Notes under the pieces: generated by a model
The model's database searches: none
What the model was told of the DNA's origin: nothing
The model's input: the letters and a program-made list of their open reading frames with translations, nothing else
Assembly: GCF_900100335.1 (NCBI RefSeq)
Contig: NZ_FNFE01000001.1
Location: 496,001 to 560,000 of the forward strand
Reading direction: 5' to 3'
DNA: 64,000 nucleotides
Origin: Natronorubrum texcoconense
GTDB taxonomy: Archaea > Halobacteriota > Halobacteria > Halobacteriales > Natrialbaceae
Position numbers and translations under genes: made by a program
Shown: piece by piece, positions 1 through 64,000 of the stretch
Numbering within the stretch: the stretch's first letter is position 1
How the letters are laid out: the number at the start of each line of letters is the position of its first letter

Positions 1-2
1 CC

Positions 3-845
3 GACGCGGTTTCGGACACCCTCGAGGTCGTCGCCCGCCCCGTCGAGGAGCGCGAGACGCAGACGACGCCGGCCGATATTCTGGGGTGGGAGCCGTCCTA
101 CGAGCGACTCGGTCGCGCCGCCCTGCTCGACGAGGACGACGACGAACGCGCCCGCGAAATCGCCGACGCCGTCCTCGAGTCAGATCTCCCCCTCGAGACG
201 GTGCTCAACAAGGCGTCGAAGGTGAAAGGCGAGACGCGGGTGCGAGACTGGGATATCCTCGCCGGCGAGGACACGGAGGTCGTCCACCGCGAGTACGGCT
301 GCGAGTTCGCGCTCGACCTCGCCGCCGTCTACTTCTCGCCGCGGCTCGCAACCGAGCGCCACCGGGTCGCAAAACAGGTCAGCGACGACGAGCGGGCGCT
401 CGACATGTTCGCCGGCGTCGGTCCGTTCGTGATTCCGTTCGCGAAACGCGGCGCGGAGTGCGTCGGCGTGGACGTCAACGAAGACGCTATCGAGTACCTG
501 CGCGAGAACGCGCGCCGGAACGGCGTCGCGGATCGCGTGACGGCGATCTGTGACGATGTCCGGACGGTGGCCAACGAGTACGCAAACTGGGCCGATCGCC
601 TCGTGATGAACCTGCCCCACAGCGCCGACGAGTTCCTCGAGAGCGCCGTTACCCTCGCGGGCGACGACTGCGTGATCCACTACTACGATATCCAACACGA
701 GGACGATCCGTTCGGGCCGGGCGAGCGGGCGATTCGGAATGCGGCCGAACCGGAGTACGAGGTTTCCGTCGAGACGCGGCGGACGGTTCGTTCCTACGCG
801 CCACACGAGTTGAACGTCTGTCTGGACGTTCGACTCGAGCGATAA
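3..845 (+). CDS. trm5: tRNA (guanine(37)-N1)-methyltransferase Trm5 family, 5'-truncated by window edge
   Basis: The frame is open from the first bases, so the true start lies outside the window; 280 codons are visible. The C-terminal part is a Rossmann-type SAM methyltransferase: motif I DMFAGVGPF at about residues 134-142 of the visible part, an acidic ribose-binding VGVDVNEDA just after it, and a catalytic-loop NLPHSADEF of the kind seen in Trm5/TYW2 enzymes. In archaea Trm5 makes m1G37 on tRNA, the substrate for wyosine formation; the next enzyme of that pathway, Taw1, is encoded at 24876-25907, but the two are not in an operon. A Taw2-type aminocarboxypropyl transferase shares this fold, but the NLPH motif and the C-terminal sequence favour Trm5. 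The tRNA gene follows 85 bases downstream. Confidence 0.85.
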   Translation, partial: DAVSDTLEVVARPVEERETQTTPADILGWEPSYERLGRAALLDEDDDERAREIADAVLESDLPLETVLNKASKVKGETRVRDWDILAGEDTEVVHREYGCEFALDLAAVYFSPRLATERHRVAKQVSDDERALDMFAGVGPFVIPFAKRGAECVGVDVNEDAIEYLRENARRNGVADRVTAICDDVRTVANEYANWADRLVMNLPHSADEFLESAVTLAGDDCVIHYYDIQHEDDPFGPGERAIRNAAEPEYEVSVETRRTVRSYAPHELNVCLDVRLER

Positions 846-930
846 GCCGAGCCACGCGAATGTTCCACACGTCCGTATCGATTCGCAATCCTTATGGCTG
901 GTATCGACCCTACAAATTAACGCGCACCTC

Positions 931-1004
931 GCCGGTGTAGCTCAGACTGGCAGAGCGAATCCTTCGTAAGGATTAGGTCGAGGGTTCAAATCCCTCCACC
1001 GGCT
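931..1004 (+). tRNA. tRNA-Thr (anticodon CGT)
   Basis: A full cloverleaf can be drawn. The acceptor arms GCCGGTG (931-937) and CACCGGC (997-1003) pair fully, with discriminator T at 1004. The D-arm begins TAGCTCAGACTGG, the anticodon stem AATCC/GGATT encloses loop TTCGTAA with anticodon CGT, and the T-arm carries GGTTCAAATCC. No CCA is encoded and no intron is present. It reads ACG threonine codons. Imperfect copies of its 3' end lie downstream. Confidence 0.95.
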
Positions 1005-1190
1005 TGCTTTCTGCGACGAACGTTACGTGAGGAGCAAAGCAAGCCGTGGAAGATTTGAATCAGAGAGGAGCGTGCTCCGACCGTGGTTCACAATCCTCTC
1101 CACCGGCTTTTTACTGCGAACAACACGTGAGCAGCAACGGCCCTCGAGGGATTTGAGTTGGGGAGCGACTTCGCTGTGGCCGTAGTTCAC
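984..1190 (+). repeat. Degenerate repeats of the tRNA-Thr 3' end
   Basis: The T-arm/acceptor sequence (GGTTCAAATCCCTCCACCGGCTT, 983-1005 in the tRNA) recurs at about 1085-1109 as a diverged copy containing CTCCACCGGCTTTTT. Both are followed by a similar block (CTGCGA..GAAC..ACGTGAG.AGCAA). A third, weaker copy (GTAGTTCACGATCCCGCC) lies at about 1182-1199, preceded by GATTTGAGTTGGGGAGCG, which matches GATTTGAATCAGAGAGGAGCG upstream of copy two. Such series arise when integrases use a tRNA 3' end as attachment site. No integrase is visible here, so this is at most a remnant. The remaining bases up to 1344 hold no gene I can support. Confidence 0.5.
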
Positions 1191-1344
1191 GATCCCGCCG
1201 CAGGCATGCGTTTTGGTGGCCCAGTCCGAAAGCAGCAAATCCATCTGATGGAATCCGAGGCGCGGAGAGACGCCGGTGTGACGTTAGGTTGCAGCCACTA
1301 CCTACTCCACAACGTACATACGGGTTACACAGTAACGAAGTCGT

Positions 1345-1857
1345 ATGATCAGTCCGTCCTGTCCCAGTTGTGACGGAAGTCTCTTCGTGACGAAGATTCG
1401 GACAGGTGGGGCGCTCTTTCGACCGGAGAACGACTACTTCCGATGCTGGCGCTGTTTTCACAAGTTCACGCCGGCCGACGAGGAGGGCGACCAGCCGGCC
1501 GAGCAGATCGACGCGTTCGACCGTCGCGCGGAATCGAAGGATCCGAGAGTCGAGATTACGGCGGTCGACCTCGAGCTCGAAACCGAAGGGACCCAACGCG
1601 CCGTCGAAGCGTTCGCCGTAACGGTCGAGAACAGAACCACCGCGGCGCTCCCGGTGACGCAGGTTCTCCTCTCGTTCGACGGTGGAGAGATGAAGATGAC
1701 GCCAAAAAACGAAACCGTCGTTGGCTCGGAGGACTCGGCGACGATCGATGTCCACTGGAGTTGGATCCCGCTCGAGCACGAGACGATGACGGTGACGCTC
1801 CGCTCGCGTGATAGTACGGTCGCGTCCACGGATGTGACGCTTTCCAAATCCGATTAG
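1345..1857 (+). CDS. Zinc-ribbon domain hypothetical protein
   Basis: A 170-residue protein. The N-terminus carries two CxxC knuckles, C6-x2-C9 (SCPSCDG) and C34-x2-C37 (FRCWRCF), which should bind one zinc as a zinc ribbon. A short acidic linker follows. Residues about 65-168 then read as a beta-rich domain (VEITAVDLELETEG, FAVTVENRT, VTVTLRSRDS) with the alternating pattern of an immunoglobulin-like fold. There is no signal peptide or membrane segment, so it is probably cytoplasmic. No family function is recognised. It stands alone between the tRNA-Thr repeat region and an intergenic hairpin array. Confidence 0.7.
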   Translation: MISPSCPSCDGSLFVTKIRTGGALFRPENDYFRCWRCFHKFTPADEEGDQPAEQIDAFDRRAESKDPRVEITAVDLELETEGTQRAVEAFAVTVENRTTAALPVTQVLLSFDGGEMKMTPKNETVVGSEDSATIDVHWSWIPLEHETMTVTLRSRDSTVASTDVTLSKSD

Positions 1858-2010
1858 TTCAGCGCGGCTTTGTTGAACCGTGCTGGGAGTGATAGGTTAG
1901 AACCTCTGTGATAAGTACCGGGCAAGGCGTTACCGCTGCAGTCGGGGTACAAGCGCAGTACCCGGGAGTGACCATCGGGAGCGGCCTTTTTAGTGGGTTT
2001 TTGCGCCCAG

Positions 2011-2132
2011 CGCGGGACCTATGGTCCCGCGGGCCGTGCGAACGGGCGCTTCGCGCCCGTGAGCAGACGAGAGGTTCCGAACGAAGTCGTTCGAAAGACG
2101 CTTTGCGTCTTTCGTGATGACGATAAACCTCT
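2011..2132. repeat. Array of four adjacent perfect hairpins in a 395-base intergenic gap
   Basis: Within the gene-free stretch 1858-2252 there are four successive inverted repeats: arms 2011-2019/2023-2031 (9 bp, loop TAT), 2042-2049/2053-2060 (8 bp, loop TTC), 2078-2083/2088-2093, and 2093-2101/2105-2113 (9 bp, loop TTT). An outer stem AGAGGTT (2070-2076) / AACCTCT (2126-2132) could enclose the last two. The first hairpin has the same 9-base arms as one at 9733-9753. No convincing open frame explains the conservation of the arms. An RNA element, terminator cluster or dispersed palindromic repeat are all possible. Confidence 0.6.
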
Positions 2133-2252
2133 GGTTTCTCGAACCATGAGGAATCCCGAGGCGGAAAAAGGTACTTCTGCACCTGCAGTGAACGTGTATT
2201 TTACGCGAAACAGATCCGATTACGAGTCTCAACAGAACCATCGGTGACCGTC

Positions 2253-2900
2253 CTACGGGCCACTATCGAGAACTCGCTTCACGGCGTTCGCTTCGCCGCG
2301 ACGGACGAGTTCCGACGCCGTCGAGACGGCACACTCGAGTTCCTCGGCAACGGCTTCGATACCGCCCTCGCGCGGAATTTCGTAGAAGCCGACGTCCCAG
2401 GCGGCCTGCAGTGCGGCTGCCTGTCGATCGGACACCGCCGCGCCGGCGACTGCGATCTCCTGGCTGACCCAGCGAACGTCCAGTCCAATTCCGTCGGGCA
2501 CCTCCTCGACGACGGCGGTCAGCGCCGACGGATGGCCGACGACGGTCAGTCGGATCGTCCTATCCGAGCGAATCTCGATAGGCGGGACGACCACGACGGT
2601 CTCCTGTGCGAGCGCGTCCAAGAGTGACAGCCCTTCCGGCCCGAGTTCTCGACGAAGATAGAGGAAGAAGCCGTCGTCGGAGGGAGTAATATCGTACTCG
2701 AGAACGGTCTCGAGAGCACACAACAGCGCCTCGTAGGCCTCGGGTTGGCCGTAGACGAACGACGTGATCGTCTCGACCCCGTCGACAGCCTGTCCGCCGA
2801 CGATGATCTCTCGATCGATATCGGGCGATTCGCAGATTCCCTTGTGTAACGGCGGAATCGCTGCCGACGTGTAGCGGAGTTCGATGCGCATCGACTTCAT
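2253..2900 (-). CDS. Bacterio-opsin-activator-type HTH-10 transcriptional regulator
   Basis: A 215-residue protein. Residues about 1-150 form an alpha/beta sensor-like region typical of the haloarchaeal Bat-related regulators. Residues 158-212 match the HTH-10 domain: SDRQAAALQAAWDVGFYE opens it and GGIEAVAEELECAVSTASE forms the helix-turn-helix, with a trailing helix. The ATG at 2900 was chosen because a TATA-like TTTAAG on the minus strand lies about 25-28 bases upstream, giving a leaderless transcript; upstream codons in the same frame have no such support, and an ATG at 2891 is an alternative. A perfect 18-bp palindrome sits just upstream of the TATA box. The target genes are unknown; the DUF1508 membrane protein lies next upstream on the same strand. 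Confidence 0.8.
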   Translation of the reverse strand: MKSMRIELRYTSAAIPPLHKGICESPDIDREIIVGGQAVDGVETITSFVYGQPEAYEALLCALETVLEYDITPSDDGFFLYLRRELGPEGLSLLDALAQETVVVVPPIEIRSDRTIRLTVVGHPSALTAVVEEVPDGIGLDVRWVSQEIAVAGAAVSDRQAAALQAAWDVGFYEIPREGGIEAVAEELECAVSTASELVRRGEANAVKRVLDSGP

Positions 2901-2922
2901 GGCTCGAGAGTACGGCCCGTAG

Positions 2923-2949
2923 GACTTAAATTCCCGATAGCTATCGGGA
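2923..2949 (-). promoter_or_regulatory. TATA-like box with adjacent 18-bp perfect palindrome
   Basis: On the minus strand a TTTAAG box (about 2924-2930) lies 25-28 bases before the HTH-10 regulator start at 2900. Directly upstream, 2932-2949 is the perfect palindrome TCCCGATAGCTATCGGGA, overlapping the position expected for the BRE element. Binding there by a dimeric regulator would block TFB/TBP. Autoregulation by the adjacent HTH protein is inference. Confidence 0.5.
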
Positions 2950-3068
2950 GACGTCCTACCGACCGCGACGGGTCCCAGTGCATCTCGAGCGGTACCTCGA
3001 ACGAACGGAAACGCGCAACATCGCAAAAACGAACGGCAGTCGTCGATCGATTCGAAACGGAACGTCGA

Positions 3069-5966
3069 CTACTCGGTAAAGGTGATCCAGCCGTCGGGAG
3101 CGTGGGCCTTCACATCGTTCATCGCCTCGCGGGCGTCGGTGCGGCTCTCGTAGGTCTGGGTGCTCTCGGCCATCGTCGAGCCGTACTCGTCGACCAGCCG
3201 CCAGACCCAGCCCTCGCCGTCTTCGTCGGTGTGCAGTTCGAAGGAGACGCTGTCGATCTCGAGGATGCTCGCCTCTTCGATCAGTTCGCGGACGTTCTCG
3301 AGGGCCGCGCGTGCGGCCTCGGTCGAGTCGTGGCTCTCGGAGCCGGTCGCGATCGTCCGCCCGTCCTCGTCGATAAGCCGCCACTGCCAGCGCTCGTCCT
3401 CGTCGGCGACGAGTTCGAAGGAGGCGACGTCGAAGTCGACGCGACCCGCCATTGGCGCGAGCTGGCGAACGTCCTCGATGGCGCCCATGGCGGCGGCCTT
3501 GGTGGAGACGGCACCGACCGCACTCGCACTGACCTCGCGCTCGCGGTCGATGAGCTCCCACGTCCATCCGTCGCTGCCGTCCAGCCGAATCGCGACGTCC
3601 TCGATCGCGAATATCGGCGCGTCGACGGCGTGTGCCTTCAGGCTCTCGGCGCCGGCCATCGCCTCGTCACGGGTATCGTAGCTGACGGTCGAATCGGCGA
3701 CCTCTTCGCGGTCGCGGTCGAGCAGTCGCCAGTGCCAGCCGCCGCTGTCGTACAGCTGGACCGCAACGTCGCCGATCGTGTGCTGGTGAGCCGCCGCGGC
3801 CGAGCGGCGGATGTCGTCCAGTTCGTCGACGAGTTCGTCCCGGGTCGGGTGAGCCTCGCCGGCTTCCGCGACGGTCTCGCCCGAGGGCAGCACGAACCGC
3901 CACTGCCAGTCCTCGGCCGCGTATGTCTGGAAGATCGCCGTATCCATCGTCCGAATGTCGGAGTCTAAGTGCTCGAGCAGTCGGTTCATCGCCTGCCGTG
4001 CGGCACCGCGAGTCGGGTGCGTGGCTGGGTCCTCCGCGACGAGCTTCCCGGCCTCGTCGATGAGCCGCCAGCCCCACTCGTCGTCCTCGTTGACGAACAG
4101 CTCGAACGCTGCGGTCTCGATTTCCAGTAACTCGGCGTCGGGAGCCTGCTCTTTCAGCGTCATCATCGCCTCGGCGGCCTCGCCCCGCGAGGTGTGTTCC
4201 TGGCCGCTGTCTGCGAGCACGTTGCCGTCCTCGTCGATGAGCCGCCAGCGCCACTCGCCGGAGTCAGCCTCGTAGACCTGGAACGCCGCGTGTTCGAACT
4301 CGATGAGGTCGGCCTCGCTGGCCTGTTCCCGAACCCGCTGGATCGCCTCCGACGCCGTCTCGGCGTCCGAGTGGGGTTCGTTGCTCGCGGCGACGATCTC
4401 GCGGTCGTCGGTGACGAGCCGCCAGTTCCAGTCGGGGCCGGTCTGGTCGTCGTACTCGAGCGTCGTACCGCCGTCGGTCTGGGCGACTGCGTCGTCCACC
4501 GTTGCCGGGAGGTCGTCGTCCGGACCGGCCGAAGGCGACGCGCTGGCCGTCGGGTATACCTCGTACTCCGCCTCGTCGATCTCGACGACGTCGGCCTCGG
4601 GGGCTCCGTCGCTGAACTGATCGGCGCTCGATTCGACGTCGGCCTGTTCGGTGACGTCGGTCGGACTGCGGGCGACGATGTGCTCGGTCTCGTCGACGAG
4701 CCGCCAGCGCCAGTCACTGCCCGACTCGTACAGTTCGTAGGTCGGTTCGCCGGCCACGGTGACCGACGCGGACTCGAGTGCGGGGAGCAGTGCTTCGGCA
4801 GCCGCTTCGGCGTCGCGACGGGAGTCGAACGTGTCCGAGGCGCTCGCGACGACGTCGTCGGCGTCGTCGACGAAGCGCCAGGTCCAGCCGCCCGGTCGCT
4901 CGACGAGTTCGACGCCGACGTGCTCGATGTCGAGCAGGCGTGCGCGGTCGAACCGTTCGGCGAACGTCTGTGCGGCCTCCTCGGCCCGTTCCTGAGTTCG
5001 GAAGCCGGAGTCGCTCGAGGCTAACGGATTCCGCTCGTCGTCGACGAGTTGCCAGAACCACTGGTCGCGTTTCTCCTCGTAGGTGAACGCCGCGCCCTCG
5101 ATCTCGATGACGTCGGCGTCGGGGCCGCGGTCCTTGAGGAAGCTCACGGAGTTCTCGGCGCCGTCGCGCTGGTCGAACTCGCCGGTGCTCGAGCCGACGA
5201 CGCTGCCGTCGTCGCGCGCGAGCGTCCACTGCCAGGTGCCGTCCCGGTCCTCGTAGAGCCGGAACGCGGAGGTTGTCAACTCCATCAGGCCCGCGGAACT
5301 GATCTGGGACTGGACCCGCTCGATGCCATCGGTTGCGTCGGGTCGCGTGACGGCGCTCTCGTTGCTCGTCGCGAGCGCCTCGAGGTGGAGGACGTTCCAC
5401 TGCCAGTCGCCGTTCTCGTCGCGGAAGACGGCGAACTGCGCGCCCTCCATCGCGTCGCCGGTCAGAATGTCCGGATCGTCGGTCGCCCCCTCCTCCTCGA
5501 CGAACATCCCTTTCTGTCCTGTGAGGATGGGGACGAGGGCCGTGACGCCGGCGATCAGGCCGATTCCGAGGGTGTAGACGGAGATGACTTGGACGCTGTA
5601 GTCGGTCCCGAGCTCTCGCCAGTTGTAGGGGTAGGCCCACCCGAAGAAGACGACGCCGCCGAGTGCGATGAGGAGTCCGAGCACGCTCGCGTAGATCCCG
5701 ATCCGTCGGACCGGAAGCATGAGCACGATCCCGAACAGACAGAGCGCAAGCCCCGCCGCCGCCGTGACGCCGGAGATCCGAATGAGCGTGTAGGAATCCG
5801 CGCTCCCGGCGTAGCCGACGACGAACGTGAATATTCCTGCCGCGCCGAGGAGATAGCCGGCGATGAATATCCAGTAGCCGTAGACGTCCTTGCTCGAGTC
5901 GGGCTCACCGACGTAGTGTTCGTACAGTCGAAACAGCTTTTGATGAATTTCAGTCGTTGAGGACAT
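3069..5966 (-). CDS. Membrane protein with 13 tandem DUF1508 (YegP-like) repeats
   Basis: A 965-residue protein. Four hydrophobic helices lie within about residues 28-145 (for example IFIAGYLLGAAGIFTFVVGY and GVTAAAGLALCLFGIVL). After that comes a soluble region of 13 repeats of about 55-60 residues, each centred on a WxW core (DWQWNVL, TWQWTLA, QWFWQLV, GWTWRFV, DWRWRLV, DWNWRLV, EWRWRLI, EWGWRLI, DWQWRFV, GWHWRLL, GWTWELI, RWQWRLI, GWVWRLV) and followed by a D-G-x-x-(V/I)-A segment and a helical spacer. This is the DUF1508 fold, normally found as one to a few copies in small soluble proteins. Repeats six and nine are the most diverged, with a disordered insertion before repeat six. Function is unknown; a membrane-anchored scaffold or surface protein is possible. 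A TATA-like TTTATTAT lies upstream at about 5997-6004. Confidence 0.8.
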   Translation of the reverse strand: MSSTTEIHQKLFRLYEHYVGEPDSSKDVYGYWIFIAGYLLGAAGIFTFVVGYAGSADSYTLIRISGVTAAAGLALCLFGIVLMLPVRRIGIYASVLGLLIALGGVVFFGWAYPYNWRELGTDYSVQVISVYTLGIGLIAGVTALVPILTGQKGMFVEEEGATDDPDILTGDAMEGAQFAVFRDENGDWQWNVLHLEALATSNESAVTRPDATDGIERVQSQISSAGLMELTTSAFRLYEDRDGTWQWTLARDDGSVVGSSTGEFDQRDGAENSVSFLKDRGPDADVIEIEGAAFTYEEKRDQWFWQLVDDERNPLASSDSGFRTQERAEEAAQTFAERFDRARLLDIEHVGVELVERPGGWTWRFVDDADDVVASASDTFDSRRDAEAAAEALLPALESASVTVAGEPTYELYESGSDWRWRLVDETEHIVARSPTDVTEQADVESSADQFSDGAPEADVVEIDEAEYEVYPTASASPSAGPDDDLPATVDDAVAQTDGGTTLEYDDQTGPDWNWRLVTDDREIVAASNEPHSDAETASEAIQRVREQASEADLIEFEHAAFQVYEADSGEWRWRLIDEDGNVLADSGQEHTSRGEAAEAMMTLKEQAPDAELLEIETAAFELFVNEDDEWGWRLIDEAGKLVAEDPATHPTRGAARQAMNRLLEHLDSDIRTMDTAIFQTYAAEDWQWRFVLPSGETVAEAGEAHPTRDELVDELDDIRRSAAAAHQHTIGDVAVQLYDSGGWHWRLLDRDREEVADSTVSYDTRDEAMAGAESLKAHAVDAPIFAIEDVAIRLDGSDGWTWELIDREREVSASAVGAVSTKAAAMGAIEDVRQLAPMAGRVDFDVASFELVADEDERWQWRLIDEDGRTIATGSESHDSTEAARAALENVRELIEEASILEIDSVSFELHTDEDGEGWVWRLVDEYGSTMAESTQTYESRTDAREAMNDVKAHAPDGWITFTE

Positions 5967-6194
5967 TCGTAAACTTGACCGGATAACTGAAACCCATCAT
6001 AATAAAGCTCCGGCCACAATATCGAGTTCTGATATGTTCGTCTCGGGCTCTAAGAGAGCGGAACCGCTCCGGAGATTCGATATGTGGGGCCTGTTGAACG
6101 TATACAGACCTCTCGGAACGTGGGGTCAACCTGCTCGATCGAAGTGTACAGAATCGATCGCCGAGCGAGGCAAACTGCCTCGACACGCACCCCG

Positions 6195-7028
6195 TTATTT
6201 CAGCATCGCACCCGCCGGGTGCGTCGCACAGACGGCCGGCTCGTAGCCGGCATCAGAGAGCCCCGTGCCGAGCGCGAAGACGGTCTCGCCGAGCATGGCC
6301 ATCGAGGCCTGCCCGTCGACTTCCGTCACGTCGCCGATCGTCCGCGCGACCTGCTCGGTCAACAGCTCCGCTTCGCGAGCGAACAGCCGAGAGGCGTACA
6401 TAAACGAGAGCAGGGTCGGTTCCTCGACGACCCGCGAGAGCGCCTGTTTTCCGGCGGCAGAGAGCCGCTCGGTCTCGCCCGAAAGCACGTCCGCCGTCGA
6501 GAGTTCGCCGAACGAAACGTACTCTACGCGCGCTCGAGACGGAATCGCGTCGAGCGTGTTCACCTGCGGTGCACCCGGTTCCAGGCGGATCGGGACGCCT
6601 CCGTGGGCTTGCGCAACCACGTCTCCCAGTCCGGTTCCCGCCTGTACCTCGGCCCCGTGTGCGATGGTCACGAGTTCGTTCCACGAGAGCTTGCGTTCGA
6701 ATACCTGGTTCGCCGCGAGGGCGGTTCCGAGCGCCATCGCGCCCGAGACCCCGAAGCCGGAGCCGATCGGGAGTTCCGATTCGGCCTCGACGCGGGCGCT
6801 CACTTCGAGCGTCTCGAGAACCGTCTCTACGGGATCCACGTCGCACTCCTCGCCGTCGAGGACGACCGTCGACGTGTCGTCAGTGGCCGGTTCGACCGTC
6901 ACCTCGACGCCGTCGGTAAGCGTCACTCCCGCGCCGCGGGAGCCCGCTTTCGTCGGATCGTCGTCTGGATGAGCGCTGAAAAAGCCCGTAATGTGCCCCG
7001 GTACGAACGCCGTCGACTCCTCGCGCAT
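6195..7028 (-). CDS. Pantoate kinase (GHMP superfamily)
   Basis: A 277-residue GHMP-type kinase. It begins MREESTAFVPGHITGFFSAH, the N-terminus characteristic of archaeal pantoate kinase, and has the glycine/serine-rich ATP loop LPIGSGFGVSGAMALG. In archaea this enzyme phosphorylates pantoate before condensation with beta-alanine by phosphopantothenate synthetase, replacing bacterial PanC/PanK in coenzyme A synthesis. The ATG at 7028 was chosen over an upstream start in frame because the conserved N-terminus begins there and a TTATAT box lies about 25-30 bases before it. It stands alone, with a 372-base divergent gap to the exported hydrolase gene. Confidence 0.88.
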   Translation of the reverse strand: MREESTAFVPGHITGFFSAHPDDDPTKAGSRGAGVTLTDGVEVTVEPATDDTSTVVLDGEECDVDPVETVLETLEVSARVEAESELPIGSGFGVSGAMALGTALAANQVFERKLSWNELVTIAHGAEVQAGTGLGDVVAQAHGGVPIRLEPGAPQVNTLDAIPSRARVEYVSFGELSTADVLSGETERLSAAGKQALSRVVEEPTLLSFMYASRLFAREAELLTEQVARTIGDVTEVDGQASMAMLGETVFALGTGLSDAGYEPAVCATHPAGAMLK

Positions 7029-7400
7029 TGGGCGGTATTTCGGCTCGGACGATATAACAGTGAAGATTCGGTACGGATCGACTCGAGCACATCGTCGCGA
7101 ACGCACCGAAACCGCTCGGCGGAGACAGCGGCCGTCGTCTGCACACGACGTCGGTGAACCCCAACGTACGTGATCTGTGAGTCACAACCGCATGGATCAC
7201 GACCTCAAGGAACGTGGGTGATTCCAGAAAAAACTAAAGACGGACAGTTGAGAACCATCTGTAGGCCCGGAGCCGACTGCTTTCAAACCCGTACAGTGTA
7301 TTCTCTAATTAGCTAACGTCTGAAAACGGTGGGCGTATAAAGGAGTTCACATCAGAGCGAATAAAATGAAATCCGATAGCCGATACTGTTTGAATGGATC
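7029..7400. promoter_or_regulatory. Divergent intergenic region: pantoate kinase / exported hydrolase
   Basis: No gene is visible in these 372 bases. On the minus strand a TTATAT box at about 7050-7060 serves pantoate kinase. On the plus strand TATAAAG at 7335-7341 lies about 25 bases before an AATAAAATGAAA stretch, the likely transcription start, and about 60 bases before the hydrolase ATG at 7401. The hydrolase mRNA therefore probably has a leader with an out-of-frame AUG at 7366. Confidence 0.5.
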
Positions 7401-8267
7401 ATGGCAGATAACAACAAGCAACGGAACCTGCCGGGGGAATCGACGCGCACGAACCGACGAGCCGTACTCAAAGCCACGGGAGCGACGGTCGTCGGAGCGA
7501 CGGGGCTGGCCGCGGTGTCCGGATCGGCATCGGCTTACAGTCACGAAATCGAAACTATCGAAATAGACGAGGGCGGCTGGTTCAGCGGGTGGAGCGCGGA
7601 CGGCAGCCTTCCGGTCGCGGACGAAGTGTTCGTCTTCATCCACGGCTGGTTCGGCGACTCGACCGTCTCGAGTCAGGCTGACGATGTTCTGGGGTCGCTA
7701 GAGGACGGCGGGTACGACCCCGATGAAGCCGTCGCCCTCGAGTGGCCCGCATCGACGATCAATTTCTTCGGCGCCGAGAGCGACACCGAAGACGTCGGTG
7801 AGGTCGCCGCCGAACTCGCCGAGGAGTTCTACGACGACGGCGGCGGCAACATCCGCCTCGTCGGTCACTCCCTCGGGGGCCGCTGTGTCCTCTGGGCCGC
7901 GACGAAACTGAGTTCGGGTTACGAGATCGACACCGTCGCGCCCCTCGGCGCGGCCGCCGACGGCTCGGAACTCTGTGAGGACCTCTGGATCGACGGCATC
8001 GACAACGCCGGCGAGGTCCGCAACTACCACTCCGAGAACGACTCGACGGTCGGCGCAGCCTACGGCGGCTGGGGCGACACTGCGCTCGGCAACGAGGGCG
8101 CCGGCTGTGACCCAGACGGCTACACGGACGTCGACGTGACCGACAGCGTTGGCAGCCACATGGGCTTCCTGGGTGACGAAGCGGTCGGTGCCGACCTCGC
8201 CGCTGCGATCGACGGCGACCCCGACGACAATGACGACGATGACGACGACGGCTGGGGCTGGTGGTAA
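7401..8267 (+). CDS. Tat-exported alpha/beta hydrolase (copy 1 of tandem pair)
   Basis: A 288-residue protein with a twin-arginine signal (R19-R20, RRAVLKATG) and a hydrophobic stretch to about residue 45, so it is exported folded. The mature part is an alpha/beta hydrolase: oxyanion strand FVFIHGWFGD (about 77-86), nucleophile elbow VGHSLGG with Ser157, a candidate acid in NYHSENDSTVG, and a candidate His in SVGSHMGFLGD. Lipase or esterase activity is plausible; the substrate is unknown. The protein ends in an aspartate run followed by GWGWW. The next gene is a close paralogue sharing all these blocks and the same tail, which points to tandem duplication. No lipobox cysteine is seen, so release to the medium or retention through the tail are both possible. 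Confidence 0.82.
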   Translation: MADNNKQRNLPGESTRTNRRAVLKATGATVVGATGLAAVSGSASAYSHEIETIEIDEGGWFSGWSADGSLPVADEVFVFIHGWFGDSTVSSQADDVLGSLEDGGYDPDEAVALEWPASTINFFGAESDTEDVGEVAAELAEEFYDDGGGNIRLVGHSLGGRCVLWAATKLSSGYEIDTVAPLGAAADGSELCEDLWIDGIDNAGEVRNYHSENDSTVGAAYGGWGDTALGNEGAGCDPDGYTDVDVTDSVGSHMGFLGDEAVGADLAAAIDGDPDDNDDDDDDGWGWW

Positions 8268-8494
8268 CGCGACGGCCAATCGCTGTTCCAGAATCGAGCT
8301 CTGTACGTCGACCGTTTTCTCGAGCCGATCACCATCGGGGGCACGCGTGTAATTTTGCACCCCTCGCACCCTCGGCACGTTACTGATATTGCTGTTTAGA
8401 GCGTATTTGGCGAACAACCATTCCCTGTATGGTCGATCATTCTACCACTGAAAATACTACCCACTACCTGAATTAACAACGATACCTGGTAGCA

Positions 8495-8502
8495 TATAAA
8501 TA
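8495..8502 (+). promoter_or_regulatory. TATA box of the second exported hydrolase
   Basis: TATAAATA lies about 25 bases before TAAAATGAAT, the likely transcription start. As in the first hydrolase gene, an out-of-frame ATG (8525) sits at this start and the real coding start follows 25-34 bases later. The rest of the 282-base gap (8268-8549) shows nothing I can name. Confidence 0.55.
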
Positions 8503-8549
8503 GATTCGTTACTGAGCAGGTAAAATGAATATTCTTCCTGGGAAACGAT

Positions 8550-9437
8550 ATGCTGTCGATGACAGACAACGACTCACCACGCGAAGCGGACGAATCGACG
8601 ACGCCGAGCCGACGAACGATGCTGAAAGGAACCGGAGCGGCCATCGTAGGCACAGCGGGTCTGGCCGCGTCGTCCAGTTCGGCTACCGCCGTCTCGAGTT
8701 GGGATATCGAGGTTCTCGAGGTTGGTGACAGCGTCTTCGGAATCGGCTCGACGCCATCGATCCCCGTCGGCGATGAAGTGTTCGTCTACGTCCACGGCTG
8801 GTTCGGCGACTCGACCGTCTCGAGTCAGGCCGCAGACGTCGCAACCTCGATGGAGGACGTCGGCTACGAGGCCGACGAGTACGTCGGCATCGAGTGGGAC
8901 GCGACGACGATCAACTTCCCGTCCGCCGAAAGCGAGACCGAAGACGTCGGCGAGGAACTCGCCGAGATGGTCGAGGAGTTCTACGACGACGGCGGCGGCA
9001 ACCTTCGACTCATCGGTCACTCGCTGGGCGGCCGCATCGTCCTCGAGACTGTCAATCACATGGACGACGACTACGAAATCGAAACCGTCGCGCCGCTCGG
9101 AGCCGCCGCAGACGGCGACATGGTCTGCGAGGGGAGCGACGGACTGTTCAGCGACAACTGGTACGACGGTATCGCGGCGAACGCGGACGAGGTTCGCAAC
9201 TACCACTCCGAGAACGATTCGACGGTCGGTGCGGCCTACGGTGGCTTCTTCGGTGCCGCACTGGGTAACGACGGCGCGGGCTGTCCGGGCGACACGGCGG
9301 ACAACTACACGGACGTCGACGTGACCGACAGCGTCTCGAGTCACCTGGGCTTCCTGGGCGACGAGGCAGTGGGTGCCAACCTCGCCGAAGCGGCCGGCGT
9401 CGACGTTGACGATGACGACGGCTGGGGCTGGTGGTAA
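8550..9437 (+). CDS. Tat-exported alpha/beta hydrolase (copy 2 of tandem pair)
   Basis: A 295-residue paralogue of the upstream gene. The Tat signal has RR at 21-22 (SRRTMLKGTG). VYVHGWFGD is the oxyanion strand, IGHSLGG the nucleophile elbow (Ser about 157), NYHSENDSTVG the acid block and SVSSHLGFLGD the histidine block. The C-terminus is an aspartate run followed by GWGWW, almost identical to copy 1 even at the DNA level. Compared with copy 1 there is a short insertion before the acid block (EGSDGLFSDNWYDG). Two starts are possible, ATG 8550 and ATG 8559; the second begins MTDNDSPREA. Substrate unknown; two copies with separate promoters suggest distinct expression or substrate range. Confidence 0.82.
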   Translation: MLSMTDNDSPREADESTTPSRRTMLKGTGAAIVGTAGLAASSSSATAVSSWDIEVLEVGDSVFGIGSTPSIPVGDEVFVYVHGWFGDSTVSSQAADVATSMEDVGYEADEYVGIEWDATTINFPSAESETEDVGEELAEMVEEFYDDGGGNLRLIGHSLGGRIVLETVNHMDDDYEIETVAPLGAAADGDMVCEGSDGLFSDNWYDGIAANADEVRNYHSENDSTVGAAYGGFFGAALGNDGAGCPGDTADNYTDVDVTDSVSSHLGFLGDEAVGANLAEAAGVDVDDDDGWGWW

Positions 9438-9856
9438 CGGCCCGCCGATTCCCCGAGCACCGTCCGCATCGCTCGCACGCAGCGTCTTCGATAGGCGGTA
9501 GACACGAACGTGCTCGAAAAATCGAATGTTTCGCTCGAGTTGCACCGACTCTTCGTCTGTCGCCTCCGGCGAGAGTCGCTGTTGGTCCGGCGAGACTTCC
9601 TGCGGTCGCATCGCTGGCTCCCAGATAGTCGCCACTCGCGTGTCGCTTTGCTCCCGCTCGCGTTTTCGAGGACGCTCCTATCAGTCGCGTCCTCGTCTAC
9701 GGCGACAAACGCTGGCGATCTCGCGGGAATAACGCGGGACCAAAGGTCCCGCGAACTCCCACTCGCCGGTCAGCGGCGAGCCCGATTACGGGCTCAGCCG
9801 CTGCCGGTCCGGCGAGACTCCCTGCGGTCGTCTCACTGGCTCCCAGACATTTCGCC
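9438..9856. repeat. Intergenic repeat and hairpin cassette next to the aspS 3' end
   Basis: Two 42-base near-identical copies (9584-9625 and 9806-9847, 4 mismatches) each pair with a nearby CTGGCGATCxCGCGGGAA block (about 9712-9730 and 9872-9890). The second of those blocks encodes the last residues of aspS. Between them lie hairpins with arms 9733-9741/9745-9753, 9762-9768/9774-9780 and 9778-9784/9789-9795, the last two mutually exclusive because they share bases 9778-9780. The first has the same 9-base arms as the hairpin at 2011-2031. No protein gene is supported here. Confidence 0.6.
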
Positions 9857-11161
9857 CTACGGGCTCAATCTCTGGCGATCACGCGGGAAGAGAACAGCCT
9901 CTCGAATGTTGTCCAGTCCGAGAATCGTCATCACGAGTCGCTCGCCGCCGAGGCCGAAGCCGGCGTGCGGTGGCATCCCGTACTTGAACATCTTCGTGTA
10001 GTACTCGAACTGGTCGGGGTCGAGGCCCTGCTGTTCGAAGCCCTCGATGAGTTTTTCGTAGCGGTGTTCGCGCTGCCCGCCGGAGACGAGTTCCATGCGC
10101 GGGTGCATCAGGTCGAAGCCGGTCGAAAGCTGCTCGTCGTCGTCGTGATCCTTGATGTAGAACGGCTTGATCTCGCTCGGCCAGTCGGTGATGAAGTAGT
10201 GGCCGCCGACGTCGTCGCCGAGCGCCTTCTCGCCCTCGGTCGGCAGGTCGTCGCCCCAGACGAGCTGCTCGTCGAGTTCGCCCGTCGCGTTGATTCGCTC
10301 GATGGCCTCCTCGTAGCTGAGCCGCGGGAACGCCTCGTCGGGAACCTCGAACTCGTCCTCGAGGCCGAGCGCCTCGAGTTCGTCGCTACAGTTCTCCTGA
10401 ATGGCCTCGTAGGCGGCCGTGACGACGCCTTCGACGACGTCCATCGCGTCGTTCTGGTCGCAGAACGCACCCTCGAAGTCGATCGAGGTTGCCTCGTTGA
10501 GGTGTCGCGGCGTGTTGTGCTCTTCGGCGCGGAAGATCGGCCCGATCTCGAAGACCCGCTCGACGTTCGAACCCGCGATCAGCTGCTTGAACAGCTGTGG
10601 CGACTGGTTCATGAACGCTTCCTCGCCGAAGTAGGTGATCGGGAAGAGCTCAGTGCCGCCTTCGGTCCCCGTGGCGACGATCTTCGGCGTGTTGATCTCC
10701 GTACAGTCGAACGCGCGGAACTGCTCGCGGACGGCGCGCAGGATTTCGGCGCGGATCTCGAAAACGGCCTGGACCTCCTCCTTGCGGAGGTCGAGGGTGC
10801 GGTTGTCCAGACGCGTCGAGAGTTCGGCGTCGACCTTTCCGGACGGGTCGAGCGGCAGTTCGGGGTCGGCCGGTGCAACGACCTCGACCTCCTCGGGCGT
10901 GATCTCGACGCCCGTCGGCGCGCGCGGCTCCTCTTCGACCGCGCCGGTGACTTTGACGACGCTCTCTCGAGAGACGCCCAGCCCCGTCTCGACGAGCTCT
11001 TCGTCCATGTCGTCTTTCTCGAACTTGACCTGGATCTTGCCGGAGTTGTCTCGGAGAATCAGGAAGGCAATTCCGCCAAGGTCTCGGATCTCGTGAACCC
11101 AGCCGGCGACGGTCGCGTCGTCGCCCGGCTCGGCGTCGGCAGTGTAAATTCTGTCCTGCAT
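9857..11161 (-). CDS. aspS: Aspartate--tRNA ligase, archaeal type
   Basis: A 434-residue class II aminoacyl-tRNA synthetase. The N-terminal OB-fold anticodon-binding domain (about 1-100) starts [22 protein letters not shown]. The catalytic core has motif 2 [15 protein letters not shown] and motif 3 [14 protein letters not shown] near the C-terminus. The length fits archaeal AspRS, which lacks the bacterial GAD insertion. Whether it is discriminating or also makes Asp-tRNA(Asn) cannot be settled here. ATG 11161 is preferred to GTG 11167 because a CTTAAG box lies about 25 bases upstream, giving a leaderless mRNA. The 3' end lies in a repeated cassette, and the C-terminal sequence PRDRQRLSP is intact. 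Confidence 0.95.
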
Positions 11162-11227
11162 ACCCACCGATTCCGGTCGCCGGAACTTAAGCGCAATCGT
11201 TCGAGTCCGACTGAACGCTAGCGGAAT

Positions 11228-11599
11228 TCAGTAGGGTGTTACCGAGGCACTCGTCCGCTGAAACTCGTCGACGTTCCTCGTGACGACGGCTTTATTCGCC
11301 TCGAGCGCTGTCGCTGCAATCATTACGTCGATGGCACCGATCTGTTCTCCCTGTTTGCGGAGCACTCGTTGTTCTTTCATTGCTCGCCGTGACTCGGTAA
11401 GCCCGTATGGAAGAACGTCCACTCGTTGAACGATCGTCTCGAACCGTTCTCGATCGGTGTTCGAGAGTCCGAACCCAACTTCCGAAACGGTAAGCGTAGA
11501 TACCGACGCCTCTTGCCAACTGAATTCGTCCAGTTTTGCGATCGCAGCGGCGTCTTCTGCAAAGAGATCTATGAGAAAACAGCTGTCCAACAGAACCAT
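11228..11599 (-). CDS. PIN-domain ribonuclease, VapC-type toxin
   Basis: A 123-residue PIN domain. The acidic residues of the family are visible: D5 in MVLLDSCFLIDLF, E41 in LTVSEVGFG, a central aspartate in GAIDVMIAATAL, and a C-terminal aspartate in TRNVDEFQR. PIN domains of this kind cut RNA with Mg2+; as VapC toxins they are silenced by a partner encoded upstream. Here the ATG follows directly after the stop codon of the upstream small gene (11600-11848), the usual vapBC layout, so both are probably co-transcribed. Confidence 0.85.
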   Translation of the reverse strand: MVLLDSCFLIDLFAEDAAAIAKLDEFSWQEASVSTLTVSEVGFGLSNTDRERFETIVQRVDVLPYGLTESRRAMKEQRVLRKQGEQIGAIDVMIAATALEANKAVVTRNVDEFQRTSASVTPY

Positions 11600-11869
11600 T
11601 TACTGGTCCTCGTCAGCTCGTTCGCCGCTACCGAACCGGTTATTCACATCTTCTCGGAACTCGTTCGAACGTGTCCGAACGTTCTCGAGTTCGTCTTCAT
11701 CGACGAGTCCGATTAGCTCTCGAAGCGGATTCGTATCGTCCTCAACGAGCAGACGGTCGATTGCATCACTGAAGCTTTCGCCGTCCCGCTTTTCTCTGTT
11801 GAGCCGCCGGTACGTTTCGTCCTTGAGGCTCACTGTCTTACTCCCCATCTGTGTATCTACATTTTTCAT
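11600..11869 (-). CDS. VapB-type antitoxin, small DNA-binding protein
   Basis: An 89-residue protein from ATG 11869, or 82 residues from ATG 11848 (MGSKTVSLKDETYRRL). The N-terminal part, VSLKDETYRRLNREKRDG followed by ESFSDAIDRLL, looks like a ribbon-helix-helix or AbrB-like haloarchaeal antitoxin family, followed by an acidic, helical C-terminus that would wrap the toxin. It directly precedes the PIN-domain gene with no spacer. An AT-rich ACATATGCATAG at about 11870-11884 on the minus strand could be the promoter of the pair. Autoregulation is usual for such modules but no operator is distinguished here. Confidence 0.72.
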   Translation of the reverse strand: MKNVDTQMGSKTVSLKDETYRRLNREKRDGESFSDAIDRLLVEDDTNPLRELIGLVDEDELENVRTRSNEFREDVNNRFGSGERADEDQ

Positions 11870-11941
11870 TCTATGCATATGTGTTTTTCGCAGATCATCA
11901 CCACCATAACGAGTTTTGAGCCTGCAGTCCGACCATCCGAT

Positions 11942-12727
11942 ATGGACGACCTCGAGCGACTCGCCGACGATATCCGCGATGCAGAGACCGTCGTCGCCTT
12001 CACCGGTGCGGGGATCTCCGAACCGTCCGGCGTCCCGACGTTTCGCGGCGACGACGGCGTCTGGGACAAGTTCGACGAGGGCCAGTTCACCTACGGCCGG
12101 TTCCGGCGCGATCCGGAGGGGTTCTGGAACGATCGCGTCGAACTTCAACGGGTGATGTTCGACGGGGAGTACGAGCCCAACGCGGCCCACGAGGCGCTGG
12201 CCGCGATGGGACGGGACGGCTATCTCGAGGCGATCCTTACCCAGAACACGGACGGATTACACGGTGAGGCTGCGGAATCGGTGGGCGATGAGTCCGCCGC
12301 CGAGGAGGCGGACGAAACGACCATCCTCGAACTCCACGGCAACTCCCAGCGAGTACGCTGCATCGACTGTGGAAAACGCGTGGACGGCGATCCGATCTTC
12401 GAGCGCGCAGCCGACGGGGAACGCCCGCCGACCTGCGACTGCGGCGGCGTCTACAAACCCGACGTCGTCCTCTTCGGCGAGCAACTGCCCGGCGCGGTCA
12501 TTCAGCGCGCCCGATCGCTCGCCCGCGAGAGCGACGTCTTCCTCGCCATCGGCTCTTCGCTGGTGGTAGAACCCGCCGCGTCGCTGCCCCGACTCGCCGC
12601 GTCGTCGGGCGCAACCGTCGGGATCGTCAACCTCGAGTCGACGCCGGTCGACGGTTCGGCGGACGTGATCGTCCGCGAGGACGTAACGGACGTGCTGCCG
12701 GCGATTCGGGACCTCGTCGAGAAGTAA
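11942..12727 (+). CDS. cobB: NAD-dependent protein deacylase, Sir2 family
   Basis: A 261-residue sirtuin. NAD-binding FTGAGISEPSGVPTFRG is at about 20-36, the QNTDGLH block with the catalytic His context follows, then ELHGN. Zinc ligands are C-x2-C (CIDCGK) and a closing C-x-C (CDCGG). The C-terminal Rossmann segment is AIGSSLVVEPAASLP. It removes acyl groups from lysine using NAD+; haloarchaeal targets are unknown. ATG 11942 was chosen because the family N-terminus MDDLERLADD begins there; an upstream frame extension carries no conserved sequence and runs over the vapB promoter. It diverges from the vapBC-like pair. Confidence 0.9.
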   Translation: MDDLERLADDIRDAETVVAFTGAGISEPSGVPTFRGDDGVWDKFDEGQFTYGRFRRDPEGFWNDRVELQRVMFDGEYEPNAAHEALAAMGRDGYLEAILTQNTDGLHGEAAESVGDESAAEEADETTILELHGNSQRVRCIDCGKRVDGDPIFERAADGERPPTCDCGGVYKPDVVLFGEQLPGAVIQRARSLARESDVFLAIGSSLVVEPAASLPRLAASSGATVGIVNLESTPVDGSADVIVREDVTDVLPAIRDLVEK

Positions 12728-12736
12728 CGCCCGTCC

Positions 12737-13441
12737 TCAGGCGTCGTTCGCCGCCGCGACCGTCTCGCGGACGGCCTCGACGCCCTCGTCGTGGGCGAGA
12801 TCGCCGACGACGATCACGTCGGCGTACTGGGCCATCGTCGCGGCCGAGTCGTAGTCGTGGATGCCGCCGCCGTAGAACAGCGTCGCCTCCTCGGTCGCTT
12901 CGCCTGCCGCCTCGACGATTTTCTCATCGCCGAACATCCCGGAGTACTCGACGTAGACGATCTCCTGGCCGAACATCCGTTCGGCGATCTGGGCGTAGGC
13001 GGCGACGTCGTCGGCGTCGAGATCGCAGTCGGCCTCGGTGTACGTCGCGACGTCGGCGTCGGGGTTCATCACGATGTAGGCCTCGGTCCAGGTTCGATCC
13101 CAGTCGAGACCGTTATCGAGTCGGACCCACTCCTTGTGTGCGCCCGTGATCCAGAACGGCGAGCCGGCGTTGAAGACGGACGGGATGAGATACCCCTCGA
13201 GCGCCCGGTTGTCGATGACGACGTCGGGACTCGAAGGTTCCTGGTAGAGCGGCACGTCGTGTTCGGCGCAGGCGTCGACGACGGCCTCCATGTTCTCCTC
13301 GGTGATGCCCATGGTGCCGCCGACTTCGATCGCGTCGGTGCCGGTCGCACAGAGATCGCCGTAGGTGACGCCCTCGGGGAGTTCCTTGTCGGGATCGATC
13401 TTGAGAATGTGGTTCCAATCGTCCCAGGGGCAGGTAGTCAT
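12737..13441 (-). CDS. Phosphoglycerol geranylgeranyltransferase (GGGP synthase)
   Basis: A 234-residue TIM barrel of the PcrB/GGGPS family. It starts [20 protein letters not shown] and carries the phosphate-binding [32 protein letters not shown] and the C-terminal [13 protein letters not shown] glycine block. It joins geranylgeranyl diphosphate to sn-glycerol-1-phosphate, the first committed ether-lipid step. The last lipid-tail activation enzyme, CarS, is also in this window (52560-53105), although not linked. The in-frame open sequence upstream of 13441 has no conserved content. It converges with the sirtuin gene, 9 bases apart. Confidence 0.93.
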
Positions 13442-13616
13442 ACCCGTCGTTTCCCGACAACCGGCAAAAACGCTACGAAAGCGACGGGTAGCTGAAATCG
13501 GGTTCGTGGATGGAATCAGGTGCGACTCGAGAGTGCGACGATGAGAGTTCCAGCGGACAGTAGAGTGGCCCTCTGTACCACAAGAGTTATCCATATTTGT
13601 TGGTGGTCTATAACAG

Positions 13617-13796
13617 ATGATGGGAAAAGGGACAAGCAAAGAAGCGTTAGTCGTTATCCTTGGCTCCGTACTATTCCTCATCTCGTTGTATTTGGCAGAC
13701 AGTAGAGCCGTCCAACTGACGCTTGTTGCTGCGGTTGCTGTTCTTGTCCCCATATTTCTTGCTGAGCGACGAAGACAGTCTGAGAGTGATATGTGA
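13617..13796 (+). CDS. Small two-helix membrane protein (59 residues), hypothetical
   Basis: A 59-codon frame starting [17 protein letters not shown] and ending RRRQSESDM. Two hydrophobic segments (about residues 10-24, [15 protein letters not shown], and 33-49, [16 protein letters not shown]) are separated by a short polar turn and followed by an arginine-rich end, so the ends would face the cytoplasm by the positive-inside rule. A TTATCCATATTT stretch about 20-30 bases upstream can serve as a TATA box for a leaderless transcript. Base composition is lower in G+C than the flanking genes. No family recognised. The rest of 13442-13939 shows nothing else. Confidence 0.5.
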
Positions 13797-13939
13797 GTCA
13801 ATTTCGGACCGCTCAACTCGCGTAGCAAGCGAGCGACGCGTTCGCCGAGAACAGCCGCCAACGAAGCGCAGTTCGAGATCCACTCGAGAGTCATCGTCGA
13901 AAGAGCCGAGATACCGGTACTAACGACCGAACTGTCAGC

Positions 13940-14869
13940 TCAGACGTACTCGAACCACTCGTCGTAGGCGTCGGTTCGGCGCTCGACGACGTCGAAGAAC
14001 CGCTGCTGGATGTCCTCGGTGACGGGGCCGCGGGAGCCGTCGCCGATGACGACGTTGTCGACCTTCCGGATGGGCGTGACCTCGGCCGCGGAGCCGGTGA
14101 AGAACAGTTCGTCGGCCGTGTTGAGTTCGCCGCGGGAGATCGAGACGCTGTCGTGGACCGTGTAGCCGAGATCCTCCGCGATCTCGATCACGGTGTCGCG
14201 GGTGATGCCGTCGAGGATGGACTCCGAGAGTCCGGGCGTGTGGATCTCGCCGTCGCGCACGAGGAAGATGTTCTCGCCGGGGCCTTCCGCAACGTTGCCC
14301 TCCTTGTTCAGGACGATGGCCTCCGCGTAGCCGTTGCGGCGGGCTTCCTCGCCCGCGAGCATGCTGTTGACGTAGAGGCCCGTCGTCTTCGCGTTCGTCG
14401 GAATCTGGCTCGAGGCGTGCTTGCGCCACGAGGAGATCATCACGTCGATCCCTTCCTCGAGCGCCTCCTCGCCGAGGTACGCGCCCCACGGCCAGACCGC
14501 AATGGCGGTGCGGGTCGGACAGTCCTTCGGACTGACGCCGAGGGAGTTGTAGCCGTAGAACGCGACGGGGCGGATGTAACAGGACTCGAGATCCTGACTC
14601 GTGATGAGTTCCTTCGTCGCCTCGGTGAGTTCCTCGACGGTGTAGTCGATGTCCATCTCGTAGGGCTTTGCCGACTGGAAGAGCCGTTCTAAGTGCTCTT
14701 CCCAGCGGAAGATAGCCGGCCCTTCCTCGGTGTCGTAACACCGGGCACCCTCGAAGACGCCGCTGCCGTAGTGAAGTCCATGGGTCAACACGTGGACCTG
14801 GGCGTCGTCCCAGTCGACGAACTCGCCGTCCATCCAGATCGTGTCGACGTCCATCTCATCGAATCCCAT
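13940..14869 (-). CDS. ilvE: Branched-chain-amino-acid aminotransferase
   Basis: A 309-residue fold-type IV PLP enzyme. The N-terminal HGLHYGSGVFEGARCY block, the catalytic lysine K161 in TNAKTTGLYVNSM, the conserved E in GPGENIFLV, and the phosphate-binding FFTGSAAEVTPI all match IlvE. It interconverts valine, leucine and isoleucine with their 2-oxo acids. ATG 14869 gives MGFDEMDVDTIWMDG; a second ATG at 14854 is equally usable. The single transcription unit is flanked by a 240-base gap towards the lipoprotein gene. Confidence 0.93.
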   Translation of the reverse strand: MGFDEMDVDTIWMDGEFVDWDDAQVHVLTHGLHYGSGVFEGARCYDTEEGPAIFRWEEHLERLFQSAKPYEMDIDYTVEELTEATKELITSQDLESCYIRPVAFYGYNSLGVSPKDCPTRTAIAVWPWGAYLGEEALEEGIDVMISSWRKHASSQIPTNAKTTGLYVNSMLAGEEARRNGYAEAIVLNKEGNVAEGPGENIFLVRDGEIHTPGLSESILDGITRDTVIEIAEDLGYTVHDSVSISRGELNTADELFFTGSAAEVTPIRKVDNVVIGDGSRGPVTEDIQQRFFDVVERRTDAYDEWFEYV

Positions 14870-15110
14870 GGTCGAGAGTGTTGAACACCACCGTACTAAG
14901 TGTTCGCGATTTCCGTAACGGAAGCGGCCGATGAGATCGAAGTGGGATGGCTCTCGCGTCTGCTGTGATCGATTGATCGATCGATACTCGCCGACCGGCG
15001 TAGTATCCGACCGGACAGTGCGAGAACCATCGAATTTCCACGTCCCTTAGTAACACGGTTTCGGCTGCCGTACCAAAATGGGCTATACGATCGCGGCCAT
15101 TCGATCGCGT

Positions 15111-16340
15111 ATGGACGGTTCACTCGATCGACGACGCTTCGTACAGGTAGTTGCCGGCAGTTCCGCGATCGCTCTCGCCGGCTGCGTCGGGGGAGACGAT
15201 GACGGCGGTGACGACGGTACCGACGACGAGTCGAACGGCGACGAATCGAACGGTGAGGGAAGCGAAGAGCTCATTTACGCGTTCGCACCGAACACGATCG
15301 CGATCATCGATCCGGAGGAGGGCGAGGTCGTCGACGAGATTACCGACGGACTCGACGACGAGGGATGGGGCGATCCGCGGATCACGGCCGACTACAGCGA
15401 GATCTACGTCATCCGGGAGTCGCCGTCTCAGGTGCTCGTCATCGACACCGAAACCCGTGAGATCGTCGACGAGATCGACGTCGGACCAGATCCGACGCAC
15501 ATGTACCACCCGAACGACGACGAGATGTGGGCCCACAGCGACGACGAGGGGACGTTCTACGTCATCGACACCGACTCCCACGACGTCACGGAGATCGTCC
15601 AGTCCGGCCTCGAGAACGAGGGCCACGGCAAACTGCTCTACCACGAGGACTTCGGCGAGATGGGGTACGCGACGAACGTCAACGACCCCGCGGCGCTGAT
15701 CATCGATCTCGAGGCGTACGAACGGACGGACTACGTCGAACTCGAGAACGAGGACGAGGGAACCCATTACAAGGCCTACGCGCCCGAGACGGGACTCGCG
15801 TACTTCGAGCACGGCGACGCGACCGCCGTGGTCGACACCGAGGACGACGAGGTCGTCGAGTACCTCGACTTCGCGGGCGGCATGTACCTCTCCCCGGACG
15901 AGCAGGTTCTCGGCGTCCTCGACGGCAACAGCATCCGGTTCCTCGACGCGACGAGCGACGAGAGCGACGAACTCGGTGTCGTCGACGTCGACGAGGGGCC
16001 GGACGCCCTCCGCTATCACGAGGCCGAAGACGGCACGCTCTACGCGTTTACCGCCCACACGCAGACCGATCAGGCGTCGATCATCGACGTCGACGCGCTC
16101 GAGATCGTCGAGACGGTCGACGTCGGCTACATCGAACGCCCCGAGGATGCACCGTTCCTCCACCGGTCCGGCGTCGCCGGCGGCGGCTACTTCATCACCC
16201 CCGCTGACGAGGACGGTACTGTCGCGATCGTCGACATGGAAGCCCAGGAACTCGTCGAACACGTCGAAGTCGAGGAAGGCGTCGACACGGTGCAGTTTGT
16301 CGGCGACTCCGGCGGCGGATACACCGGAAACCTTCGCTAA
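15111..16340 (+). CDS. Tat lipoprotein with YVTN-type beta-propeller
   Basis: A 409-residue exported protein. The N-terminus MDGSLDRRRFVQVVAGSS is a twin-arginine signal and ALAGC a lipobox, followed by a disordered acidic linker, so the protein is lipid-anchored on the outer face. The rest contains about seven repeats with strands like VLVIDTETREIVDEIDVG, VAIVDMEAQELVEHVEV and ASIIDVDALEIVETVDVG, the YVTN/lactonase-like propeller. Conserved histidines (DPTHMYHPN, FEHGDA, HTQTD, LHRSG) could bind a metal. ATG 15111 was chosen since a GCTATACGAT box lies about 30 bases upstream. It ends four bases before the CopC-CopD gene and is probably in one operon with it, which suggests a role in copper handling. 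Confidence 0.82.
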   Translation: MDGSLDRRRFVQVVAGSSAIALAGCVGGDDDGGDDGTDDESNGDESNGEGSEELIYAFAPNTIAIIDPEEGEVVDEITDGLDDEGWGDPRITADYSEIYVIRESPSQVLVIDTETREIVDEIDVGPDPTHMYHPNDDEMWAHSDDEGTFYVIDTDSHDVTEIVQSGLENEGHGKLLYHEDFGEMGYATNVNDPAALIIDLEAYERTDYVELENEDEGTHYKAYAPETGLAYFEHGDATAVVDTEDDEVVEYLDFAGGMYLSPDEQVLGVLDGNSIRFLDATSDESDELGVVDVDEGPDALRYHEAEDGTLYAFTAHTQTDQASIIDVDALEIVETVDVGYIERPEDAPFLHRSGVAGGGYFITPADEDGTVAIVDMEAQELVEHVEVEEGVDTVQFVGDSGGGYTGNLR

Positions 16341-16343
16341 CCG

Positions 16344-18386
16344 ATGGAGACGACATCGTCGGTCGACGGCGACGGTCCGCTCTCTCGGAAGTCCCTACTC
16401 GCGTCTGTGCTCGTCGTACTCGTCGTGATGGCGCTCGCGATCGGACTCGTCGCGACCCCGGTTGCGGCCCACGCCTACCTGAGCGACTCCGACCCCGGAA
16501 ACGGCGAACAGCTCGACGACGTCCCCGAGGAGGTCACCCTCTCCTTCTCGGGAGACGGCGTCGTCAACGCCGATATCGTCGTCGAGGGGCCGGACGGTGA
16601 GCCGGTCTCGAGCGAGCCCGAGATCGACGACGAGGACAACCAGATCGTCCGCGTGCCGATCGACGACGCCGACGGCGAGGATGGGATGTACACCGTCGAC
16701 TGGGAGGTCCTCGCCGACGACGGCCACACCACCTCCGGCTCGTTCTTTTTCGCCGTCGGCGACGAACCGCTCGATCGCGACGCCGTTCTCGAGGCCTACG
16801 AAGAGGGAGGCGAGGGCGATGAGGACGAGTCGGTCCCGCCGCTCGAAGCGGGAGCGAAGGCGCTGTTGCTCGTCGGCGTCGCCGGCCTGATCGGGATTCC
16901 GGCGGTCGCGGCCGTCGCCGTCGGTCCGGCGGTCGCTCGAGCGGACGCGACACAGCGAGAACTGATCGACGGACGGATCGGCACGCTCCTCGCCGGCGCC
17001 GCCGGACTCACGGTTCTGGGCTCGATCGCGCTCGGACTCGCTCGGAGCACGGCACTCGGGCCGCTCTCGACCGAGACGATCGCCCAGTTCACGGAGACGC
17101 CGCTCGGGGAGGCCTGGCTCGTGCAAGTGGCTCTCGCCGTCGGCGTCGCCGGGATCGTCGCGGCGCTGGCTCGCGGGCGGCTCCCGCGACGCGGAGCGCT
17201 GGCCGGAACGCTCGTCGGGGCGCTGGCCGTCGCGGGAACGATCGCGTGGACGAGTCACTCCGCGACCGCGATCGATCGAGTGAACGGCACTATCGTGGAT
17301 TTCGCCCACATCGCCGGCGCCGGCCTCTGGGTCGGCGGGCTGGCCGTCCTCGCGTTCGTCGTCGTGCCGACGGTTCGGAACGCACACCCCGAGGACCGTC
17401 CCGTCTTGCTCGCGGGGACGATCCGGCGGTTCTCGATCCTCGCGCTCGTCGGCGTCACGTTCGTCGTCGGGACGGGGTTCGTCCTGGCGTCGTGGCACGT
17501 CCCGACCGCCAGCGGCCTCACGGACACGTTCTACGGCCTCGTTCTGGCCGCGAAACTCCTCCTCGTCGTCGCCGCGCTCGCGCTCGGCGGCCTCACCCGA
17601 TACGTTCTCCTGGGTCGACTCGAGTCATCTCCGCCGACGGACGCCGTCGACGGTTCGCGCCCGGCAAGTACGGACGGCGGAAGCGACGGGAGCGGCCGGC
17701 AGCTGACGGTCACGCGGATCGCTCGAGCCGTCCGGCTCGAGGTCACGCTGCTAGTCGTCGTCCTGTTGCTCTCGGGGCTGCTCACGTCCGCCCCGACGGC
17801 CGCGGTCGCGGGTGCGGGCGGCGACGAACCGATCGAAGCGACCATCGAGTACGAGTACGACGACGTGCTCGTCGACGTGTCGGCGCTCCCGGCCGCCAAC
17901 GAGTCGACCGACGAGTCGTTCGAGCTTCGAGCGAACGAGCCGATCGTCTTCGAGGTCGCCTTCCTCGAGAACGGCTCACCGGTCGACTCCGAACAGCCAG
18001 TTCGGCTGCTGGCGAGCGGCGGGGACGGCACGGAGATCGAAGTCGAACTCGAGGAGACCGACGACGGCACCTACGCGACGGTCCAGCCGCTTCCCGACGC
18101 GGGCGAGTGGGAGCTTCGCGTCACCGGTTCACCCGGCGGCTCCTACGTCAGCGAGTGGATCGATGCGACCGCGCTTCCCGCGGACGAGCACGCCGACCAC
18201 GACGACGGTGCGGAGGAGCACGACCACGCGGACCACGATCACGATGGAGACGGTCACGACCACGGCTCCGCTGACGAGGCGTCGCCGTTTCAAACGCTGC
18301 TCGAGTTCGGTGCCGTCGCGACCGTGGTCGCCGGTTCGCTCGCGGTCGCCGTCGAAGGGCTCCAACTTCGGCGTAGAAACAGCTGA
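16344..18386 (+). CDS. CopC-CopD fusion, copper resistance/uptake membrane protein
   Basis: A 680-residue protein. A signal/anchor at about 17-42 is followed by a CopC domain (43-139), starting AHAYLSDSDPGNGEQL, where the histidine near the mature N-terminus is a typical copper ligand, with DDGHTTSGSFFFAVG closing the domain. Around residues 165-500 are eight or more membrane helices of the CopD type (for example LLLVGVAGLIGIPAVAAVAV, FAHIAGAGLWVGGLAVLAFV). An extracellular beta domain follows. Near the end there is a histidine/aspartate-rich stretch (DHDHDGDGHDHG) before a last helix, a probable metal-binding loop. CopC binds copper outside and CopD passes it through the membrane. Its operon partner is the propeller lipoprotein upstream. 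Confidence 0.88.
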   Translation: METTSSVDGDGPLSRKSLLASVLVVLVVMALAIGLVATPVAAHAYLSDSDPGNGEQLDDVPEEVTLSFSGDGVVNADIVVEGPDGEPVSSEPEIDDEDNQIVRVPIDDADGEDGMYTVDWEVLADDGHTTSGSFFFAVGDEPLDRDAVLEAYEEGGEGDEDESVPPLEAGAKALLLVGVAGLIGIPAVAAVAVGPAVARADATQRELIDGRIGTLLAGAAGLTVLGSIALGLARSTALGPLSTETIAQFTETPLGEAWLVQVALAVGVAGIVAALARGRLPRRGALAGTLVGALAVAGTIAWTSHSATAIDRVNGTIVDFAHIAGAGLWVGGLAVLAFVVVPTVRNAHPEDRPVLLAGTIRRFSILALVGVTFVVGTGFVLASWHVPTASGLTDTFYGLVLAAKLLLVVAALALGGLTRYVLLGRLESSPPTDAVDGSRPASTDGGSDGSGRQLTVTRIARAVRLEVTLLVVVLLLSGLLTSAPTAAVAGAGGDEPIEATIEYEYDDVLVDVSALPAANESTDESFELRANEPIVFEVAFLENGSPVDSEQPVRLLASGGDGTEIEVELEETDDGTYATVQPLPDAGEWELRVTGSPGGSYVSEWIDATALPADEHADHDDGAEEHDHADHDHDGDGHDHGSADEASPFQTLLEFGAVATVVAGSLAVAVEGLQLRRRNS

Positions 18387-18491
18387 AACAGCAGCGGTCC
18401 GTTCACCTCAGTCGAAAATCGCCGTTCGCCGCTCCTTCCGATTCGACCGTTGGGACCGCTCGATTCGAATTGTCGATGTCGAGTCCGACGG

Positions 18492-19025
18492 CTACGTCTG
18501 TCCCGAGCTCGACGTCCCCTCGAGCAACCCGTCGACGAGTCGGGTGAACCGATCGACGAGTCGGTCGGGAACCGTCGGAGTCACGTCCGAGAGCAGCGGC
18601 GCGGTTCGCTCCGGATTCGCGAGCGAGAGCGTGACGCGATTGCGCTCGTCGTAGGTTTTGTCGACGATCTCGCGTTCGACCAGGTGATCGAGGTGGTACT
18701 CGAGCGTGCTCCTGGCGATCCCGAGGTCGTCGGCGACCGTCGCGGGCCGACACGGCTCGTGTTCGATCAGGTAGACGACGAGCTCTCGGACCGTTTCGCG
18801 GCGGAACAGCGCGAGCGCACCGCGCTCCCACGCGTCGTATGCTGGCGGGTAGTAGTGCGTCTGGCCGTGGCATTCCTCGCGAACGAGGTCGCCAGCGTCG
18901 ATCAATCGACGGATGTGATACTGAATCTGTCCCGGCGCGTACGCCGACTCCCTGACGAGTTCGTTGAAGTGGATGCCGGCGTTCGATCGGACGTGGGCCC
19001 TGATTTGGTCTCGAGTATCGCTCAT
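18492..19025 (-). CDS. Winged-helix transcriptional regulator with two HTH units
   Basis: A 177-residue protein with two winged-helix units. The first is at about 5-60 (IRAHVRSNAGIHFNELVR, with recognition helix APGQIQYHIRRLIDAG) and the second at about 75-135 (PATVADDLGIARSTLEYHLDHL). This double architecture is common in haloarchaeal regulators encoded beside small membrane proteins such as the one at 19240. It converges with the CopC-CopD gene and diverges from the membrane protein gene. An inverted repeat TGGGAAC-N19-GTTCCCA lies in the 214-base divergent gap and may be an operator. The signal sensed is unknown; no obvious metal-binding cysteine cluster is present. Confidence 0.8.
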   Translation of the reverse strand: MSDTRDQIRAHVRSNAGIHFNELVRESAYAPGQIQYHIRRLIDAGDLVREECHGQTHYYPPAYDAWERGALALFRRETVRELVVYLIEHEPCRPATVADDLGIARSTLEYHLDHLVEREIVDKTYDERNRVTLSLANPERTAPLLSDVTPTVPDRLVDRFTRLVDGLLEGTSSSGQT

Positions 19026-19093
19026 GGGAATCGATCTGTCTCCGCGTTCACCGCTCGTATGACCGAACGATGGCTGCTACCACCGACTAGCGC

Positions 19094-19126
19094 TGGGAAC
19101 CTGATAACGGCTTTTGATCGTTCCCA
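19094..19126. promoter_or_regulatory. Inverted repeat in divergent regulator/membrane-protein promoter
   Basis: TGGGAAC (19094-19100) and GTTCCCA (19120-19126) form 7-bp arms separated by 19 bases, in the gap between the winged-helix gene (start 19025) and the membrane protein gene (start 19240). Its position fits an operator acting on one or both genes; this is inference from symmetry and place only. Confidence 0.35.
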
Positions 19127-19239
19127 ACAGATAAGAACCGACATATGACCCGTCCCGTCGGATCGAACGGGGCCCGCGAGCGGGAGACGGAGCCGACCGA
19201 AGCACATAGGTAGCTCACATGCCATGTAGCGTCGTGTAG

Positions 19240-19608
19240 ATGGATCACACGAGTCCCTTCGACATCCCGTGGCTGGATCCGCAGCTGGCCCCGGTGTTAC
19301 TCGCCGTGCTCGTCCTCGCCGTCGTCGGGACGACGATCCTCTTTTGCTGTGGCGTCGTCGCCTACTCGCGGCGACGGTCGATGCGTTATCTGCTGATCAC
19401 GGTCGTGCTCGGACTCCTCGCGCTCCGATCGGTCGTCGGACTCGGAACGGCCTTCGGACTCGTCCCGATGACGATACACCACCTCGTCGAACACGGGCTC
19501 GACTTTACGATCGCCGTGCTCATCCTGTACGCAGTCTACCGAAGCGGCCCGACGAATGGTACTGAAACGGAGACTGAACGGACGACGTCCGACCTGGACG
19601 GCGATTGA
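19240..19608 (+). CDS. Small multi-pass membrane protein, unknown function
   Basis: A 122-residue protein with three hydrophobic segments: about 16-42 (APVLLAVLVLAVVGTTILFC), 50-72 (LLITVVLGLLALRSVVGLG) and 80-104 (HHLVEHGLDFTIAVLILYAVY). A polar acidic tail follows. A histidine pair in the third helix region (THHLVEHG) could bind a metal or heme. Proteins of this type are typically found next to a double winged-helix regulator in haloarchaea, as here. No enzymatic domain is recognised. Confidence 0.72.
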   Translation: MDHTSPFDIPWLDPQLAPVLLAVLVLAVVGTTILFCCGVVAYSRRRSMRYLLITVVLGLLALRSVVGLGTAFGLVPMTIHHLVEHGLDFTIAVLILYAVYRSGPTNGTETETERTTSDLDGD

Positions 19609-19632
19609 GCCGCAGTCCGATCCACAGCTCCG

Positions 19633-20346
19633 CTACCCGAGTCGCTCGAGGACGTCGCTGCCCTCGAGATAGCGAAAGTCGTGGCGATCCGCGTAGGCGC
19701 GGGCGTCGACGGGGGTCAGCGCCTCGCCGGTTTCGTCGTCCAACATCTCGCAGACGACGACGGCGGGCGAGAGGTCGGCGGCTTCGGCGAGGGCGACGCC
19801 AAGTTCGGTGTGGCCCTCGCGCTGGGCGACGAGATCGGGCGCGGCCTTGAGCAGGTGGACGTGCCCAGGCACGCGGAACTCCGCCGCGAAGTCGGTCTCC
19901 TCCGGTGCGCCTGCAGCCGCGCCCAGCGCCCGGATCGTCAGCGACCGATCGTTGTCCGTGATCCCGGTGTAGGTATCCCGGTGGTTGACCGTCAGCGAGA
20001 ACGACGAGCGCTCGTCGTAGCCGAGTTCGTGGTCGCCGCTCGCGGGGTGGTCGACCTCGTCGGTGTAGAACGGGAGGTCGAACGCCTCGGCGAGATCGTG
20101 GCCGAGGGCGACGCAGACGAGGCCGCCGGCATCGTTTCGCAGGCGAGCGACCGCCTCGGGCGTGACGCTATCGGCGTGGTAGATCAGATCCGTCTCGCCC
20201 TCGCGATCGGCCGCGTCGTGAACGAGCACGGGTTCGCCGGCCCGGAGCGAGTCGAGGGCGTCTTCGACCGAGTCGGCCGTCGCCGTCGAACCAGTTCCGT
20301 CACCCCCGCCGGCGTTCGGTCGCGTTCCGGCGTGGTGGCCGGTCAT
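19633..20346 (-). CDS. ribB: 3,4-dihydroxy-2-butanone-4-phosphate synthase
   Basis: A 237-residue RibB. After a disordered glycine-rich N-terminus of about 25 residues comes the core: the acidic loop DREGETDL that binds Mg2+ and ribulose-5-phosphate, the [15 protein letters not shown] block, and the C-terminal [13 protein letters not shown]. It makes the four-carbon unit of riboflavin. There is no fused GTP cyclohydrolase II domain, as expected for archaea. Its ATG overlaps the stop of the riboflavin kinase gene (ATGA), so the two are translationally coupled and presumably co-regulated from the promoter at about 21075. Confidence 0.93.
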
Positions 20347-21050
20347 CGTCGATCACCCACGTAGACCGTGACGTGATCCTCATCGTCGAGATCGAGCGTC
20401 TCGCGCAGTTTCTCGGGCGCGATGACCTCGAGCTGGTCCTCGTCGTGGTGAGTTCGCTCGGGTGCGATGATGTGGGCGTCCTCGTAGCGCTCGCCTTCGG
20501 CCGTTTCGATCGTCGCCCGGTGACAGACTGCCGGGCCGTAGGTGCGCTCGTCGTCCTCCCAGCCGTCGATCGGGACCGGCTCGAGCGAGGCGAGAGCGCT
20601 GCGTCGGCGGACGCTGTCCTCCCGCAGGTCGACGTTCAGGGTGCCGGGGAACGGCTCGTAACCGAGTCGTTCCTCGAACTGCCGCATATAGCCCGACAGC
20701 GAGATGTAGTGACGGCCCTCGCCCATCCCGCTGGTGACGGTGCCGTCGAGTTCGATCTCCGAGTCCGTCTCGAAGATGCGACGGTAGTCCTCGTACTCGG
20801 CGTGGAGTGCGCGCTCGCCCTCGTCGGTGATTGCCACCCACTGGCCGTCGCTGACGGTATCGCGCTCGAGGAGGTCGGCACTCTCGAGGCGCTGAAGCCG
20901 TCGCGAGGCGGTCTGGTTCGACGCATTCAGTCGTTCTGCGAGGTGAGAACAGGAGATCTTGACGTCGCCCTCGAGGCCGCCCTCGAGCGCGAGCAGTTTG
21001 AGCACGGCGAGTTCGTCGTGCCCGACGGCAGACTCGGCTGACACTGACAT
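20343..21050 (-). CDS. ribK: CTP-dependent riboflavin kinase with N-terminal HTH (RbkR type)
   Basis: A 235-residue two-domain protein. Residues about 8-90 are a winged helix ([31 protein letters not shown]). Residues about 105-235 are the archaeal RibK fold: [19 protein letters not shown], the PGTLNVDL block, and [11 protein letters not shown] near the end. Archaeal RibK uses CTP to phosphorylate riboflavin to FMN. The HTH-fused form is known as RbkR, a kinase that also represses riboflavin genes (established knowledge). ATG 21050 starts the conserved part; upstream codons run through the promoter. A GCATACC-N6-GGTATGC inverted repeat lies just upstream. Confidence 0.92.
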
Positions 21051-21071
21051 ACCGAAGGCTATGGGACAGCT

Positions 21072-21099
21072 ACCTAAAAGCATACCGAATGTGGTATGC
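21072..21099 (-). promoter_or_regulatory. ribK-ribB promoter with candidate RbkR operator
   Basis: On the minus strand a CTTTTAGGTAG box (complement of 21072-21082) lies 22-32 bases before the ribK start. GCATACC (21080-21086) and GGTATGC (21093-21099) form an inverted repeat with a 6-base spacer that overlaps and abuts the box on its upstream side. A repressor dimer bound here would block TBP/TFB. Confidence 0.5.
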
Positions 21100-21226
21100 A
21101 TAACAGAACTGTGATGGAGTTGGCGAGCGTTTATCGCCGGTACCACACGGTTGGGGAGTCGAGGCAAAAAGCCACCGGTGGCTCCCGCTGTAGGAATACG
21201 GTCAGTCGAATGTCGAGGGCAGAGAC

Positions 21227-22531
21227 TCATCTAATGGTCGAAAACGCCTCCAGAACGTGCGGCCAGTGTTCGTGGGCCGCCCGTGCGTTCCCGGCTAACG
21301 ATCCGCCGAATTCCTCCGCTGTCGTCCCCCTAACCGGCCGGTACGGCGGATAGATCCCGTGACCCGCCGTCTCGTAGACGAGATGCTCGAACGAGCGACG
21401 GCCCTGCGATTCGAACCGTTCGACCGCGGTCTCGTGGAGTCGTGCGGTCGGCCACAGTTCGTCGTCGCCGCCAGAGACCAACACGACGTTACCGTCGATC
21501 CGCTCGACGGGAATCGTGGCGGCGTCGATCGTCTCCGCACTCGCGGCCTCGAGCGATTCGACGAAAAATTCCCGTCCGGACAGCCCCTCCTCGGTCACAC
21601 CGTCGTGGTACGGAACGTACGGTATCGGCTCGCCGCCCAGCGACCACGACGACGTTTCGGGCGGGTCGGTTACGGTGGCCCCACCCTCCCAGACCAGCCC
21701 GCTGCCGACGATCGAAACGACCGGACCGATCGCGTCGAACTGACTGCCGGCGAGCAGTGCGAGTTCGCCCCCCTTCGACATCCCGATCACGCCGACCCGA
21801 TCGCCGATCACCCCGTCGCGATCGAGGAGCCACTCGGCCGCCGTTTCGACGTACTCGAGCGGAATCTCGACGAGATCGTCCGGAAGCCCCCCAGCTCCGA
21901 AGTACTGCAGTGCGAACGCCGTATATCTCCGCTGAGCGAGCTGTAACGCGTGGTCGATCAGCGGCCGACCGTCGGAGCCGTGCAGGACGAGGATGCCGGG
22001 CCCACCGTCGCCGTCGAGCGGCTCGAACACGTCGCCGACCAACTCGGCGTGGTCGGGCTCCGCGGCCGCTTCGGGGTCCGGATGCCGTCGGCGCAGTTCG
22101 GTCGAGCCGAACCGCTCGTCCTCGGTCCCGACGCTGTAGGTCAGTCGTTCCTCGCCCGAGGGCAGATACTCCCAGAACGACTCGTAGCTACACTGGATCA
22201 GTGCGACCGGGATCGGCACGTCGAGGTCCGCCGGCACGTGGCCGTCGACGACCCTCGCGCTCGACAGATCGAGCCGGCCCTCACCGTCGGTCTCGAGCGT
22301 CGAAATCGCATCAGAACCGCCCTCCGGCCACTCGAGAGTTACCTCGAGTTCTGTCGTCGCGGAGAGCCCGTCGACCGTCAGGTCGAACGGCTCGTCGGGC
22401 CGGACTTCCTGGGGGTGGTCGAACGCGATGCCGTCGTCCGAATCGTCTCCGCAACAGCCGGCGACGCCCGCTGCGAGAGCAGTTCCGAGAGTCGCGACGG
22501 TCCGTCGCCGACTGTAGCTCCGATCTCGCAT
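21227..22531 (-). CDS. Exported acyl-CoA thioester hydrolase/BAAT-type hydrolase, Tat lipoprotein
   Basis: A 434-residue protein. The N-terminus [16 protein letters not shown] is a Tat-like signal ending in a lipobox AGC (C26). Residues about 35-145 match the beta-sandwich N-domain of the acyl-CoA thioesterase/BAAT family. The C-terminal alpha/beta hydrolase has LVLHGSDG as oxyanion strand, [13 protein letters not shown] with nucleophile Ser252, the acidic GGDDELWP and the histidine [10 protein letters not shown]. The usual family members act on acyl-CoA inside cells; here the exported form must have another substrate. It converges on nothing close; the ribK promoter lies just downstream. Confidence 0.8.
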
Positions 22532-22621
22532 CTTCCGTTCGTGTTCACACTACCCACAGATGTCACCGTAAAACCAGGTGTGCGAGCCCATCGACGGCCG
22601 GGACGTTTCGGTCGACGACTG

Positions 22622-23416
22622 TCACAGGTCGCGGCCGATGGCCTCGTCGATCGTCGCGACACGGTCCGGGTCTGTGGTCCAGAAGCCCTCCCAGACTCGA
22701 GGCTCGGTCTCGAGACAGACCAGCGCGGTCGCTTCGACGTCGGGGGCTGCCCTATCAGGATCGAGCTCGTCGGGCCGGTAGACGACGAACCAGGCGTCTC
22801 GGTACACCGGCTCCGTTCCGCTGCGGACGGTGACGTCGAGATCGACCGTCGTTCCGTCGTCGACGCCGTAGACGTAAACGTCGACGTCGGTCGCACTGAG
22901 CGTGTCGTAAACTTCGCGAGTACCCACCTCGTCGTCGATCCTCGAGAGTCGCTGAAACGAACTGCGCAACGTTCCCCGACCTGCAGCCCACGCGAGCTGC
23001 TCGATGTACCGGGAGACGAGGATCAACAACAGCTTCTCCTTGTGCGCCAGCGGGTAGCCGCGCAGACGCAAACGCGTGTCCTCGAGGGCCGCCAGCACGT
23101 CCGGGAACTCGATCTCGCCGAGCCCGCGCGCACCGGTCACGAACAGATCCGAGTTGATCGCCAGAATCGATTCGTAGAGTTCCATCATCCGCGAGGCGGC
23201 GACGGGAACGCCGTCCTCGAGTAACACGACGATATCGCCGTCGACGGCGTCGAACTCGTCCGCGACCGAGTCGGGGACGGTTGTCTCGACGTCGATCGAC
23301 TGCGTCTCGAACGTCTCCGCGAGCATGACCTCGAGCGGACCGGGCCCGTCGGCGCTGAGAACGGCGATCGTCACGGCCGCAGGATCGGCATCCTCGATAA
23401 ACGGTCGAAGCGTCAC
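22622..23416 (-). CDS. DICT sensory-domain protein
   Basis: A 264-residue soluble protein. Residues about 15-75 read as an alpha/beta region with a DICT-like pattern, and the central YPLAHKEKLLLILVSRYIEQLAWAAGRG is characteristic of haloarchaeal DICT proteins. The C-terminal half, about 155-264, is a beta-rich domain (VDVYVYGVDDG, DAWFVVYRPDEL, VCLETEPRVWEGFWT). DICT domains occur next to cyclases and histidine kinases in bacteria and are thought to sense light or redox signals. No DNA-binding or catalytic domain is visible. The start is GTG. Function in haloarchaea is not established. Confidence 0.72.
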   Translation of the reverse strand: MTLRPFIEDADPAAVTIAVLSADGPGPLEVMLAETFETQSIDVETTVPDSVADEFDAVDGDIVVLLEDGVPVAASRMMELYESILAINSDLFVTGARGLGEIEFPDVLAALEDTRLRLRGYPLAHKEKLLLILVSRYIEQLAWAAGRGTLRSSFQRLSRIDDEVGTREVYDTLSATDVDVYVYGVDDGTTVDLDVTVRSGTEPVYRDAWFVVYRPDELDPDRAAPDVEATALVCLETEPRVWEGFWTTDPDRVATIDEAIGRDL

Positions 23417-23703
23417 TGTCCACCGTTCTGCAGTATCGATGATAACCGTTATTGCTGCTGTGAGGACGATCCGTAAGCTGTGAATTCGATAAACTCAACT
23501 TTATTTCCGATTAGTGTGCGATCTGGAACATAAAGTCAAATAAATCGCTATTATGGGTAGATATATGAGGTATAAGCAAAGCTGCGAAAAGTTCTTGTTT
23601 CCATATGGTGCATGTGGTCGTATGACACGATATCAGGACCCCGCGGCGAAACGATTCGACTCGAGCCACAGCACGCACACGTCGCCGGCACACCGAGATC
23701 ACC

Positions 23704-24816
23704 GTGTTGACACCCGAACCTGAACGAATACGGCGGAGCGTCGAGGTCGAATACTGGGTCATCGACGACGACGGGCGGCTGGTCGAACCCGGCCCACTCG
23801 TCGACGCCTCACCGGGAGCCGAACGGGAGTTCGTCGAACCGTTGCTCGAGATCAAGACGACGCCCTGTGAAACCTCGACGGAGCTGCGAGAGGAGCTGTT
23901 CGACAGGATCGGCGCCGTCCTCGAGCGAGCCGACGAGCTCGGCAGAGGACTCGTTCCGCTCGGCACGCCGATCGCCTTCGATGAGATTCGGGAGCTCCCG
24001 AGTGACAGAACGCAGATTCAAAACCGCGTCGTCGGCGAAAACTTCGAATACGCACGCCACTGTGCGGGGACGCACGTGCACGTCGAACAACAACCCGGCT
24101 GTGAAATCGACCAGTTGAACACCCTCATCGCACTCGATCCTGCGCTGGCGCTGCTCAACTCGTCGCCATATTTCCGAGGTCAACCGCTCGCCACCGGAGC
24201 GCGCTCGAAGCTGTACCGCTGGCTGGCCTACGACGACGTCCCACACCAGGGCTGGCTGTGGTCGTACGTCGACGACGCAGACGAGTGGAACCGCCGACTC
24301 GAGCGCCGATACGAGGAGTTCGTGACCGGAGCCACCGACGCGGGTGTCGCCCGCCAGGCCGTCGAGGCGAACTTCGATCCCGAGAGCGCGATCTGGACGC
24401 CCGTCCAGCTCCGCGAGGAGTTCTCGACCGTCGAGTGGCGCTCACCCGACAGCGCCCTGCCGAGTCAGATCGTCCGGCTGGCCAATCGGATGGCCGACCT
24501 CGCCGAACGACTCGGCGATTCCGACGTCCGTATCGAGGGCAAAACCGGCGACGTGCGGGAGGAGACGTTCGTGCTCCCCGAGTTCGATGCCGTCCTCGAA
24601 TACGTCAACCAGGCGATCCGAGACGGGATCGAATCGGCCGCCGTTCGGTCGTACCTCGAGCGGATGGGGTTCGACGTCGACGCCTACGAGCCGATCGCTC
24701 ACGAGTTCGAAGGGCGGGAGATAACGAGTGCGGACACAGCGCGGGCGCTCCGACTCGAGTACGCGACGCGACTCGAACAGGACGTGCGGCGGGCGACGCC
24801 GCTCAGTAGCGATTGA
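23704..24816 (+). CDS. Glutamate-cysteine ligase family 2 (GCS2) carboxylate-amine ligase
   Basis: A 370-residue protein of the GCS2/YbdK family. The N-terminal SVEVEYWVIDDDGRLVEPG supplies the ATP/metal acidic residues, LLEIKTTPCET follows, then GTHVHVEQQPG, LNSSPYFRG and RLANRMADLAERLG. Haloarchaea make gamma-glutamylcysteine as their main thiol with an enzyme of this family. This protein differs from the shorter N-terminus I would expect of the main GshA, so it may be that enzyme or a paralogue. Start codon is GTG 23704 or the next codon TTG; an in-frame stop lies upstream at about 23626. The 287-base upstream gap is AT-rich with several TATA-like boxes. Confidence 0.78.
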   Translation: MLTPEPERIRRSVEVEYWVIDDDGRLVEPGPLVDASPGAEREFVEPLLEIKTTPCETSTELREELFDRIGAVLERADELGRGLVPLGTPIAFDEIRELPSDRTQIQNRVVGENFEYARHCAGTHVHVEQQPGCEIDQLNTLIALDPALALLNSSPYFRGQPLATGARSKLYRWLAYDDVPHQGWLWSYVDDADEWNRRLERRYEEFVTGATDAGVARQAVEANFDPESAIWTPVQLREEFSTVEWRSPDSALPSQIVRLANRMADLAERLGDSDVRIEGKTGDVREETFVLPEFDAVLEYVNQAIRDGIESAAVRSYLERMGFDVDAYEPIAHEFEGREITSADTARALRLEYATRLEQDVRRATPLSSD

Positions 24817-24875
24817 TCGGAAGCCGTCGGCGAACCGGTCCGGTCCCGGCTTCGCGGCCGGGAGGACGGATTCGT

Positions 24876-25907
24876 TCAGTCGCCGGTGACCGGGTCGCGC
24901 TCCCAGAACTCGCTGTCCTTCTTCAGTTTCGGCACCCAGGTGTCTCTCGTCTTCGAGAGCAAGGCGACGCGGGAGGCCGGCACCTCCTTCACTTCCGTGA
25001 ACTCGGGCATGTACTCCCCGATACGCTCGGTGAACTCGACAACCTCTTCGTGGTCGGGCATCGCCGAGCGGTCGAGTCGGCCCCGCGAGTGGCCGACGTG
25101 CATGTACGCCTTCATCTCGATAAAGTCCGGATCGGCCTGCTGGTAGAAGCCGGCGTACCAGTCGGGATGGTGCATGTTCTCGCCCTTGACGAGCGTCGTT
25201 CGGAGCACGGTTCGGGTTTCGTCCTTCTCGGCGAGGACGTCCATCGTCTCGAGGAGTTTCTCCCAGGCGTCGTCTTCCATCGCGCCGACGACGTTGTCGA
25301 AGGTGTGGCGTTCGGGGGCGTCGACGCTGACGTACAACTGCGTGGGATCGCACTCCCGGAGCACCTCGGGTCGGGTACCGTTGGAGACGAGGAAGGTCGT
25401 GATGTCGCGGTCGTGGAACGCGTCGATGAGTTCCGGCAGGTAGGGGTAGAGCGACGGTTCGCCGTCGAGCGAGATCGCGACGTGGCGCGGCTCCATCGAC
25501 TGCTCGAACACCTCCCGGGGCACCTCGTCGTTGCCGCCGAAGCCGGAGAGGAGTCGCTTCTGGAGTTTCAACGAGGCGTCGACGACCGCCTCGGGGTCGT
25601 CCCACTCGACGTCGTCCATCTCGTAGGAGTGGCCCTGGTGGTCGCGCCAGCAGAAGACGCAGCGTTCGTTACACCGAACGACCGGCGTCATCTGGATGCA
25701 GCGGTGGGACTCGATCCCGTAGTAGATGTTCTTGTAGCACTTGCCCTCGCCGCGCAAGGCGTTGGCCGTCCAGCCGCAGGTCTGGGCGGCCGTGTGGTTC
25801 TCGCTGTGGTAGTCGGGACTCGAGACCTGCATCGGGCCGCCGTCGTCGCCCTCGTCGGTGTCGGCGTCGGTCCCGGCGTCGACGCCCGTCTCGGCGGAAT
25901 CGCTCAT
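24876..25907 (-). CDS. taw1: tRNA 4-demethylwyosine synthase (TYW1/Taw1), radical SAM
   Basis: A 343-residue radical SAM enzyme. After an acidic, disordered first 25 residues, the conserved CGWTANALRGEGKCYKN leads to the 4Fe-4S cysteines C79-x3-C83-x2-C86 (CNERCVFCW). TYW1 markers follow: HVAISLDGEPSLYPYLPEL and the SxDAPERHTFDN block, with MKAYMHVGHSRGRL later. It condenses pyruvate with m1G37 on tRNA-Phe to make the tricyclic imG-14. Its substrate is the product of Trm5, the gene cut by the window start. ATG 25907 was chosen because the sequence upstream lacks conservation. Confidence 0.93.
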   Translation of the reverse strand: MSDSAETGVDAGTDADTDEGDDGGPMQVSSPDYHSENHTAAQTCGWTANALRGEGKCYKNIYYGIESHRCIQMTPVVRCNERCVFCWRDHQGHSYEMDDVEWDDPEAVVDASLKLQKRLLSGFGGNDEVPREVFEQSMEPRHVAISLDGEPSLYPYLPELIDAFHDRDITTFLVSNGTRPEVLRECDPTQLYVSVDAPERHTFDNVVGAMEDDAWEKLLETMDVLAEKDETRTVLRTTLVKGENMHHPDWYAGFYQQADPDFIEMKAYMHVGHSRGRLDRSAMPDHEEVVEFTERIGEYMPEFTEVKEVPASRVALLSKTRDTWVPKLKKDSEFWERDPVTGD

Positions 25908-25990
25908 GTTGCCCTCGCTTGAACGGGGGCGGACAAAAGGCGTGTGGTGTAGGTCGCCGGTGGGCCCGCGTGATCCGAGTGAGGGAGTCG

Positions 25991-27211
25991 TCACTCGAGG
26001 ACGACCACGCCCGCTCTCGTTCCGAGGACGATGACGTCGTCGACGAGCGCGAGCGGATGCCCGGCGGAGGCGCCATCGGTTTCGATTTCCCAGCGGACGT
26101 CGCCCGTTTCGACATCGAGTGCGAACAGGTGTCCGGTCTCGGTCGCCGACTCGCTTGGGTGGCCCCCGCCCGTGTAGATTACTCCGTTAGCGACGGCGGG
26201 CGGGCCGACCGGTTCGGGAACGGTCGTCTCCCAGTGGAGATCACCGGTCTCGAGGTCGAACGATGCGACGGTACTTTCGTCGAGTTCGTCCGACCTGTTG
26301 TCGTAGCCGGTGGCGAGCAGGCGATTCCCGACTATCGCGGGAGTCGGAACGAACGGTTCGAACGGACGGCTCCAGATCGTCCCCCGTGACGAGAGTGATC
26401 TCACGGGAGCCCCGTGCCGGAAGTCTTCGTCGAACCCGCCCAGAGCGATCGTTCCGTCGACGACCGCAGGCTCCAAGGGACGGATGTGCGAATCGTACCC
26501 GTCGAGGGGGATCATCGATCGCTCGCTCGGGCGAGAGGCACCCTCCAGATCGAGCAGCCGATGTGACTGTACCGTCGTCCAGTGAAGCGTGCCGTCAGCG
26601 AGTGCGAGCGTCCCATCCCGACCCTCACCGTCGACGGTCCATCGGCGGTCACCGGTGTCTGCGTGCAGGCCGTGTAGATCTCCGTCGGCCGTGTAGTAGA
26701 CCGTTCCCTCGGTCTCGAGAAACGACCGAATCCGGCTGTTGTCGGCCACTTCGTGCCGCCACACCACGTCGCCCGTTTCGGCATCTAGGGCCACGAGCGC
26801 CTCGTTGTTGGCGACGTAACACCGACCGTCGATCACGGCGAGAAAAACGACGCTCTCGTCGTCGTCCCAGCGAAGGTCCCCGTCCTCGAGCCGTCGGGCT
26901 TCGAGACCGGTACGTCCACCAGCGAAGACGACGCCGTCGGCGACGACAATACTGGTGGTGGCGTTATCCCCTGCGGCCCACCGTTCGCTCGGCTCGTCCC
27001 GCGTCGGTTGCGCCGTGGTGGAGACCAGATCGTTAGCGAACGAGCGACTCGAGCGGATCCACTCGCCGGCGTCCGGTTCGTACGACGCAGCAACGCGGCG
27101 GTCAGCCGGCGACGTGTCGTCGGACTCGCCGATGGAGAGCCGATCCGTACACCCGGCGACGCCGCTCGCGACGGCGATGGCGACCAGTGCTCGACGGCGC
27201 GTAGCGGGCAT
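25991..27211 (-). CDS. PQQ-like beta-propeller lipoprotein
   Basis: A 406-residue exported protein. The N-terminus MPATRRRALVAIAVASGVAGC combines a twin-arginine-like start with a lipobox, C21 being the lipid-anchored residue. The mature part shows repeated propeller blades with the pattern LDAETGDVVWRHEV, LDLETGDLHWETTV and LDVETGDVRWEIET, the tryptophan-docking motif of PQQ-like/BamB proteins, about seven blades. No conserved PQQ-binding acid pair or heme motif is evident, so a catalytic role is unlikely; it may act as a binding or scaffold protein outside the cell. It lies downstream of nothing co-directional nearby and stops 83 bases from the Taw1 start. Confidence 0.82.
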   Translation of the reverse strand: MPATRRRALVAIAVASGVAGCTDRLSIGESDDTSPADRRVAASYEPDAGEWIRSSRSFANDLVSTTAQPTRDEPSERWAAGDNATTSIVVADGVVFAGGRTGLEARRLEDGDLRWDDDESVVFLAVIDGRCYVANNEALVALDAETGDVVWRHEVADNSRIRSFLETEGTVYYTADGDLHGLHADTGDRRWTVDGEGRDGTLALADGTLHWTTVQSHRLLDLEGASRPSERSMIPLDGYDSHIRPLEPAVVDGTIALGGFDEDFRHGAPVRSLSSRGTIWSRPFEPFVPTPAIVGNRLLATGYDNRSDELDESTVASFDLETGDLHWETTVPEPVGPPAVANGVIYTGGGHPSESATETGHLFALDVETGDVRWEIETDGASAGHPLALVDDVIVLGTRAGVVVLE

Positions 27212-27347
27212 ACGCTCGTCGACTCGAGGAGTGAAAATAGATCTTCCGTTGTCACGTAACTTCCGGGTGAGATCCGATCTGGGCGGTACGGACGTCCGAT
27301 CGGAGTCTCGAGTCCGTCTCGGAGAAGACGCGGCTCGTCTCGATCCG

Positions 27348-27635
27348 CTACTCGAGCAACTCGCCCGGTTCGGCCGGCTCCTCGTCCTCGGTCGACACCT
27401 CCCGCTCGAAGCCGTAGAGCACGAGCCCGGTGTTGGCGGTCATGATGACGCCGGTCATCGGCGCCGTCGGTACGAACAGGTACAGTCCGATGCCGACCGC
27501 GAAGGGAGCCGCCACGATGGCGGCCCACAGTCGCGGCCTCGAGAACTCGACCCGGCTCGCGTCCCAGTGGGCCACGGCGAAGAGCGCGACCGTCGTCACG
27601 AGTCCGAAGACGGCGACGAGCGTGTCTGTGACCAT
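27348..27635 (-). CDS. Small membrane protein, hypothetical
   Basis: A 95-residue protein with three hydrophobic segments: 5-21 (LVAVFGLVTTVALFAVA), about 37-53 (LWAAIVAAPFAVGIGLYLF) and 58-72 (APMTGVIMTANTGLVLYGF). It ends with an acidic tail. No domain is recognised. It stands between the PQQ-propeller gene and phosphoglycolate phosphatase, all on the same strand, with gaps above 100 bases, so an operon is not indicated. Confidence 0.65.
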   Translation of the reverse strand: MVTDTLVAVFGLVTTVALFAVAHWDASRVEFSRPRLWAAIVAAPFAVGIGLYLFVPTAPMTGVIMTANTGLVLYGFEREVSTEDEEPAEPGELLE

Positions 27636-27757
27636 ACGTGACGGTTCGGCGGCCGAAAGAAAAGCGTTCTGAGTGACACGGCTGAGTACGCTCGAACTGT
27701 CGTCTCAGAGGCGACGGATCGCTCGAGTGGGTCTTCTGCAGTGGCGGCTACTGCAGC

Positions 27758-28444
27758 TTATCCAGTCCAGTGTCCCCCAACCCGCTCGAGCACCGCCAGC
27801 GTCCCGTCGGCGTGACTCTCCTCGAGAACTTCGTCGGCTGCGGCCTTCGCCGTCTCGTCGGCGTTCGCCACGGCGAAACTCCGACCGACGGCCTGGAACG
27901 TCGAGACGTCGTTGACCGAGTCGCCGACGGCGACGCACGCCTCGAGGTCGAAACCGACGTGCTCGGCGATCGTCTCGAGCCCGTCGCCCTTGTTCGGCGT
28001 CGTGTCCTTGACGTGGTAAGCGTAGCCGGTGTCGATCACCTCGAGGCCGTGCTCGGCGGCGATCTCGCGCAGCGGGCCGACGGGCTGGTCCAAGTTGACC
28101 GCGACCTCGGTCTCGCGCCAGCGGTTGACGGTGTTTTCGGCACCCCAGCCGGGGGAGTAGCCGGCAGCGCGGTAGTCCTCGACGACGGCCTGGGCGGCCT
28201 CGCGGTCGGCGGTGAAGAAGACATCGTCGCCGGTGTAGACGACGCCGCCGTTCTCGGCGACGACGAGTTCCGGAATCCCGATGAAGTGACAGAGCGCAAC
28301 CGGATAGGGAAACGCCTTCCCGGTGGCGATCACGACGGGGGCGTCCCAGTCGCGGAGCGGATCGAAGATGCGCGGGTCGATCCCCCAGCCGTCGGGGCGG
28401 GTGAGCGTGCCGTCGATGTCGAGGGCGAGCGGTGGGGCGGTCAT
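27758..28444 (-). CDS. Phosphoglycolate phosphatase, archaeal HAD-IIB type
   Basis: A 228-residue HAD phosphatase. Motif I LDIDGTLT (8-15) has the nucleophile aspartate and the acid/base aspartate two residues later. Motif II lies in VVIATGKAF, motif III lysine in TTPNKGDGLE, and motif IV is AVGDSVNDVSTF. The cap is inserted between motifs II and III as in subclass IIB. Archaeal members of this family hydrolyse 2-phosphoglycolate. Starts at ATG 28444. Confidence 0.88.
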   Translation of the reverse strand: MTAPPLALDIDGTLTRPDGWGIDPRIFDPLRDWDAPVVIATGKAFPYPVALCHFIGIPELVVAENGGVVYTGDDVFFTADREAAQAVVEDYRAAGYSPGWGAENTVNRWRETEVAVNLDQPVGPLREIAAEHGLEVIDTGYAYHVKDTTPNKGDGLETIAEHVGFDLEACVAVGDSVNDVSTFQAVGRSFAVANADETAKAAADEVLEESHADGTLAVLERVGGHWTG

Positions 28445-28567
28445 AGCTGGCTGTTGGCGAGTGCGAATAAAGATGCTGTGACCGACGGCGAGCAGCCGCT
28501 CTCTGTAGGCCGGCGTCTCGCAGTCATCGACTCGTTGGCGACGGTTCGCTTCGCCTCCGCGTAAGGC

Positions 28568-28768
28568 TCAGTAGTCCGGCCCGAATCGGTTGATTGCGAC
28601 CGTCACCGCGAGAAACGTCACCGCCGTGAGGACGCCGCCGAGCACGGCCGCGAGGACTCGAGCCTCTAGCGCCCCGTCGGCGACGAAAAACAGGACGGGA
28701 ATCATGATCGCGAGAACGAGCAGGAGGTTTCGACCGTCGCGTCTCGCGAGCTCGAGCTGGCTAAACAT
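28568..28768 (-). CDS. Small two-helix membrane protein, hypothetical
   Basis: A 66-residue protein starting MFSQLELARRDGRN. It has two hydrophobic helices, about 15-32 (LLLVLAIMIPVLFFVADG) and 38-58 (VLAAVLGGVLTAVTFLAVTV). ATG 28768 is preferred to an in-frame TTG five codons upstream. Third-position GC is as high as in neighbours, supporting coding. Function unknown. Confidence 0.6.
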   Translation of the reverse strand: MFSQLELARRDGRNLLLVLAIMIPVLFFVADGALEARVLAAVLGGVLTAVTFLAVTVAINRFGPDY

Positions 28769-28924
28769 ATGATTCAAAGGCAATTACTCTCGTAAATCAG
28801 TTGTGGTCGGTCCAGCACGCAGCGGAACCAGCGGTGACGACAGCCGAGTTCGAACCGTGGCGAGTCCGCACGTCCAACCCGTGGTGGGCTCACCCATCCG
28901 AGCGGATCGAAGTCAGCAGACTGC

Positions 28925-29350
28925 TCAAGCGCGGGGGAACGCCTTCGAGAATGCGACGTACGAGACGGCCAGCCCGATCCCGCCCGCAACCAGTCCGGGT
29001 GTCGAATTCCCGCTTCCGACCATGACGACGGCCGCCGCAACCGAACTGAATATCAGGGCGCCGCCGGCCGCACCGTGGTGAAACTGCGGCGACCCCTGGT
29101 CCCCGACGAGCGGCTCGCGCTCGTCGGCGGGACGGGAGAGGGTAACTCGATAGGGGATGACGAAGCGAACCCCGATACCCAGGGCGGCCGCGACGACGGC
29201 GCTGAACTCGACGTTGTTCGTCAGCACCATCGTCACGAAAAAGAACCCGAAGGTGAGCGCCATCGCGATCCACTTGCTCCACCGATCCGCCCGCTGCATG
29301 CGTTCGGCAAACTCCAGCTCGGACGGCGACTGCGATTCGGATTCCGACAT
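28925..29350 (-). CDS. Membrane protein with four predicted helices, hypothetical
   Basis: A 141-residue protein starting MSESESQSPSELEFAERM. Hydrophobic stretches lie at about 29-45 (MALTFGFFFVTMVLTN), 48-66 (FSAVVAAALGIGVRFVI), 95-113 (GALIFSSVAAAVVMVG) and 118-135 (LVAGGIGLAVSYVAF). ATG 29350 was chosen because the codons upstream in the frame lack haloarchaeal codon bias. It diverges from the UspA gene. Function is not recognised. Confidence 0.65.
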   Translation of the reverse strand: MSESESQSPSELEFAERMQRADRWSKWIAMALTFGFFFVTMVLTNNVEFSAVVAAALGIGVRFVIPYRVTLSRPADEREPLVGDQGSPQFHHGAAGGALIFSSVAAAVVMVGSGNSTPGLVAGGIGLAVSYVAFSKAFPRA

Positions 29351-29531
29351 GTGCCGGAGAAGGTGAGTCCACCCACATAATTGTTCTCGACCGGGGTCGG
29401 AGTTTCGGCCGAACGCTCGAGTTTCGCCTCGAGAGCCGATCTTTCCGTAAGGGCGCTTGCAATACACCCCCCAAGCTCTAATGCGCTGGTGCTGGTAGGA
29501 AGCGTCCCGAGAGTCCGCTTGGGGACGAACC

Positions 29532-30092
29532 ATGTACACCGATATCCTCTTTCCGACCGACGGGAGCAGTGGCGCTAGCGCGGCGATCGAGCACGCGAGG
29601 GACCTTGCAGAGCGGTACGACGCGACCGTCCACGTACTGCACGTCGTCAACTCGTCGTACGTCGGCTATACGGGCGGCGATGGCGCCGAACGGTCGCCGT
29701 CCGGGATGCTCGGCGGACGCTCCGACGAGACGCGGTCCGGAATGCTCGGCGGGGATTCCGACGAGACGCGATCTGGAATGCTCGGCGGCGATCACGAAGA
29801 GCTCCGCGACGAAATTCGGGAGCGGGCGATCGAGATCGTCGAGGAGGTAGAGAGACAGTTCGAGGGAGTCGACACGGAAGGGATCATCCACGTCGGCGAT
29901 CCCTATCAGGTCATCCTCGCGTACGCCGACCACGCGGATATCGATCTCGTCGTCATGGGGACCCACGGTAGACGGGGTGTCGATCGGTACCTGCTCGGGA
30001 GCGTGACGGAGAAGGTCGTTCGGATGTCCGACGTCCCCGTCGTTACGGTTCGAGACGACGCCGAGCCGCCGAAGAGCGAAGGGGCTACCTGA
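29532..30092 (+). CDS. Universal stress protein UspA family with inserted repeat loop
   Basis: A 186-residue Usp domain. The N-terminal strand is MYTDILFPTDGSSGASAAIEHA, and the C-terminal nucleotide-binding motif is MGTHGRRGVDRYLLGSVTEKV, so ATP binding (G-2x-G-9x-G-S) is predicted. Between strand two and the following helix a loop of about 40 residues carries three copies of a 12-residue unit (SGMLGGxSDETR), encoded by tandem 36-base repeats at 29700-29807. A typical Usp domain is about 140 residues; the extra length is this insertion. Methionine- and glycine-rich, the loop is probably flexible. The role is stress-related by family only. Confidence 0.88.
   Translation: MYTDILFPTDGSSGASAAIEHARDLAERYDATVHVLHVVNSSYVGYTGGDGAERSPSGMLGGRSDETRSGMLGGDSDETRSGMLGGDHEELRDEIRERAIEIVEEVERQFEGVDTEGIIHVGDPYQVILAYADHADIDLVVMGTHGRRGVDRYLLGSVTEKVVRMSDVPVVTVRDDAEPPKSEGAT
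29700..29807 (+). repeat. Three tandem 36-base repeats inside the UspA gene
   Basis: Units at 29700-29735, 29736-29771 and 29772-29807 each start TCxGGxATGCTCGGCGG. Units one and two share the second half (GACGAGACGCG), while unit three diverges there. The 36-base period keeps frame, so copy number could change without breaking the protein. Confidence 0.85.
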
Positions 30093-30230
30093 CGGGGATC
30101 GATCGGGTCGACTTCGGCCCGAAAATAGCCGATGGCGACGGTAGCGCGATCGCGTCTGCGACCGCCAACACGGGGTCGCGCGTACTGGAAAATCGAAAAG
30201 AGCGAGCCGCCGGTGTGGGCGGTGTCGCTA

Positions 30231-31193
30231 TCAGAGGCCGAACGTTGGCCAGATAGACGCGTCGAAGACGCCGACTGCGACCAGCAGGGTCGCGAGCAGC
30301 CCCGAGGCCGCGATACCGAACGCCGGCGGGTCGACGTGTGTCTTGCCGTGTGCGTAGAAGACACGGTTACAGACCTCGCCCATGAGCGCTCCGAAGACGC
30401 CGAAACCGAGCGCGAAGAGCATCACGATGGGCTCGCCCATGCCGGCCGAGAGCGCGCCGAACGCACCGACGGATCCGGGGAGCGTGATGTGATGGGTCAC
30501 CGGGAAGTTGTCGACGCCGCAGTTGAGGAACACCAGACTGGCCGCACTGATACCGAACACCAGTACGGGACTCTCCGTGACGAGGAAGACGAAACCACCG
30601 ATGAGACCGCCGATGATCCCGATCGACGCGACGCCGCTCCACTTGTACTGCCACGGCAGCCAGATTCCGGGCGCGTTCTCCTCGTCGCGCTCGGCCGGGC
30701 TCATGTCGAAGATGTTGTTCCCGTAGACTTCGCCGATGATGTCGTAGCCGAAGACGACGCGGTGGACGAGCGCCGAGACAAACACTATCAGCGCAATGTT
30801 GTCAGTTCCGAACCCGACGTAGTTGAGCAGTTCGGTGGCCGCAAACCCGAAGATGCCGAAAATCGCCCCGACGGCCAGTACGTCGATACGGTGTGTGCCG
30901 AGTGCACTGGCGATATCTTTTCCGTCGTCGAGTTCCGGATACCCCTGCTTTGCCGCGTACGCCGCTGCGGCCGCACCGCCGGCGAAGGCGATGTGTGGGC
31001 CGAAGATCGGCCCGAATCCGATTGCACCGGTGATCTCGTCTCCGGCGCCGGCGAACGCTGCCGCCTCACCGGCGATGACCATGAAACCGGTGAAGACGAA
31101 CGCCGGCAGGGCACCGATCGCCGCACCGAAGGCTCCGCCGGCCAGGGCGGCCATCCAGAACACCGGATCGCCCAACGCGGTCTCGAGTACCAT
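30231..31193 (-). CDS. glpX: GlpX-type membrane protein, putative glycerol facilitator
   Basis: A 320-residue very hydrophobic protein with around eight to nine membrane helices, for example FWMAALAGGAFGAAIGALPA, IGIIGGLIGGFVFLVTES and GLLATLLVAVGVFDASI. It is glycine- and alanine-rich. The start ATG directly follows the stop codon of glpK (TAG-ATG on the minus strand), so the two are one operon. In other haloarchaea a gene of this kind next to glpK has been named glpX and proposed to let glycerol in; it is unrelated to bacterial GlpX fructose bisphosphatase or to aquaglyceroporin GlpF. Transport itself is inference. Confidence 0.75.
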   Translation of the reverse strand: MVLETALGDPVFWMAALAGGAFGAAIGALPAFVFTGFMVIAGEAAAFAGAGDEITGAIGFGPIFGPHIAFAGGAAAAAYAAKQGYPELDDGKDIASALGTHRIDVLAVGAIFGIFGFAATELLNYVGFGTDNIALIVFVSALVHRVVFGYDIIGEVYGNNIFDMSPAERDEENAPGIWLPWQYKWSGVASIGIIGGLIGGFVFLVTESPVLVFGISAASLVFLNCGVDNFPVTHHITLPGSVGAFGALSAGMGEPIVMLFALGFGVFGALMGEVCNRVFYAHGKTHVDPPAFGIAASGLLATLLVAVGVFDASIWPTFGL

Positions 31194-32738
31194 CTATTCG
31201 CTCCCTCCGTCGCGAGCCCAGTCGAGCGATCGGTCGACCGCGGTCTGCCAGCGGGCGTACTGCTCGTCGGCCTGGTCGCTGTCCATCTTCGGATCGAACT
31301 CGCGGTCGATCTGCCAGTTGTCGCGCAGGCTGTCGACGTCGTCCCAGTAGCCGACGGCCAGTCCGGCTGCGTACGCCGAGCCGAGCGCCGTCGTCTCGTC
31401 GACGACAGGGCGGACGATCTCCGAGCCGATGATGTCGGACTGAAGCTGACAGAGGTAGTTGTTCTTGACCGCGCCGCCGTCGACTTTCAGACTCGTCATG
31501 TCGATCCCCGAGTCGGCCTCCATCGCTTCGGCGACGTCGCGCGTCTGGTAGGCGATCGACTCGAGGGTCGCCCGGACGATGTGCTCTTTGCGCGTGCCGC
31601 GGGTCATCCCGACGATGGTTCCGCGTGCGCGCTGGTCCCAGTGAGGCGCGCCGAGTCCCGTGAACGCGGGGACGACGTAGACGCCGTCGGTCGAGTCGAC
31701 GCTCCGGGCTAGTTCCGCCGTCTCCGCCGGATCGTCGATCAGCGTCAGATCCTCGAGCCACTCGATCGCCGCGCCGGTGATGAAGATCGCCCCTTCCAGC
31801 GCGTACTGGACGTCTTCGCCGGATTTCTGGAAACCGATCGTCGTCAGCAGCCCGTGGTCGCTCTCGACGGCCTCGTTGCCGGTGTTCATCAGGAAGAACG
31901 AGCCCGTCCCGTAGGTGTTCTTCGCGTCGCCGGCGTCGAAACAGGTCTGTCCGAACAGGGCCGCCTGCTGATCACCGAGCGCGCCCGCAACCGGAATTTC
32001 GGCCTCGAGGAAGCCCTCCGGGTCGGTCGTGCCGTAGGTGTCGTCGTCGCTCGAGGGCCGAACCTCCGGCAGCATCGCTTCCGGCACGTTGAACTCGTCG
32101 AGGAGTTCGTCGTCCCACTCGAGGTCGTGGATGTTGTACAGCATCGTGCGCGAGGCGTTCGTGACCTCGGTGATGTGGTTGCCCGTGAGGTTGTAGATGA
32201 GCCACGTGTCGATCGTTCCGAAGAGCACCTCGCCCTTCTCGGCGCGGTCCTGGATATCCTCGGGCCGCGAGCGCTCGAGTTTGATCGGATCGGCGTTGTC
32301 GAGCAGCCATTCCGCTTTCGTCGCGGAGAAGTAGGCGTCGGCCTCGAGACCGGTTTTCTCGCGGATGGTGCCGACCAGCCCGTCTTCCTCGAGCTCCTCG
32401 ACGCGGTCGGTCGTTCGTCGATCCTGCCAGACGATGGCGTTGTGGACCGGGCGTCCGGAGTCGGCGTCCCACAGCAGCGTCGTTTCGCGCTGGTTGGTGA
32501 CGCCGATGGCCTCGAGTTGGTCGGGGCTGATGCCCGCCTGCCCGAGCGCCTGCGTGATGACGCTTTTCGTGTTCTCCCAGATCTCCATCGGGTCGTGTTC
32601 GACCCATCCGGGTTCCGGATAAATCTGTTCGTGTTTTTCGTATGCGTTCGCGACGACCTGCCCACCGTGATCGAACACGATGAAACGCGTCCCAGTCGTC
32701 CCTTGATCTACCGCACCGACGTAGGTATTATCTGTCAC
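31194..32738 (-). CDS. glpK: Glycerol kinase
   Basis: A 514-residue FGGY-family kinase. The N-terminal ATP-phosphate loop is AVDQGTTGTRFIVFD; WVEHDPMEIWENT, TNQRETTLLWD and NAIVWQDRRT are glycerol kinase signatures; the second FGGY signature lies in GSFFLMNTGNE and VDGGAVKNNYLCQLQSDI. It phosphorylates glycerol to glycerol-3-phosphate, the sole entry route for glycerol in haloarchaea studied so far. The start is GTG 32738. It runs away from glpABC, with a 306-base AT-rich promoter region between them, and is followed without gap by glpX. Confidence 0.96.
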   Translation of the reverse strand: MTDNTYVGAVDQGTTGTRFIVFDHGGQVVANAYEKHEQIYPEPGWVEHDPMEIWENTKSVITQALGQAGISPDQLEAIGVTNQRETTLLWDADSGRPVHNAIVWQDRRTTDRVEELEEDGLVGTIREKTGLEADAYFSATKAEWLLDNADPIKLERSRPEDIQDRAEKGEVLFGTIDTWLIYNLTGNHITEVTNASRTMLYNIHDLEWDDELLDEFNVPEAMLPEVRPSSDDDTYGTTDPEGFLEAEIPVAGALGDQQAALFGQTCFDAGDAKNTYGTGSFFLMNTGNEAVESDHGLLTTIGFQKSGEDVQYALEGAIFITGAAIEWLEDLTLIDDPAETAELARSVDSTDGVYVVPAFTGLGAPHWDQRARGTIVGMTRGTRKEHIVRATLESIAYQTRDVAEAMEADSGIDMTSLKVDGGAVKNNYLCQLQSDIIGSEIVRPVVDETTALGSAYAAGLAVGYWDDVDSLRDNWQIDREFDPKMDSDQADEQYARWQTAVDRSLDWARDGGSE

Positions 32739-33044
32739 TGGTAGTCACCCCTTGTGCTGTCCACGCGAGTTTACTGGTGGTCGCGTGATACTGGTAAACA
32801 ATATCCACTATCATCATAAATGTTACTGCAAGCATAATATTGTATTCATAATAATATCATCATACCCCCGGTTTCGTTGTTCGTACGAGACACTACGACC
32901 CAGCAATAAGCGACTAAACGCGGTTTCCGATCGTAGCCACTCCATAATCCATGATAACATTCCACAATCTCTGACAGTTGTTACGGGCGTTAGCCGACCG
33001 TCGATAAAATAAAGAGTAGGGGGGCCTAGTGTACGAACGAAGGG
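32739..33044. promoter_or_regulatory. Divergent glpK / glpA control region
   Basis: An AT-rich gap with no gene. On the plus strand GATAAAATAAAG (33003-33014) is the TATA box for glpA, about 30-40 bases before its ATG at 33045. On the glpK side GTTTAC (32769-32774) and GTAAAC (32794-32799) are inverted around a 19-base spacer that also contains a second ACTGGT; this could be an operator for a glycerol/sugar regulator. Several further AT tracts at 32805-32870 could be TATA elements for glpK. Confidence 0.5.
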
Positions 33045-34793
33045 ATGGCAGACCACACCGAGGTTCTCGTTCTCGGGGGCGGTTCGACGGGCTGTGGTAT
33101 CGCCAGGGATCTGGCGATGCGCGGGCTCGACGTAACCCTCGTCGAACGAGGAAACCTAACAGACGGGACGACTGGCCGCATGCACGGTCTCTTACACAGC
33201 GGCGGCCGATACGCCGTGTCGGATCAGGCCAGTGCGACCGAGTGTATCGAAGAGAACGAGATCCTCCGGGATATCGCGGGCCACTGCGTCGAGATGACTG
33301 GCGGCCTGTTCGTCCAGCGTCCGGAGGACTCGGACGACTACTTCCGAGAAAAGCTCAAGGGCTGTCGGGACTGTGGAATCCCCGCGCGCGTTCTCTCGGG
33401 TCGGGAAGCCCGCGAGGTCGAACCCTATCTCGCGACAGACGTCAAACGCGCGATCGAGGTCCCCGACGGCGCGGTCGATCCGTTCCGACTCTGCGTCGCG
33501 AACGCGCTCGACGCGGAGAACCACGGCGCACGCGTCGAGACCCACGCCGAAGTGGTGGACCTCCTGCGCGACGGTGACGACATCTACGGCGTCGAGGTGC
33601 GCCACGAGTCGGGTCCGGGCAAACGGACGCACAACGCCGCCGGAACGACCGAGGAGATCACCGCCGAGTACGTCGTCAACGCGACGGGCGCGTGGGCCGG
33701 CCAGATCGGCGCGATGGCGGATCTCGAGGTCGAGGTTCGCCCCTCCAAGGGCGTCATGACGATCATGAACGTCCGGCAGGTCGACACCGTGATCAACCGC
33801 TGCAAGCCGAAGGGTGACGCCGATATCGTCGTCCCACACGAGACGACGGCGATCCTCGGCACGACGGACGAGGAGGTCTCCGATCCGGACGACTACCCCG
33901 AAGAGCGGTGGGAGGTCGATCAGATGATCGATACCCTCTCGGAGCTCGTTCCGATCCTCGAGGAAGCGAGAACGATCCGCTCGTTCTGGGGCGTCCGTCC
34001 GCTGTACGAGCCGCCGGGAACCGGCACGCAGGACCCGACGGACATCACGCGGGACTTCTTCCTGCTCGATCACGACGACCGCGACGGCGTCTCGGGGATG
34101 TCCAGCATCGTCGGCGGGAAGTTCACGACCTACCGGGCGATGGCCGAGGAGATTTCGAACCACGTCTGCGACAAGCTGGGCGTGAACGCCTCCTGTGCGA
34201 CGGCCGACGAGCCGTTGCCCGGCAGCGAGAATATCGAGACGCTCGAGGCCGGGATGGACGACTTCGGCCTCAGATCGCCGGTCGCCCGCCGAAGCAAACA
34301 GCGACTCGGCAGTCGGGCGAGCGACGTCCTGAATACGAACGAAGCGAACCCCGTTATCTGCCAGTGTGAGGGCGTCACGCGCGCGGAAGTTCAGGATGCC
34401 ATCTGCCAGTCCGGCTCGGACCTGAACGCGGTCCGCATCCGAACCCGGGCCTCGATGGGCAACTGTCAGGGGGGCTTTTGCTGTGCGAACATGGCGAACG
34501 AGCTCCACCCCGAGTACGACGAGGCGACGGTTCGCGCGTCGCTCGACGAACTCTTTCAGGAGCGCTGGAAGGGCGAACGCCACGCCCTCTGGGGCGAACA
34601 GCTCTCGCAAGCGATGCTCAACTACGCCCTGCACGCGACGACGATGAACCGGGACCGAGATCCGGCGAACGAAGACGACCCGAACGCACTCGAGTACGAG
34701 GCGTTCGACAGCGGTCGACCGACAGCGGAGCCGCGCACCGACGGCGGCCGCGGCGAGCCTCGAGAGCGAGGCAGTGGCCGAGGTGATCGGTGA
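33045..34793 (+). CDS. glpA: Glycerol-3-phosphate dehydrogenase subunit A (FAD, quinone-linked)
   Basis: A 582-residue flavoprotein. The N-terminus [18 protein letters not shown] is an FAD dinucleotide fold; [16 protein letters not shown] and [13 protein letters not shown] are GlpA/GlpD signatures. The C-terminal part carries a BFD-like 2Fe-2S cysteine set: [10 protein letters not shown] and [13 protein letters not shown]. It oxidises glycerol-3-phosphate to dihydroxyacetone phosphate. The last residues are polar and disordered. First gene of glpABC; its stop is one base before the glpB ATG (TGAGATG). Confidence 0.95.
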
Positions 34794-34794
34794 G

Positions 34795-36093
34795 ATGGCG
34801 ATCGAAGACGACGTGCTCGTCATCGGCGGCGGACTCGCCGGCGCGACGGCCGCACTCGCGGCCGCGGAACGGGACGTCCGAGTCCGACTCGTCACGTACA
34901 AACAGAGCACGCTGCGCCACGCGAGCGGACTAATCGACGTTCTCGGGTACACGCCGGAGGGGGAGGGCCCGATCGTCGATCCCTACGAGGCACTCGAGGC
35001 CCTCCCCGAGGGCCATCCCTACGAGCGCGTCGGCAGCGAGGCCGTCCGCGAGGCGCTCGCTTTCTTCGACGAGATCGCAGGCGACGCGTACGCGGGGTCG
35101 CACACGGAGGCGAACGCGCTCGTCCCGACCCACGGCGGCACCGTCAAGCCGACCGCGCGATACCCCGTTTCCACGGCCGACGGATTGGCGAGCGACGCTC
35201 GAGACACCTTACTCGTCGGATTCGAGACGCTGACGGATTTCGAAGCGCCGCTCGCAGCGGAGCACCTCGCAGCCGCCGGCGCGCCGTTTTCGGCCCGCGG
35301 CGTCACCGTCTCGTTCCCCGGAATCGTCCGGGACGACGCGAAGGTGACCCGGTACGCCCACCTGCTCGATCACGACGAGACGGTGGCGACGGACGACGGT
35401 GAGACCGGTGCGCGGGAGGCCCTCGCGACGATGGTACGCGATTCCCTCGAGGACGAATCTCGCGTCGGCTTCCCCGCAATTTTGGGCGACGAGCACGCCG
35501 CCGAGGTGCGAGCCGACCTCGCGGACGCACTCGGCGTCGACGTCTTCGAGGTCCCGATGGGACCGCCGAGCCTGCCGGGGATGCGACTCGAGGATCTGTT
35601 GTACGACGCACTCGAGGACGCGGGCGTCCGAACGGCGTCCGGCGTACCGGTGATCGGATACGAGACGGAAGGCGAGTCAGGCGACGAGACCCGTATCGAC
35701 CACGTCGTCGTCGACCGCCACGGAGCTGAGATTCCCTACCGCGCCGACCAGTACGTCCTCGCGACGGGTGGACTGGTCGGGAAGGGCGTCCGCTCCGAGC
35801 GCGAGCGGGTGTTCGAACCGATTTTCGACTGTCACGTCCCCCACGCCGAGGACCGCTACGATTGGTTCGTCGACGACGTCTTCGGAGAGCAGCCGTACGC
35901 GCGTTTCGGCCTTCCAGCCGACCGCGAGTTACGGCCGCTCGATGCCGACGACGAACCGGAGTTTTTGAACCTACGCGCAGCCGGCGCCGTGTTAGGGGGC
36001 TACGACTTCGCGGCCGAGAAATCCGGTGCCGGCGTCTCCCTCGCGACGGGCTACGTCGCGGGGACGCGAGCCGGCGAGGAGGGTGGCAAATGA
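34795..36093 (+). CDS. glpB: Glycerol-3-phosphate dehydrogenase subunit B
   Basis: A 432-residue flavoprotein of the GlpB family. The N-terminal dinucleotide fold is DVLVIGGGLAGATAALAAAE. KQSTLRHASGLIDVLGY and the MGPPSLPGMRLEDLL block match GlpB, and the C-terminal GAVLGGYDFAAEKSGAGVSLATGYVAG closes the FAD site. It works with GlpA and GlpC to pass electrons to the quinone pool. ATG 34795 is preferred to an upstream GTG inside glpA. Its stop overlaps an ATG that opens a 47-codon frame leading to glpC. Confidence 0.93.
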   Translation: MAIEDDVLVIGGGLAGATAALAAAERDVRVRLVTYKQSTLRHASGLIDVLGYTPEGEGPIVDPYEALEALPEGHPYERVGSEAVREALAFFDEIAGDAYAGSHTEANALVPTHGGTVKPTARYPVSTADGLASDARDTLLVGFETLTDFEAPLAAEHLAAAGAPFSARGVTVSFPGIVRDDAKVTRYAHLLDHDETVATDDGETGAREALATMVRDSLEDESRVGFPAILGDEHAAEVRADLADALGVDVFEVPMGPPSLPGMRLEDLLYDALEDAGVRTASGVPVIGYETEGESGDETRIDHVVVDRHGAEIPYRADQYVLATGGLVGKGVRSERERVFEPIFDCHVPHAEDRYDWFVDDVFGEQPYARFGLPADRELRPLDADDEPEFLNLRAAGAVLGGYDFAAEKSGAGVSLATGYVAGTRAGEEGGK

Positions 36094-36233
36094 CCGACTC
36101 GAGACCGGTGCGTCGATCGACCGATTCGAGTACGACCGGGCGACCGACCGATTTGAGTACGACCGGGCGACCGACCGGCTCGAGCGACCGTTCCGACAGC
36201 GACCGACGGACTGTGGTGATCTCGACTTCATGA
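36090..36233 (+). CDS. 47-codon bridging frame between glpB and glpC, possible coupling peptide
   Basis: The frame starts with an ATG overlapping the glpB stop (ATGA) and ends with a TGA overlapping the glpC ATG (ATGA). It encodes a polar Ser/Thr/Arg/Asp-rich peptide with no domain; the middle contains two 9-residue repeats (STDSSTTGRP-like), the result of a 27-base tandem repeat at 36120-36173 (26 of 27 bases identical). Perfect junctions at both ends suggest ribosomes pass from glpB to glpC through it. Whether the peptide has its own role is open. Confidence 0.4.
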   Translation: MTDSRPVRRSTDSSTTGRPTDLSTTGRPTGSSDRSDSDRRTVVISTS

Positions 36234-37570
36234 GCGACGCAGAACAACCGACCGACGACCACGTACCGGGCGACGACGAGTTCGAACCGATCCAGGTGTT
36301 CCCCGAGGCCGAGGAGATGGACCTCCGTCCGGGTGCGGACAACTGCTACAAGTGCTCGACCTGCGACACCAACTGTCCCGTCGCGGAGGTCGACGACGAG
36401 TTCCCCGGCCCGAAGTTCCAGGGACCCGAACAGTGGCGACTCAAACGCCAGGACGATCACGACATCGACGACTCGGTGATGAAGTGTTCGAACTGCATGC
36501 GCTGTGACAGCGCCTGCCCTTCCGAGGTTCCCCTCTCGCAGATGCACAACACCGCGCGAGGGGAGTACGTCGAGGAGAACATGGACAAACTCTCCCGCGA
36601 GTACATCCGAAACCGAATCCTCGCGAACTACCGCCGTCTCGCGCCGCTCGCGGCGACGTTCCCCCGCACCGCAAACTTCGTGATGGGCCTCTCCGTGACG
36701 AAGTGGCTCGGCGAGAAGACGCTCGGAATCACGAGCGAGCGGGAGTTCCCCGAGTTCGCCACGGAAACGTTCCGAAAGTGGTGGACGAAACGCGGTGGCG
36801 CGAAAGTCGAAAACCCCGACAAACGCATCGCCTACTTCCACGGCTGCTACTCGAACTACAACACCCCCGAAGTCGGGAAGGCGCTGGTCCGCGTCTACGA
36901 GCACTTCGGCTACGAGGTCATGGTCCCCGATCAGTCCTGTTCGGGGACGCCGATGTTCGCCAACGGCATGCTCGAGGACGCTCGCCGGGCCGCCGAGACG
37001 AACGTCAGCGAACTCGGCGCTGCACTCGAGGACGGCGCGGACATCATCGCCTCCTGTAGCTCCTGTTCGATGTCGCTGCGACAGGAGTACCCCGAACTGT
37101 TCGACTTCGAGGGAACGGAAGACGTCGCCGAGAACACCTGGGACGCCATCGAGTACCTCCGGGTCCACGAGGACCTCGAGGCGGAACTCGAGGGCACTTC
37201 CGTCGAGGGAGCGGACTTCGCTTACCACGCACCGTGTCATTCACGTAACCAGGGCCTCGATGGCCAGACGATAGAAGTGGTAGACGCAATCGACGGCATC
37301 GACGCACACGACGTCGGCGACTCCTGTTCGGGGATCTCCGGCACCTACGGCTGGAAGGAAGAGAACTACGAGACGTCGATGAAGATCGGCGAGGAGATGT
37401 TCGACCACATGGAGGAGGCGGACGCCGAGACCGGGCTCACGGAGTGTCCGACCTGCTCGATGCAGATGGGTCACGGCACCGGCTACGAGATCAAACACAC
37501 GCTCGAGGTGCTCGAGTCGGCGCTTCTCGGCACGGCGCTCGAATCGCCCCAAGGATCACGGGAGACATAG
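36230..37570 (+). CDS. glpC: Glycerol-3-phosphate dehydrogenase subunit C (Fe-S)
   Basis: A 446-residue iron-sulfur protein. Near the N-terminus are two 4Fe-4S clusters: CYKCSTCDTNCPV and CSNCMRCDSACPS. Two CCG domains follow, the first with GCYSNYN...CSGTPM...CSSCSMSLR and the second with CHSRNQG...CSGISGTYG...CPTCSMQM. GlpC anchors the complex and hands electrons to quinone, without its own membrane helix. ATG 36230 was chosen because the sequence from here is conserved (MSDAEQPTDDHVPGDDEFEP); a longer frame upstream overlaps glpB and consists of repeat-derived residues. It is followed two bases later by the Cdc6-like gene. Confidence 0.93.
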   Translation: MSDAEQPTDDHVPGDDEFEPIQVFPEAEEMDLRPGADNCYKCSTCDTNCPVAEVDDEFPGPKFQGPEQWRLKRQDDHDIDDSVMKCSNCMRCDSACPSEVPLSQMHNTARGEYVEENMDKLSREYIRNRILANYRRLAPLAATFPRTANFVMGLSVTKWLGEKTLGITSEREFPEFATETFRKWWTKRGGAKVENPDKRIAYFHGCYSNYNTPEVGKALVRVYEHFGYEVMVPDQSCSGTPMFANGMLEDARRAAETNVSELGAALEDGADIIASCSSCSMSLRQEYPELFDFEGTEDVAENTWDAIEYLRVHEDLEAELEGTSVEGADFAYHAPCHSRNQGLDGQTIEVVDAIDGIDAHDVGDSCSGISGTYGWKEENYETSMKIGEEMFDHMEEADAETGLTECPTCSMQMGHGTGYEIKHTLEVLESALLGTALESPQGSRET

Positions 37571-37572
37571 GA

Positions 37573-38793
37573 ATGGATCTGGATGAACGCATCGCTCGAC
37601 GGCGATCAGCGAGACAGGGGCGATCGGTCGTCGTCGACCGAACCGATCTCAGCCCGGTCGTCCACCGGTCGGATCCGGTGGGCCGCGGTCCCGTTTTGGA
37701 GCAGTTACTCGACGTGCTCGAGCCGGTGTTCGACGGCGAGTTGCCGTCGCCGATCGCGGTGGTCGGCCCGGCGGGGTCGGGAACCTCGGCTATCGTCACC
37801 GCGCTGTTCGGCGCGCTGAACGAACGGCTCAGCGAGTCGACCAGAGCGATCGGTACGACGACGCGTGCGGGCAGCACCGAACCGGTGACGTGGTTCGTCT
37901 ACGTCGACGGGCGACGCGTCGAGAGCGCCTTCGCCTTCTACCGGGCTGTCCTGTCGGTGATTTCGACGGAGCCGGTTCCCGAGAGCGGCGTCGGCACCGA
38001 CGAGTTACGCGAACGACTCGGGGAACGAGTCGCCCGACCGGACCGCCGCGCAGTCGTCGCGATCGATCACCACGACGAGCCAGAGACGCTCTCTTACGAC
38101 CGCGTTTGCGAACTGCTCGAACCGCTGTCCGACAGCGTGTCGACCGTCGCCGTCGGCCAGCGCGCCCCCGACGACTGGTCGGACGACCACCCAACCGTCC
38201 CCGTGCCGGCGTACCGCCACCACGAACTCGTCGACGTGATCACCGACCGCGCCTCGACGGGTCTCGCGGCCGGGGTGCTCGACCACGAACCCATTCGCGA
38301 GGTGGCGATGTGGGCGGACGGCAACGCCCACGACGCGCTCGCGGCGCTGTTCGGAGCCGCCGTTCTCGCGACCGCGGACGGCAGCGAACGGATCGAGACC
38401 GAACACCTCGAGACGGCTCGAGCCGACGTCCCCGACGACGGCGTCCACCTGGATCGCGTGCTCGCACTGTCGGAAACCCGACAGCGGGTCCTGTTGGACC
38501 TCGTCGCCGTCGACTCGACCGATCGTCCCATCCGCGAGGTCGCGGCGGAGATCGCCGACCGCTCCTCGCTGACCGCGGGGACGGTCAAACGGTTCCTCTA
38601 CGAACTCGCGGATCGAGGCGTCATCGAACGAGTTCCCCTCCCTGCAAACGGGAGCGGGCGGCGCCCCAGTTCCGTCGTCCCGCGATTTCCGACGATCGCG
38701 TTCCGTGCGCTGGGCCCGGTGAGAGACGATGACGACGCCGACGAGACCGGTGAGGGGAGTGTGGCCAGCGAGTCCGGTAGCGAAACGCGCTGA
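37573..38793 (+). CDS. Cdc6/Orc1-family AAA protein with degenerate Walker motifs
   Basis: A 406-residue protein with the archaeal Orc1/Cdc6 layout. The AAA part (about 30-270) has GPAGSGTS at residues 65-72, where the Walker A lysine is replaced by Thr71. The Walker B region reads VVAIDHHDE, also unusual. The lid pattern YRHHELVDVITDRA and the GNAHDALAALFGAA segment are clearly Cdc6-like. The C-terminal winged helix (about 310-390) contains REVAAEIADRSSLTAGTVKRFLYEL and a polar tail. Without the lysine ATP hydrolysis is doubtful. It starts two bases after glpC, so it is expressed with glycerol genes; a role as a DNA-binding regulator or a decayed initiator is inference. No origin-like repeats were found nearby. 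Confidence 0.75.
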   Translation: MDLDERIARRRSARQGRSVVVDRTDLSPVVHRSDPVGRGPVLEQLLDVLEPVFDGELPSPIAVVGPAGSGTSAIVTALFGALNERLSESTRAIGTTTRAGSTEPVTWFVYVDGRRVESAFAFYRAVLSVISTEPVPESGVGTDELRERLGERVARPDRRAVVAIDHHDEPETLSYDRVCELLEPLSDSVSTVAVGQRAPDDWSDDHPTVPVPAYRHHELVDVITDRASTGLAAGVLDHEPIREVAMWADGNAHDALAALFGAAVLATADGSERIETEHLETARADVPDDGVHLDRVLALSETRQRVLLDLVAVDSTDRPIREVAAEIADRSSLTAGTVKRFLYELADRGVIERVPLPANGSGRRPSSVVPRFPTIAFRALGPVRDDDDADETGEGSVASESGSETR

Positions 38794-38976
38794 CTCGAGT
38801 CTGTACTCGAGATCGTCGGTGTAACCGACGAGCGAGACGGCACCCGCACCGACGCCGAAGCTGGCGCCGACGTCGAAGTTGACGCCGACGGTTTCCGCGT
38901 CGACCACGGGCGAGAACGCCTCGCCGGTGAGCAGTCCGACCACGCCGTCGACGAACTCGCTCAACACGCCGGTCAC
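38794..38976 (-). pseudogene. Orphan coding fragment, 3' part apparently lost against the Cdc6-like gene
   Basis: From GTG 38976 the minus strand reads 61 codons with strong haloarchaeal codon bias (MTGVLSEFVDGVVGLL, then VNFDVGASFGVGAG, then VSLVGYTDDLEYRLESA). The frame then runs open into the antisense of the Cdc6-like gene, where it is explained as a shadow. The coding-like part ends about where the Cdc6-like gene stops. No family is recognised. The rest of the 451-base gap to 39244 has no other gene I can support. Confidence 0.35.
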
Positions 38977-39244
38977 GTACTCTTACTGGCCGAGAATGTG
39001 GAGGGAGAAGCTCCGAGACGTCCGGGACGACGTCGGCCGACCCATCAAGAAGTCCCCGAGAGAAACGACGAGATGCTCCCGCATCGATCGAGGTATTCCG
39101 TACGGGTCGAAAAGCATTCGTGCTCCGTAGGTACCTGCACCGAGCCAGTGACTCCGACCGACGCCACGGCTCTTGGTGAGTAAGTTGTAGAGAAAATCAC
39201 TCGAGCGTCTCCGAAGGAACCGTCGTTAGCGGGACGGGAGACGA

Positions 39245-42217
39245 TTACTCGTCTTCAGTCTCGGCGCCGTCCGCGTCTCCTTCAGCATCGTCTTCATCAC
39301 CGTTTTCGTCGTCTGCGTCGCCGTTCTCGTCATCGGTGTCACCGTTTTCGTCGTCTGCGTCGCCGTTCTCGTCATCGGCGTCACCGTTTTCCTCTTCGTC
39401 ACCCGCGTCCGGGTCCTCGAGTTCGACCTGCTCGAGGTCGACGGTGACGGTGTCGCCCTGGACCACTGCGGTCTCGGGAACCTCGGTCTGTCCCTCGAAG
39501 CCGTCCTCGCCCGGTTCGCCGACGGTCACGGTGTACTCGCCGTCGATCGCTTCGACGCTACTGTCCGTGTAGCCGTCATCGACGCCGAGTTCGTCGTTGG
39601 TGGCGTACGGGACGGTCAGCTCGAAGGTGCCATCGTCGGCGACGTCGGCCGTCTGTTCGTAGGTGAACGTTCGGCCGGGTTCGGTCTCGAGTTCAACCTC
39701 GGCCGTCACCGTCGCGTTGTCCGCGAGCACGTTCTCCTCGTCGTCGACTTCGCCGGTGATCGTCGCACCCTCGACGCGCTCGTACGTTTTAACCGTCGAG
39801 AGGAGATCGGCGTCCCACATCGGAATGCCGAGCGACTGGTCGACCATGTTGTTCTCGCGGGTCTGCGCTAAGCTCTCGGCGATTTGTTCCGTTTGCTCGC
39901 CCCAGCCGGTCTCGAATTCGTTGCCCCCGCCACTGGCGGCGACGAGATCGTTGTACTCCGAGATGGACATCGAGTAGTGGGGCGTGAGCCGGTCGCCGGT
40001 CTGCATCGAGCCGACGAACGCGTAGTCGTCGTTCTCGTGGACCAGCCGGTAGTGTTCCATCCCGTCCGCATCGTCGTGATACAGCGAGGCCATCGTGGTG
40101 TCGTAGTAGTTCTCGTTCGGCGCCGGGAGGTTCTGTTCCTCGCCGCCGACCTGGTACTCGCTCGTCTCGTAGTAGTGATCGTAGTCAGGGCCGGACCACT
40201 GGGTGATCGCGCTGAATTTCGCGCCGGCCATCTCGTGGTCGATCATCACGTAGCGCATCTCCTCGTGAGTCGCGTCTTCGGCCATGCCCTCGAGTTCCTC
40301 GTTCGAGTGGTCCTCAGGCGACTCGCCTGCGGCGATCGAATCGAGGATCAGTTCGGCGCGTTCCTCGGAGTCGGCGGTCAGGTACGCCGAGGACGAACGG
40401 GCGTTCTGCTGGAACGGGTTCGAGTGGGGAATCCGCTCGGCCTGGGTCGTTATCAGGTGGCCGTAGTCCCACCACGACATCACGCCGTAGGTCCCTTCGG
40501 GATAGTCGTAATCCCCGCCGTCGGGATACTCGTACGTGCCGAAGTAGTCGAGTTGGTCGGCGTTCTCTGCGTCACCCCAGTTGCCGGGTTCGGGGGTGTT
40601 GTTGGCCATCCAGTGGTTCGCCTCCTCCCAGGTCATCGCTTCGTCGGACGGCCCGACGTGTGCGCCGCGGTCCCACGTCGTCGAGTTGCCGGCCGCCATC
40701 GGCGGCAGCAGCGGAGCGAACAGCAGCAAGACGACCATGATGAGGACGATCACCTGATAGGTTTCGATTCCCCGAAGCGTGTCGACGCCGCCTCTGATAT
40801 CGAGGTCGAAGATGCGGATCACGTCGGCAACGAAGACGGCGTTGACGACGGCGACCGCCAGCACGAGGTAGTAGGCGAACCGGATCTGCGTCGCGGCCAT
40901 GCTGATCAGGAACAGCGACCAGACGACGATCAGCGTGTACTCGGTGCGGTACTCGCGGCCGAGGAACGGTCTGGCGACGAGAAGGCCGAGTCCCGCGAGC
41001 ATGGTGTAGAACGCCGCACCGAACTCGTTGAAGACGTGGCTGGTGAAGTCGGCCGGTTGTCGGGCTTCCGATATTGTTTGATCGGTAGCACCGCCTCCAA
41101 ATGGGAGAACACGACGTGATGCGTTGTCAACGATAGTCGAGAACAGATCGGGCAGTATGGCCCACATCACAACGAACGCGACGGCGATGAGGCCCGCAAT
41201 TGCTCCCGGATAATAACGGCGATCGATATCGTGTGCGTTCCACTGTCGGGCGAGCCACGCCATAAACACACACCCGCCGGCGACGAGTGCGGCACTGACG
41301 GGTTGGAGATAACTGAAACTCGTCGTACTTGTTCCGGGTTCCTCGATTAATAACGTCGCACCGATAGCAGTCACTCCGAGACTGATTGCGCCTACAAACG
41401 CGATGTGATCGGGTGAAACGTTGCGAACGTAGTCGAGACACAACTGAACGGTGAAGAAAATTGCTAATATCCCGATCAGTACGACTGCTGGTGGCCAAAC
41501 CCAGATGTAGAGGATTAGTGCAACGCCAGCGAGAACGCTGTATAGCGTGGGCTCTCGAAGTCCATCCCAATCTCTGTCGGCGACGAGTTCGTAAATCGGC
41601 TGCTCGCGTTCGGCGACTCGCAGCGCGAGCATCATCGCGAGGACGGCGAACGCCATGAACAGGACCTCGGCGACGTGGTGCTGGAGTTGGCCGGCGGTCG
41701 TCCGCGAGAAGAACTGACCTGGAGCGAGTGCGAGCAGGAGTATCGCGACGATACCGCCAATCGTTCCGCCCAGCCGGCGACCGATGAAGAACACCGGAAT
41801 GGCTACAAGCGCGGCCATCGCTGGAACAGTTAGCAGGGAAACGAGATACAGGGTTTCAGTCGACGGATCACCGAGTCCGACGATCATCGCGATGGTGACG
41901 ATAATCTGGTCGAACAGCGTTCCGAACTGGCCGACGTATCGGCCAGTTGGGAACCCGGTGAATATCTCGAACGGCATCGTATTCGGGTAGTTCTCCGAGG
42001 TCCACTCGACCGTTCGCCAGTGGTACCACGAGTCGACGGCCGCCAGCGCGGGCGTCCCGTCGTCGGTGATAAAATTCTCGTAGGACTGCGCCCGCGTCCA
42101 GAACATAAACAGCATCACAGCTCCGAGAACGGGGATGTGATACCAGTCGGTCCACGTCTCGAGGAAGGATGGTGACGTCTCGCTCTCCCCCTCGACGTGT
42201 TCGGTATCTGTACTCAT
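39245..42217 (-). CDS. aglB: Dolichyl-monophosphooligosaccharide--protein glycotransferase AglB
   Basis: A 990-residue STT3-type oligosaccharyltransferase. About 13 membrane helices occupy residues 20-500, with the acidic catalytic loop YHWRTVEW near the start. The signature WWDYG is at residues 582-586 (VMSWWDYGHLITTQ), followed by a soluble, outward-facing domain with beta-sandwich parts. The C-terminus is a 45-residue acidic tail of heptads (DADDENG type) ending ETEDE. AglB transfers lipid-linked glycan to Asn in NxS/T sites of S-layer and other surface proteins. ATG 42217 (MSTDTEH) was chosen since the upstream in-frame codons lack conservation. It diverges from an AglG-like transferase. 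Confidence 0.95.
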   Translation of the reverse strand: MSTDTEHVEGESETSPSFLETWTDWYHIPVLGAVMLFMFWTRAQSYENFITDDGTPALAAVDSWYHWRTVEWTSENYPNTMPFEIFTGFPTGRYVGQFGTLFDQIIVTIAMIVGLGDPSTETLYLVSLLTVPAMAALVAIPVFFIGRRLGGTIGGIVAILLLALAPGQFFSRTTAGQLQHHVAEVLFMAFAVLAMMLALRVAEREQPIYELVADRDWDGLREPTLYSVLAGVALILYIWVWPPAVVLIGILAIFFTVQLCLDYVRNVSPDHIAFVGAISLGVTAIGATLLIEEPGTSTTSFSYLQPVSAALVAGGCVFMAWLARQWNAHDIDRRYYPGAIAGLIAVAFVVMWAILPDLFSTIVDNASRRVLPFGGGATDQTISEARQPADFTSHVFNEFGAAFYTMLAGLGLLVARPFLGREYRTEYTLIVVWSLFLISMAATQIRFAYYLVLAVAVVNAVFVADVIRIFDLDIRGGVDTLRGIETYQVIVLIMVVLLLFAPLLPPMAAGNSTTWDRGAHVGPSDEAMTWEEANHWMANNTPEPGNWGDAENADQLDYFGTYEYPDGGDYDYPEGTYGVMSWWDYGHLITTQAERIPHSNPFQQNARSSSAYLTADSEERAELILDSIAAGESPEDHSNEELEGMAEDATHEEMRYVMIDHEMAGAKFSAITQWSGPDYDHYYETSEYQVGGEEQNLPAPNENYYDTTMASLYHDDADGMEHYRLVHENDDYAFVGSMQTGDRLTPHYSMSISEYNDLVAASGGGNEFETGWGEQTEQIAESLAQTRENNMVDQSLGIPMWDADLLSTVKTYERVEGATITGEVDDEENVLADNATVTAEVELETEPGRTFTYEQTADVADDGTFELTVPYATNDELGVDDGYTDSSVEAIDGEYTVTVGEPGEDGFEGQTEVPETAVVQGDTVTVDLEQVELEDPDAGDEEENGDADDENGDADDENGDTDDENGDADDENGDEDDAEGDADGAETEDE
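39260..39400 (-). repeat. 21-base tandem repeats encoding the AglB acidic tail
   Basis: About five units of 21 bases encode seven-residue repeats (DADDENG, DTDDENG, DEDDAEG). The repeated GTTTTCGTCGTCTGCGTCGC and GTTCTCGTCATCGGCGTCAC words alternate on the plus strand. This is a coding minisatellite, not a CRISPR, as units are contiguous with no spacers. Confidence 0.85.
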
Positions 42218-42400
42218 TAGGTTCCACCAGACACAAGTCAAGAATAAGCCTTGCCATCTACGGCCCGGGTTTTGATATCCAGGGTCGTAACGGCCACGTA
42301 GGGCTGAATTTCGTCAATAGTGAACGGAGACTGAATACGGTGAACCTGTGAGTCAGCCGAAGGAAAAGGCTTATTCGCCGTTCACGGCAATCGAATCCCG

Positions 42401-43360
42401 ATGAAGGTCTCCGTCGTCATCTGCACCTACGCGATGGAACGCTACGACGTGTTCTCCGAGTGTGTCGACAGCGTCCTCGAGCAAACGTACGACCCGCTCG
42501 AGATCGTCATCGTGGTCGACGGAAACGAACCCGTCTTCGAACGCGTCCGTGGCGATTACGGAGACCTCGAGGACGTCGTGTTGCACTGCAACGACGAGAA
42601 TCAGGGAATTTCGTACAGTCGGACTCGTGGAGCCGAAATCGCGACCGGCGATGTCGTTGCGTTCATCGACGACGACGCCGTTGCTGAACCTGATTGGGTG
42701 GCGGAACTGGCTCGAGTGTACGAGGAAAGCGACGCGATCGCCGTCGGCGGTCACGCGAAGCCGGACTGGGTGACGAAGAAACCGGACTTCTTCCCCGAGG
42801 AGTTCTATTGGCTCGTCGGCTGTGACGAACGCGGAATGGGTGAGCATATGGAAGAGCTACGGAACACGTACGGCTCGAACATTTCCTATCGTCGTGACGT
42901 CTTTCTGAACGTCGGCGGCTACGACGAGAACACCGGTCGGAAGGGTGATCGACACATCCAGGCTCACGAGGCACCCGTCTGTATCCGAATGGCCAACAAG
43001 TACGGCAAGGGTGTGATATACAACACTGATGCAGTGGTAAACCACAAGCTGTTCGACTACCGCGGGGAGTTCCGGTGGTTGGTGTTTCGGTCGTTCTGGC
43101 AGGGCTACTCGAAACGAATTATGGATCTGTTGCTGCCCGAGGCTTCGGGGGACAAGAACGACTATTTGAAGCAGTTGATGCTCGAGTTCGTTCCGGATCG
43201 AGTTGGGGAACTTGTTCGTGAGCCCTCGAGTGCCAAGGCGAAACAACTGGTAACGATCTTCGTCTTCACCGCGGCGGTCGGCTTCGGCTACCTGTATGGA
43301 CTGCTCGATGTGAATCGGTCGGAGTTAACCGCCGATCGTGAGGTCTCGACAGGGTCCTGA
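42401..43360 (+). CDS. aglG: Family 2 glycosyltransferase, AglG-like
   Basis: A 319-residue GT-A glycosyltransferase. The N-terminus MKVSVVICTYAMERYDVF and the metal-binding FIDDDAVAEPDW (DxD) are the catalytic signatures; NTGRKGDRHIQAHEAP and CIRMANKYGKGVIYN follow, resembling dolichyl-phosphate glucuronosyltransferase AglG. A short hydrophobic helix near the end (VTIFVFTAAVGFGYLYGLL) may anchor it to the membrane. AglG adds the hexuronic acid at an early position of the haloarchaeal N-glycan. It diverges from aglB across a 183-base promoter gap. Confidence 0.85.
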   Translation: MKVSVVICTYAMERYDVFSECVDSVLEQTYDPLEIVIVVDGNEPVFERVRGDYGDLEDVVLHCNDENQGISYSRTRGAEIATGDVVAFIDDDAVAEPDWVAELARVYEESDAIAVGGHAKPDWVTKKPDFFPEEFYWLVGCDERGMGEHMEELRNTYGSNISYRRDVFLNVGGYDENTGRKGDRHIQAHEAPVCIRMANKYGKGVIYNTDAVVNHKLFDYRGEFRWLVFRSFWQGYSKRIMDLLLPEASGDKNDYLKQLMLEFVPDRVGELVREPSSAKAKQLVTIFVFTAAVGFGYLYGLLDVNRSELTADREVSTGS

Positions 43361-43500
43361 CGACAGCAAGTTAGTCGGTTCGTGCTTGACTTTCGAAACC
43401 AGCGTTCTACTCCCAGCTACGACAGCGGTTCGAGCAATCCTTCAGAAGATATCGAACGAAGGGTATAACCGACTTCCGCGAGAATCTGACTCACAATCGA

Positions 43501-44448
43501 ATGGGGACCGTCGATAACCTCCGGGTGTTGCATCTGGTGACTGCGAGGGAGGTGTTTTTCGACCAACAGATCGAGACCCTCGAAGAGAAAGGCGTTGACT
43601 GCACTGTTTGCGTTGTTCCCGGCGCCGAACAGATCGACGGCGATATGGCCAGTCGCCGCGGCGTCAAGGAGTACCTGCAGTTTTTCCCTCGCGTTCGTCG
43701 TGAGTTGCGTCGTGGAGAGTACGACCTGATTCATGCGAACTACGGACTGACTGCCCCTTATGCGATTACGCAATTTCGACTGCCCGTCGTGTTGACGCTG
43801 TGGGGATCAGACGTCGTGGGATTCGATGGCTTGGTAACGAAGGCGTGCGCATGGCGATGCGACGCCATTACCGTTCGCAGCGAGGAGATGCGCAAACTGC
43901 TCGGACGCGACGCGCATATCCTCCCGAGCGGCATCGACCTCGAGCGATTCCGACCGATCGATCAGCGGACGGCTCGAGAGCACGTCGGATGGGACCTGGA
44001 GGGTACTCACGTGCTGTTTCCGTACTCGCCGGAGTACGAACGGAAGAACTTCCCGCTGGCCGAGCGGGTCGTCGAGCGAGCCGAAACCGAACTCGGTCAG
44101 CAGGTTTCACTGCAGACGATTTCTGGGGTCCCACACGAAGCAGTCGTCTATTACATGAACGCGGCAGACGTACTGATGTTAACCTCCGATCACGAGGGGT
44201 CACCAAACACCGTCAAGGAGGCGATGGCATGTAACCTGCCCGTGGTCTCGACTGCGGTCGGGGACGTTCGCGAACGCTTAGATGGCGTCTCGCCGTCACG
44301 TATTGGGACCTCTGAGAAGCAACTTGTCGACGGACTGATCGAGGTTATTCGCGCGGATAATCGGTCGAACGGACGTGACGCCGTCCGCAAGGTGAGTTGG
44401 GATCGAATCGGAGATCGAATTCTCGAGCTTTATCAAAGCGTTCTCTAG
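43501..44448 (+). CDS. Glycosyltransferase family 4
   Basis: A 315-residue GT-B glycosyltransferase. The N-terminal lobe carries VLHLVTAREVFFDQQIETLEEKG; the C-terminal lobe shows VLFPYSPEYERKNFPLAERVV and the nucleotide-sugar E-x7-E motif in DHEGSPNTVKEAMACNLPVVST. It transfers a sugar from a nucleotide donor inside the cell, presumably onto the dolichol-linked glycan of this cluster. The G+C is lower than in genes before it. It converges on another GT4 gene, with an 11-base gap. Confidence 0.85.
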   Translation: MGTVDNLRVLHLVTAREVFFDQQIETLEEKGVDCTVCVVPGAEQIDGDMASRRGVKEYLQFFPRVRRELRRGEYDLIHANYGLTAPYAITQFRLPVVLTLWGSDVVGFDGLVTKACAWRCDAITVRSEEMRKLLGRDAHILPSGIDLERFRPIDQRTAREHVGWDLEGTHVLFPYSPEYERKNFPLAERVVERAETELGQQVSLQTISGVPHEAVVYYMNAADVLMLTSDHEGSPNTVKEAMACNLPVVSTAVGDVRERLDGVSPSRIGTSEKQLVDGLIEVIRADNRSNGRDAVRKVSWDRIGDRILELYQSVL

Positions 44449-44459
44449 TCCGCTCACTA

Positions 44460-45578
44460 CTAATTCCGTCGAGACACATCCGTGAGAACTCGTTCGTATC
44501 GATCCAGAAGTCGGTCGAAGGCGTAGTGGTCAATCATATGTCGTCGACCACCGAATCCGAGTCGCTCACACACTGATGTATCCACCGCAAGCTGTTCGAT
44601 GGCCTCGACGAGCGCGTTCATCGAGCCGGCGTGGATGCCCACCGGTTCGTCGATGAGGATCCCATCCAACGTATGGTGTAACGAGACGACGGGCGTTGCA
44701 TAGCGCCACGCTTCGAGGAACACGTTCGGAAACCCCTCATAATCGGACGTGTTGACGAGTGCGATCGCATCACGATAGTGGTCGTGAATCTCGTCGGGGT
44801 CGACGAACCCGAGGAAGTCGAGATTCGAGAGCGTTCGAGCGTCGGCCGCGATCTTCTTGGAGTAGTCCGGATGATCATTATCGGGGGGGCCAATCATCCG
44901 AAACTGGATCTCAGGGAGTTGGCGCGCAAGCGCAAGAAACCGTTCAGGACGTTTCTGATCGGGGTCCATCGATCCCACCCAGAGAACATGCTCCCGATCG
45001 GCGTGTGCAATAAGTTCGGACTCGGGTGGGACATCGTACCCATTCGGGATGATGGGTGCATCGATGCCGTGCTCCTCGGACAGCAGTTGCTGTTGATGGC
45101 TCGTCTGCGCGACGACCGTGTCTGCCGACCGCATCGCCCTGATGTACGGGTATCTGAGTACCCCTCGACTCTCGAGGAGCGCTGGATCGACGTTTGAGTC
45201 GTTGGCAACCGCGTAGACGAACCCACCCCCCGACATGCACGCGTAAGAAGCAGTTGCCATACAGAGGAAGTCGTTTCCGCGGACGTAGTAGACATCCGCG
45301 TCAATCGATCTAAGCCCGCGAACCGTCTGAATCAACTTGAACGGGGCACGGGAAACACCACGAACGTCTGGAATCGCACAGAAAACATCGATACCGTCAA
45401 CTGTCTTACGCTGGGTTGAACCATACTTGAGTGTGAGAACCGACACGTCGTATCCTCGGTCTCGAAGTGCGGTTGCAAGCATGTACTGCTGACGTTCTGC
45501 TCCACCAACGCCAGATTCGATACGTGAATTGAAATACGAATGGATTGTGTCAGAAACGAAGCAAATCCCCTCACTCAT
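44460..45578 (-). CDS. Glycosyltransferase family 4
   Basis: A 372-residue GT-B enzyme. The N-terminal SRIESGVGGAERQQYMLATAL is the acceptor-lobe glycine-rich loop; the donor lobe contains VLWVGSMDPDQKRPERFLAL, FLGFVDPDEI and the E-x7-E region NTSDYEGFPNVFLEAWRYA. The acceptor is unknown, but its place in the agl island points to glycan assembly. Noticeably AT-richer than the window average. Next upstream on the same strand, 45 bases away, is an alkaline-phosphatase-superfamily gene. Confidence 0.85.
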   Translation of the reverse strand: MSEGICFVSDTIHSYFNSRIESGVGGAERQQYMLATALRDRGYDVSVLTLKYGSTQRKTVDGIDVFCAIPDVRGVSRAPFKLIQTVRGLRSIDADVYYVRGNDFLCMATASYACMSGGGFVYAVANDSNVDPALLESRGVLRYPYIRAMRSADTVVAQTSHQQQLLSEEHGIDAPIIPNGYDVPPESELIAHADREHVLWVGSMDPDQKRPERFLALARQLPEIQFRMIGPPDNDHPDYSKKIAADARTLSNLDFLGFVDPDEIHDHYRDAIALVNTSDYEGFPNVFLEAWRYATPVVSLHHTLDGILIDEPVGIHAGSMNALVEAIEQLAVDTSVCERLGFGGRRHMIDHYAFDRLLDRYERVLTDVSRRN

Positions 45579-45623
45579 TTTCTCGTTGTGGTAGTGTTCG
45601 ACAGCCGGTGGTTCGTTCGAGCG

Positions 45624-46553
45624 CTATTTGTAACCAAGTGCCTGAAGACGTTCATCCATGTCGATCTCGTCCATTGGTTTCCTATCCGGAGTCGGTGGGG
45701 AGTAGGTTTCCTTATCAATCGAGGTTGTCTGATACCATGGGACGACGCGAAGACAGTCGAGTGGAACATTTGGGTGGGCGTAAACCCCCCACTCTCCGAA
45801 CGCGTTTGCGTGGTCTGCAGAGATCATGACCGTCTCCGCCTCGAAATTCTCGAGAAGGAGTTCAAGGTCATCAAGCACATATCTGAGGTTCTCGATATAA
45901 GCAGCCCAGAGACGGTCTGTATCGAGAGAACCGTTTCTAGCTTTTTTCCAGAGTGATTTTTGAACGTCAAATGGCTCATCCGCCGTCTGCTCCGGGTCGA
46001 CAACCGGGTCCGGGATGCTAGGGAAGTGTGGCTGCATATAATGGACGATACAACGGTCGAACTCGCCTCGGTGCTCTCTCCCGACCCTAATTGCAGCATC
46101 CGTGACTGGTCGCGGCGGAATTGTGTGTTTCATCTCGTCCCAGCCATACTGCCAGACAGAATCGAGGCAGAAAAGGTCTGTCTCTTCAAGAAAATCGTCA
46201 GCAAAATGATTTGCTGTCACATACGCAGTGGCATCCATTTCATCAGCATACTGTTCAGTAAACGTTCGTTCCATCCACTGGTACGATGCAGAGCCAACAG
46301 AACGAAGCGTCCCCGGTTGATCCAGAAACGAATACTCCGCTTCTACCTCTTGTATCGCATCAACACGGGCAGAATCTAAAACAACGAGGAGATCCCACTC
46401 TTTTTCAAAGATATTCTCACCGTCAGGTTTCAGCGGTTCCAGTCGACGGAGCATCCCGACATAAAACTCGTAGCCGCTCTCCCGTAGCCCGATTGTTACC
46501 CCATCACGCCTGATCCGCGTCTTCGAGTGAGACATCCATTCGAGGAGAGACAT
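45624..46553 (-). CDS. Alkaline phosphatase/sulfatase superfamily protein (short)
   Basis: A 309-residue protein. The first metal site is WDLLVVLDSARVDAI (D60), the second ISADHANAFGEW (D247, H248) with a further ligand His in VYAHP (about 260). The region between (RSVGSASYQWMERTF) probably holds the catalytic serine or threonine. Compared with typical sulfatases of 450-550 residues it is short. The family includes sulfatases, phosphotransferases and phosphomutases; the absence of a CxPxR sulfatase signature makes sulfatase activity unlikely. Possible roles are phosphoglycerol or phosphate transfer onto or off the glycan. No signal or helix is visible. Confidence 0.75.
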   Translation of the reverse strand: MSLLEWMSHSKTRIRRDGVTIGLRESGYEFYVGMLRRLEPLKPDGENIFEKEWDLLVVLDSARVDAIQEVEAEYSFLDQPGTLRSVGSASYQWMERTFTEQYADEMDATAYVTANHFADDFLEETDLFCLDSVWQYGWDEMKHTIPPRPVTDAAIRVGREHRGEFDRCIVHYMQPHFPSIPDPVVDPEQTADEPFDVQKSLWKKARNGSLDTDRLWAAYIENLRYVLDDLELLLENFEAETVMISADHANAFGEWGVYAHPNVPLDCLRVVPWYQTTSIDKETYSPPTPDRKPMDEIDMDERLQALGYK

Positions 46554-46890
46554 CGTATAGACCTCAGGCGAAGCAATATTATATATTTTGTTTCGAACGT
46601 GATCGCTGGGTCCCTGTTACAAGAGAGATATTATAATGAGTTCATCATGAGTGGAAAAATAGCTGTGAAAACGTTTATGGGACAATACCCAACCAACAGG
46701 GGCGTCGATGACAACGGCAATTAAAAGACATAGATATCAGCATCTCACCCGGACAGCACGGCTGGAGTGAGAGGTCAGGATTACACCGACTGAGTTACTC
46801 GAGGTCCTTAGGTACCGTTGATTGACTACTCTCTTTCCTCAAGCCCTCTCGGCACAGATCACGAGTTATTGTCCAACTATCGTAGCCTCG
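46554..46890. other. Gene-free AT-rich gap inside the glycosylation island
   Basis: 337 bases with noticeably lower G+C than the window. I see TATA-like tracts next to the upstream end (AATATTATATATTTTG at about 46572-46587 serves the phosphatase-superfamily gene on the minus strand), and no convincing small gene, hairpin or transposon end. Confidence 0.5.
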
Positions 46891-47676
46891 TTATTTACTG
46901 GCTGGCTCAAGCGTCAATATATCTGGATGAGTCGCGAGTTCATCGTTTGGAAGTTGTCCGGTTTCGACGTACCGGTCACGTATTAGCTGCCAGTGTTCAT
47001 GTCGAGATTTTACCCTGACTGGGATTTGATTGATTTTTTGAACTTGGGCAATTGTGAATCGGTGTCGCCCATCATGAAGAATCAACTCACCATCTCTACC
47101 AATATCTATTGAGACTTCATGAAGTGACGGTGGCCAATACCGGTGAATCGTTCGTATCGTCGGATCCTCTTCGTGTTGGTTTCGCAGCTCAGCTTGCGTT
47201 CGATATCCGTGAGCGGCTATCTGATCGTACAGTTGTTCTAGTCGAACGAGTCGTGCCTCAAAATCAGCGATGTTCTCACAGCCCCATTTATATTCTCCGC
47301 GTTGTAAATCCCTTTCAACTCTCCTATAAAAATCAGTATTTTTCCATTCTGTACCTTCGACGAAATGGTCAACAAAGGCCGTATAGAGATCATATTCGGC
47401 TAACGGTTGAACATGCTTGTCCCATGAACCAGAAACAATTTCCGAGATGGCGTTTGAGTAAGCAAAACACTCTCGACCAGAAGTTGTTAATTTAGTGTTT
47501 ATCTGTTGAGGGTTAATGGCAAGAAGCTGAAATGGATCAATTCGAGCGGTGTGATGACGATCGCTCACATACCACGTCATCGCTCGAGCATAGAGTCGAA
47601 CTATCGGTGGGGAAACATCAAACATCACCCGATCTGGAACAACCGTCTTTACAGTAGATTTAATTACTGAAGACAT
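46891..47676 (-). CDS. Hypothetical protein with ParB-like nuclease-fold motif
   Basis: A 261-residue protein. The C-terminal part contains ILHDGRHRFTIAQVQ at about residue 200, close to the DGxHR motif of the ParB/sulfiredoxin fold, followed by INQIPVRVKSRHEHW. The N-terminal two thirds are not recognised (for example RVMFDVSPPIVRLYARAMTW and WGCENIADFEARLV). In haloarchaea such proteins occur within glycan clusters. Kinase or ADP-binding roles exist for this fold outside chromosome partition, so none is assigned. ATG 47676 was chosen over an in-frame TTG 18 bases upstream. Strongly AT-rich for this genome. Confidence 0.55.
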   Translation of the reverse strand: MSSVIKSTVKTVVPDRVMFDVSPPIVRLYARAMTWYVSDRHHTARIDPFQLLAINPQQINTKLTTSGRECFAYSNAISEIVSGSWDKHVQPLAEYDLYTAFVDHFVEGTEWKNTDFYRRVERDLQRGEYKWGCENIADFEARLVRLEQLYDQIAAHGYRTQAELRNQHEEDPTIRTIHRYWPPSLHEVSIDIGRDGELILHDGRHRFTIAQVQKINQIPVRVKSRHEHWQLIRDRYVETGQLPNDELATHPDILTLEPASK

Positions 47677-47985
47677 CTCGAAGAGGCTATACAAGATGAT
47701 GCAAGCGGGGCGAATATATCTATCGAACCCGCGCTAGTAATCGAGCAAACGTTCTCAACAACCGAATTGTATTACCAACATTTGTAGTGGGAAAACGCTC
47801 ACAGTAAATGCTACTGTTATGCACGTAGATACATACATGATTATAGAGCACGACCGACGCCGATAGAGTGGCAGATAGTTACTTTAAAATCCAATAATAT
47901 CATTGTTGGCGCGTGAATAAAAGAGCACAGTAACCCACGACCACAATCGAAAGTGGCATTATATGCCGTTGGAACTAGACCAGTA
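47677..47985. promoter_or_regulatory. AT-rich divergent gap
   Basis: 309 bases of low G+C with no open frame of note. TTATATG at 47959-47965 lies about 25 bases before the ATG at 47986 of the next gene. Upstream ATAATATCATTG and GTAAATGCTACTG are further AT tracts. No transposon ends were seen. Confidence 0.45.
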
Positions 47986-49113
47986 ATGAATTCGGGATAC
48001 TATAGAGACATATTCACGAAAGCTGCAAAGGACCCGATTGCAGCAGTAAACTTTGCAAAACGGGTGTTGAAAAACGGGTATTACGACCGCAAGTACGAGC
48101 GGTATCGTCGTCGGGAGGGGATTTCACTCCAGTATGATACCGTCCACGAGCTGGTGAACAACGAGGAGTTTGTCCTGGTGATTCTCGACTCGTGTCGGTA
48201 CGACTATTTCCGTGATGAGTACCCCGCGTATCTCTCCGGCGACCTCTCTCAAGTGTGGAGTGCCGGTAACCGGACCCCGAAATGGACGCCCAATCTGTGG
48301 ACTGAGTCGTACGACCTGACGTATCTGAGTACAATGTCGTACCCGACAACGAAAGCAGCGTACCGGAAGAAACGGATCACGTTCGATCCGTACGAGACGT
48401 TCGAGAACGTGATCCGGATCGACGGCCACGATGATCCGTTGCTCTCGAACACTCCCCCAGAGATCGTCACGGATATTGCGTTGCAGTACTTTGCCAGTGT
48501 CGATCCGGATCCGATTAGAGCCGTTCTTCACTACTCGTTGCCACACAGACCGTACGTTGGTGCTACCAAAATTCTCCCCTGGCGAGTGGACGTCGCTTCG
48601 GCTTTGTCAGTCTTCGAAGAACATCGAAGTGACGATGACGTGCCCTCCGAAGAACTCTCGAATCGAGAGACAGTGTTCGGCGAAGAACTACTGGAGTATG
48701 ACGTGACCGAAGCGGAGTTCGAAGAAATGGATGCAGAACGATACGAGGTGCGTCAACGAATCGACGATGGCCACCTCTCAGACGACGAGCTACGTGTTGC
48801 ATACCGTGATAATCTTCGAGCGGTCTTAGCGGAAGTAACAAGACTGGTCGGATACCTGGACTGCCCAGTCGTGATTTCGGCAGACCACGGTGAGCATCTC
48901 GGCGAACACAGCGACGAGCTCCCACGATACAATCATCCAAACAGGACCCATCCGGTTCTCCGTGAAGTGCCGTGGTTTGAGGTTGGTCCAGAGTCGAAAG
49001 GTAACGAAGCCCTATCCTCACTCGAGAAATTGCCGGAACTCGTTCCGGACGAGAACCGAGAGCCAACAGCCGAAGCCGTAGACAAACGGTTGCGAGCGTT
49101 GGGCTATCGTTGA
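47986..49113 (+). CDS. Alkaline phosphatase/sulfatase superfamily protein
   Basis: A 375-residue relative of the 45624-46553 product. First metal site is FVLVILDSCRYDYF (D68), second ISADHGEHLGEH at about 303-314, with a further His in YNHPNRTHPVL. The catalytic segment WSAGNRTPKWTPNLW aligns with the SVGSASYQWM segment of the other copy. Both end with a near-identical RLRALGY/RLQALGY motif, so they are paralogues. It lies in front of a flippase gene on the same strand. ATG 47986 was preferred to GTG 47953 because of the TATA box placement. Substrate unknown. Confidence 0.78.
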   Translation: MNSGYYRDIFTKAAKDPIAAVNFAKRVLKNGYYDRKYERYRRREGISLQYDTVHELVNNEEFVLVILDSCRYDYFRDEYPAYLSGDLSQVWSAGNRTPKWTPNLWTESYDLTYLSTMSYPTTKAAYRKKRITFDPYETFENVIRIDGHDDPLLSNTPPEIVTDIALQYFASVDPDPIRAVLHYSLPHRPYVGATKILPWRVDVASALSVFEEHRSDDDVPSEELSNRETVFGEELLEYDVTEAEFEEMDAERYEVRQRIDDGHLSDDELRVAYRDNLRAVLAEVTRLVGYLDCPVVISADHGEHLGEHSDELPRYNHPNRTHPVLREVPWFEVGPESKGNEALSSLEKLPELVPDENREPTAEAVDKRLRALGYR

Positions 49114-49229
49114 GCAGCAGATATTATCCGTCGATCTGGGTTGTGATAACGAAATCGATAAAGTGGTCTGTCGCACCACCAACCGGAACGCCTAACTGAG
49201 AGACGAGCGCCACTTGTGCGTAACACACG

Positions 49230-50672
49230 ATGCGAATCGGACAAACCTCCATAATTTTCTTTATTTCGAAGCTTGGCGTCTCTGCACTCGGTTTTGTCGC
49301 CACGATTGTGTTCATTCGTCTTCTCGGTGAGGATATCTACGGCTTCTTTGTGGTAACACTTGCGCTAGTTTCCTGGCTCGGGATCGTAAAGAGTGTCGGG
49401 TTCGGTGAAGCGATCGTTAAGCGCATGAGCGAGGACGAAGAACCCGATGCGTACCTCGCTGCCGGGACAACGATCAAAGTGGTTCTGACAACGATCGTTG
49501 TAATCGGAGTGTTCGTGCTTCGTGACTACGTAAACGAGTACATCGGTCAACCGGTGGCTGAGTTGGTTATTCTCCTGGTGATCATCACCATCTTCAGCGA
49601 TCTCGTCGACTCTGCACTGAAAGGAACACACAGGGTCCACGTGTATGCACCACTGAAAACGGTAATGGAAGGGACACGAAGCGTTGCAATGATCGCGTTT
49701 GTGCTCCTTGGGTGGGGCCTCACCGGAATGCTCCTCGGGTATGCAGTTGGAACAGCGGTGGTCGCGGCGCTCGGCCTCGCGATCGTACAACCCAACGTCG
49801 TCATTCCACGGCGACACCACATCGTTCGGCTGTTCGACTTCGCGAAGTACTCCTGGCTCGGAAATATGCAAAAGAAGACGTTTAGTGACATGGATCTTCT
49901 CATTCTCGCGCTGTTCGTCCCAGCCAATCTCACGGGTATCTATGCCGTTGCGTACTCGCTGTCGAAGTTTCTCGAGGTGTTCGGCAGTGCGATAAGCACG
50001 ACGCTCTTTCCGGAGATGAGCAAGCTTTCGACGGAGGATGATACGAAACTGATCAACACCCTCACCAACGACGCGCTTACGTTCGCTGGACTGTTTCTGA
50101 TCCCAGGAATCGTCGGTGCAACGCTGCTCGGTGATCGATTGTTACTCGTTTACGGACCCGGGTTAGACATCGGTGCGCACGTGCTCGTCATTCTGCTCAT
50201 CGCCGTCCTCGTGTACACATATGCGAGACAGCTGCTCACAACGCTCAACGCAATCGATCGGCCTGATCTCGCCTTTCGGGCGAACGGGGCGTTCATCGTC
50301 GCAAACGTCGTTCTGAATTTTACACTGATCTATTCGATTGGATGGGTTGGCGCAGCGATTGCGACGACGCTGTCAGCCACTGTGGGGTTCAGCCTCGGGT
50401 TGTACTACGCCGATCAACTCCTCGACGTTCGACTCCCGTACAACGAGGTTGGCCGTCAGTGGATCGCTGCCGTACTCATGGGCATCGTCGTGTACGCCGC
50501 TCGAGAACTCGGCGAAGCAAATCCGATCGCGGCGTACAACGAGGTGTTTGTCGTTCTGCTCGTCGGCCTCGGAGCGATAGTATACTTCGCGGTATTACTC
50601 ACGATTTCGAGTCGACTCCGCACAGCAGTGTCAGACAACCTCCCCTTCGATGTTCCGCTCGTCTACAATTGA
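49230..50672 (+). CDS. Lipid-linked oligosaccharide flippase (Wzx/MATE-like, AglR-type)
   Basis: A 480-residue membrane protein with about 14 helices, opening IIFFISKLGVSALGFVATIVF and ending LVGLGAIVYFAVLLTIS. Conserved pieces of the polysaccharide exporter family are visible: VKRMSEDEEPDAYLAAG and KTFSDMDLLILALFVPANLTGIYAVAYSLS, ALTNDALTFAGLFLIPGI. It is expected to move the dolichol-linked glycan to the outer face for AglB. G+C is moderately low. It ends 68 bases before the aglF-type gene. Confidence 0.87.
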   Translation: MRIGQTSIIFFISKLGVSALGFVATIVFIRLLGEDIYGFFVVTLALVSWLGIVKSVGFGEAIVKRMSEDEEPDAYLAAGTTIKVVLTTIVVIGVFVLRDYVNEYIGQPVAELVILLVIITIFSDLVDSALKGTHRVHVYAPLKTVMEGTRSVAMIAFVLLGWGLTGMLLGYAVGTAVVAALGLAIVQPNVVIPRRHHIVRLFDFAKYSWLGNMQKKTFSDMDLLILALFVPANLTGIYAVAYSLSKFLEVFGSAISTTLFPEMSKLSTEDDTKLINTLTNDALTFAGLFLIPGIVGATLLGDRLLLVYGPGLDIGAHVLVILLIAVLVYTYARQLLTTLNAIDRPDLAFRANGAFIVANVVLNFTLIYSIGWVGAAIATTLSATVGFSLGLYYADQLLDVRLPYNEVGRQWIAAVLMGIVVYAARELGEANPIAAYNEVFVVLLVGLGAIVYFAVLLTISSRLRTAVSDNLPFDVPLVYN

Positions 50673-50708
50673 TGAAAGGTCACCGCCGGTCGTGGGCAAC
50701 TACCAACA

Positions 50709-50714
50709 TATATA
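50709..50714 (+). promoter_or_regulatory. TATA box of the aglF-type gene
   Basis: TATATA lies 26-31 bases before ATG 50740, supporting that start over ATG 50728 and predicting a leaderless mRNA starting at about 50738. The box sits just after the flippase stop codon. Confidence 0.55.
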
Positions 50715-50739
50715 CTTGATCGGAATAATGGCTCTAGCC

Positions 50740-51474
50740 ATGCAAGCAGTCGTCTTAGCAGCCGGAAAGGGCACCCGCCTCGAGCCCCTCACCGACGACA
50801 AACCCAAGGCGCTCGTCGAGGTCGACGACAAGCCACTGATCGAGGACGTCTTCGATAACCTCCTCGAGATCGGCGTCACCGAACTGGTCGTCGTCGTGGG
50901 GCACATGAAAGAACAGATTATCGAACGCTACGGCGACGAGTACGAGGGTGCCCCGATCACTTACGCCCACCAGCGGGAACAGCTCGGACTCGCCCACGCA
51001 ATCCTCCAGGCCGAGCCCCACATCGACGACGATTTCGTGCTCATGCTCGGGGACAACGTCTTCCGAGGTAATCTCGGCGATGTCATTAACCGCCAGCAGG
51101 AGGATCGCGCCGATGCAGCCTTCCTCGTCGAAGAGGTGCCCTACGAGGAGGCCTCCCGGTACGGGGTACTCGACACGAACGAGTACGGCGAAATCGTCGA
51201 GGTCGTCGAGAAGCCCGAGGAGCCGCCGTCGAATCTCGTGATGACCGGCTTCTACACGTTCACGCCGGCGATTTTCCACGCCTGCCATCTCGTGCAGCCG
51301 TCCGACCGTGGCGAGTACGAACTCCCGGACGCGATCGACCTGCTAATTCAGTCCGGCCGCACGATCGATGCGATCCGGATGGACGGCTGGCGGATCGACG
51401 TGGGCTATCCGGAGGATCGCGAGACGGCAGAAGAGCGTATTCAGAACCCAGCGGAAGCGACTCCAGAACAGTAG
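50740..51474 (+). CDS. aglF: Sugar-nucleotide pyrophosphorylase, AglF-type
   Basis: A 244-residue nucleotidyltransferase. The N-terminal MQAVVLAAGKGTRLEPLT is the nucleotide loop; KPKALVEVDDKPL and LMLGDNVF supply substrate and metal contacts; the C-terminal WRIDVGYPEDRETAEERI matches AglF. AglF makes UDP-glucose from glucose-1-phosphate and UTP for glucuronic acid supply in haloarchaeal N-glycosylation. Start: see the TATA box upstream. It is followed by an epimerase on the same strand. Confidence 0.87.
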   Translation: MQAVVLAAGKGTRLEPLTDDKPKALVEVDDKPLIEDVFDNLLEIGVTELVVVVGHMKEQIIERYGDEYEGAPITYAHQREQLGLAHAILQAEPHIDDDFVLMLGDNVFRGNLGDVINRQQEDRADAAFLVEEVPYEEASRYGVLDTNEYGEIVEVVEKPEEPPSNLVMTGFYTFTPAIFHACHLVQPSDRGEYELPDAIDLLIQSGRTIDAIRMDGWRIDVGYPEDRETAEERIQNPAEATPEQ

Positions 51475-51534
51475 GAACGGGTCGATCTGAGAGACTCCGA
51501 AACGCACTAACGAATCCTCCCCGTTAGGGCCGAT

Positions 51535-52518
51535 ATGAACGTCCTCGTAACGGGTGGTGCAGGGTTTATCGGCTCTCACATCGCCGAGGGACTCCTCGAG
51601 TCGGGCCACGACGTGGTTGCACTCGATATTCTCGATCCGTACTACGATCTCGGAATCAAAGAACGGAACATCGAGCGGTGTCGCGAACTCGGAGACGAAC
51701 GCTACGAGTGTATCGAGGGATCCATTACGGACGAGGAACTGGTCCGCGACGTCGTCGCGGGTCACGATATCGAGTTTATCTATCACCAGGCAGCGCAGGC
51801 GGGGGTTCGAACCAGCGTTGAGAACCCCAAGAAGCCACACGAGATCAACACGACCGGACTCCTGAATCTCCTACTCGCGGCCGACGATCACGGTGTCGAA
51901 CGATTCGTCAACGCGTCGTCCTCCTCGGTCTACGGAGAAGTCGAGTACCTCCCGTACGACGAGGACCACCAGAACGTCCCGCAGAGCCCCTACGGCGTAA
52001 CCAAACTCGCGGCCGAACACTACTGCCGGGTCTGGGACGATGTCTACGACCTCTCGACGGTCAGCCTGCGATATTTCACCGTGTACGGGCCTCGAATGCG
52101 ACCGAACATGGCGATAACGAACTTTACCTCACGCTGTCTGAACGGCGAACCGCCCGTGATCTACGGCGACGGCCAACAGACTCGCGACTTTACCTACATC
52201 GACGACATCGTCGAGGCGAACCTCTCGCTGCTCGAGACCGACGCGGCCGATGGAGCGGTCATGAACGTCGGCTCGACGGGGACCATTACGATCGAAGAGC
52301 TCGCCGAGTACATCGTCGACGAGACCGGCGCCGACGTCGGTCTCGAGTATTCCGACCCCAAAGAGGCGGACGCGCGCCACACCCACGCCGACGTATCGAA
52401 AGCCGGCGAACTGATCGACTACGAACCGTCGAGAGATATCCGCGAGGGGGTCTCACAGTTCGTCGATTGGTACCGAGAGAACCGCGACTGGTACGAGCCG
52501 CTCGTCCTGAACTCGTAG
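51535..52518 (+). CDS. NAD-dependent sugar-nucleotide epimerase/dehydratase
   Basis: A 327-residue extended short-chain dehydrogenase. NAD-binding VLVTGGAGFIGSHIAEGL at the N-terminus; the active site NASSSSVYGE and YGVTK (Tyr/Lys); the FTVYGPRMRPNMAI block and the QTRDFTYIDDIVEA segment are seen in UDP-glucose and UDP-glucuronate 4-epimerases. The exact sugar nucleotide is not predictable from sequence alone. It probably completes precursor supply for the agl island. Confidence 0.85.
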   Translation: MNVLVTGGAGFIGSHIAEGLLESGHDVVALDILDPYYDLGIKERNIERCRELGDERYECIEGSITDEELVRDVVAGHDIEFIYHQAAQAGVRTSVENPKKPHEINTTGLLNLLLAADDHGVERFVNASSSSVYGEVEYLPYDEDHQNVPQSPYGVTKLAAEHYCRVWDDVYDLSTVSLRYFTVYGPRMRPNMAITNFTSRCLNGEPPVIYGDGQQTRDFTYIDDIVEANLSLLETDAADGAVMNVGSTGTITIEELAEYIVDETGADVGLEYSDPKEADARHTHADVSKAGELIDYEPSRDIREGVSQFVDWYRENRDWYEPLVLNS

Positions 52519-52559
52519 ACCGATTCAAGAGCGATCCGCTGAGCGAAACTCGAGTTCCC

Positions 52560-53105
52560 TCACCAGGGCTCGTTCTTCAGTCCCAGTTTGTAGGCGATCA
52601 TGTTCGTCGTCACGTGCAGGATCGGCGTCAGCACCACCACGACGGCGATGACCTCCCACGTGAACACGTCGAAGAACCACTCGCTCGCCAGTAGCGCGGT
52701 CAGGGGTAGCGAGACCACGACGAAATCGAGCTGATCGAGTCCGGGGAACATCGCCCCGCGCTGACGACCGGTGCGGCGTTTCAGAAACGATGCGAGGATG
52801 TCGCCGAGCATCGCCCCGGCCGCGAGACCGAGCGCGGCGAGCGGCGTAAATTCGGGAACCTCCACGCCGGTCGCGGAACTAACGTCGCCGGCGAAGAGAC
52901 TCAGAAATCCGGCGAGCGCGAGACCGGCGACGATCCCGGCGGCGGTGCCGCGCCAGGTCTTACCGTCGCCCAGCATACGTTTGTCGCCCCACGTTCGGCC
53001 GCCGTCGATTGGCCGCCCGCCGCCGGCCAGCACCGCGGCGTTGTTGGGCACGTACGCGGGTAACATCGCCCAGAACGCGATCACGATCGTCTCGAGTATT
53101 GCCAT
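52560..53105 (-). CDS. carS: CDP-2,3-bis-(O-geranylgeranyl)-sn-glycerol synthase (CarS)
   Basis: A 181-residue integral membrane enzyme. The N-terminal helix ILETIVIAFWAMLPAYVPNN is followed by the conserved GDKRMLGDGKTWRGTAAG, whose charged residues act in catalysis, then helices FLSLFAGD and ALLASEWFF, with FLKRRTGRQRGAMFPGLDQLDFV. CarS adds CMP to the archaeal unsaturated archaetidic acid. ATG 53105 was chosen because the N-terminal helix begins there. With GGGPS (12737-13441) two of the ether-lipid steps lie in this window, about 40 kb apart. Confidence 0.92.
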   Translation of the reverse strand: MAILETIVIAFWAMLPAYVPNNAAVLAGGGRPIDGGRTWGDKRMLGDGKTWRGTAAGIVAGLALAGFLSLFAGDVSSATGVEVPEFTPLAALGLAAGAMLGDILASFLKRRTGRQRGAMFPGLDQLDFVVVSLPLTALLASEWFFDVFTWEVIAVVVVLTPILHVTTNMIAYKLGLKNEPW

Positions 53106-53343
53106 ATCCGCGGGAACGAACCCCCGTGTCTTAACCGCCGGTGGTTCGGCGCGAAGAGCTGACGACTGCAAACTCGGAGTGCTGGTCGCCGCTCGATGTG
53201 CCCCGAGCCGTCGCCTCACACCGTTGTCCCCGATTACTCGGCCACTCGAGCATCTATCTAACCTGTAAACAGTATCTGTATCTACTATACACGAAAAACT
53301 TTTAGCACTCCTGATCGATCCTCCTCGTAGAGACCCTGTTATC

Positions 53344-54522
53344 ATGTCACGAGAAGTCTTCGACGAGGCGGAGTACGAACGCCGGGTCAGTCGGGCGAAA
53401 GAGCGGTTGCACGAGGCTGATCTCGACGCGATCGTCGTCTCCGATCCGGCCAACATGAACTACCTGACGGGGTACGACGGCTGGTCGTTCTACGTCCACC
53501 AGGCCGTGGTGGTCACGACCGAGCGGGACGAACCGGTCTGGGTCGGCCGCGAGATGGACGCGGGCGGCGCGCGGGCGACGACACATCTCTCCGAGGAGAG
53601 CATCCTGTCCTACAGCGACGACCACGTTCACTCGCCGTACGATCTCCACCCGATGGACTACGTCGCGGGCGTCCTGGAAGATCTCGAGGTCGCGGACGGA
53701 CGCGTCGGCCTCGAGATGGACGCCGCCTACTTCACCGCGAAATCCTACACTCGCCTCCAACAGAACCTCCCCGACGCCGAGTTCGAGGACGCGACCTTAC
53801 TGGTCGGCTGGGTCCGAATCAAGAAGTCCGAGCAGGAACTCGAGTACATGCGTCAGGCCGCCCGCATCTCGGAGAACGCGATGCAAGCCGGCATCGACGC
53901 GATCGGCGAGGGCGTGCCGGAGTACGAGGCCGCAGCCGCGATTTACGACGCGCTCATCAACGGCACCGACGAGTACGGCGGCGACTACCCCTCGATCGTC
54001 CCGCTGATGCCATCGGGCGATCACACGGACACGCCTCACCTGACCTGGACCGACCGCCCGTTCGAGGACGGCGATCCGGTCATAATCGAACTCTCGGGCT
54101 GTCGCCACCGCTATCACTCGCCGCTGGCGCGGACGACGTTCGTCGGCGACCCGCCCGACGTACTCGAGGAGACCGCCGATATCGTCGTCGAGGGCATCGA
54201 AGCCGCGCTCGACGTCGTCGAACCGGGTGTCACCTGCGAATCCGTCGAGAAGGCCTGGCGCGACACCATCGCCCAGTACGGCCTCGAGAAGGAGGACCGA
54301 ATCGGCTACTCGATGGGGCTGGGCTACCCACCGGACTGGGGCGAGCACACGGCGAGCATCCGGCCCGGCGACGAGACCGTCCTCGAGGAGAACATGACGT
54401 TCCACATGATCCCCGGCATCTGGACCGAGGAGGTCGGCATGGAGATCAGCGAGACGTTCCACGTGACGAGCAGCGGCGCGGAGACGCTGGCCGACTTCCC
54501 CCGGAAGCTGTTTACGGCGTAA
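53344..54522 (+). CDS. M24 family protein, creatinase/ectoine-hydrolase-like
   Basis: A 392-residue creatinase-fold protein: N-terminal domain to about residue 155 ([17 protein letters not shown]), then the pita-bread domain. The first metal aspartate position reads [18 protein letters not shown], i.e. glutamate in place of the usual Asp and no DxG motif, and later [21 protein letters not shown]. This loss of metal ligands is also seen in creatinase and ectoine hydrolase (DoeA/EutD), where the reaction is not peptidase. Next genes code for glutamate dehydrogenase and catabolic enzymes, consistent with use of a nitrogen-containing solute. Ectoine hydrolase is a suggestion only. Confidence 0.78.
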
Positions 54523-54551
54523 CGACAATTCACGTCCACACCCAATCGACA

Positions 54552-55838
54552 ATGTCTACGACACCAACGCAGCAGGAAGCCGAACCCGAAGAACAGTACG
54601 ACTCGGCGCTCGTCACCGCTCGGCGCCAACTCGAGCGCGCGGCGACCCACGTCGACGTCGACGAAGGCGTCATCGAGCGGCTGAAACACCCGACGAAGGT
54701 CCAGCAGGTCTCGGTTCCGCTCGAGCGAGACGACGGCGAGGTCGAGGTCTTCACGGGCTACCGCGCCCAGCACGACGACGTCCGCGGGCCGTACAAGGGC
54801 GGCCTGCGCTATCACCCCGAGGTCACCGCCGAAGAGTGCACCGGGCTCTCGATGTGGATGACCTGGAAGTGTGCCGTAATGGACCTCCCCTTCGGGGGCG
54901 GGAAAGGCGGCATCGCCATCGATCCCAAGTCGCTCTCCGCGGACGAGACCGAGCGGCTCACCCGTCGCTTCGCCGAGGAGATCCGTGACGTCGTCGGGCC
55001 GACCAAGGACGTTCCGGCACCCGACATGGGCACCGACGCACAGACGATGGCCTGGTTCATGGACGCCTACTCGATGCAACAGGGCGAGACTATCCCCGGC
55101 GTCGTCACCGGCAAACCGCCAGTTATTGGCGGCTCATACGGTCGCGAAGAGGCCCCCGGACGCTCGACCGCGATCGCCGCGCGGGAAGCGATTCAGTACG
55201 AGGGCCACGAGGTCTCCGAGACGACCGTCGCAGTCCAGGGCTTCGGCAGCGTCGGCGCGAACGCCGCGCGCCTGCTCGAGGACTGGGGCGCGACCGTCGT
55301 CGCCGTCTCTGACGTCAACGGCGCGCTCTACGATCCCGACGGACTCGCGACGCACGAGATTCCGACCCACGACGAGGAGGCCGAAGCCGTCCTCGAGCAG
55401 GACGCCCCGCAAACGATTTCCAACGAGGACGTCCTCGAACTCGACGTCGACGTGCTGATCCCGGCCGCCGTCGGCAACGTCATCACCGCTGACAACGCGG
55501 ACGCCATCGAGGCCGACATCGTCGTCGAAGGTGCGAACGGGCCGACCACGTTCGCCGCGGATACGATCCTCGAGGAACGCGACGTGACGGTCATCCCCGA
55601 CATCCTCGCCAACGCCGGCGGTGTGACAGTGAGCTACTTCGAGTGGCTGCAGGACATCAACCGCCGTCAGTGGACCTTAGAGGAGGTCAACGAGGAACTC
55701 GAGGACAAGATGCTCTCCGCCTGGGCGGACGTCCGCGACGAGGTCGAAGCGAAGGAGCTAACCTGGCGCGATGCCGCCTATGTCGTTGCGCTCTCGCGAA
55801 TCGCCGAAGCGAAGGCGACGCGCGGACTCTGGCCGTAG
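54552..55838 (+). CDS. gdhB: Glutamate dehydrogenase
   Basis: A 428-residue Glu/Leu/Phe/Val dehydrogenase. [24 protein letters not shown] and the catalytic lysine in [11 protein letters not shown] are family signatures; the NAD(P) fold starts [20 protein letters not shown], and [17 protein letters not shown] lies near the end. It deaminates glutamate or runs in the assimilatory direction. It follows the M24 gene by 29 bases and is probably co-transcribed with it. Confidence 0.94.
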
Positions 55839-55906
55839 CGAACGGGGGTCGCACTCGCGATTCTCACGCGGCGAAGGCACCGATCCCGACGGCGTCTTCC
55901 GACCGT

Positions 55907-56287
55907 TCAGTCGTCGTAGCGCCCGATCTCGACGAGGTTTCCGTCGGGATCACGGAAGTACACCGACGTGATCGGTCCGACGGCGCCCGTACGGTCAACT
56001 GGTCCCATGATGATCTCGATATCCTGCTCACGAAGGTGACGTTCGACGTCCTCGATGGGTGTCTCAGTGATCAGACAAAAATCGCCACCGCCGGGCGTCG
56101 GTTCCTGCGCAACGGGTTCGACGTCGTTGTCGATCGGATGGAGATTGATCTTCTGTTCGCCGAAGCGCAGCGCCTTGCGGTCGTCACCGAACGTGACGAC
56201 TTCGGCTCCCACGTTCTCGTAGAACTCGCACGTCGCCTCGACGTCTTCGACGGTGAGGACGAAGTGATCGATACCGGTGAGCTTCAT
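55907..56287 (-). CDS. VOC family protein (glyoxalase-like)
   Basis: A 126-residue vicinal oxygen chelate protein. Two beta-alpha-beta-beta-beta units are visible: KLTGIDHFVLTVEDVEATCEFY (with His8) and GGGDFCLITETPIEDVERHL; metal ligands are likely His8, His54 in QKINLHPI, and Glu near the end (DPDGNLVEIGRY). Related proteins are lyases, dioxygenases or resistance proteins; the substrate is unknown. It converges with gdhB. Confidence 0.85.
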   Translation of the reverse strand: MKLTGIDHFVLTVEDVEATCEFYENVGAEVVTFGDDRKALRFGEQKINLHPIDNDVEPVAQEPTPGGGDFCLITETPIEDVERHLREQDIEIIMGPVDRTGAVGPITSVYFRDPDGNLVEIGRYDD

Positions 56288-56410
56288 CGCTGCTGTCCTC
56301 GCGTGGCTTGTCGTCGTTCCATGGATCGCCCTTCGTCGCCCCTCGAAAAATAACCCGCTGTCGGCCGACGATCGCGCCGGAACGACACGGATCAGCCGTC
56401 GCAGCAGTCG

Positions 56411-59400
56411 CTACGCCGACAGGGACGCAGCCACCTTCTCGATCGGGTGCGGCGGCTCGTCACAGCCGTCGTACTCCGAGAGCTGGGACCGACAGGACGC
56501 ACCCGGTGCGACGACCGTCTCGCCGTCGCTCGCTTCGACTTGATCGAACAGCACCTCGCCGATCTTCCGGCTCAGCGAGTAGTGTTCGGCCTCGTAGCCG
56601 AAGGAGCCGGCCATCCCACAGCAACCGGAATCGAGCGCGTCGACCTCGTAGCCGACGGCCTCGAGCACCGTCGCCGCGTGGCCGTCCTTCTTCGTCGCCT
56701 TCTGGTGGCAGTGGCCGTGGTAGGTCAGCCGTTCTCCGAGTTCGTCGTCCCCGGTCGGCAGTCCGCCGGCCAGATCGAACCGATCGAGATACTCGAGTAC
56801 GCCGTAGGTGTTCGCCGCGATTAGTTCCACGTCGGGCCCCGAAAGCAGATCCAGATAGTCCGACTGGAACATGACGGCGTCGGAAGGTTCTACGAGGACG
56901 ACCTCCCAGCCGTCCTCGAGTTCGGGCGCGAGGGCGTCGACGTTGGTCCGAGCGCGCTCCCGCGACAGATCGAGAAAGCCCTTCGAGTGCGCCGGCCGTC
57001 CAGTTGACGTCACGCCATCGGGAATCTGAACGTGGACGCCCGCGGTCTCGAGCACCTGTACCGTCGCCTTCCCGGCCCGCGGGTGGTTGTAGTTCGTGTA
57101 GGTGTCGGGGAAGAGCAACACCTTCCGGTCGGCCTCGGCTTCCGAGATCTTCGGGCCGCGCGTTGCGAACCAGTCCTCGAAACTCTCGCTGGCGAACGCG
57201 GGGAGATCGCGCTCGCGGGCGATACCGACCGTCTTCTCGGCGATAATATCAGAACCCGGCAGCGAGGCCATCCAGTTCGACACCGGCGCGAGCGCGGAGC
57301 CGACGGCGTTCAGCCGGTCGACGTTCGCAAAGAGCTTATCGCGGAGGCTCGAGCCGTTCTCCTGATGATTTGCGTGCTCTACTTCCGCTTTGAGCTTCGC
57401 CATGTCGACCTCGCTCGGGCAGTCCCGCGCACAGCCCTTGCAGCCGATGCAGAGGTCCATGATCTCCGCTAAGAACTCCTCGTCGGTGGCCTCGGTCTCG
57501 AGTTCGCCGTTCATCGCGCTTCGGAGCATGTTCGCCCGGCCGCGGGTGCTCAAACTCTCCTCCTCGGCCGCGCGGAACGTCGGACACATCACGCCGCCGG
57601 TCGTCTCCTGATCGCCGCGACAGCCGCCGCAGCCGTGACAGAGTTCGGCCATGCCTTGGAATCCGTTCTCGTTGTCCCACTCGAGAGCGGGCTCGAACCC
57701 AGCGTCAAATTCGTAGTCGGGGTCGAACCGCAGATTCTCGGTCATACTGTGGTCGCCGCAGACGTTCCCCGGATTCAGCAGCCAGTCCGGATCGAAGACC
57801 GTCTTCAGCTCACGGAACAGCTCCCAGACGTCGTCGCCGTACAGCTTGTGGTTCCACTGGGTTCGGGCACGGCCGTCGCCGTGCTCGCCCGAAACGCTGC
57901 CGCCGTACCGGACGACGAGATCCGTCACGTCGTTAGCCAGCGACTCGAACTCCTCGAGCCCCGTCTCCGTCTTCGTGTCGACCAGCGGGCGCATGTGCAT
58001 ACAGCCCGGCCCCGCGTGGGCGTAGAAGCTGGCGAAGGTGTCGTACTCCTCGAGGACTTCCTGGAAGTCCGCGACGTAGTCCGCGAGGTTCTCGGTCGGA
58101 ACCGCCGTGTCCTCGATGAACGAGATGTGTTTGGCGTCCGAGGTTCGCGAGAGCAGGATCGGCGCCGCGCTCTTGCGGAGCTTCCAGAGTTCGGCGACGC
58201 CTTCGGGATCGTGGGCCTCGAGGGCGTCGAATGCGCGGACGGGGTCGTCGGCGGTGACATCTCCCTCGTCGTCCGCGTCTTCCGCGTCGGCCGTTGGATC
58301 CGGCACGTCCTCGTCGGGCAACCGATCGGCCAGCAGCTCCGCGACCTGCTCGCGACCGTGATCATCGTCCTCGGCGTAGAACTCGACGAGCAGCGCGGTT
58401 TCGGTGCCCGCGGGGAGCCGGTCGACGAGCTCGGCGAACTCTTCCGTTCTCGAGGCGAGGTCGATCAGGGTGTCGTCGATGGCTTCGATCGCCGCCGGGT
58501 CGAAGTTCCGGACGATCGTGTCGACGTCGGCCATCGCCTCGAGCAAGTCGTGGTAGGTCAGCAGGACGACGGACGTCGTTTCGGGGACGGGCTCGAGGGA
58601 GACGCAAGCTTCCGTCACCACGCCGAGGGTGCCCTCGCTGCCGGCGAAGACCCGCGCGAGGTTGACGGTCGCCTCGGGGTCGGGTTCGCTCTCGTCGTCG
58701 ATCGTCACCGACTCGGCGGTGTTCTCGTCGAACGCCTCGGGCACCCCGTAGGCCTCCGCAACCAGTCGATCGAGGTTGTAGCCCGAGACGTTGCGCTTGA
58801 GTTGCGGGAACACCTCGCTGATCGCGTCGGCTTCTTCATCGATTACGCAGCGCAGGCCCTCGTAGATGCGCTCGAGGAGGTCTCCGTCCGGATCCGCCGT
58901 CTCGCGAAGTTCCCGGACCGTCACCTCGCCGAAGCGCTCGACGGAGCCGTCGGCGAGGACGACCTCGCAGGCCTCGACGTAGGCGTCGGTCTTCCCGTAC
59001 TGTAGGGAGTGGGCCCCCGTCGAGTTGTTCCCGATCGCGCCGCCGATGGTGCTACGATTCCCGGCGGCGGGGTCCGGCGCGAACTTCAACTCGTGAGCTG
59101 CGAGTTCGTCGTTCAGATCGGCCAGCACCGCGCCGGCCTCGACACTGGCTCGCTGGGTGTCCGGGTTGACCTCGAGTACGTCGCCCATATGCGTCGTGAA
59201 GTCGAGGACGACGGCCTCGTTGACTGCCTGTCCGGCGAGGCTCGTCCCGCCGCCCCGCGGCAGGACCGGAATTTCGTTCTCCGCACAGTACTCGACGACG
59301 CTCGCGACGTCCGCCGTCGAGCGCGGCAGTACGACCCCGATCGGAGTCATCTCGTAGGCGCTCGCGTCGGTCGCGTACAGTTGTCGAGAGTAGTCGTCGA

Positions 59401-59626
59401 ACCGGACCTCGCCGTCGATTCGCTCCTGCAGGGCGGAGACGAGTTCGGGCCGGTCGACGTCGCCGCCGACGTAGTCGTAGGCGGCCCGGGCATCCGCCGC
59501 TGGGTCACCCTCGCGCGGGTCGTCCGGCGGTCCCAGATGGGTCTCGTCCGAGGTCGACGTCTGGTCGCTGTGGTCGGTCGTCGAGGGCGAGTCGTCGGTC
59601 GCGGACGGCGGATTATCGGTGGACAT
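56411..59626 (-). CDS. Fused FAD-linked oxidase and iron-sulfur oxidoreductase (D-lactate/glycolate dehydrogenase type)
   Basis: A 1071-residue fusion. Residues about 1-70 are disordered. PCMH-type FAD binding follows (VLPRSTADVASVVEYCAEN, PVLPRGGGTSLAGQAVNE, NRSTIGGAIGNNSTGAHSLQYG), then the oxidase C-terminal domain with HAGPGCMHMRPL and SGEHGDGRARTQW. Residues about 660-770 have CHGCGGCRGDQETTGGVMCP and CIGCKGCARDCPSEVD for two 4Fe-4S clusters. The C-terminal CCG regions include CHQKATKKDGH and CCGMAGSFGYE. The combination resembles GlcD plus GlcF in one chain. D-lactate, glycolate or 2-hydroxyglutarate are possible substrates. The neighbour upstream is a D-2-hydroxyacid dehydrogenase. Confidence 0.9.
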   Translation of the reverse strand: MSTDNPPSATDDSPSTTDHSDQTSTSDETHLGPPDDPREGDPAADARAAYDYVGGDVDRPELVSALQERIDGEVRFDDYSRQLYATDASAYEMTPIGVVLPRSTADVASVVEYCAENEIPVLPRGGGTSLAGQAVNEAVVLDFTTHMGDVLEVNPDTQRASVEAGAVLADLNDELAAHELKFAPDPAAGNRSTIGGAIGNNSTGAHSLQYGKTDAYVEACEVVLADGSVERFGEVTVRELRETADPDGDLLERIYEGLRCVIDEEADAISEVFPQLKRNVSGYNLDRLVAEAYGVPEAFDENTAESVTIDDESEPDPEATVNLARVFAGSEGTLGVVTEACVSLEPVPETTSVVLLTYHDLLEAMADVDTIVRNFDPAAIEAIDDTLIDLASRTEEFAELVDRLPAGTETALLVEFYAEDDDHGREQVAELLADRLPDEDVPDPTADAEDADDEGDVTADDPVRAFDALEAHDPEGVAELWKLRKSAAPILLSRTSDAKHISFIEDTAVPTENLADYVADFQEVLEEYDTFASFYAHAGPGCMHMRPLVDTKTETGLEEFESLANDVTDLVVRYGGSVSGEHGDGRARTQWNHKLYGDDVWELFRELKTVFDPDWLLNPGNVCGDHSMTENLRFDPDYEFDAGFEPALEWDNENGFQGMAELCHGCGGCRGDQETTGGVMCPTFRAAEEESLSTRGRANMLRSAMNGELETEATDEEFLAEIMDLCIGCKGCARDCPSEVDMAKLKAEVEHANHQENGSSLRDKLFANVDRLNAVGSALAPVSNWMASLPGSDIIAEKTVGIARERDLPAFASESFEDWFATRGPKISEAEADRKVLLFPDTYTNYNHPRAGKATVQVLETAGVHVQIPDGVTSTGRPAHSKGFLDLSRERARTNVDALAPELEDGWEVVLVEPSDAVMFQSDYLDLLSGPDVELIAANTYGVLEYLDRFDLAGGLPTGDDELGERLTYHGHCHQKATKKDGHAATVLEAVGYEVDALDSGCCGMAGSFGYEAEHYSLSRKIGEVLFDQVEASDGETVVAPGASCRSQLSEYDGCDEPPHPIEKVAASLSA

Positions 59627-59634
59627 CGGTCTCG

Positions 59635-60612
59635 TCAGTTCGACTCCGGCCGGTAGACGGCGTTCTCGAGGTCGCTACCCGTCCCCTCGTCGAGCACACC
59701 GACGTTGTGCGCGACGATGTCGGCCAGCCGATCCCAGTGTTTCGGCGTGTGGCCGCCCGTGTGAGGCGTGATGAGGCAGTTCTCGAGGTCCCAGAGCTCG
59801 TGATCGTTGGGCAACGGTTCGGGCTCGGTGACGTCGAGCGCCGCGCCGCGGATGCCGTTGAACTGCAGCGCCGCGACGAGCGCGTCGGTGTCGATGATGC
59901 CGCCCCGGGCCGCGTTAACGATAACTGCATTCGGCGGGAGCGTCGCCAGCGCGTCCTCGTCGACGAGGTTGCGCGTCAGATCGTTCAGCGGACAGGCGAG
60001 GACGACGTACTCGCTGCGCGAGAAGGCCTCGTGGATGTCCGCCTCCTCGAAGCTCAGCACCTCGTCGGTCGGCCCGCCCTTCTCGGGCGTGTAACGGATG
60101 CCGATCGTCTCGACGTCGAAGCCCTCGAGTCGCTGGACGATCTCCTGACCGATCGAGCCGAGGCCGACGACGGTGACCGTGCTGTCGGTGAACTCGTGGG
60201 ACTGGAAGTGACGCCACTCGCCGTTTTGCTTGCGCCGCCAGCCCTCGTGGAGATTTCTGGCGAAGACGAGCATGTTAGCGATCGACTGCTCGGCGATGCC
60301 GGGTGCGTGGATGCCGCCCGCGTTGGTGACGGCCACGCCGTGGTCGGCCAGGGCGTCCATCGGCACGTGGTCGGTCCCGGCGAACGTACACGCGAACAGT
60401 TCGAGTCGGTCGGCGGCCTCGAGGAGGTCCTCCTCGATCGTGATACCGGTGACGACCCGCGCTTTCGGGACGAGTTCGCGCTCCTCTTCGGGCGTCCGCG
60501 CGAGCGCGACGGTGTGGTCGGGGAGCCGTTCGCGAAGCGTCTCGGCGTACGATTCCATCGACAGCCCTTCCGTTCCCTCTCGAAGAACGACGACGTCTGG
60601 ATTCGTGCTCAT
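59635..60612 (-). CDS. D-isomer specific 2-hydroxyacid dehydrogenase
   Basis: A 325-residue NAD-dependent enzyme. The Rossmann motif is VVGLGSIGQEIVQRLEGF; catalytic residues lie in VNAARGGIIDTDALV (Arg), VTEPEPLPNDHELW (Glu) and ITPHTGGHTPKHW (His). The N-terminal substrate domain contains the ETFACTFAGTDHVP-like lid region. It ends eight bases before the FAD/Fe-S oxidase gene, so the two form an operon able to interconvert and oxidise a D-2-hydroxy acid. Specific substrate not predicted. Confidence 0.9.
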   Translation of the reverse strand: MSTNPDVVVLREGTEGLSMESYAETLRERLPDHTVALARTPEEERELVPKARVVTGITIEEDLLEAADRLELFACTFAGTDHVPMDALADHGVAVTNAGGIHAPGIAEQSIANMLVFARNLHEGWRRKQNGEWRHFQSHEFTDSTVTVVGLGSIGQEIVQRLEGFDVETIGIRYTPEKGGPTDEVLSFEEADIHEAFSRSEYVVLACPLNDLTRNLVDEDALATLPPNAVIVNAARGGIIDTDALVAALQFNGIRGAALDVTEPEPLPNDHELWDLENCLITPHTGGHTPKHWDRLADIVAHNVGVLDEGTGSDLENAVYRPESN

Positions 60613-60760
60613 AGTGGTGAATGTGTGCGCTATCGCGGCCTATCGCCGCTGTAACGCAGCTATACTCTACGGTTGTCATCGTCTCTCTTATCCTTTTTGT
60701 GTAGTCGGCGTCAACACTCATTGTGTATAATTAAGTCACTGGGGCGCGTCAGTGACTGGC

Positions 60761-62119
60761 ATGAACGAGCCGATACGGGACCGCCTCGTTTCCCTCCGCC
60801 GCAGTTTGCACCGCCACCCCGAGCCGGCGTGGCGCGAGTTCTACACGACCGCACGGATCGTCGAGGAGATCCGAGCCATCGGCGTCGACGAACTGGCCGT
60901 CGGCCCGGACGCATACGATCCCGCGGATCGGATGGCCGTCCCCGAAGACCACCGACTCGCGTCGTGGGCCAAACGGGCGCGCGAACGCGGTATCGATCCC
61001 GACCTGTTCGATCGGATGGCCGGCGGCAACACCGGCGCCGTCGCCGTCATCGATCGCGGCGAGGGTCCTGCGATCGGACTGCGGGTCGACATCGACGCGC
61101 TGTTCATCGAGGAGTCGGACGAGAGGGGACACGACCCGGCCGACGAGGGCTTTCGTTCGGAGATCGATGGCGCGATGCACGCCTGCGGCCACGACGTCCA
61201 CATGACCTGGGGGTTGGCCGTCCTCGAGGCCATCAAAGAGAGCAACTTCGCGGGCCGACTCGTCGTGTTCTTCCAGCCCGCAGAGGAGACCAGCGGCGGC
61301 GGCTGTCCGATGGCCAAGAGCGATTTCGCCGCCGATCTCGACTATCTCCTCGCGGCCCACGTCGGACTCGACCATCCGACGGGCGAGGTCGTGGCCGGGA
61401 TCGAGAAGCCGCTCGCGATGGCCCACATCGACGCGACCATCCACGGAACCTCCGCACACGCCGGGAAGGCCCCCAACGAGGGCGACAATGCGATGCACGC
61501 GATGGGAACCACGATCGTCAACGCCTACGGCATCCCCCGACACGCCGACGGAATGACCCGGGTGAACATCGGCTACGCCGAGGCCGGCTCCGCGAGCAAC
61601 GTCATCGCCGAGGAGGCCCACATGGAGGCCGAAGCCCGCGGCGAGACCACCGAGCTGATGGAGTACATGACCGACGAACTCGAGCGAACGGTCAACTCGG
61701 CCGCGACGATGCACGGCTGTCGGGCCGACGTCGAGGTGGTCAGCAAATCGCCGCGAGCCGACAGCGACCCCGAACTGCAGGCCCTCGTTAGCGAGGTCGC
61801 AAGCGGCGTCCGCGGGATCGATCACGTCGTTCCCGCCGCCGACTTCGGTGCGAGCGAGGACGCCACGTTCCTGATGGAACGCGTCCAGCAGGACGGCGGG
61901 CTGGCGACGTACCTGATCGTCGGCACCGATCATCCGACGAGCCATCACACGCCGACGTTCGACGTGGACGAAGACAGCCTCGAGCACGGCGTCGACGTCC
62001 TCGTCGAGACGATCCGGGAACTCGAGCGCGCACATCCGGTCCCACACGTCGAAGCCCCGGCGGACGTCGAGCGTCCGGTAGACGTCGAGGGCCCGGCGGA
62101 CGCGGAGGGCGGTGAATGA
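60761..62119 (+). CDS. M20 family amidohydrolase (AbgA/AbgB-like)
   Basis: A 452-residue metallo-amidohydrolase. RRSLHRHPEPAWREFYT opens the catalytic domain; HACGHDVHMTWG and the EETSGGGCPM segment contain metal ligands; the dimerisation domain has ATIHGTSAHAGKAPNEGDN; the final ligand region is HHTPTFDVDEDSL. This subfamily cleaves N-acyl or p-aminobenzoyl amino acids. ATG 60761 is preferred to GTG 60752; GTATAATTAAG at 60724-60734 is the likely TATA element. The stop overlaps the start of the threonine ammonia-lyase gene. Confidence 0.9.
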   Translation: MNEPIRDRLVSLRRSLHRHPEPAWREFYTTARIVEEIRAIGVDELAVGPDAYDPADRMAVPEDHRLASWAKRARERGIDPDLFDRMAGGNTGAVAVIDRGEGPAIGLRVDIDALFIEESDERGHDPADEGFRSEIDGAMHACGHDVHMTWGLAVLEAIKESNFAGRLVVFFQPAEETSGGGCPMAKSDFAADLDYLLAAHVGLDHPTGEVVAGIEKPLAMAHIDATIHGTSAHAGKAPNEGDNAMHAMGTTIVNAYGIPRHADGMTRVNIGYAEAGSASNVIAEEAHMEAEARGETTELMEYMTDELERTVNSAATMHGCRADVEVVSKSPRADSDPELQALVSEVASGVRGIDHVVPAADFGASEDATFLMERVQQDGGLATYLIVGTDHPTSHHTPTFDVDEDSLEHGVDVLVETIRELERAHPVPHVEAPADVERPVDVEGPADAEGGE

Positions 62120-63372
62120 GCCGGGATCGCGAGACTGAGCCCGCGCTCGTCAGCCTCGAGGACGTCGAGGACGCCCGCGACCGGATCGACGATGTCGTCC
62201 ACCGGACGCCGCTCGACACCTCGAGCACGTTCGCCGAGCTGAGCGGCGCCGCGTCGGTCGGGCTCAAACTCGAGAACGTCCAGCGGACGGGCTCGTTCAA
62301 GATCCGGGGCGCGTACAACACGATGGCCCAGCTATCCGACGAGGAGCGCGACGGTGGCGTCATCTCATCGAGTGCGGGCAACCACGCCCAGGGCGTCGCG
62401 CTGGCCGGTCAGCTGCTCGATATCGAGACGACGATCGTGGTGCCCGAAGTCACGCCCGCCGCGAAGATCGAGGCCACCCGCGGCTACGGCGCCGAGGTCG
62501 TCGTCGAGGGCGAGATCTACGAACGGTCCTACGAGTACGCCCTCGAACGGGCCGAGGAGACCGGCGAGACGTTCGTTCACCCCTTCGACGATCCGGCGAT
62601 CATCGCCGGCCAGGGAACGATCGGTCTCGAGTTGCTCGAGCAGTATTCGGCGCTCGACACCGTCCTCGTGGCGATCGGCGGCGGCGGGCTGATTTCTGGT
62701 ATCGGGACGGTTCTCAAGGCCCGTGATCCGGATACTCGCGTGATCGGGGTCCAGCCCGAAGGCGCGTACCACGCGAAACCGTCGCTCGAGAACGACGAGA
62801 TTCGGGAACTCGAGGACGTCGACACCGTTGCGGAGGGCATCGCTGATACGCGGCTGCTCGAGACCACGTTCCTGAACGCTCGCGAGGTCGTCGACGACGT
62901 GGTGAGCGTCAGCGACCGCGAGATCGCGACCGCCGTGACGTTGCTCGCCGAGCGCGCGAAGACCGTTGCCGAGAGCGCGGGGGCCGCACCCCTGGCGGCC
63001 GCGTTGTCGGATTCGGTTGCCCTGGACCTCGAGGGCAACCACGTCGGCGTCGTCGTTTCGGGGGGTAACGTCAACCTCTCCGAACACGCCGAACTGACCC
63101 GAACCGGGCTCCACGAACTCGAGCGATACGCTGAGGCCCGGTTGGCCGTTGCAGGCTGGCCGACGACCGTCGGTGAGGTCGTGGAGACTGTGGAATCGGA
63201 AGGGGCTGAACTGGATGTCCTCGAGCGCGCGCGTCGGGGTCCCGACGACGAGCCGAACCGAGTTCCCGTGACGATTGGGCTCGAGGGAAGTGGACGGGAG
63301 CATCTTGCAGGGGTGCTCGAAGCGCTGTCGGACGTAGACGGCGTCTCGGTCCTCGAACACTCGCTCGCGTAA
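62116..63372 (+). CDS. ilvA: Threonine ammonia-lyase
   Basis: A 418-residue fold-type II PLP enzyme. The PLP lysine K62 is in GSFKIRGAYN, phosphate binding in SSSAGNHAQGVA, and the glycine loop IGGGGLISGIG. The last 80 residues form an ACT-like domain (PVTIGLEGSGREHLAGVLEAL), as in catabolic/regulated forms. It deaminates threonine to 2-oxobutyrate. Start ATG overlaps the M20 stop (ATGA), so both are made together. Fused or neighbouring genes of ectoine degradation also include an IlvA-like EutB, which keeps that alternative open. Confidence 0.9.
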   Translation: MSRDRETEPALVSLEDVEDARDRIDDVVHRTPLDTSSTFAELSGAASVGLKLENVQRTGSFKIRGAYNTMAQLSDEERDGGVISSSAGNHAQGVALAGQLLDIETTIVVPEVTPAAKIEATRGYGAEVVVEGEIYERSYEYALERAEETGETFVHPFDDPAIIAGQGTIGLELLEQYSALDTVLVAIGGGGLISGIGTVLKARDPDTRVIGVQPEGAYHAKPSLENDEIRELEDVDTVAEGIADTRLLETTFLNAREVVDDVVSVSDREIATAVTLLAERAKTVAESAGAAPLAAALSDSVALDLEGNHVGVVVSGGNVNLSEHAELTRTGLHELERYAEARLAVAGWPTTVGEVVETVESEGAELDVLERARRGPDDEPNRVPVTIGLEGSGREHLAGVLEALSDVDGVSVLEHSLA

Positions 63373-63456
63373 GGATCGATTGGCTGCTGGCTACCGGCGC
63401 TCGACTGCGGCGCCAACGCGATTCGAGGAGAACGTAACGAAAGCGGGGAATCGCGC

Positions 63457-63867
63457 TCAGAACGGGCGTTGGTCGACCAGTCCAAGCTGTCGCATAAAGC
63501 CGAGCGCGTCGTCGTTGACCCATCGTTCGACGAGTTTGCCGTCCTCGACACGGTCGAACATCGCGCCGGTGACGTCGATTCGGTTCCCCGTCGGTTCGAC
63601 TCCGAGCAGTTCTCGCTCGTGGGTGCCGGTGGTCCGGAACCGAGTCGCGACGATGTCGTCGTCCTCGATCATCTGCTCGACGGCCATCTCGAAATCCGAG
63701 ACGGCGCCGCGGAAGTTCTCGACGAGCCAGCGGTAGTCTTCGGGTCCGCGGACCGAGTCTTCGATCATCGGATTTCGGTAGACGAATTCGTCGGCGACGA
63801 GCGCATCGATCGCGTCGAAATCACCGCCGTTCCAGACGTCTTCGATGTCCTGTCGGACGGTCTCCAT
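63457..63867 (-). CDS. SnoaL-like polyketide-cyclase-family protein
   Basis: A 136-residue protein of the NTF2-like superfamily. METVRQDIEDVWNGGDFDAIDAL, YRNPMIEDSVRGPEDYRWLV and VATRFRTTGTHERELLGVEPTG, then GAMFDRVEDGKLVERWVNDD match the SnoaL-like (ester cyclase) pattern. The pocket is likely hydrophobic; the ligand is unknown. A GTG start at 63885 is an alternative. It converges with ilvA. Confidence 0.83.
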   Translation of the reverse strand: METVRQDIEDVWNGGDFDAIDALVADEFVYRNPMIEDSVRGPEDYRWLVENFRGAVSDFEMAVEQMIEDDDIVATRFRTTGTHERELLGVEPTGNRIDVTGAMFDRVEDGKLVERWVNDDALGFMRQLGLVDQRPF

Positions 63868-63966
63868 CGGTGTTCGTGAGGGCACTGATATTCACCGGAG
63901 TGGTACACGCTCACAGGGAGCATAACCCTTTGCGCCCGCTCCTGATAGGTCTGAAAACGGCACTAT

Positions 63967-64000
63967 ATGGGTCGGAACGAAACTGCGGTCCCCCCGACTT
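63967..64000 (+). CDS. Possible start of a further gene, cut by the window end
   Basis: From ATG 63967 only 11 codons (MGRNETAVPPT) are visible. The region before it has ATAACCC and CACTATATG, which could be promoter elements. No function can be assigned. Confidence 0.2.
   Translation, partial: MGRNETAVPPT

Follow-up and report, generated by a model that had tools for sequence, protein, structure and literature searches.

A short acidic, aromatic-tipped C-terminus as a candidate docking tag on predicted Tat-exported, lipase-like hydrolases of Natrialbaceae

The closest described enzymes to the proteins studied here are B. subtilis lipase A (EstA/LipA) and other minimal α/β-hydrolase lipases, serine hydrolases that carry a nucleophile elbow. 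Among haloarchaeal Tat substrates, approximately half or more possess a lipobox anchor (PMC2945643). The PGF-CTERM substrates of archaeosortase A are exported haloarchaeal proteins that likewise display a C-terminal appendage, with a tripartite signal consisting of a PGF motif, then a hydrophobic helix and then basic C-terminal residues (PMC7157517). The locus described below lies in a window of 64,000 nucleotides from Natronorubrum texcoconense. The two open reading frames reported by the first-pass annotation at 7401-9437 are present there in tandem on the + strand, and their products, termed copy 1 and copy 2, share 66% protein identity in pairwise comparison. The start codon of copy 2 is more likely the in-frame ATG at 8559, in register with the starts of other family members, than the one at 8550. 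Coordinates of all features are presented in Table 1.

Table 1. Features of the tandem hydrolase locus and its borders (window positions)
Feature	Position	Strand	Basis
Left border: GHMP-kinase family gene (pantoate-kinase-like)	6195..7106	-	Pfam GHMP_kinases_N; same gene cluster in 20/30 loci compared
TATA-like box, copy 1 (gtataaag), 66 nt upstream of ATG	7335..7342	+	Read in sequence, alignment with 21 other members; putative promoter
Copy 1, lipase-like α/β hydrolase, predicted Tat-exported, 288 aa	7401..8267	+	ORF; AlphaFold2 model, mean pLDDT 82.8
Copy 1 predicted Tat signal peptide region (RRAVLK ... ASA), no lipobox Cys	7401..7535	+	Sequence; putative cleavage point
Copy 1 putative nucleophile Ser157 (GHSLGG)	7869..7871	+	Invariant in alignment; after strand β5 in model
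Copy 1 putative triad Asp214	8040-8042	+	Invariant; after β7 in model
Copy 1 putative triad His253	8157-8159	+	Invariant; after β8 in model
Copy 1 acidic linker DGDPDDNDDDDDD	8211..8249	+	Sequence; disorder predicted from residue 281 onwards
Copy 1 aromatic tip GWGWW	8250..8264	+	Sequence
TATA-like box, copy 2 (atataaat), 65 nt upstream of ATG 8559	8494..8501	+	Sequence and same alignment; putative promoter
Copy 2, lipase-like α/β hydrolase, predicted Tat-exported, 295 aa (292 aa from 8559)	8550..9437	+	ORF; AlphaFold2 model, mean pLDDT 78.0
Copy 2 acidic linker GVDVDDDD	9396..9419	+	Sequence
Copy 2 aromatic tip GWGWW	9420..9434	+	Sequence; residues 289-295 pLDDT < 50
Right border: aspS, aspartyl-tRNA synthetase	9857..11167	-	Pfam tRNA-synt_2 and tRNA_anti-codon; same gene cluster in 21/30 loci compared

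Both AlphaFold2 models display an α/β-hydrolase fold, with Foldseek matches of probability 1.00 for copy 2. The nearest solved fold to the copy 2 model is that of B. subtilis lipase A (PDB code 1i6w; E of 1.8e-6 and TM by target of 0.65), and a profile search against PDB sequences returned 5ct8, 3d2c and 1i6w as top matches (E of 1e-5 to 6e-5). Identity to lipase A is ~16%, and the two copies differ from that enzyme in being larger and in carrying both a twin-arginine signal and an acidic, aromatic-tipped tail; their hydrolase activity is predicted. Pfam LCAT scored above cut-off in copy 2 only (27.3 versus 21 bits), copy 1 exceeded no Pfam cut-off, and no NCBIfam family was above cut-off for either copy. 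The matches to LCAT, Abhydrolase_6, Lipase, DUF726 and DUF676 were weak and partial, covering the oxyanion and nucleophile region, and none spans the protein. The catalytic blocks, which the first-pass annotation had described as complete, are intact in both copies and comprise the HGWFGD oxyanion block, the GHSLGG nucleophile and an invariant downstream Asp and His. Ser157, Asp214 and His253, numbered as in copy 1, do not vary among the 37 members aligned and, as judged from the alignment and the model, would form the catalytic triad, in the canonical order after strands 5, 7 and 8. Both copies may catalyse ester or lipid hydrolysis.

Copies 1 and 2 present the twin-arginine motifs RRAVLK and RRTMLK, respectively, and the two Arg residues are invariant across the hydrolase clade. 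Matches to Tat profiles were mostly sub-threshold (TAT_signal, 17.5 bits against a cut-off of 22.7; TIGR01409, 13.2 against 16.7), so the prediction of Tat export rests on the twin-arginine motif, and both copies are probably exported. Anchoring through a lipobox was rejected, since the signal region of either copy lacks a Cys at the cleavage site (ASA-YSH and ATA-VSS). A PGF motif, a hydrophobic helix or transmembrane stretch, and Lys or Arg are absent from all 37 tails examined. This contrasts with PGF-CTERM substrates, which display the PGF motif, the helix and the basic end (PMC7157517), and archaeosortase anchoring was rejected on these grounds.

An Asp-rich run followed by GWGWW closes both proteins, as had been noticed at first reading, with DPDDNDDDDDDGWGWW at the end of copy 1 and VDVDDDDGWGWW at the end of copy 2. 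The linker follows the final helix of the catalytic domain and is ~5-20 residues long, Asp/Gly-rich and free of Lys and Arg; the whole tail measures 10-25 residues. Disorder is predicted for the tail in both copies, the tips having pLDDT < 50 in both AlphaFold2 models. The homologue set covered the taxonomic family Natrialbaceae (125 genomes, of which 79 gave a match), as well as named genomes and 391 genomes at class level, and a comparable tail was identified on 39 non-redundant members of the clade around the two genes. An aromatic-free acidic linker followed by at least two aromatics among the last six residues is present in both copies and in 34 of the 37 distinct tails, versus 12/177 flanking proteins with two or more such aromatics. 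Across the 37 tails, aromatics make up 40% of the last six residues and Trp alone 31%, while the linkers are 44% acidic and hold no aromatic residue at any of 474 positions. Shuffling of residues within tails (2000 trials, last five residues counted) gave a mean of 4 of the 37 tails and a maximum of 13. As a protein feature, the tail exceeds chance by a wide margin. The Wimley-White interfacial sum over the last 6 residues is favourable, with a median of -3.3 kcal/mol.

The composition of the tip remains constant while its sequence drifts, with 22 different last-five sequences. Variants include GWGWW, GWGWF, GWGWL, WWGWL, GGWW, WWNW, WWSW, GWFDF, FGWW, LGWFS and GIF, together with WGWW, WGWF, WFDF and, in Halorientalis pallida, FFDFF; a few tips, such as GIF and GIFD, are weak. 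Trp and Phe interchange through different codons, so the trait retained is a property of the protein rather than a DNA element, and the drift in residue order makes a strict sequence signal unlikely. The proposal of a constant tail on otherwise diverging proteins therefore requires qualification: the tail recurs, but it is not strictly constant and its tip differs even between close orthologs. Selection for the tail, as originally suggested, is supported by the occurrence of the acidic linker and aromatic tip on orthologs and paralogs from many genera despite linker turnover. Orthologs without a tail were found in several Natrinema, Halocatena-like and other genomes, and the tail is thus dispensable in some lineages. 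Two further cases were observed, namely a hydrolase that has shrunk to a short remnant and retains the end DDDDDDDDDDGGWW (G046; L086:1610-1798, - strand), and a second, partial hydrolase copy ending in DWGWF that adjoins an intact one (G073; L030:912-1604, - strand).

In most Natrialbaceae loci examined, the hydrolases are located between the GHMP-kinase gene and aspS, whose product we take to be specific for Asp, either singly or in arrays of 2 to ~8. In arrays L082 and L083 some members possess a C-terminal ricin-B lectin domain (PF14200, E of 1e-34 to 1e-38). The swap between tail and lectin is best seen in one well-resolved array, L082, where a tail-bearing gene at 6080-7018 and a ricin-bearing gene at 1013-2341 display ~93% DNA identity over the bulk of the catalytic domain, as far as LAAAINAG, are unrelated past that boundary, and form a sister pair in the tree (100/73). 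Relatives further removed have dockerin-like ends (L101-L104; PF00404, weak and below the Pfam cut-off) or a weak PPC-like end, and others terminate at the catalytic boundary with nothing appended. The ricin-B relatives, from the same locus, and the dockerin-like ones, from the same family, share the catalytic domain of copies 1 and 2, and their additional module starts at the same boundary; they differ in presenting a folded binding module where the two copies have a tail of 10-25 residues. The common boundary indicates that the tail occupies a slot for C-terminal binding modules, and this sharing of the slot suggests a common role. When the C-terminal state was mapped on the tree, a minimum of 13 changes was required, indicating that the slot was repeatedly lost or replaced; the tail is found on deep branches of the clade with several losses, and ricin in close sisters of tailed genes.

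Several other features of the locus were recorded. Each copy has its own TATA-like box 65-66 nt upstream, and the two copies therefore appear to be separately transcribed. Window positions 7335-7400 and 8494-8558 and 20 related regions share an upstream pattern consisting of the TATA-like box, then TTC..T..TGAG.AA..AAAAT, then the start. Many haloarchaeal transcripts are leaderless; the pattern observed here leaves a leader, and its A-rich element lies upstream of both copies and also in relatives. A 965-aa protein with an N-terminal DUF7139 and at least 6 tandem DUF1508 repeats (window 3069-5966, - strand) is found beside the hydrolases in 15 of the loci compared, and a PIN-domain toxin and VapB-type antitoxin pair adjoins aspS (window 11228-12190, - strand). 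In two genomes of genus g16 (L082:9902-12268, and L129:7027-9333, the latter from Natrinema), a chemotaxis transducer of the methyl-accepting type, equipped with a Cache-like sensor, is placed among or directly after the hydrolases, which suggests that a product of hydrolysis might be sensed.

The first-pass annotation had offered a surface-retention or secretion signal as one function of the tail, but a general signal of this type is unlikely, since in the genomes searched W-tipped tails were observed on no other exported protein. In the organism's own genome the pattern DDDGWGWW matched only the two hydrolase genes, and a genome-wide sorting tag was rejected because W-based tail patterns there are confined to these two. 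Pattern scans of the 125 Natrialbaceae genomes for W-tipped, D-rich ends returned this hydrolase family, the G046 remnant, an NMD3-like protein and chance matches at ORF ends, and no other exported family. The NMD3-like protein (G003; L087:917-2227, + strand), identified by eye, is cytoplasmic and ends in DDDEDDWW, probably a coincidence of composition. In the class-wide scan, among the matches listed, most are out of frame or lack two in-frame Trp; three in-frame exceptions lie outside Natrialbaceae, of which L172 and L173 terminate short frames of 15 and 70 codons, while L174 terminates a long frame with a membrane-protein-like C-terminus. Within the W-based patterns scanned, such a tail thus seems to belong to this family of hydrolases. 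The literature searched contained no account of tails of this sort, and the tail looks undescribed within it; both the fold of the protein and the concept of C-terminal modules are of kinds already known.

The architecture of the tail, its conserved composition, its sharing of a slot with other modules and the confinement of W-tipped ends to these hydrolases across the genomes searched are observed directly; from them we infer export, catalysis, a docking role and the candidate docking partners. The two copies would belong to an old Natrialbaceae family of Tat-exported, lipase A-like serine hydrolases that expands in tandem, in which a disordered, salt-tolerant acidic linker would present a cluster of aromatics, mostly Trp, at the extreme C-terminus. 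The tail would fill the C-terminal slot that is held by a ricin-B (β-trefoil) lectin in paralogs within the arrays and by dockerin-like or other domains in relatives further away, and its aromatic tip would act as a short docking element of low specificity. An enzyme otherwise unanchored, with neither lipobox nor PGF-CTERM, could in this way be held on an insoluble substrate or on the cell envelope, either by inserting Trp at a lipid interface or by stacking against glycans or a surface protein. The evidence suggests docking to substrate or surface as the best reading, helped by the ricin-B domain in the same slot of sister genes. For the specific proposal that the tail is a minimal docking tag for a membrane interface, a glycan or a surface protein on exported hydrolases, judged from sequence comparison, we consider the chances evenly balanced. 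Three rivals follow in this order: a signal for a specific receptor, a lid or stabiliser within the enzyme itself, and a remnant under no selection.

Bacterial SSB and phage T7 gp2.5 combine a flexible acidic stretch with a hydrophobic or aromatic C-terminal tip that is used in docking. The resemblance is an analogy only, as these are cytoplasmic DNA-binding proteins of unrelated fold with defined protein partners. By similar logic, or that of PGF-CTERM and archaeosortase, the hydrolase tip could be a specific signal for a dedicated sorting, secretion or processing partner, and its invariable position at the very end of the chain, after a flexible acidic linker, would suit recognition by a receptor. 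We regard this as unlikely, considering the looseness of the tip sequences, the restriction of the tested W-tipped forms to one exported family in the 125 Natrialbaceae genomes, and the lack of a conserved partner gene beside the locus in the loci compared, except for the housekeeping-type borders; the PGF motif, transmembrane stretch and basic end of archaeosortase substrates are also missing (PMC7157517).

A second alternative is that the tail acts on its own enzyme as a lid, stabiliser or autoinhibitor, with the Trp residues covering the active-site groove until contact with substrate or membrane. Lipase-like enzymes often need a lid, and the active site could be within range of a flexibly tethered, Trp-rich end. 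However, the low pLDDT of the tail in both models, the retention of the same catalytic domain by tail-less and ricin-bearing sisters, and the drift of tip sequences argue against such a function, which is distinctly unlikely.

On a third alternative, acidic linkers would be ordinary on haloarchaeal exported proteins and the tip would be an unselected remnant of a lost domain. Several lineages without a tip or ending inside the linker, and the variable length of the tail, are consistent with this neutral explanation. Yet aromatics are maintained at the tip, and excluded from the linkers, across deeply split orthologs despite linker turnover. Moreover, one base change turns the only Trp codon into either of two stop codons, such that unselected tips should decay. 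A neutral origin therefore seems very unlikely.

The tail sequences of the two copies had also been described as almost identical in DNA, with gene conversion of the 3' ends as a possible cause. Recent duplication or such conversion would make the tails alike with no function required, and the tips are identical as protein and have an exact run of 26 nt in common (GACGACGGCTGGGGCTGGTGGTAACG). To that run the claimed identity is confined: it ranks fourth, the three longer runs (40, 31 and 30 nt) all falling in the catalytic body, and synonymous identity among degenerate codons of shared residues is 5/7 in the tail, equal to the pair average of 123/180. Likeness of the tail DNA is expected from the single codon of Trp and strong GAC/GGC usage. 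In a maximum-likelihood tree of the catalytic domains, a Natronolimnohabitans gene clusters with copy 1 (100/98) and a gene from the organism's own genus with copy 2 (96/88), and these two groupings lie apart within the clade. The copies therefore belong to separate, well-supported lineages, with tailed orthologs in other genera, and the pair is old rather than a recent duplicate. Conversion of the 3' ends was thus rejected on synonymous identity, on the longer runs in the body and on tree placement, and recent duplication or conversion as the source of the likeness is hardly credible.

Docking of the tail to substrate or surface thus remains the preferred reading. A broader proposal, which we advance tentatively and consider doubtful, is that the tail represents a new archaeal C-terminal retention or docking tag, in which an acidic tether with an interchangeable aromatic tip would keep Tat-exported hydrolases non-covalently attached to envelope or substrate, would replace a lipid anchor or lectin, and would be swapped with lectin domains by recombination in tandem arrays. 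The locus offers natural matched controls for these ideas, as near-identical catalytic domains are present with the tail, with a lectin or with nothing. Apart from lipoboxes and PGF-CTERM, little is known of how haloarchaea retain unanchored exported enzymes near substrate or surface; if the proposal is true, a tail of 10-25 residues in the place of a lectin domain would localise such enzymes by simple means and could be used as a salt-tolerant tag.
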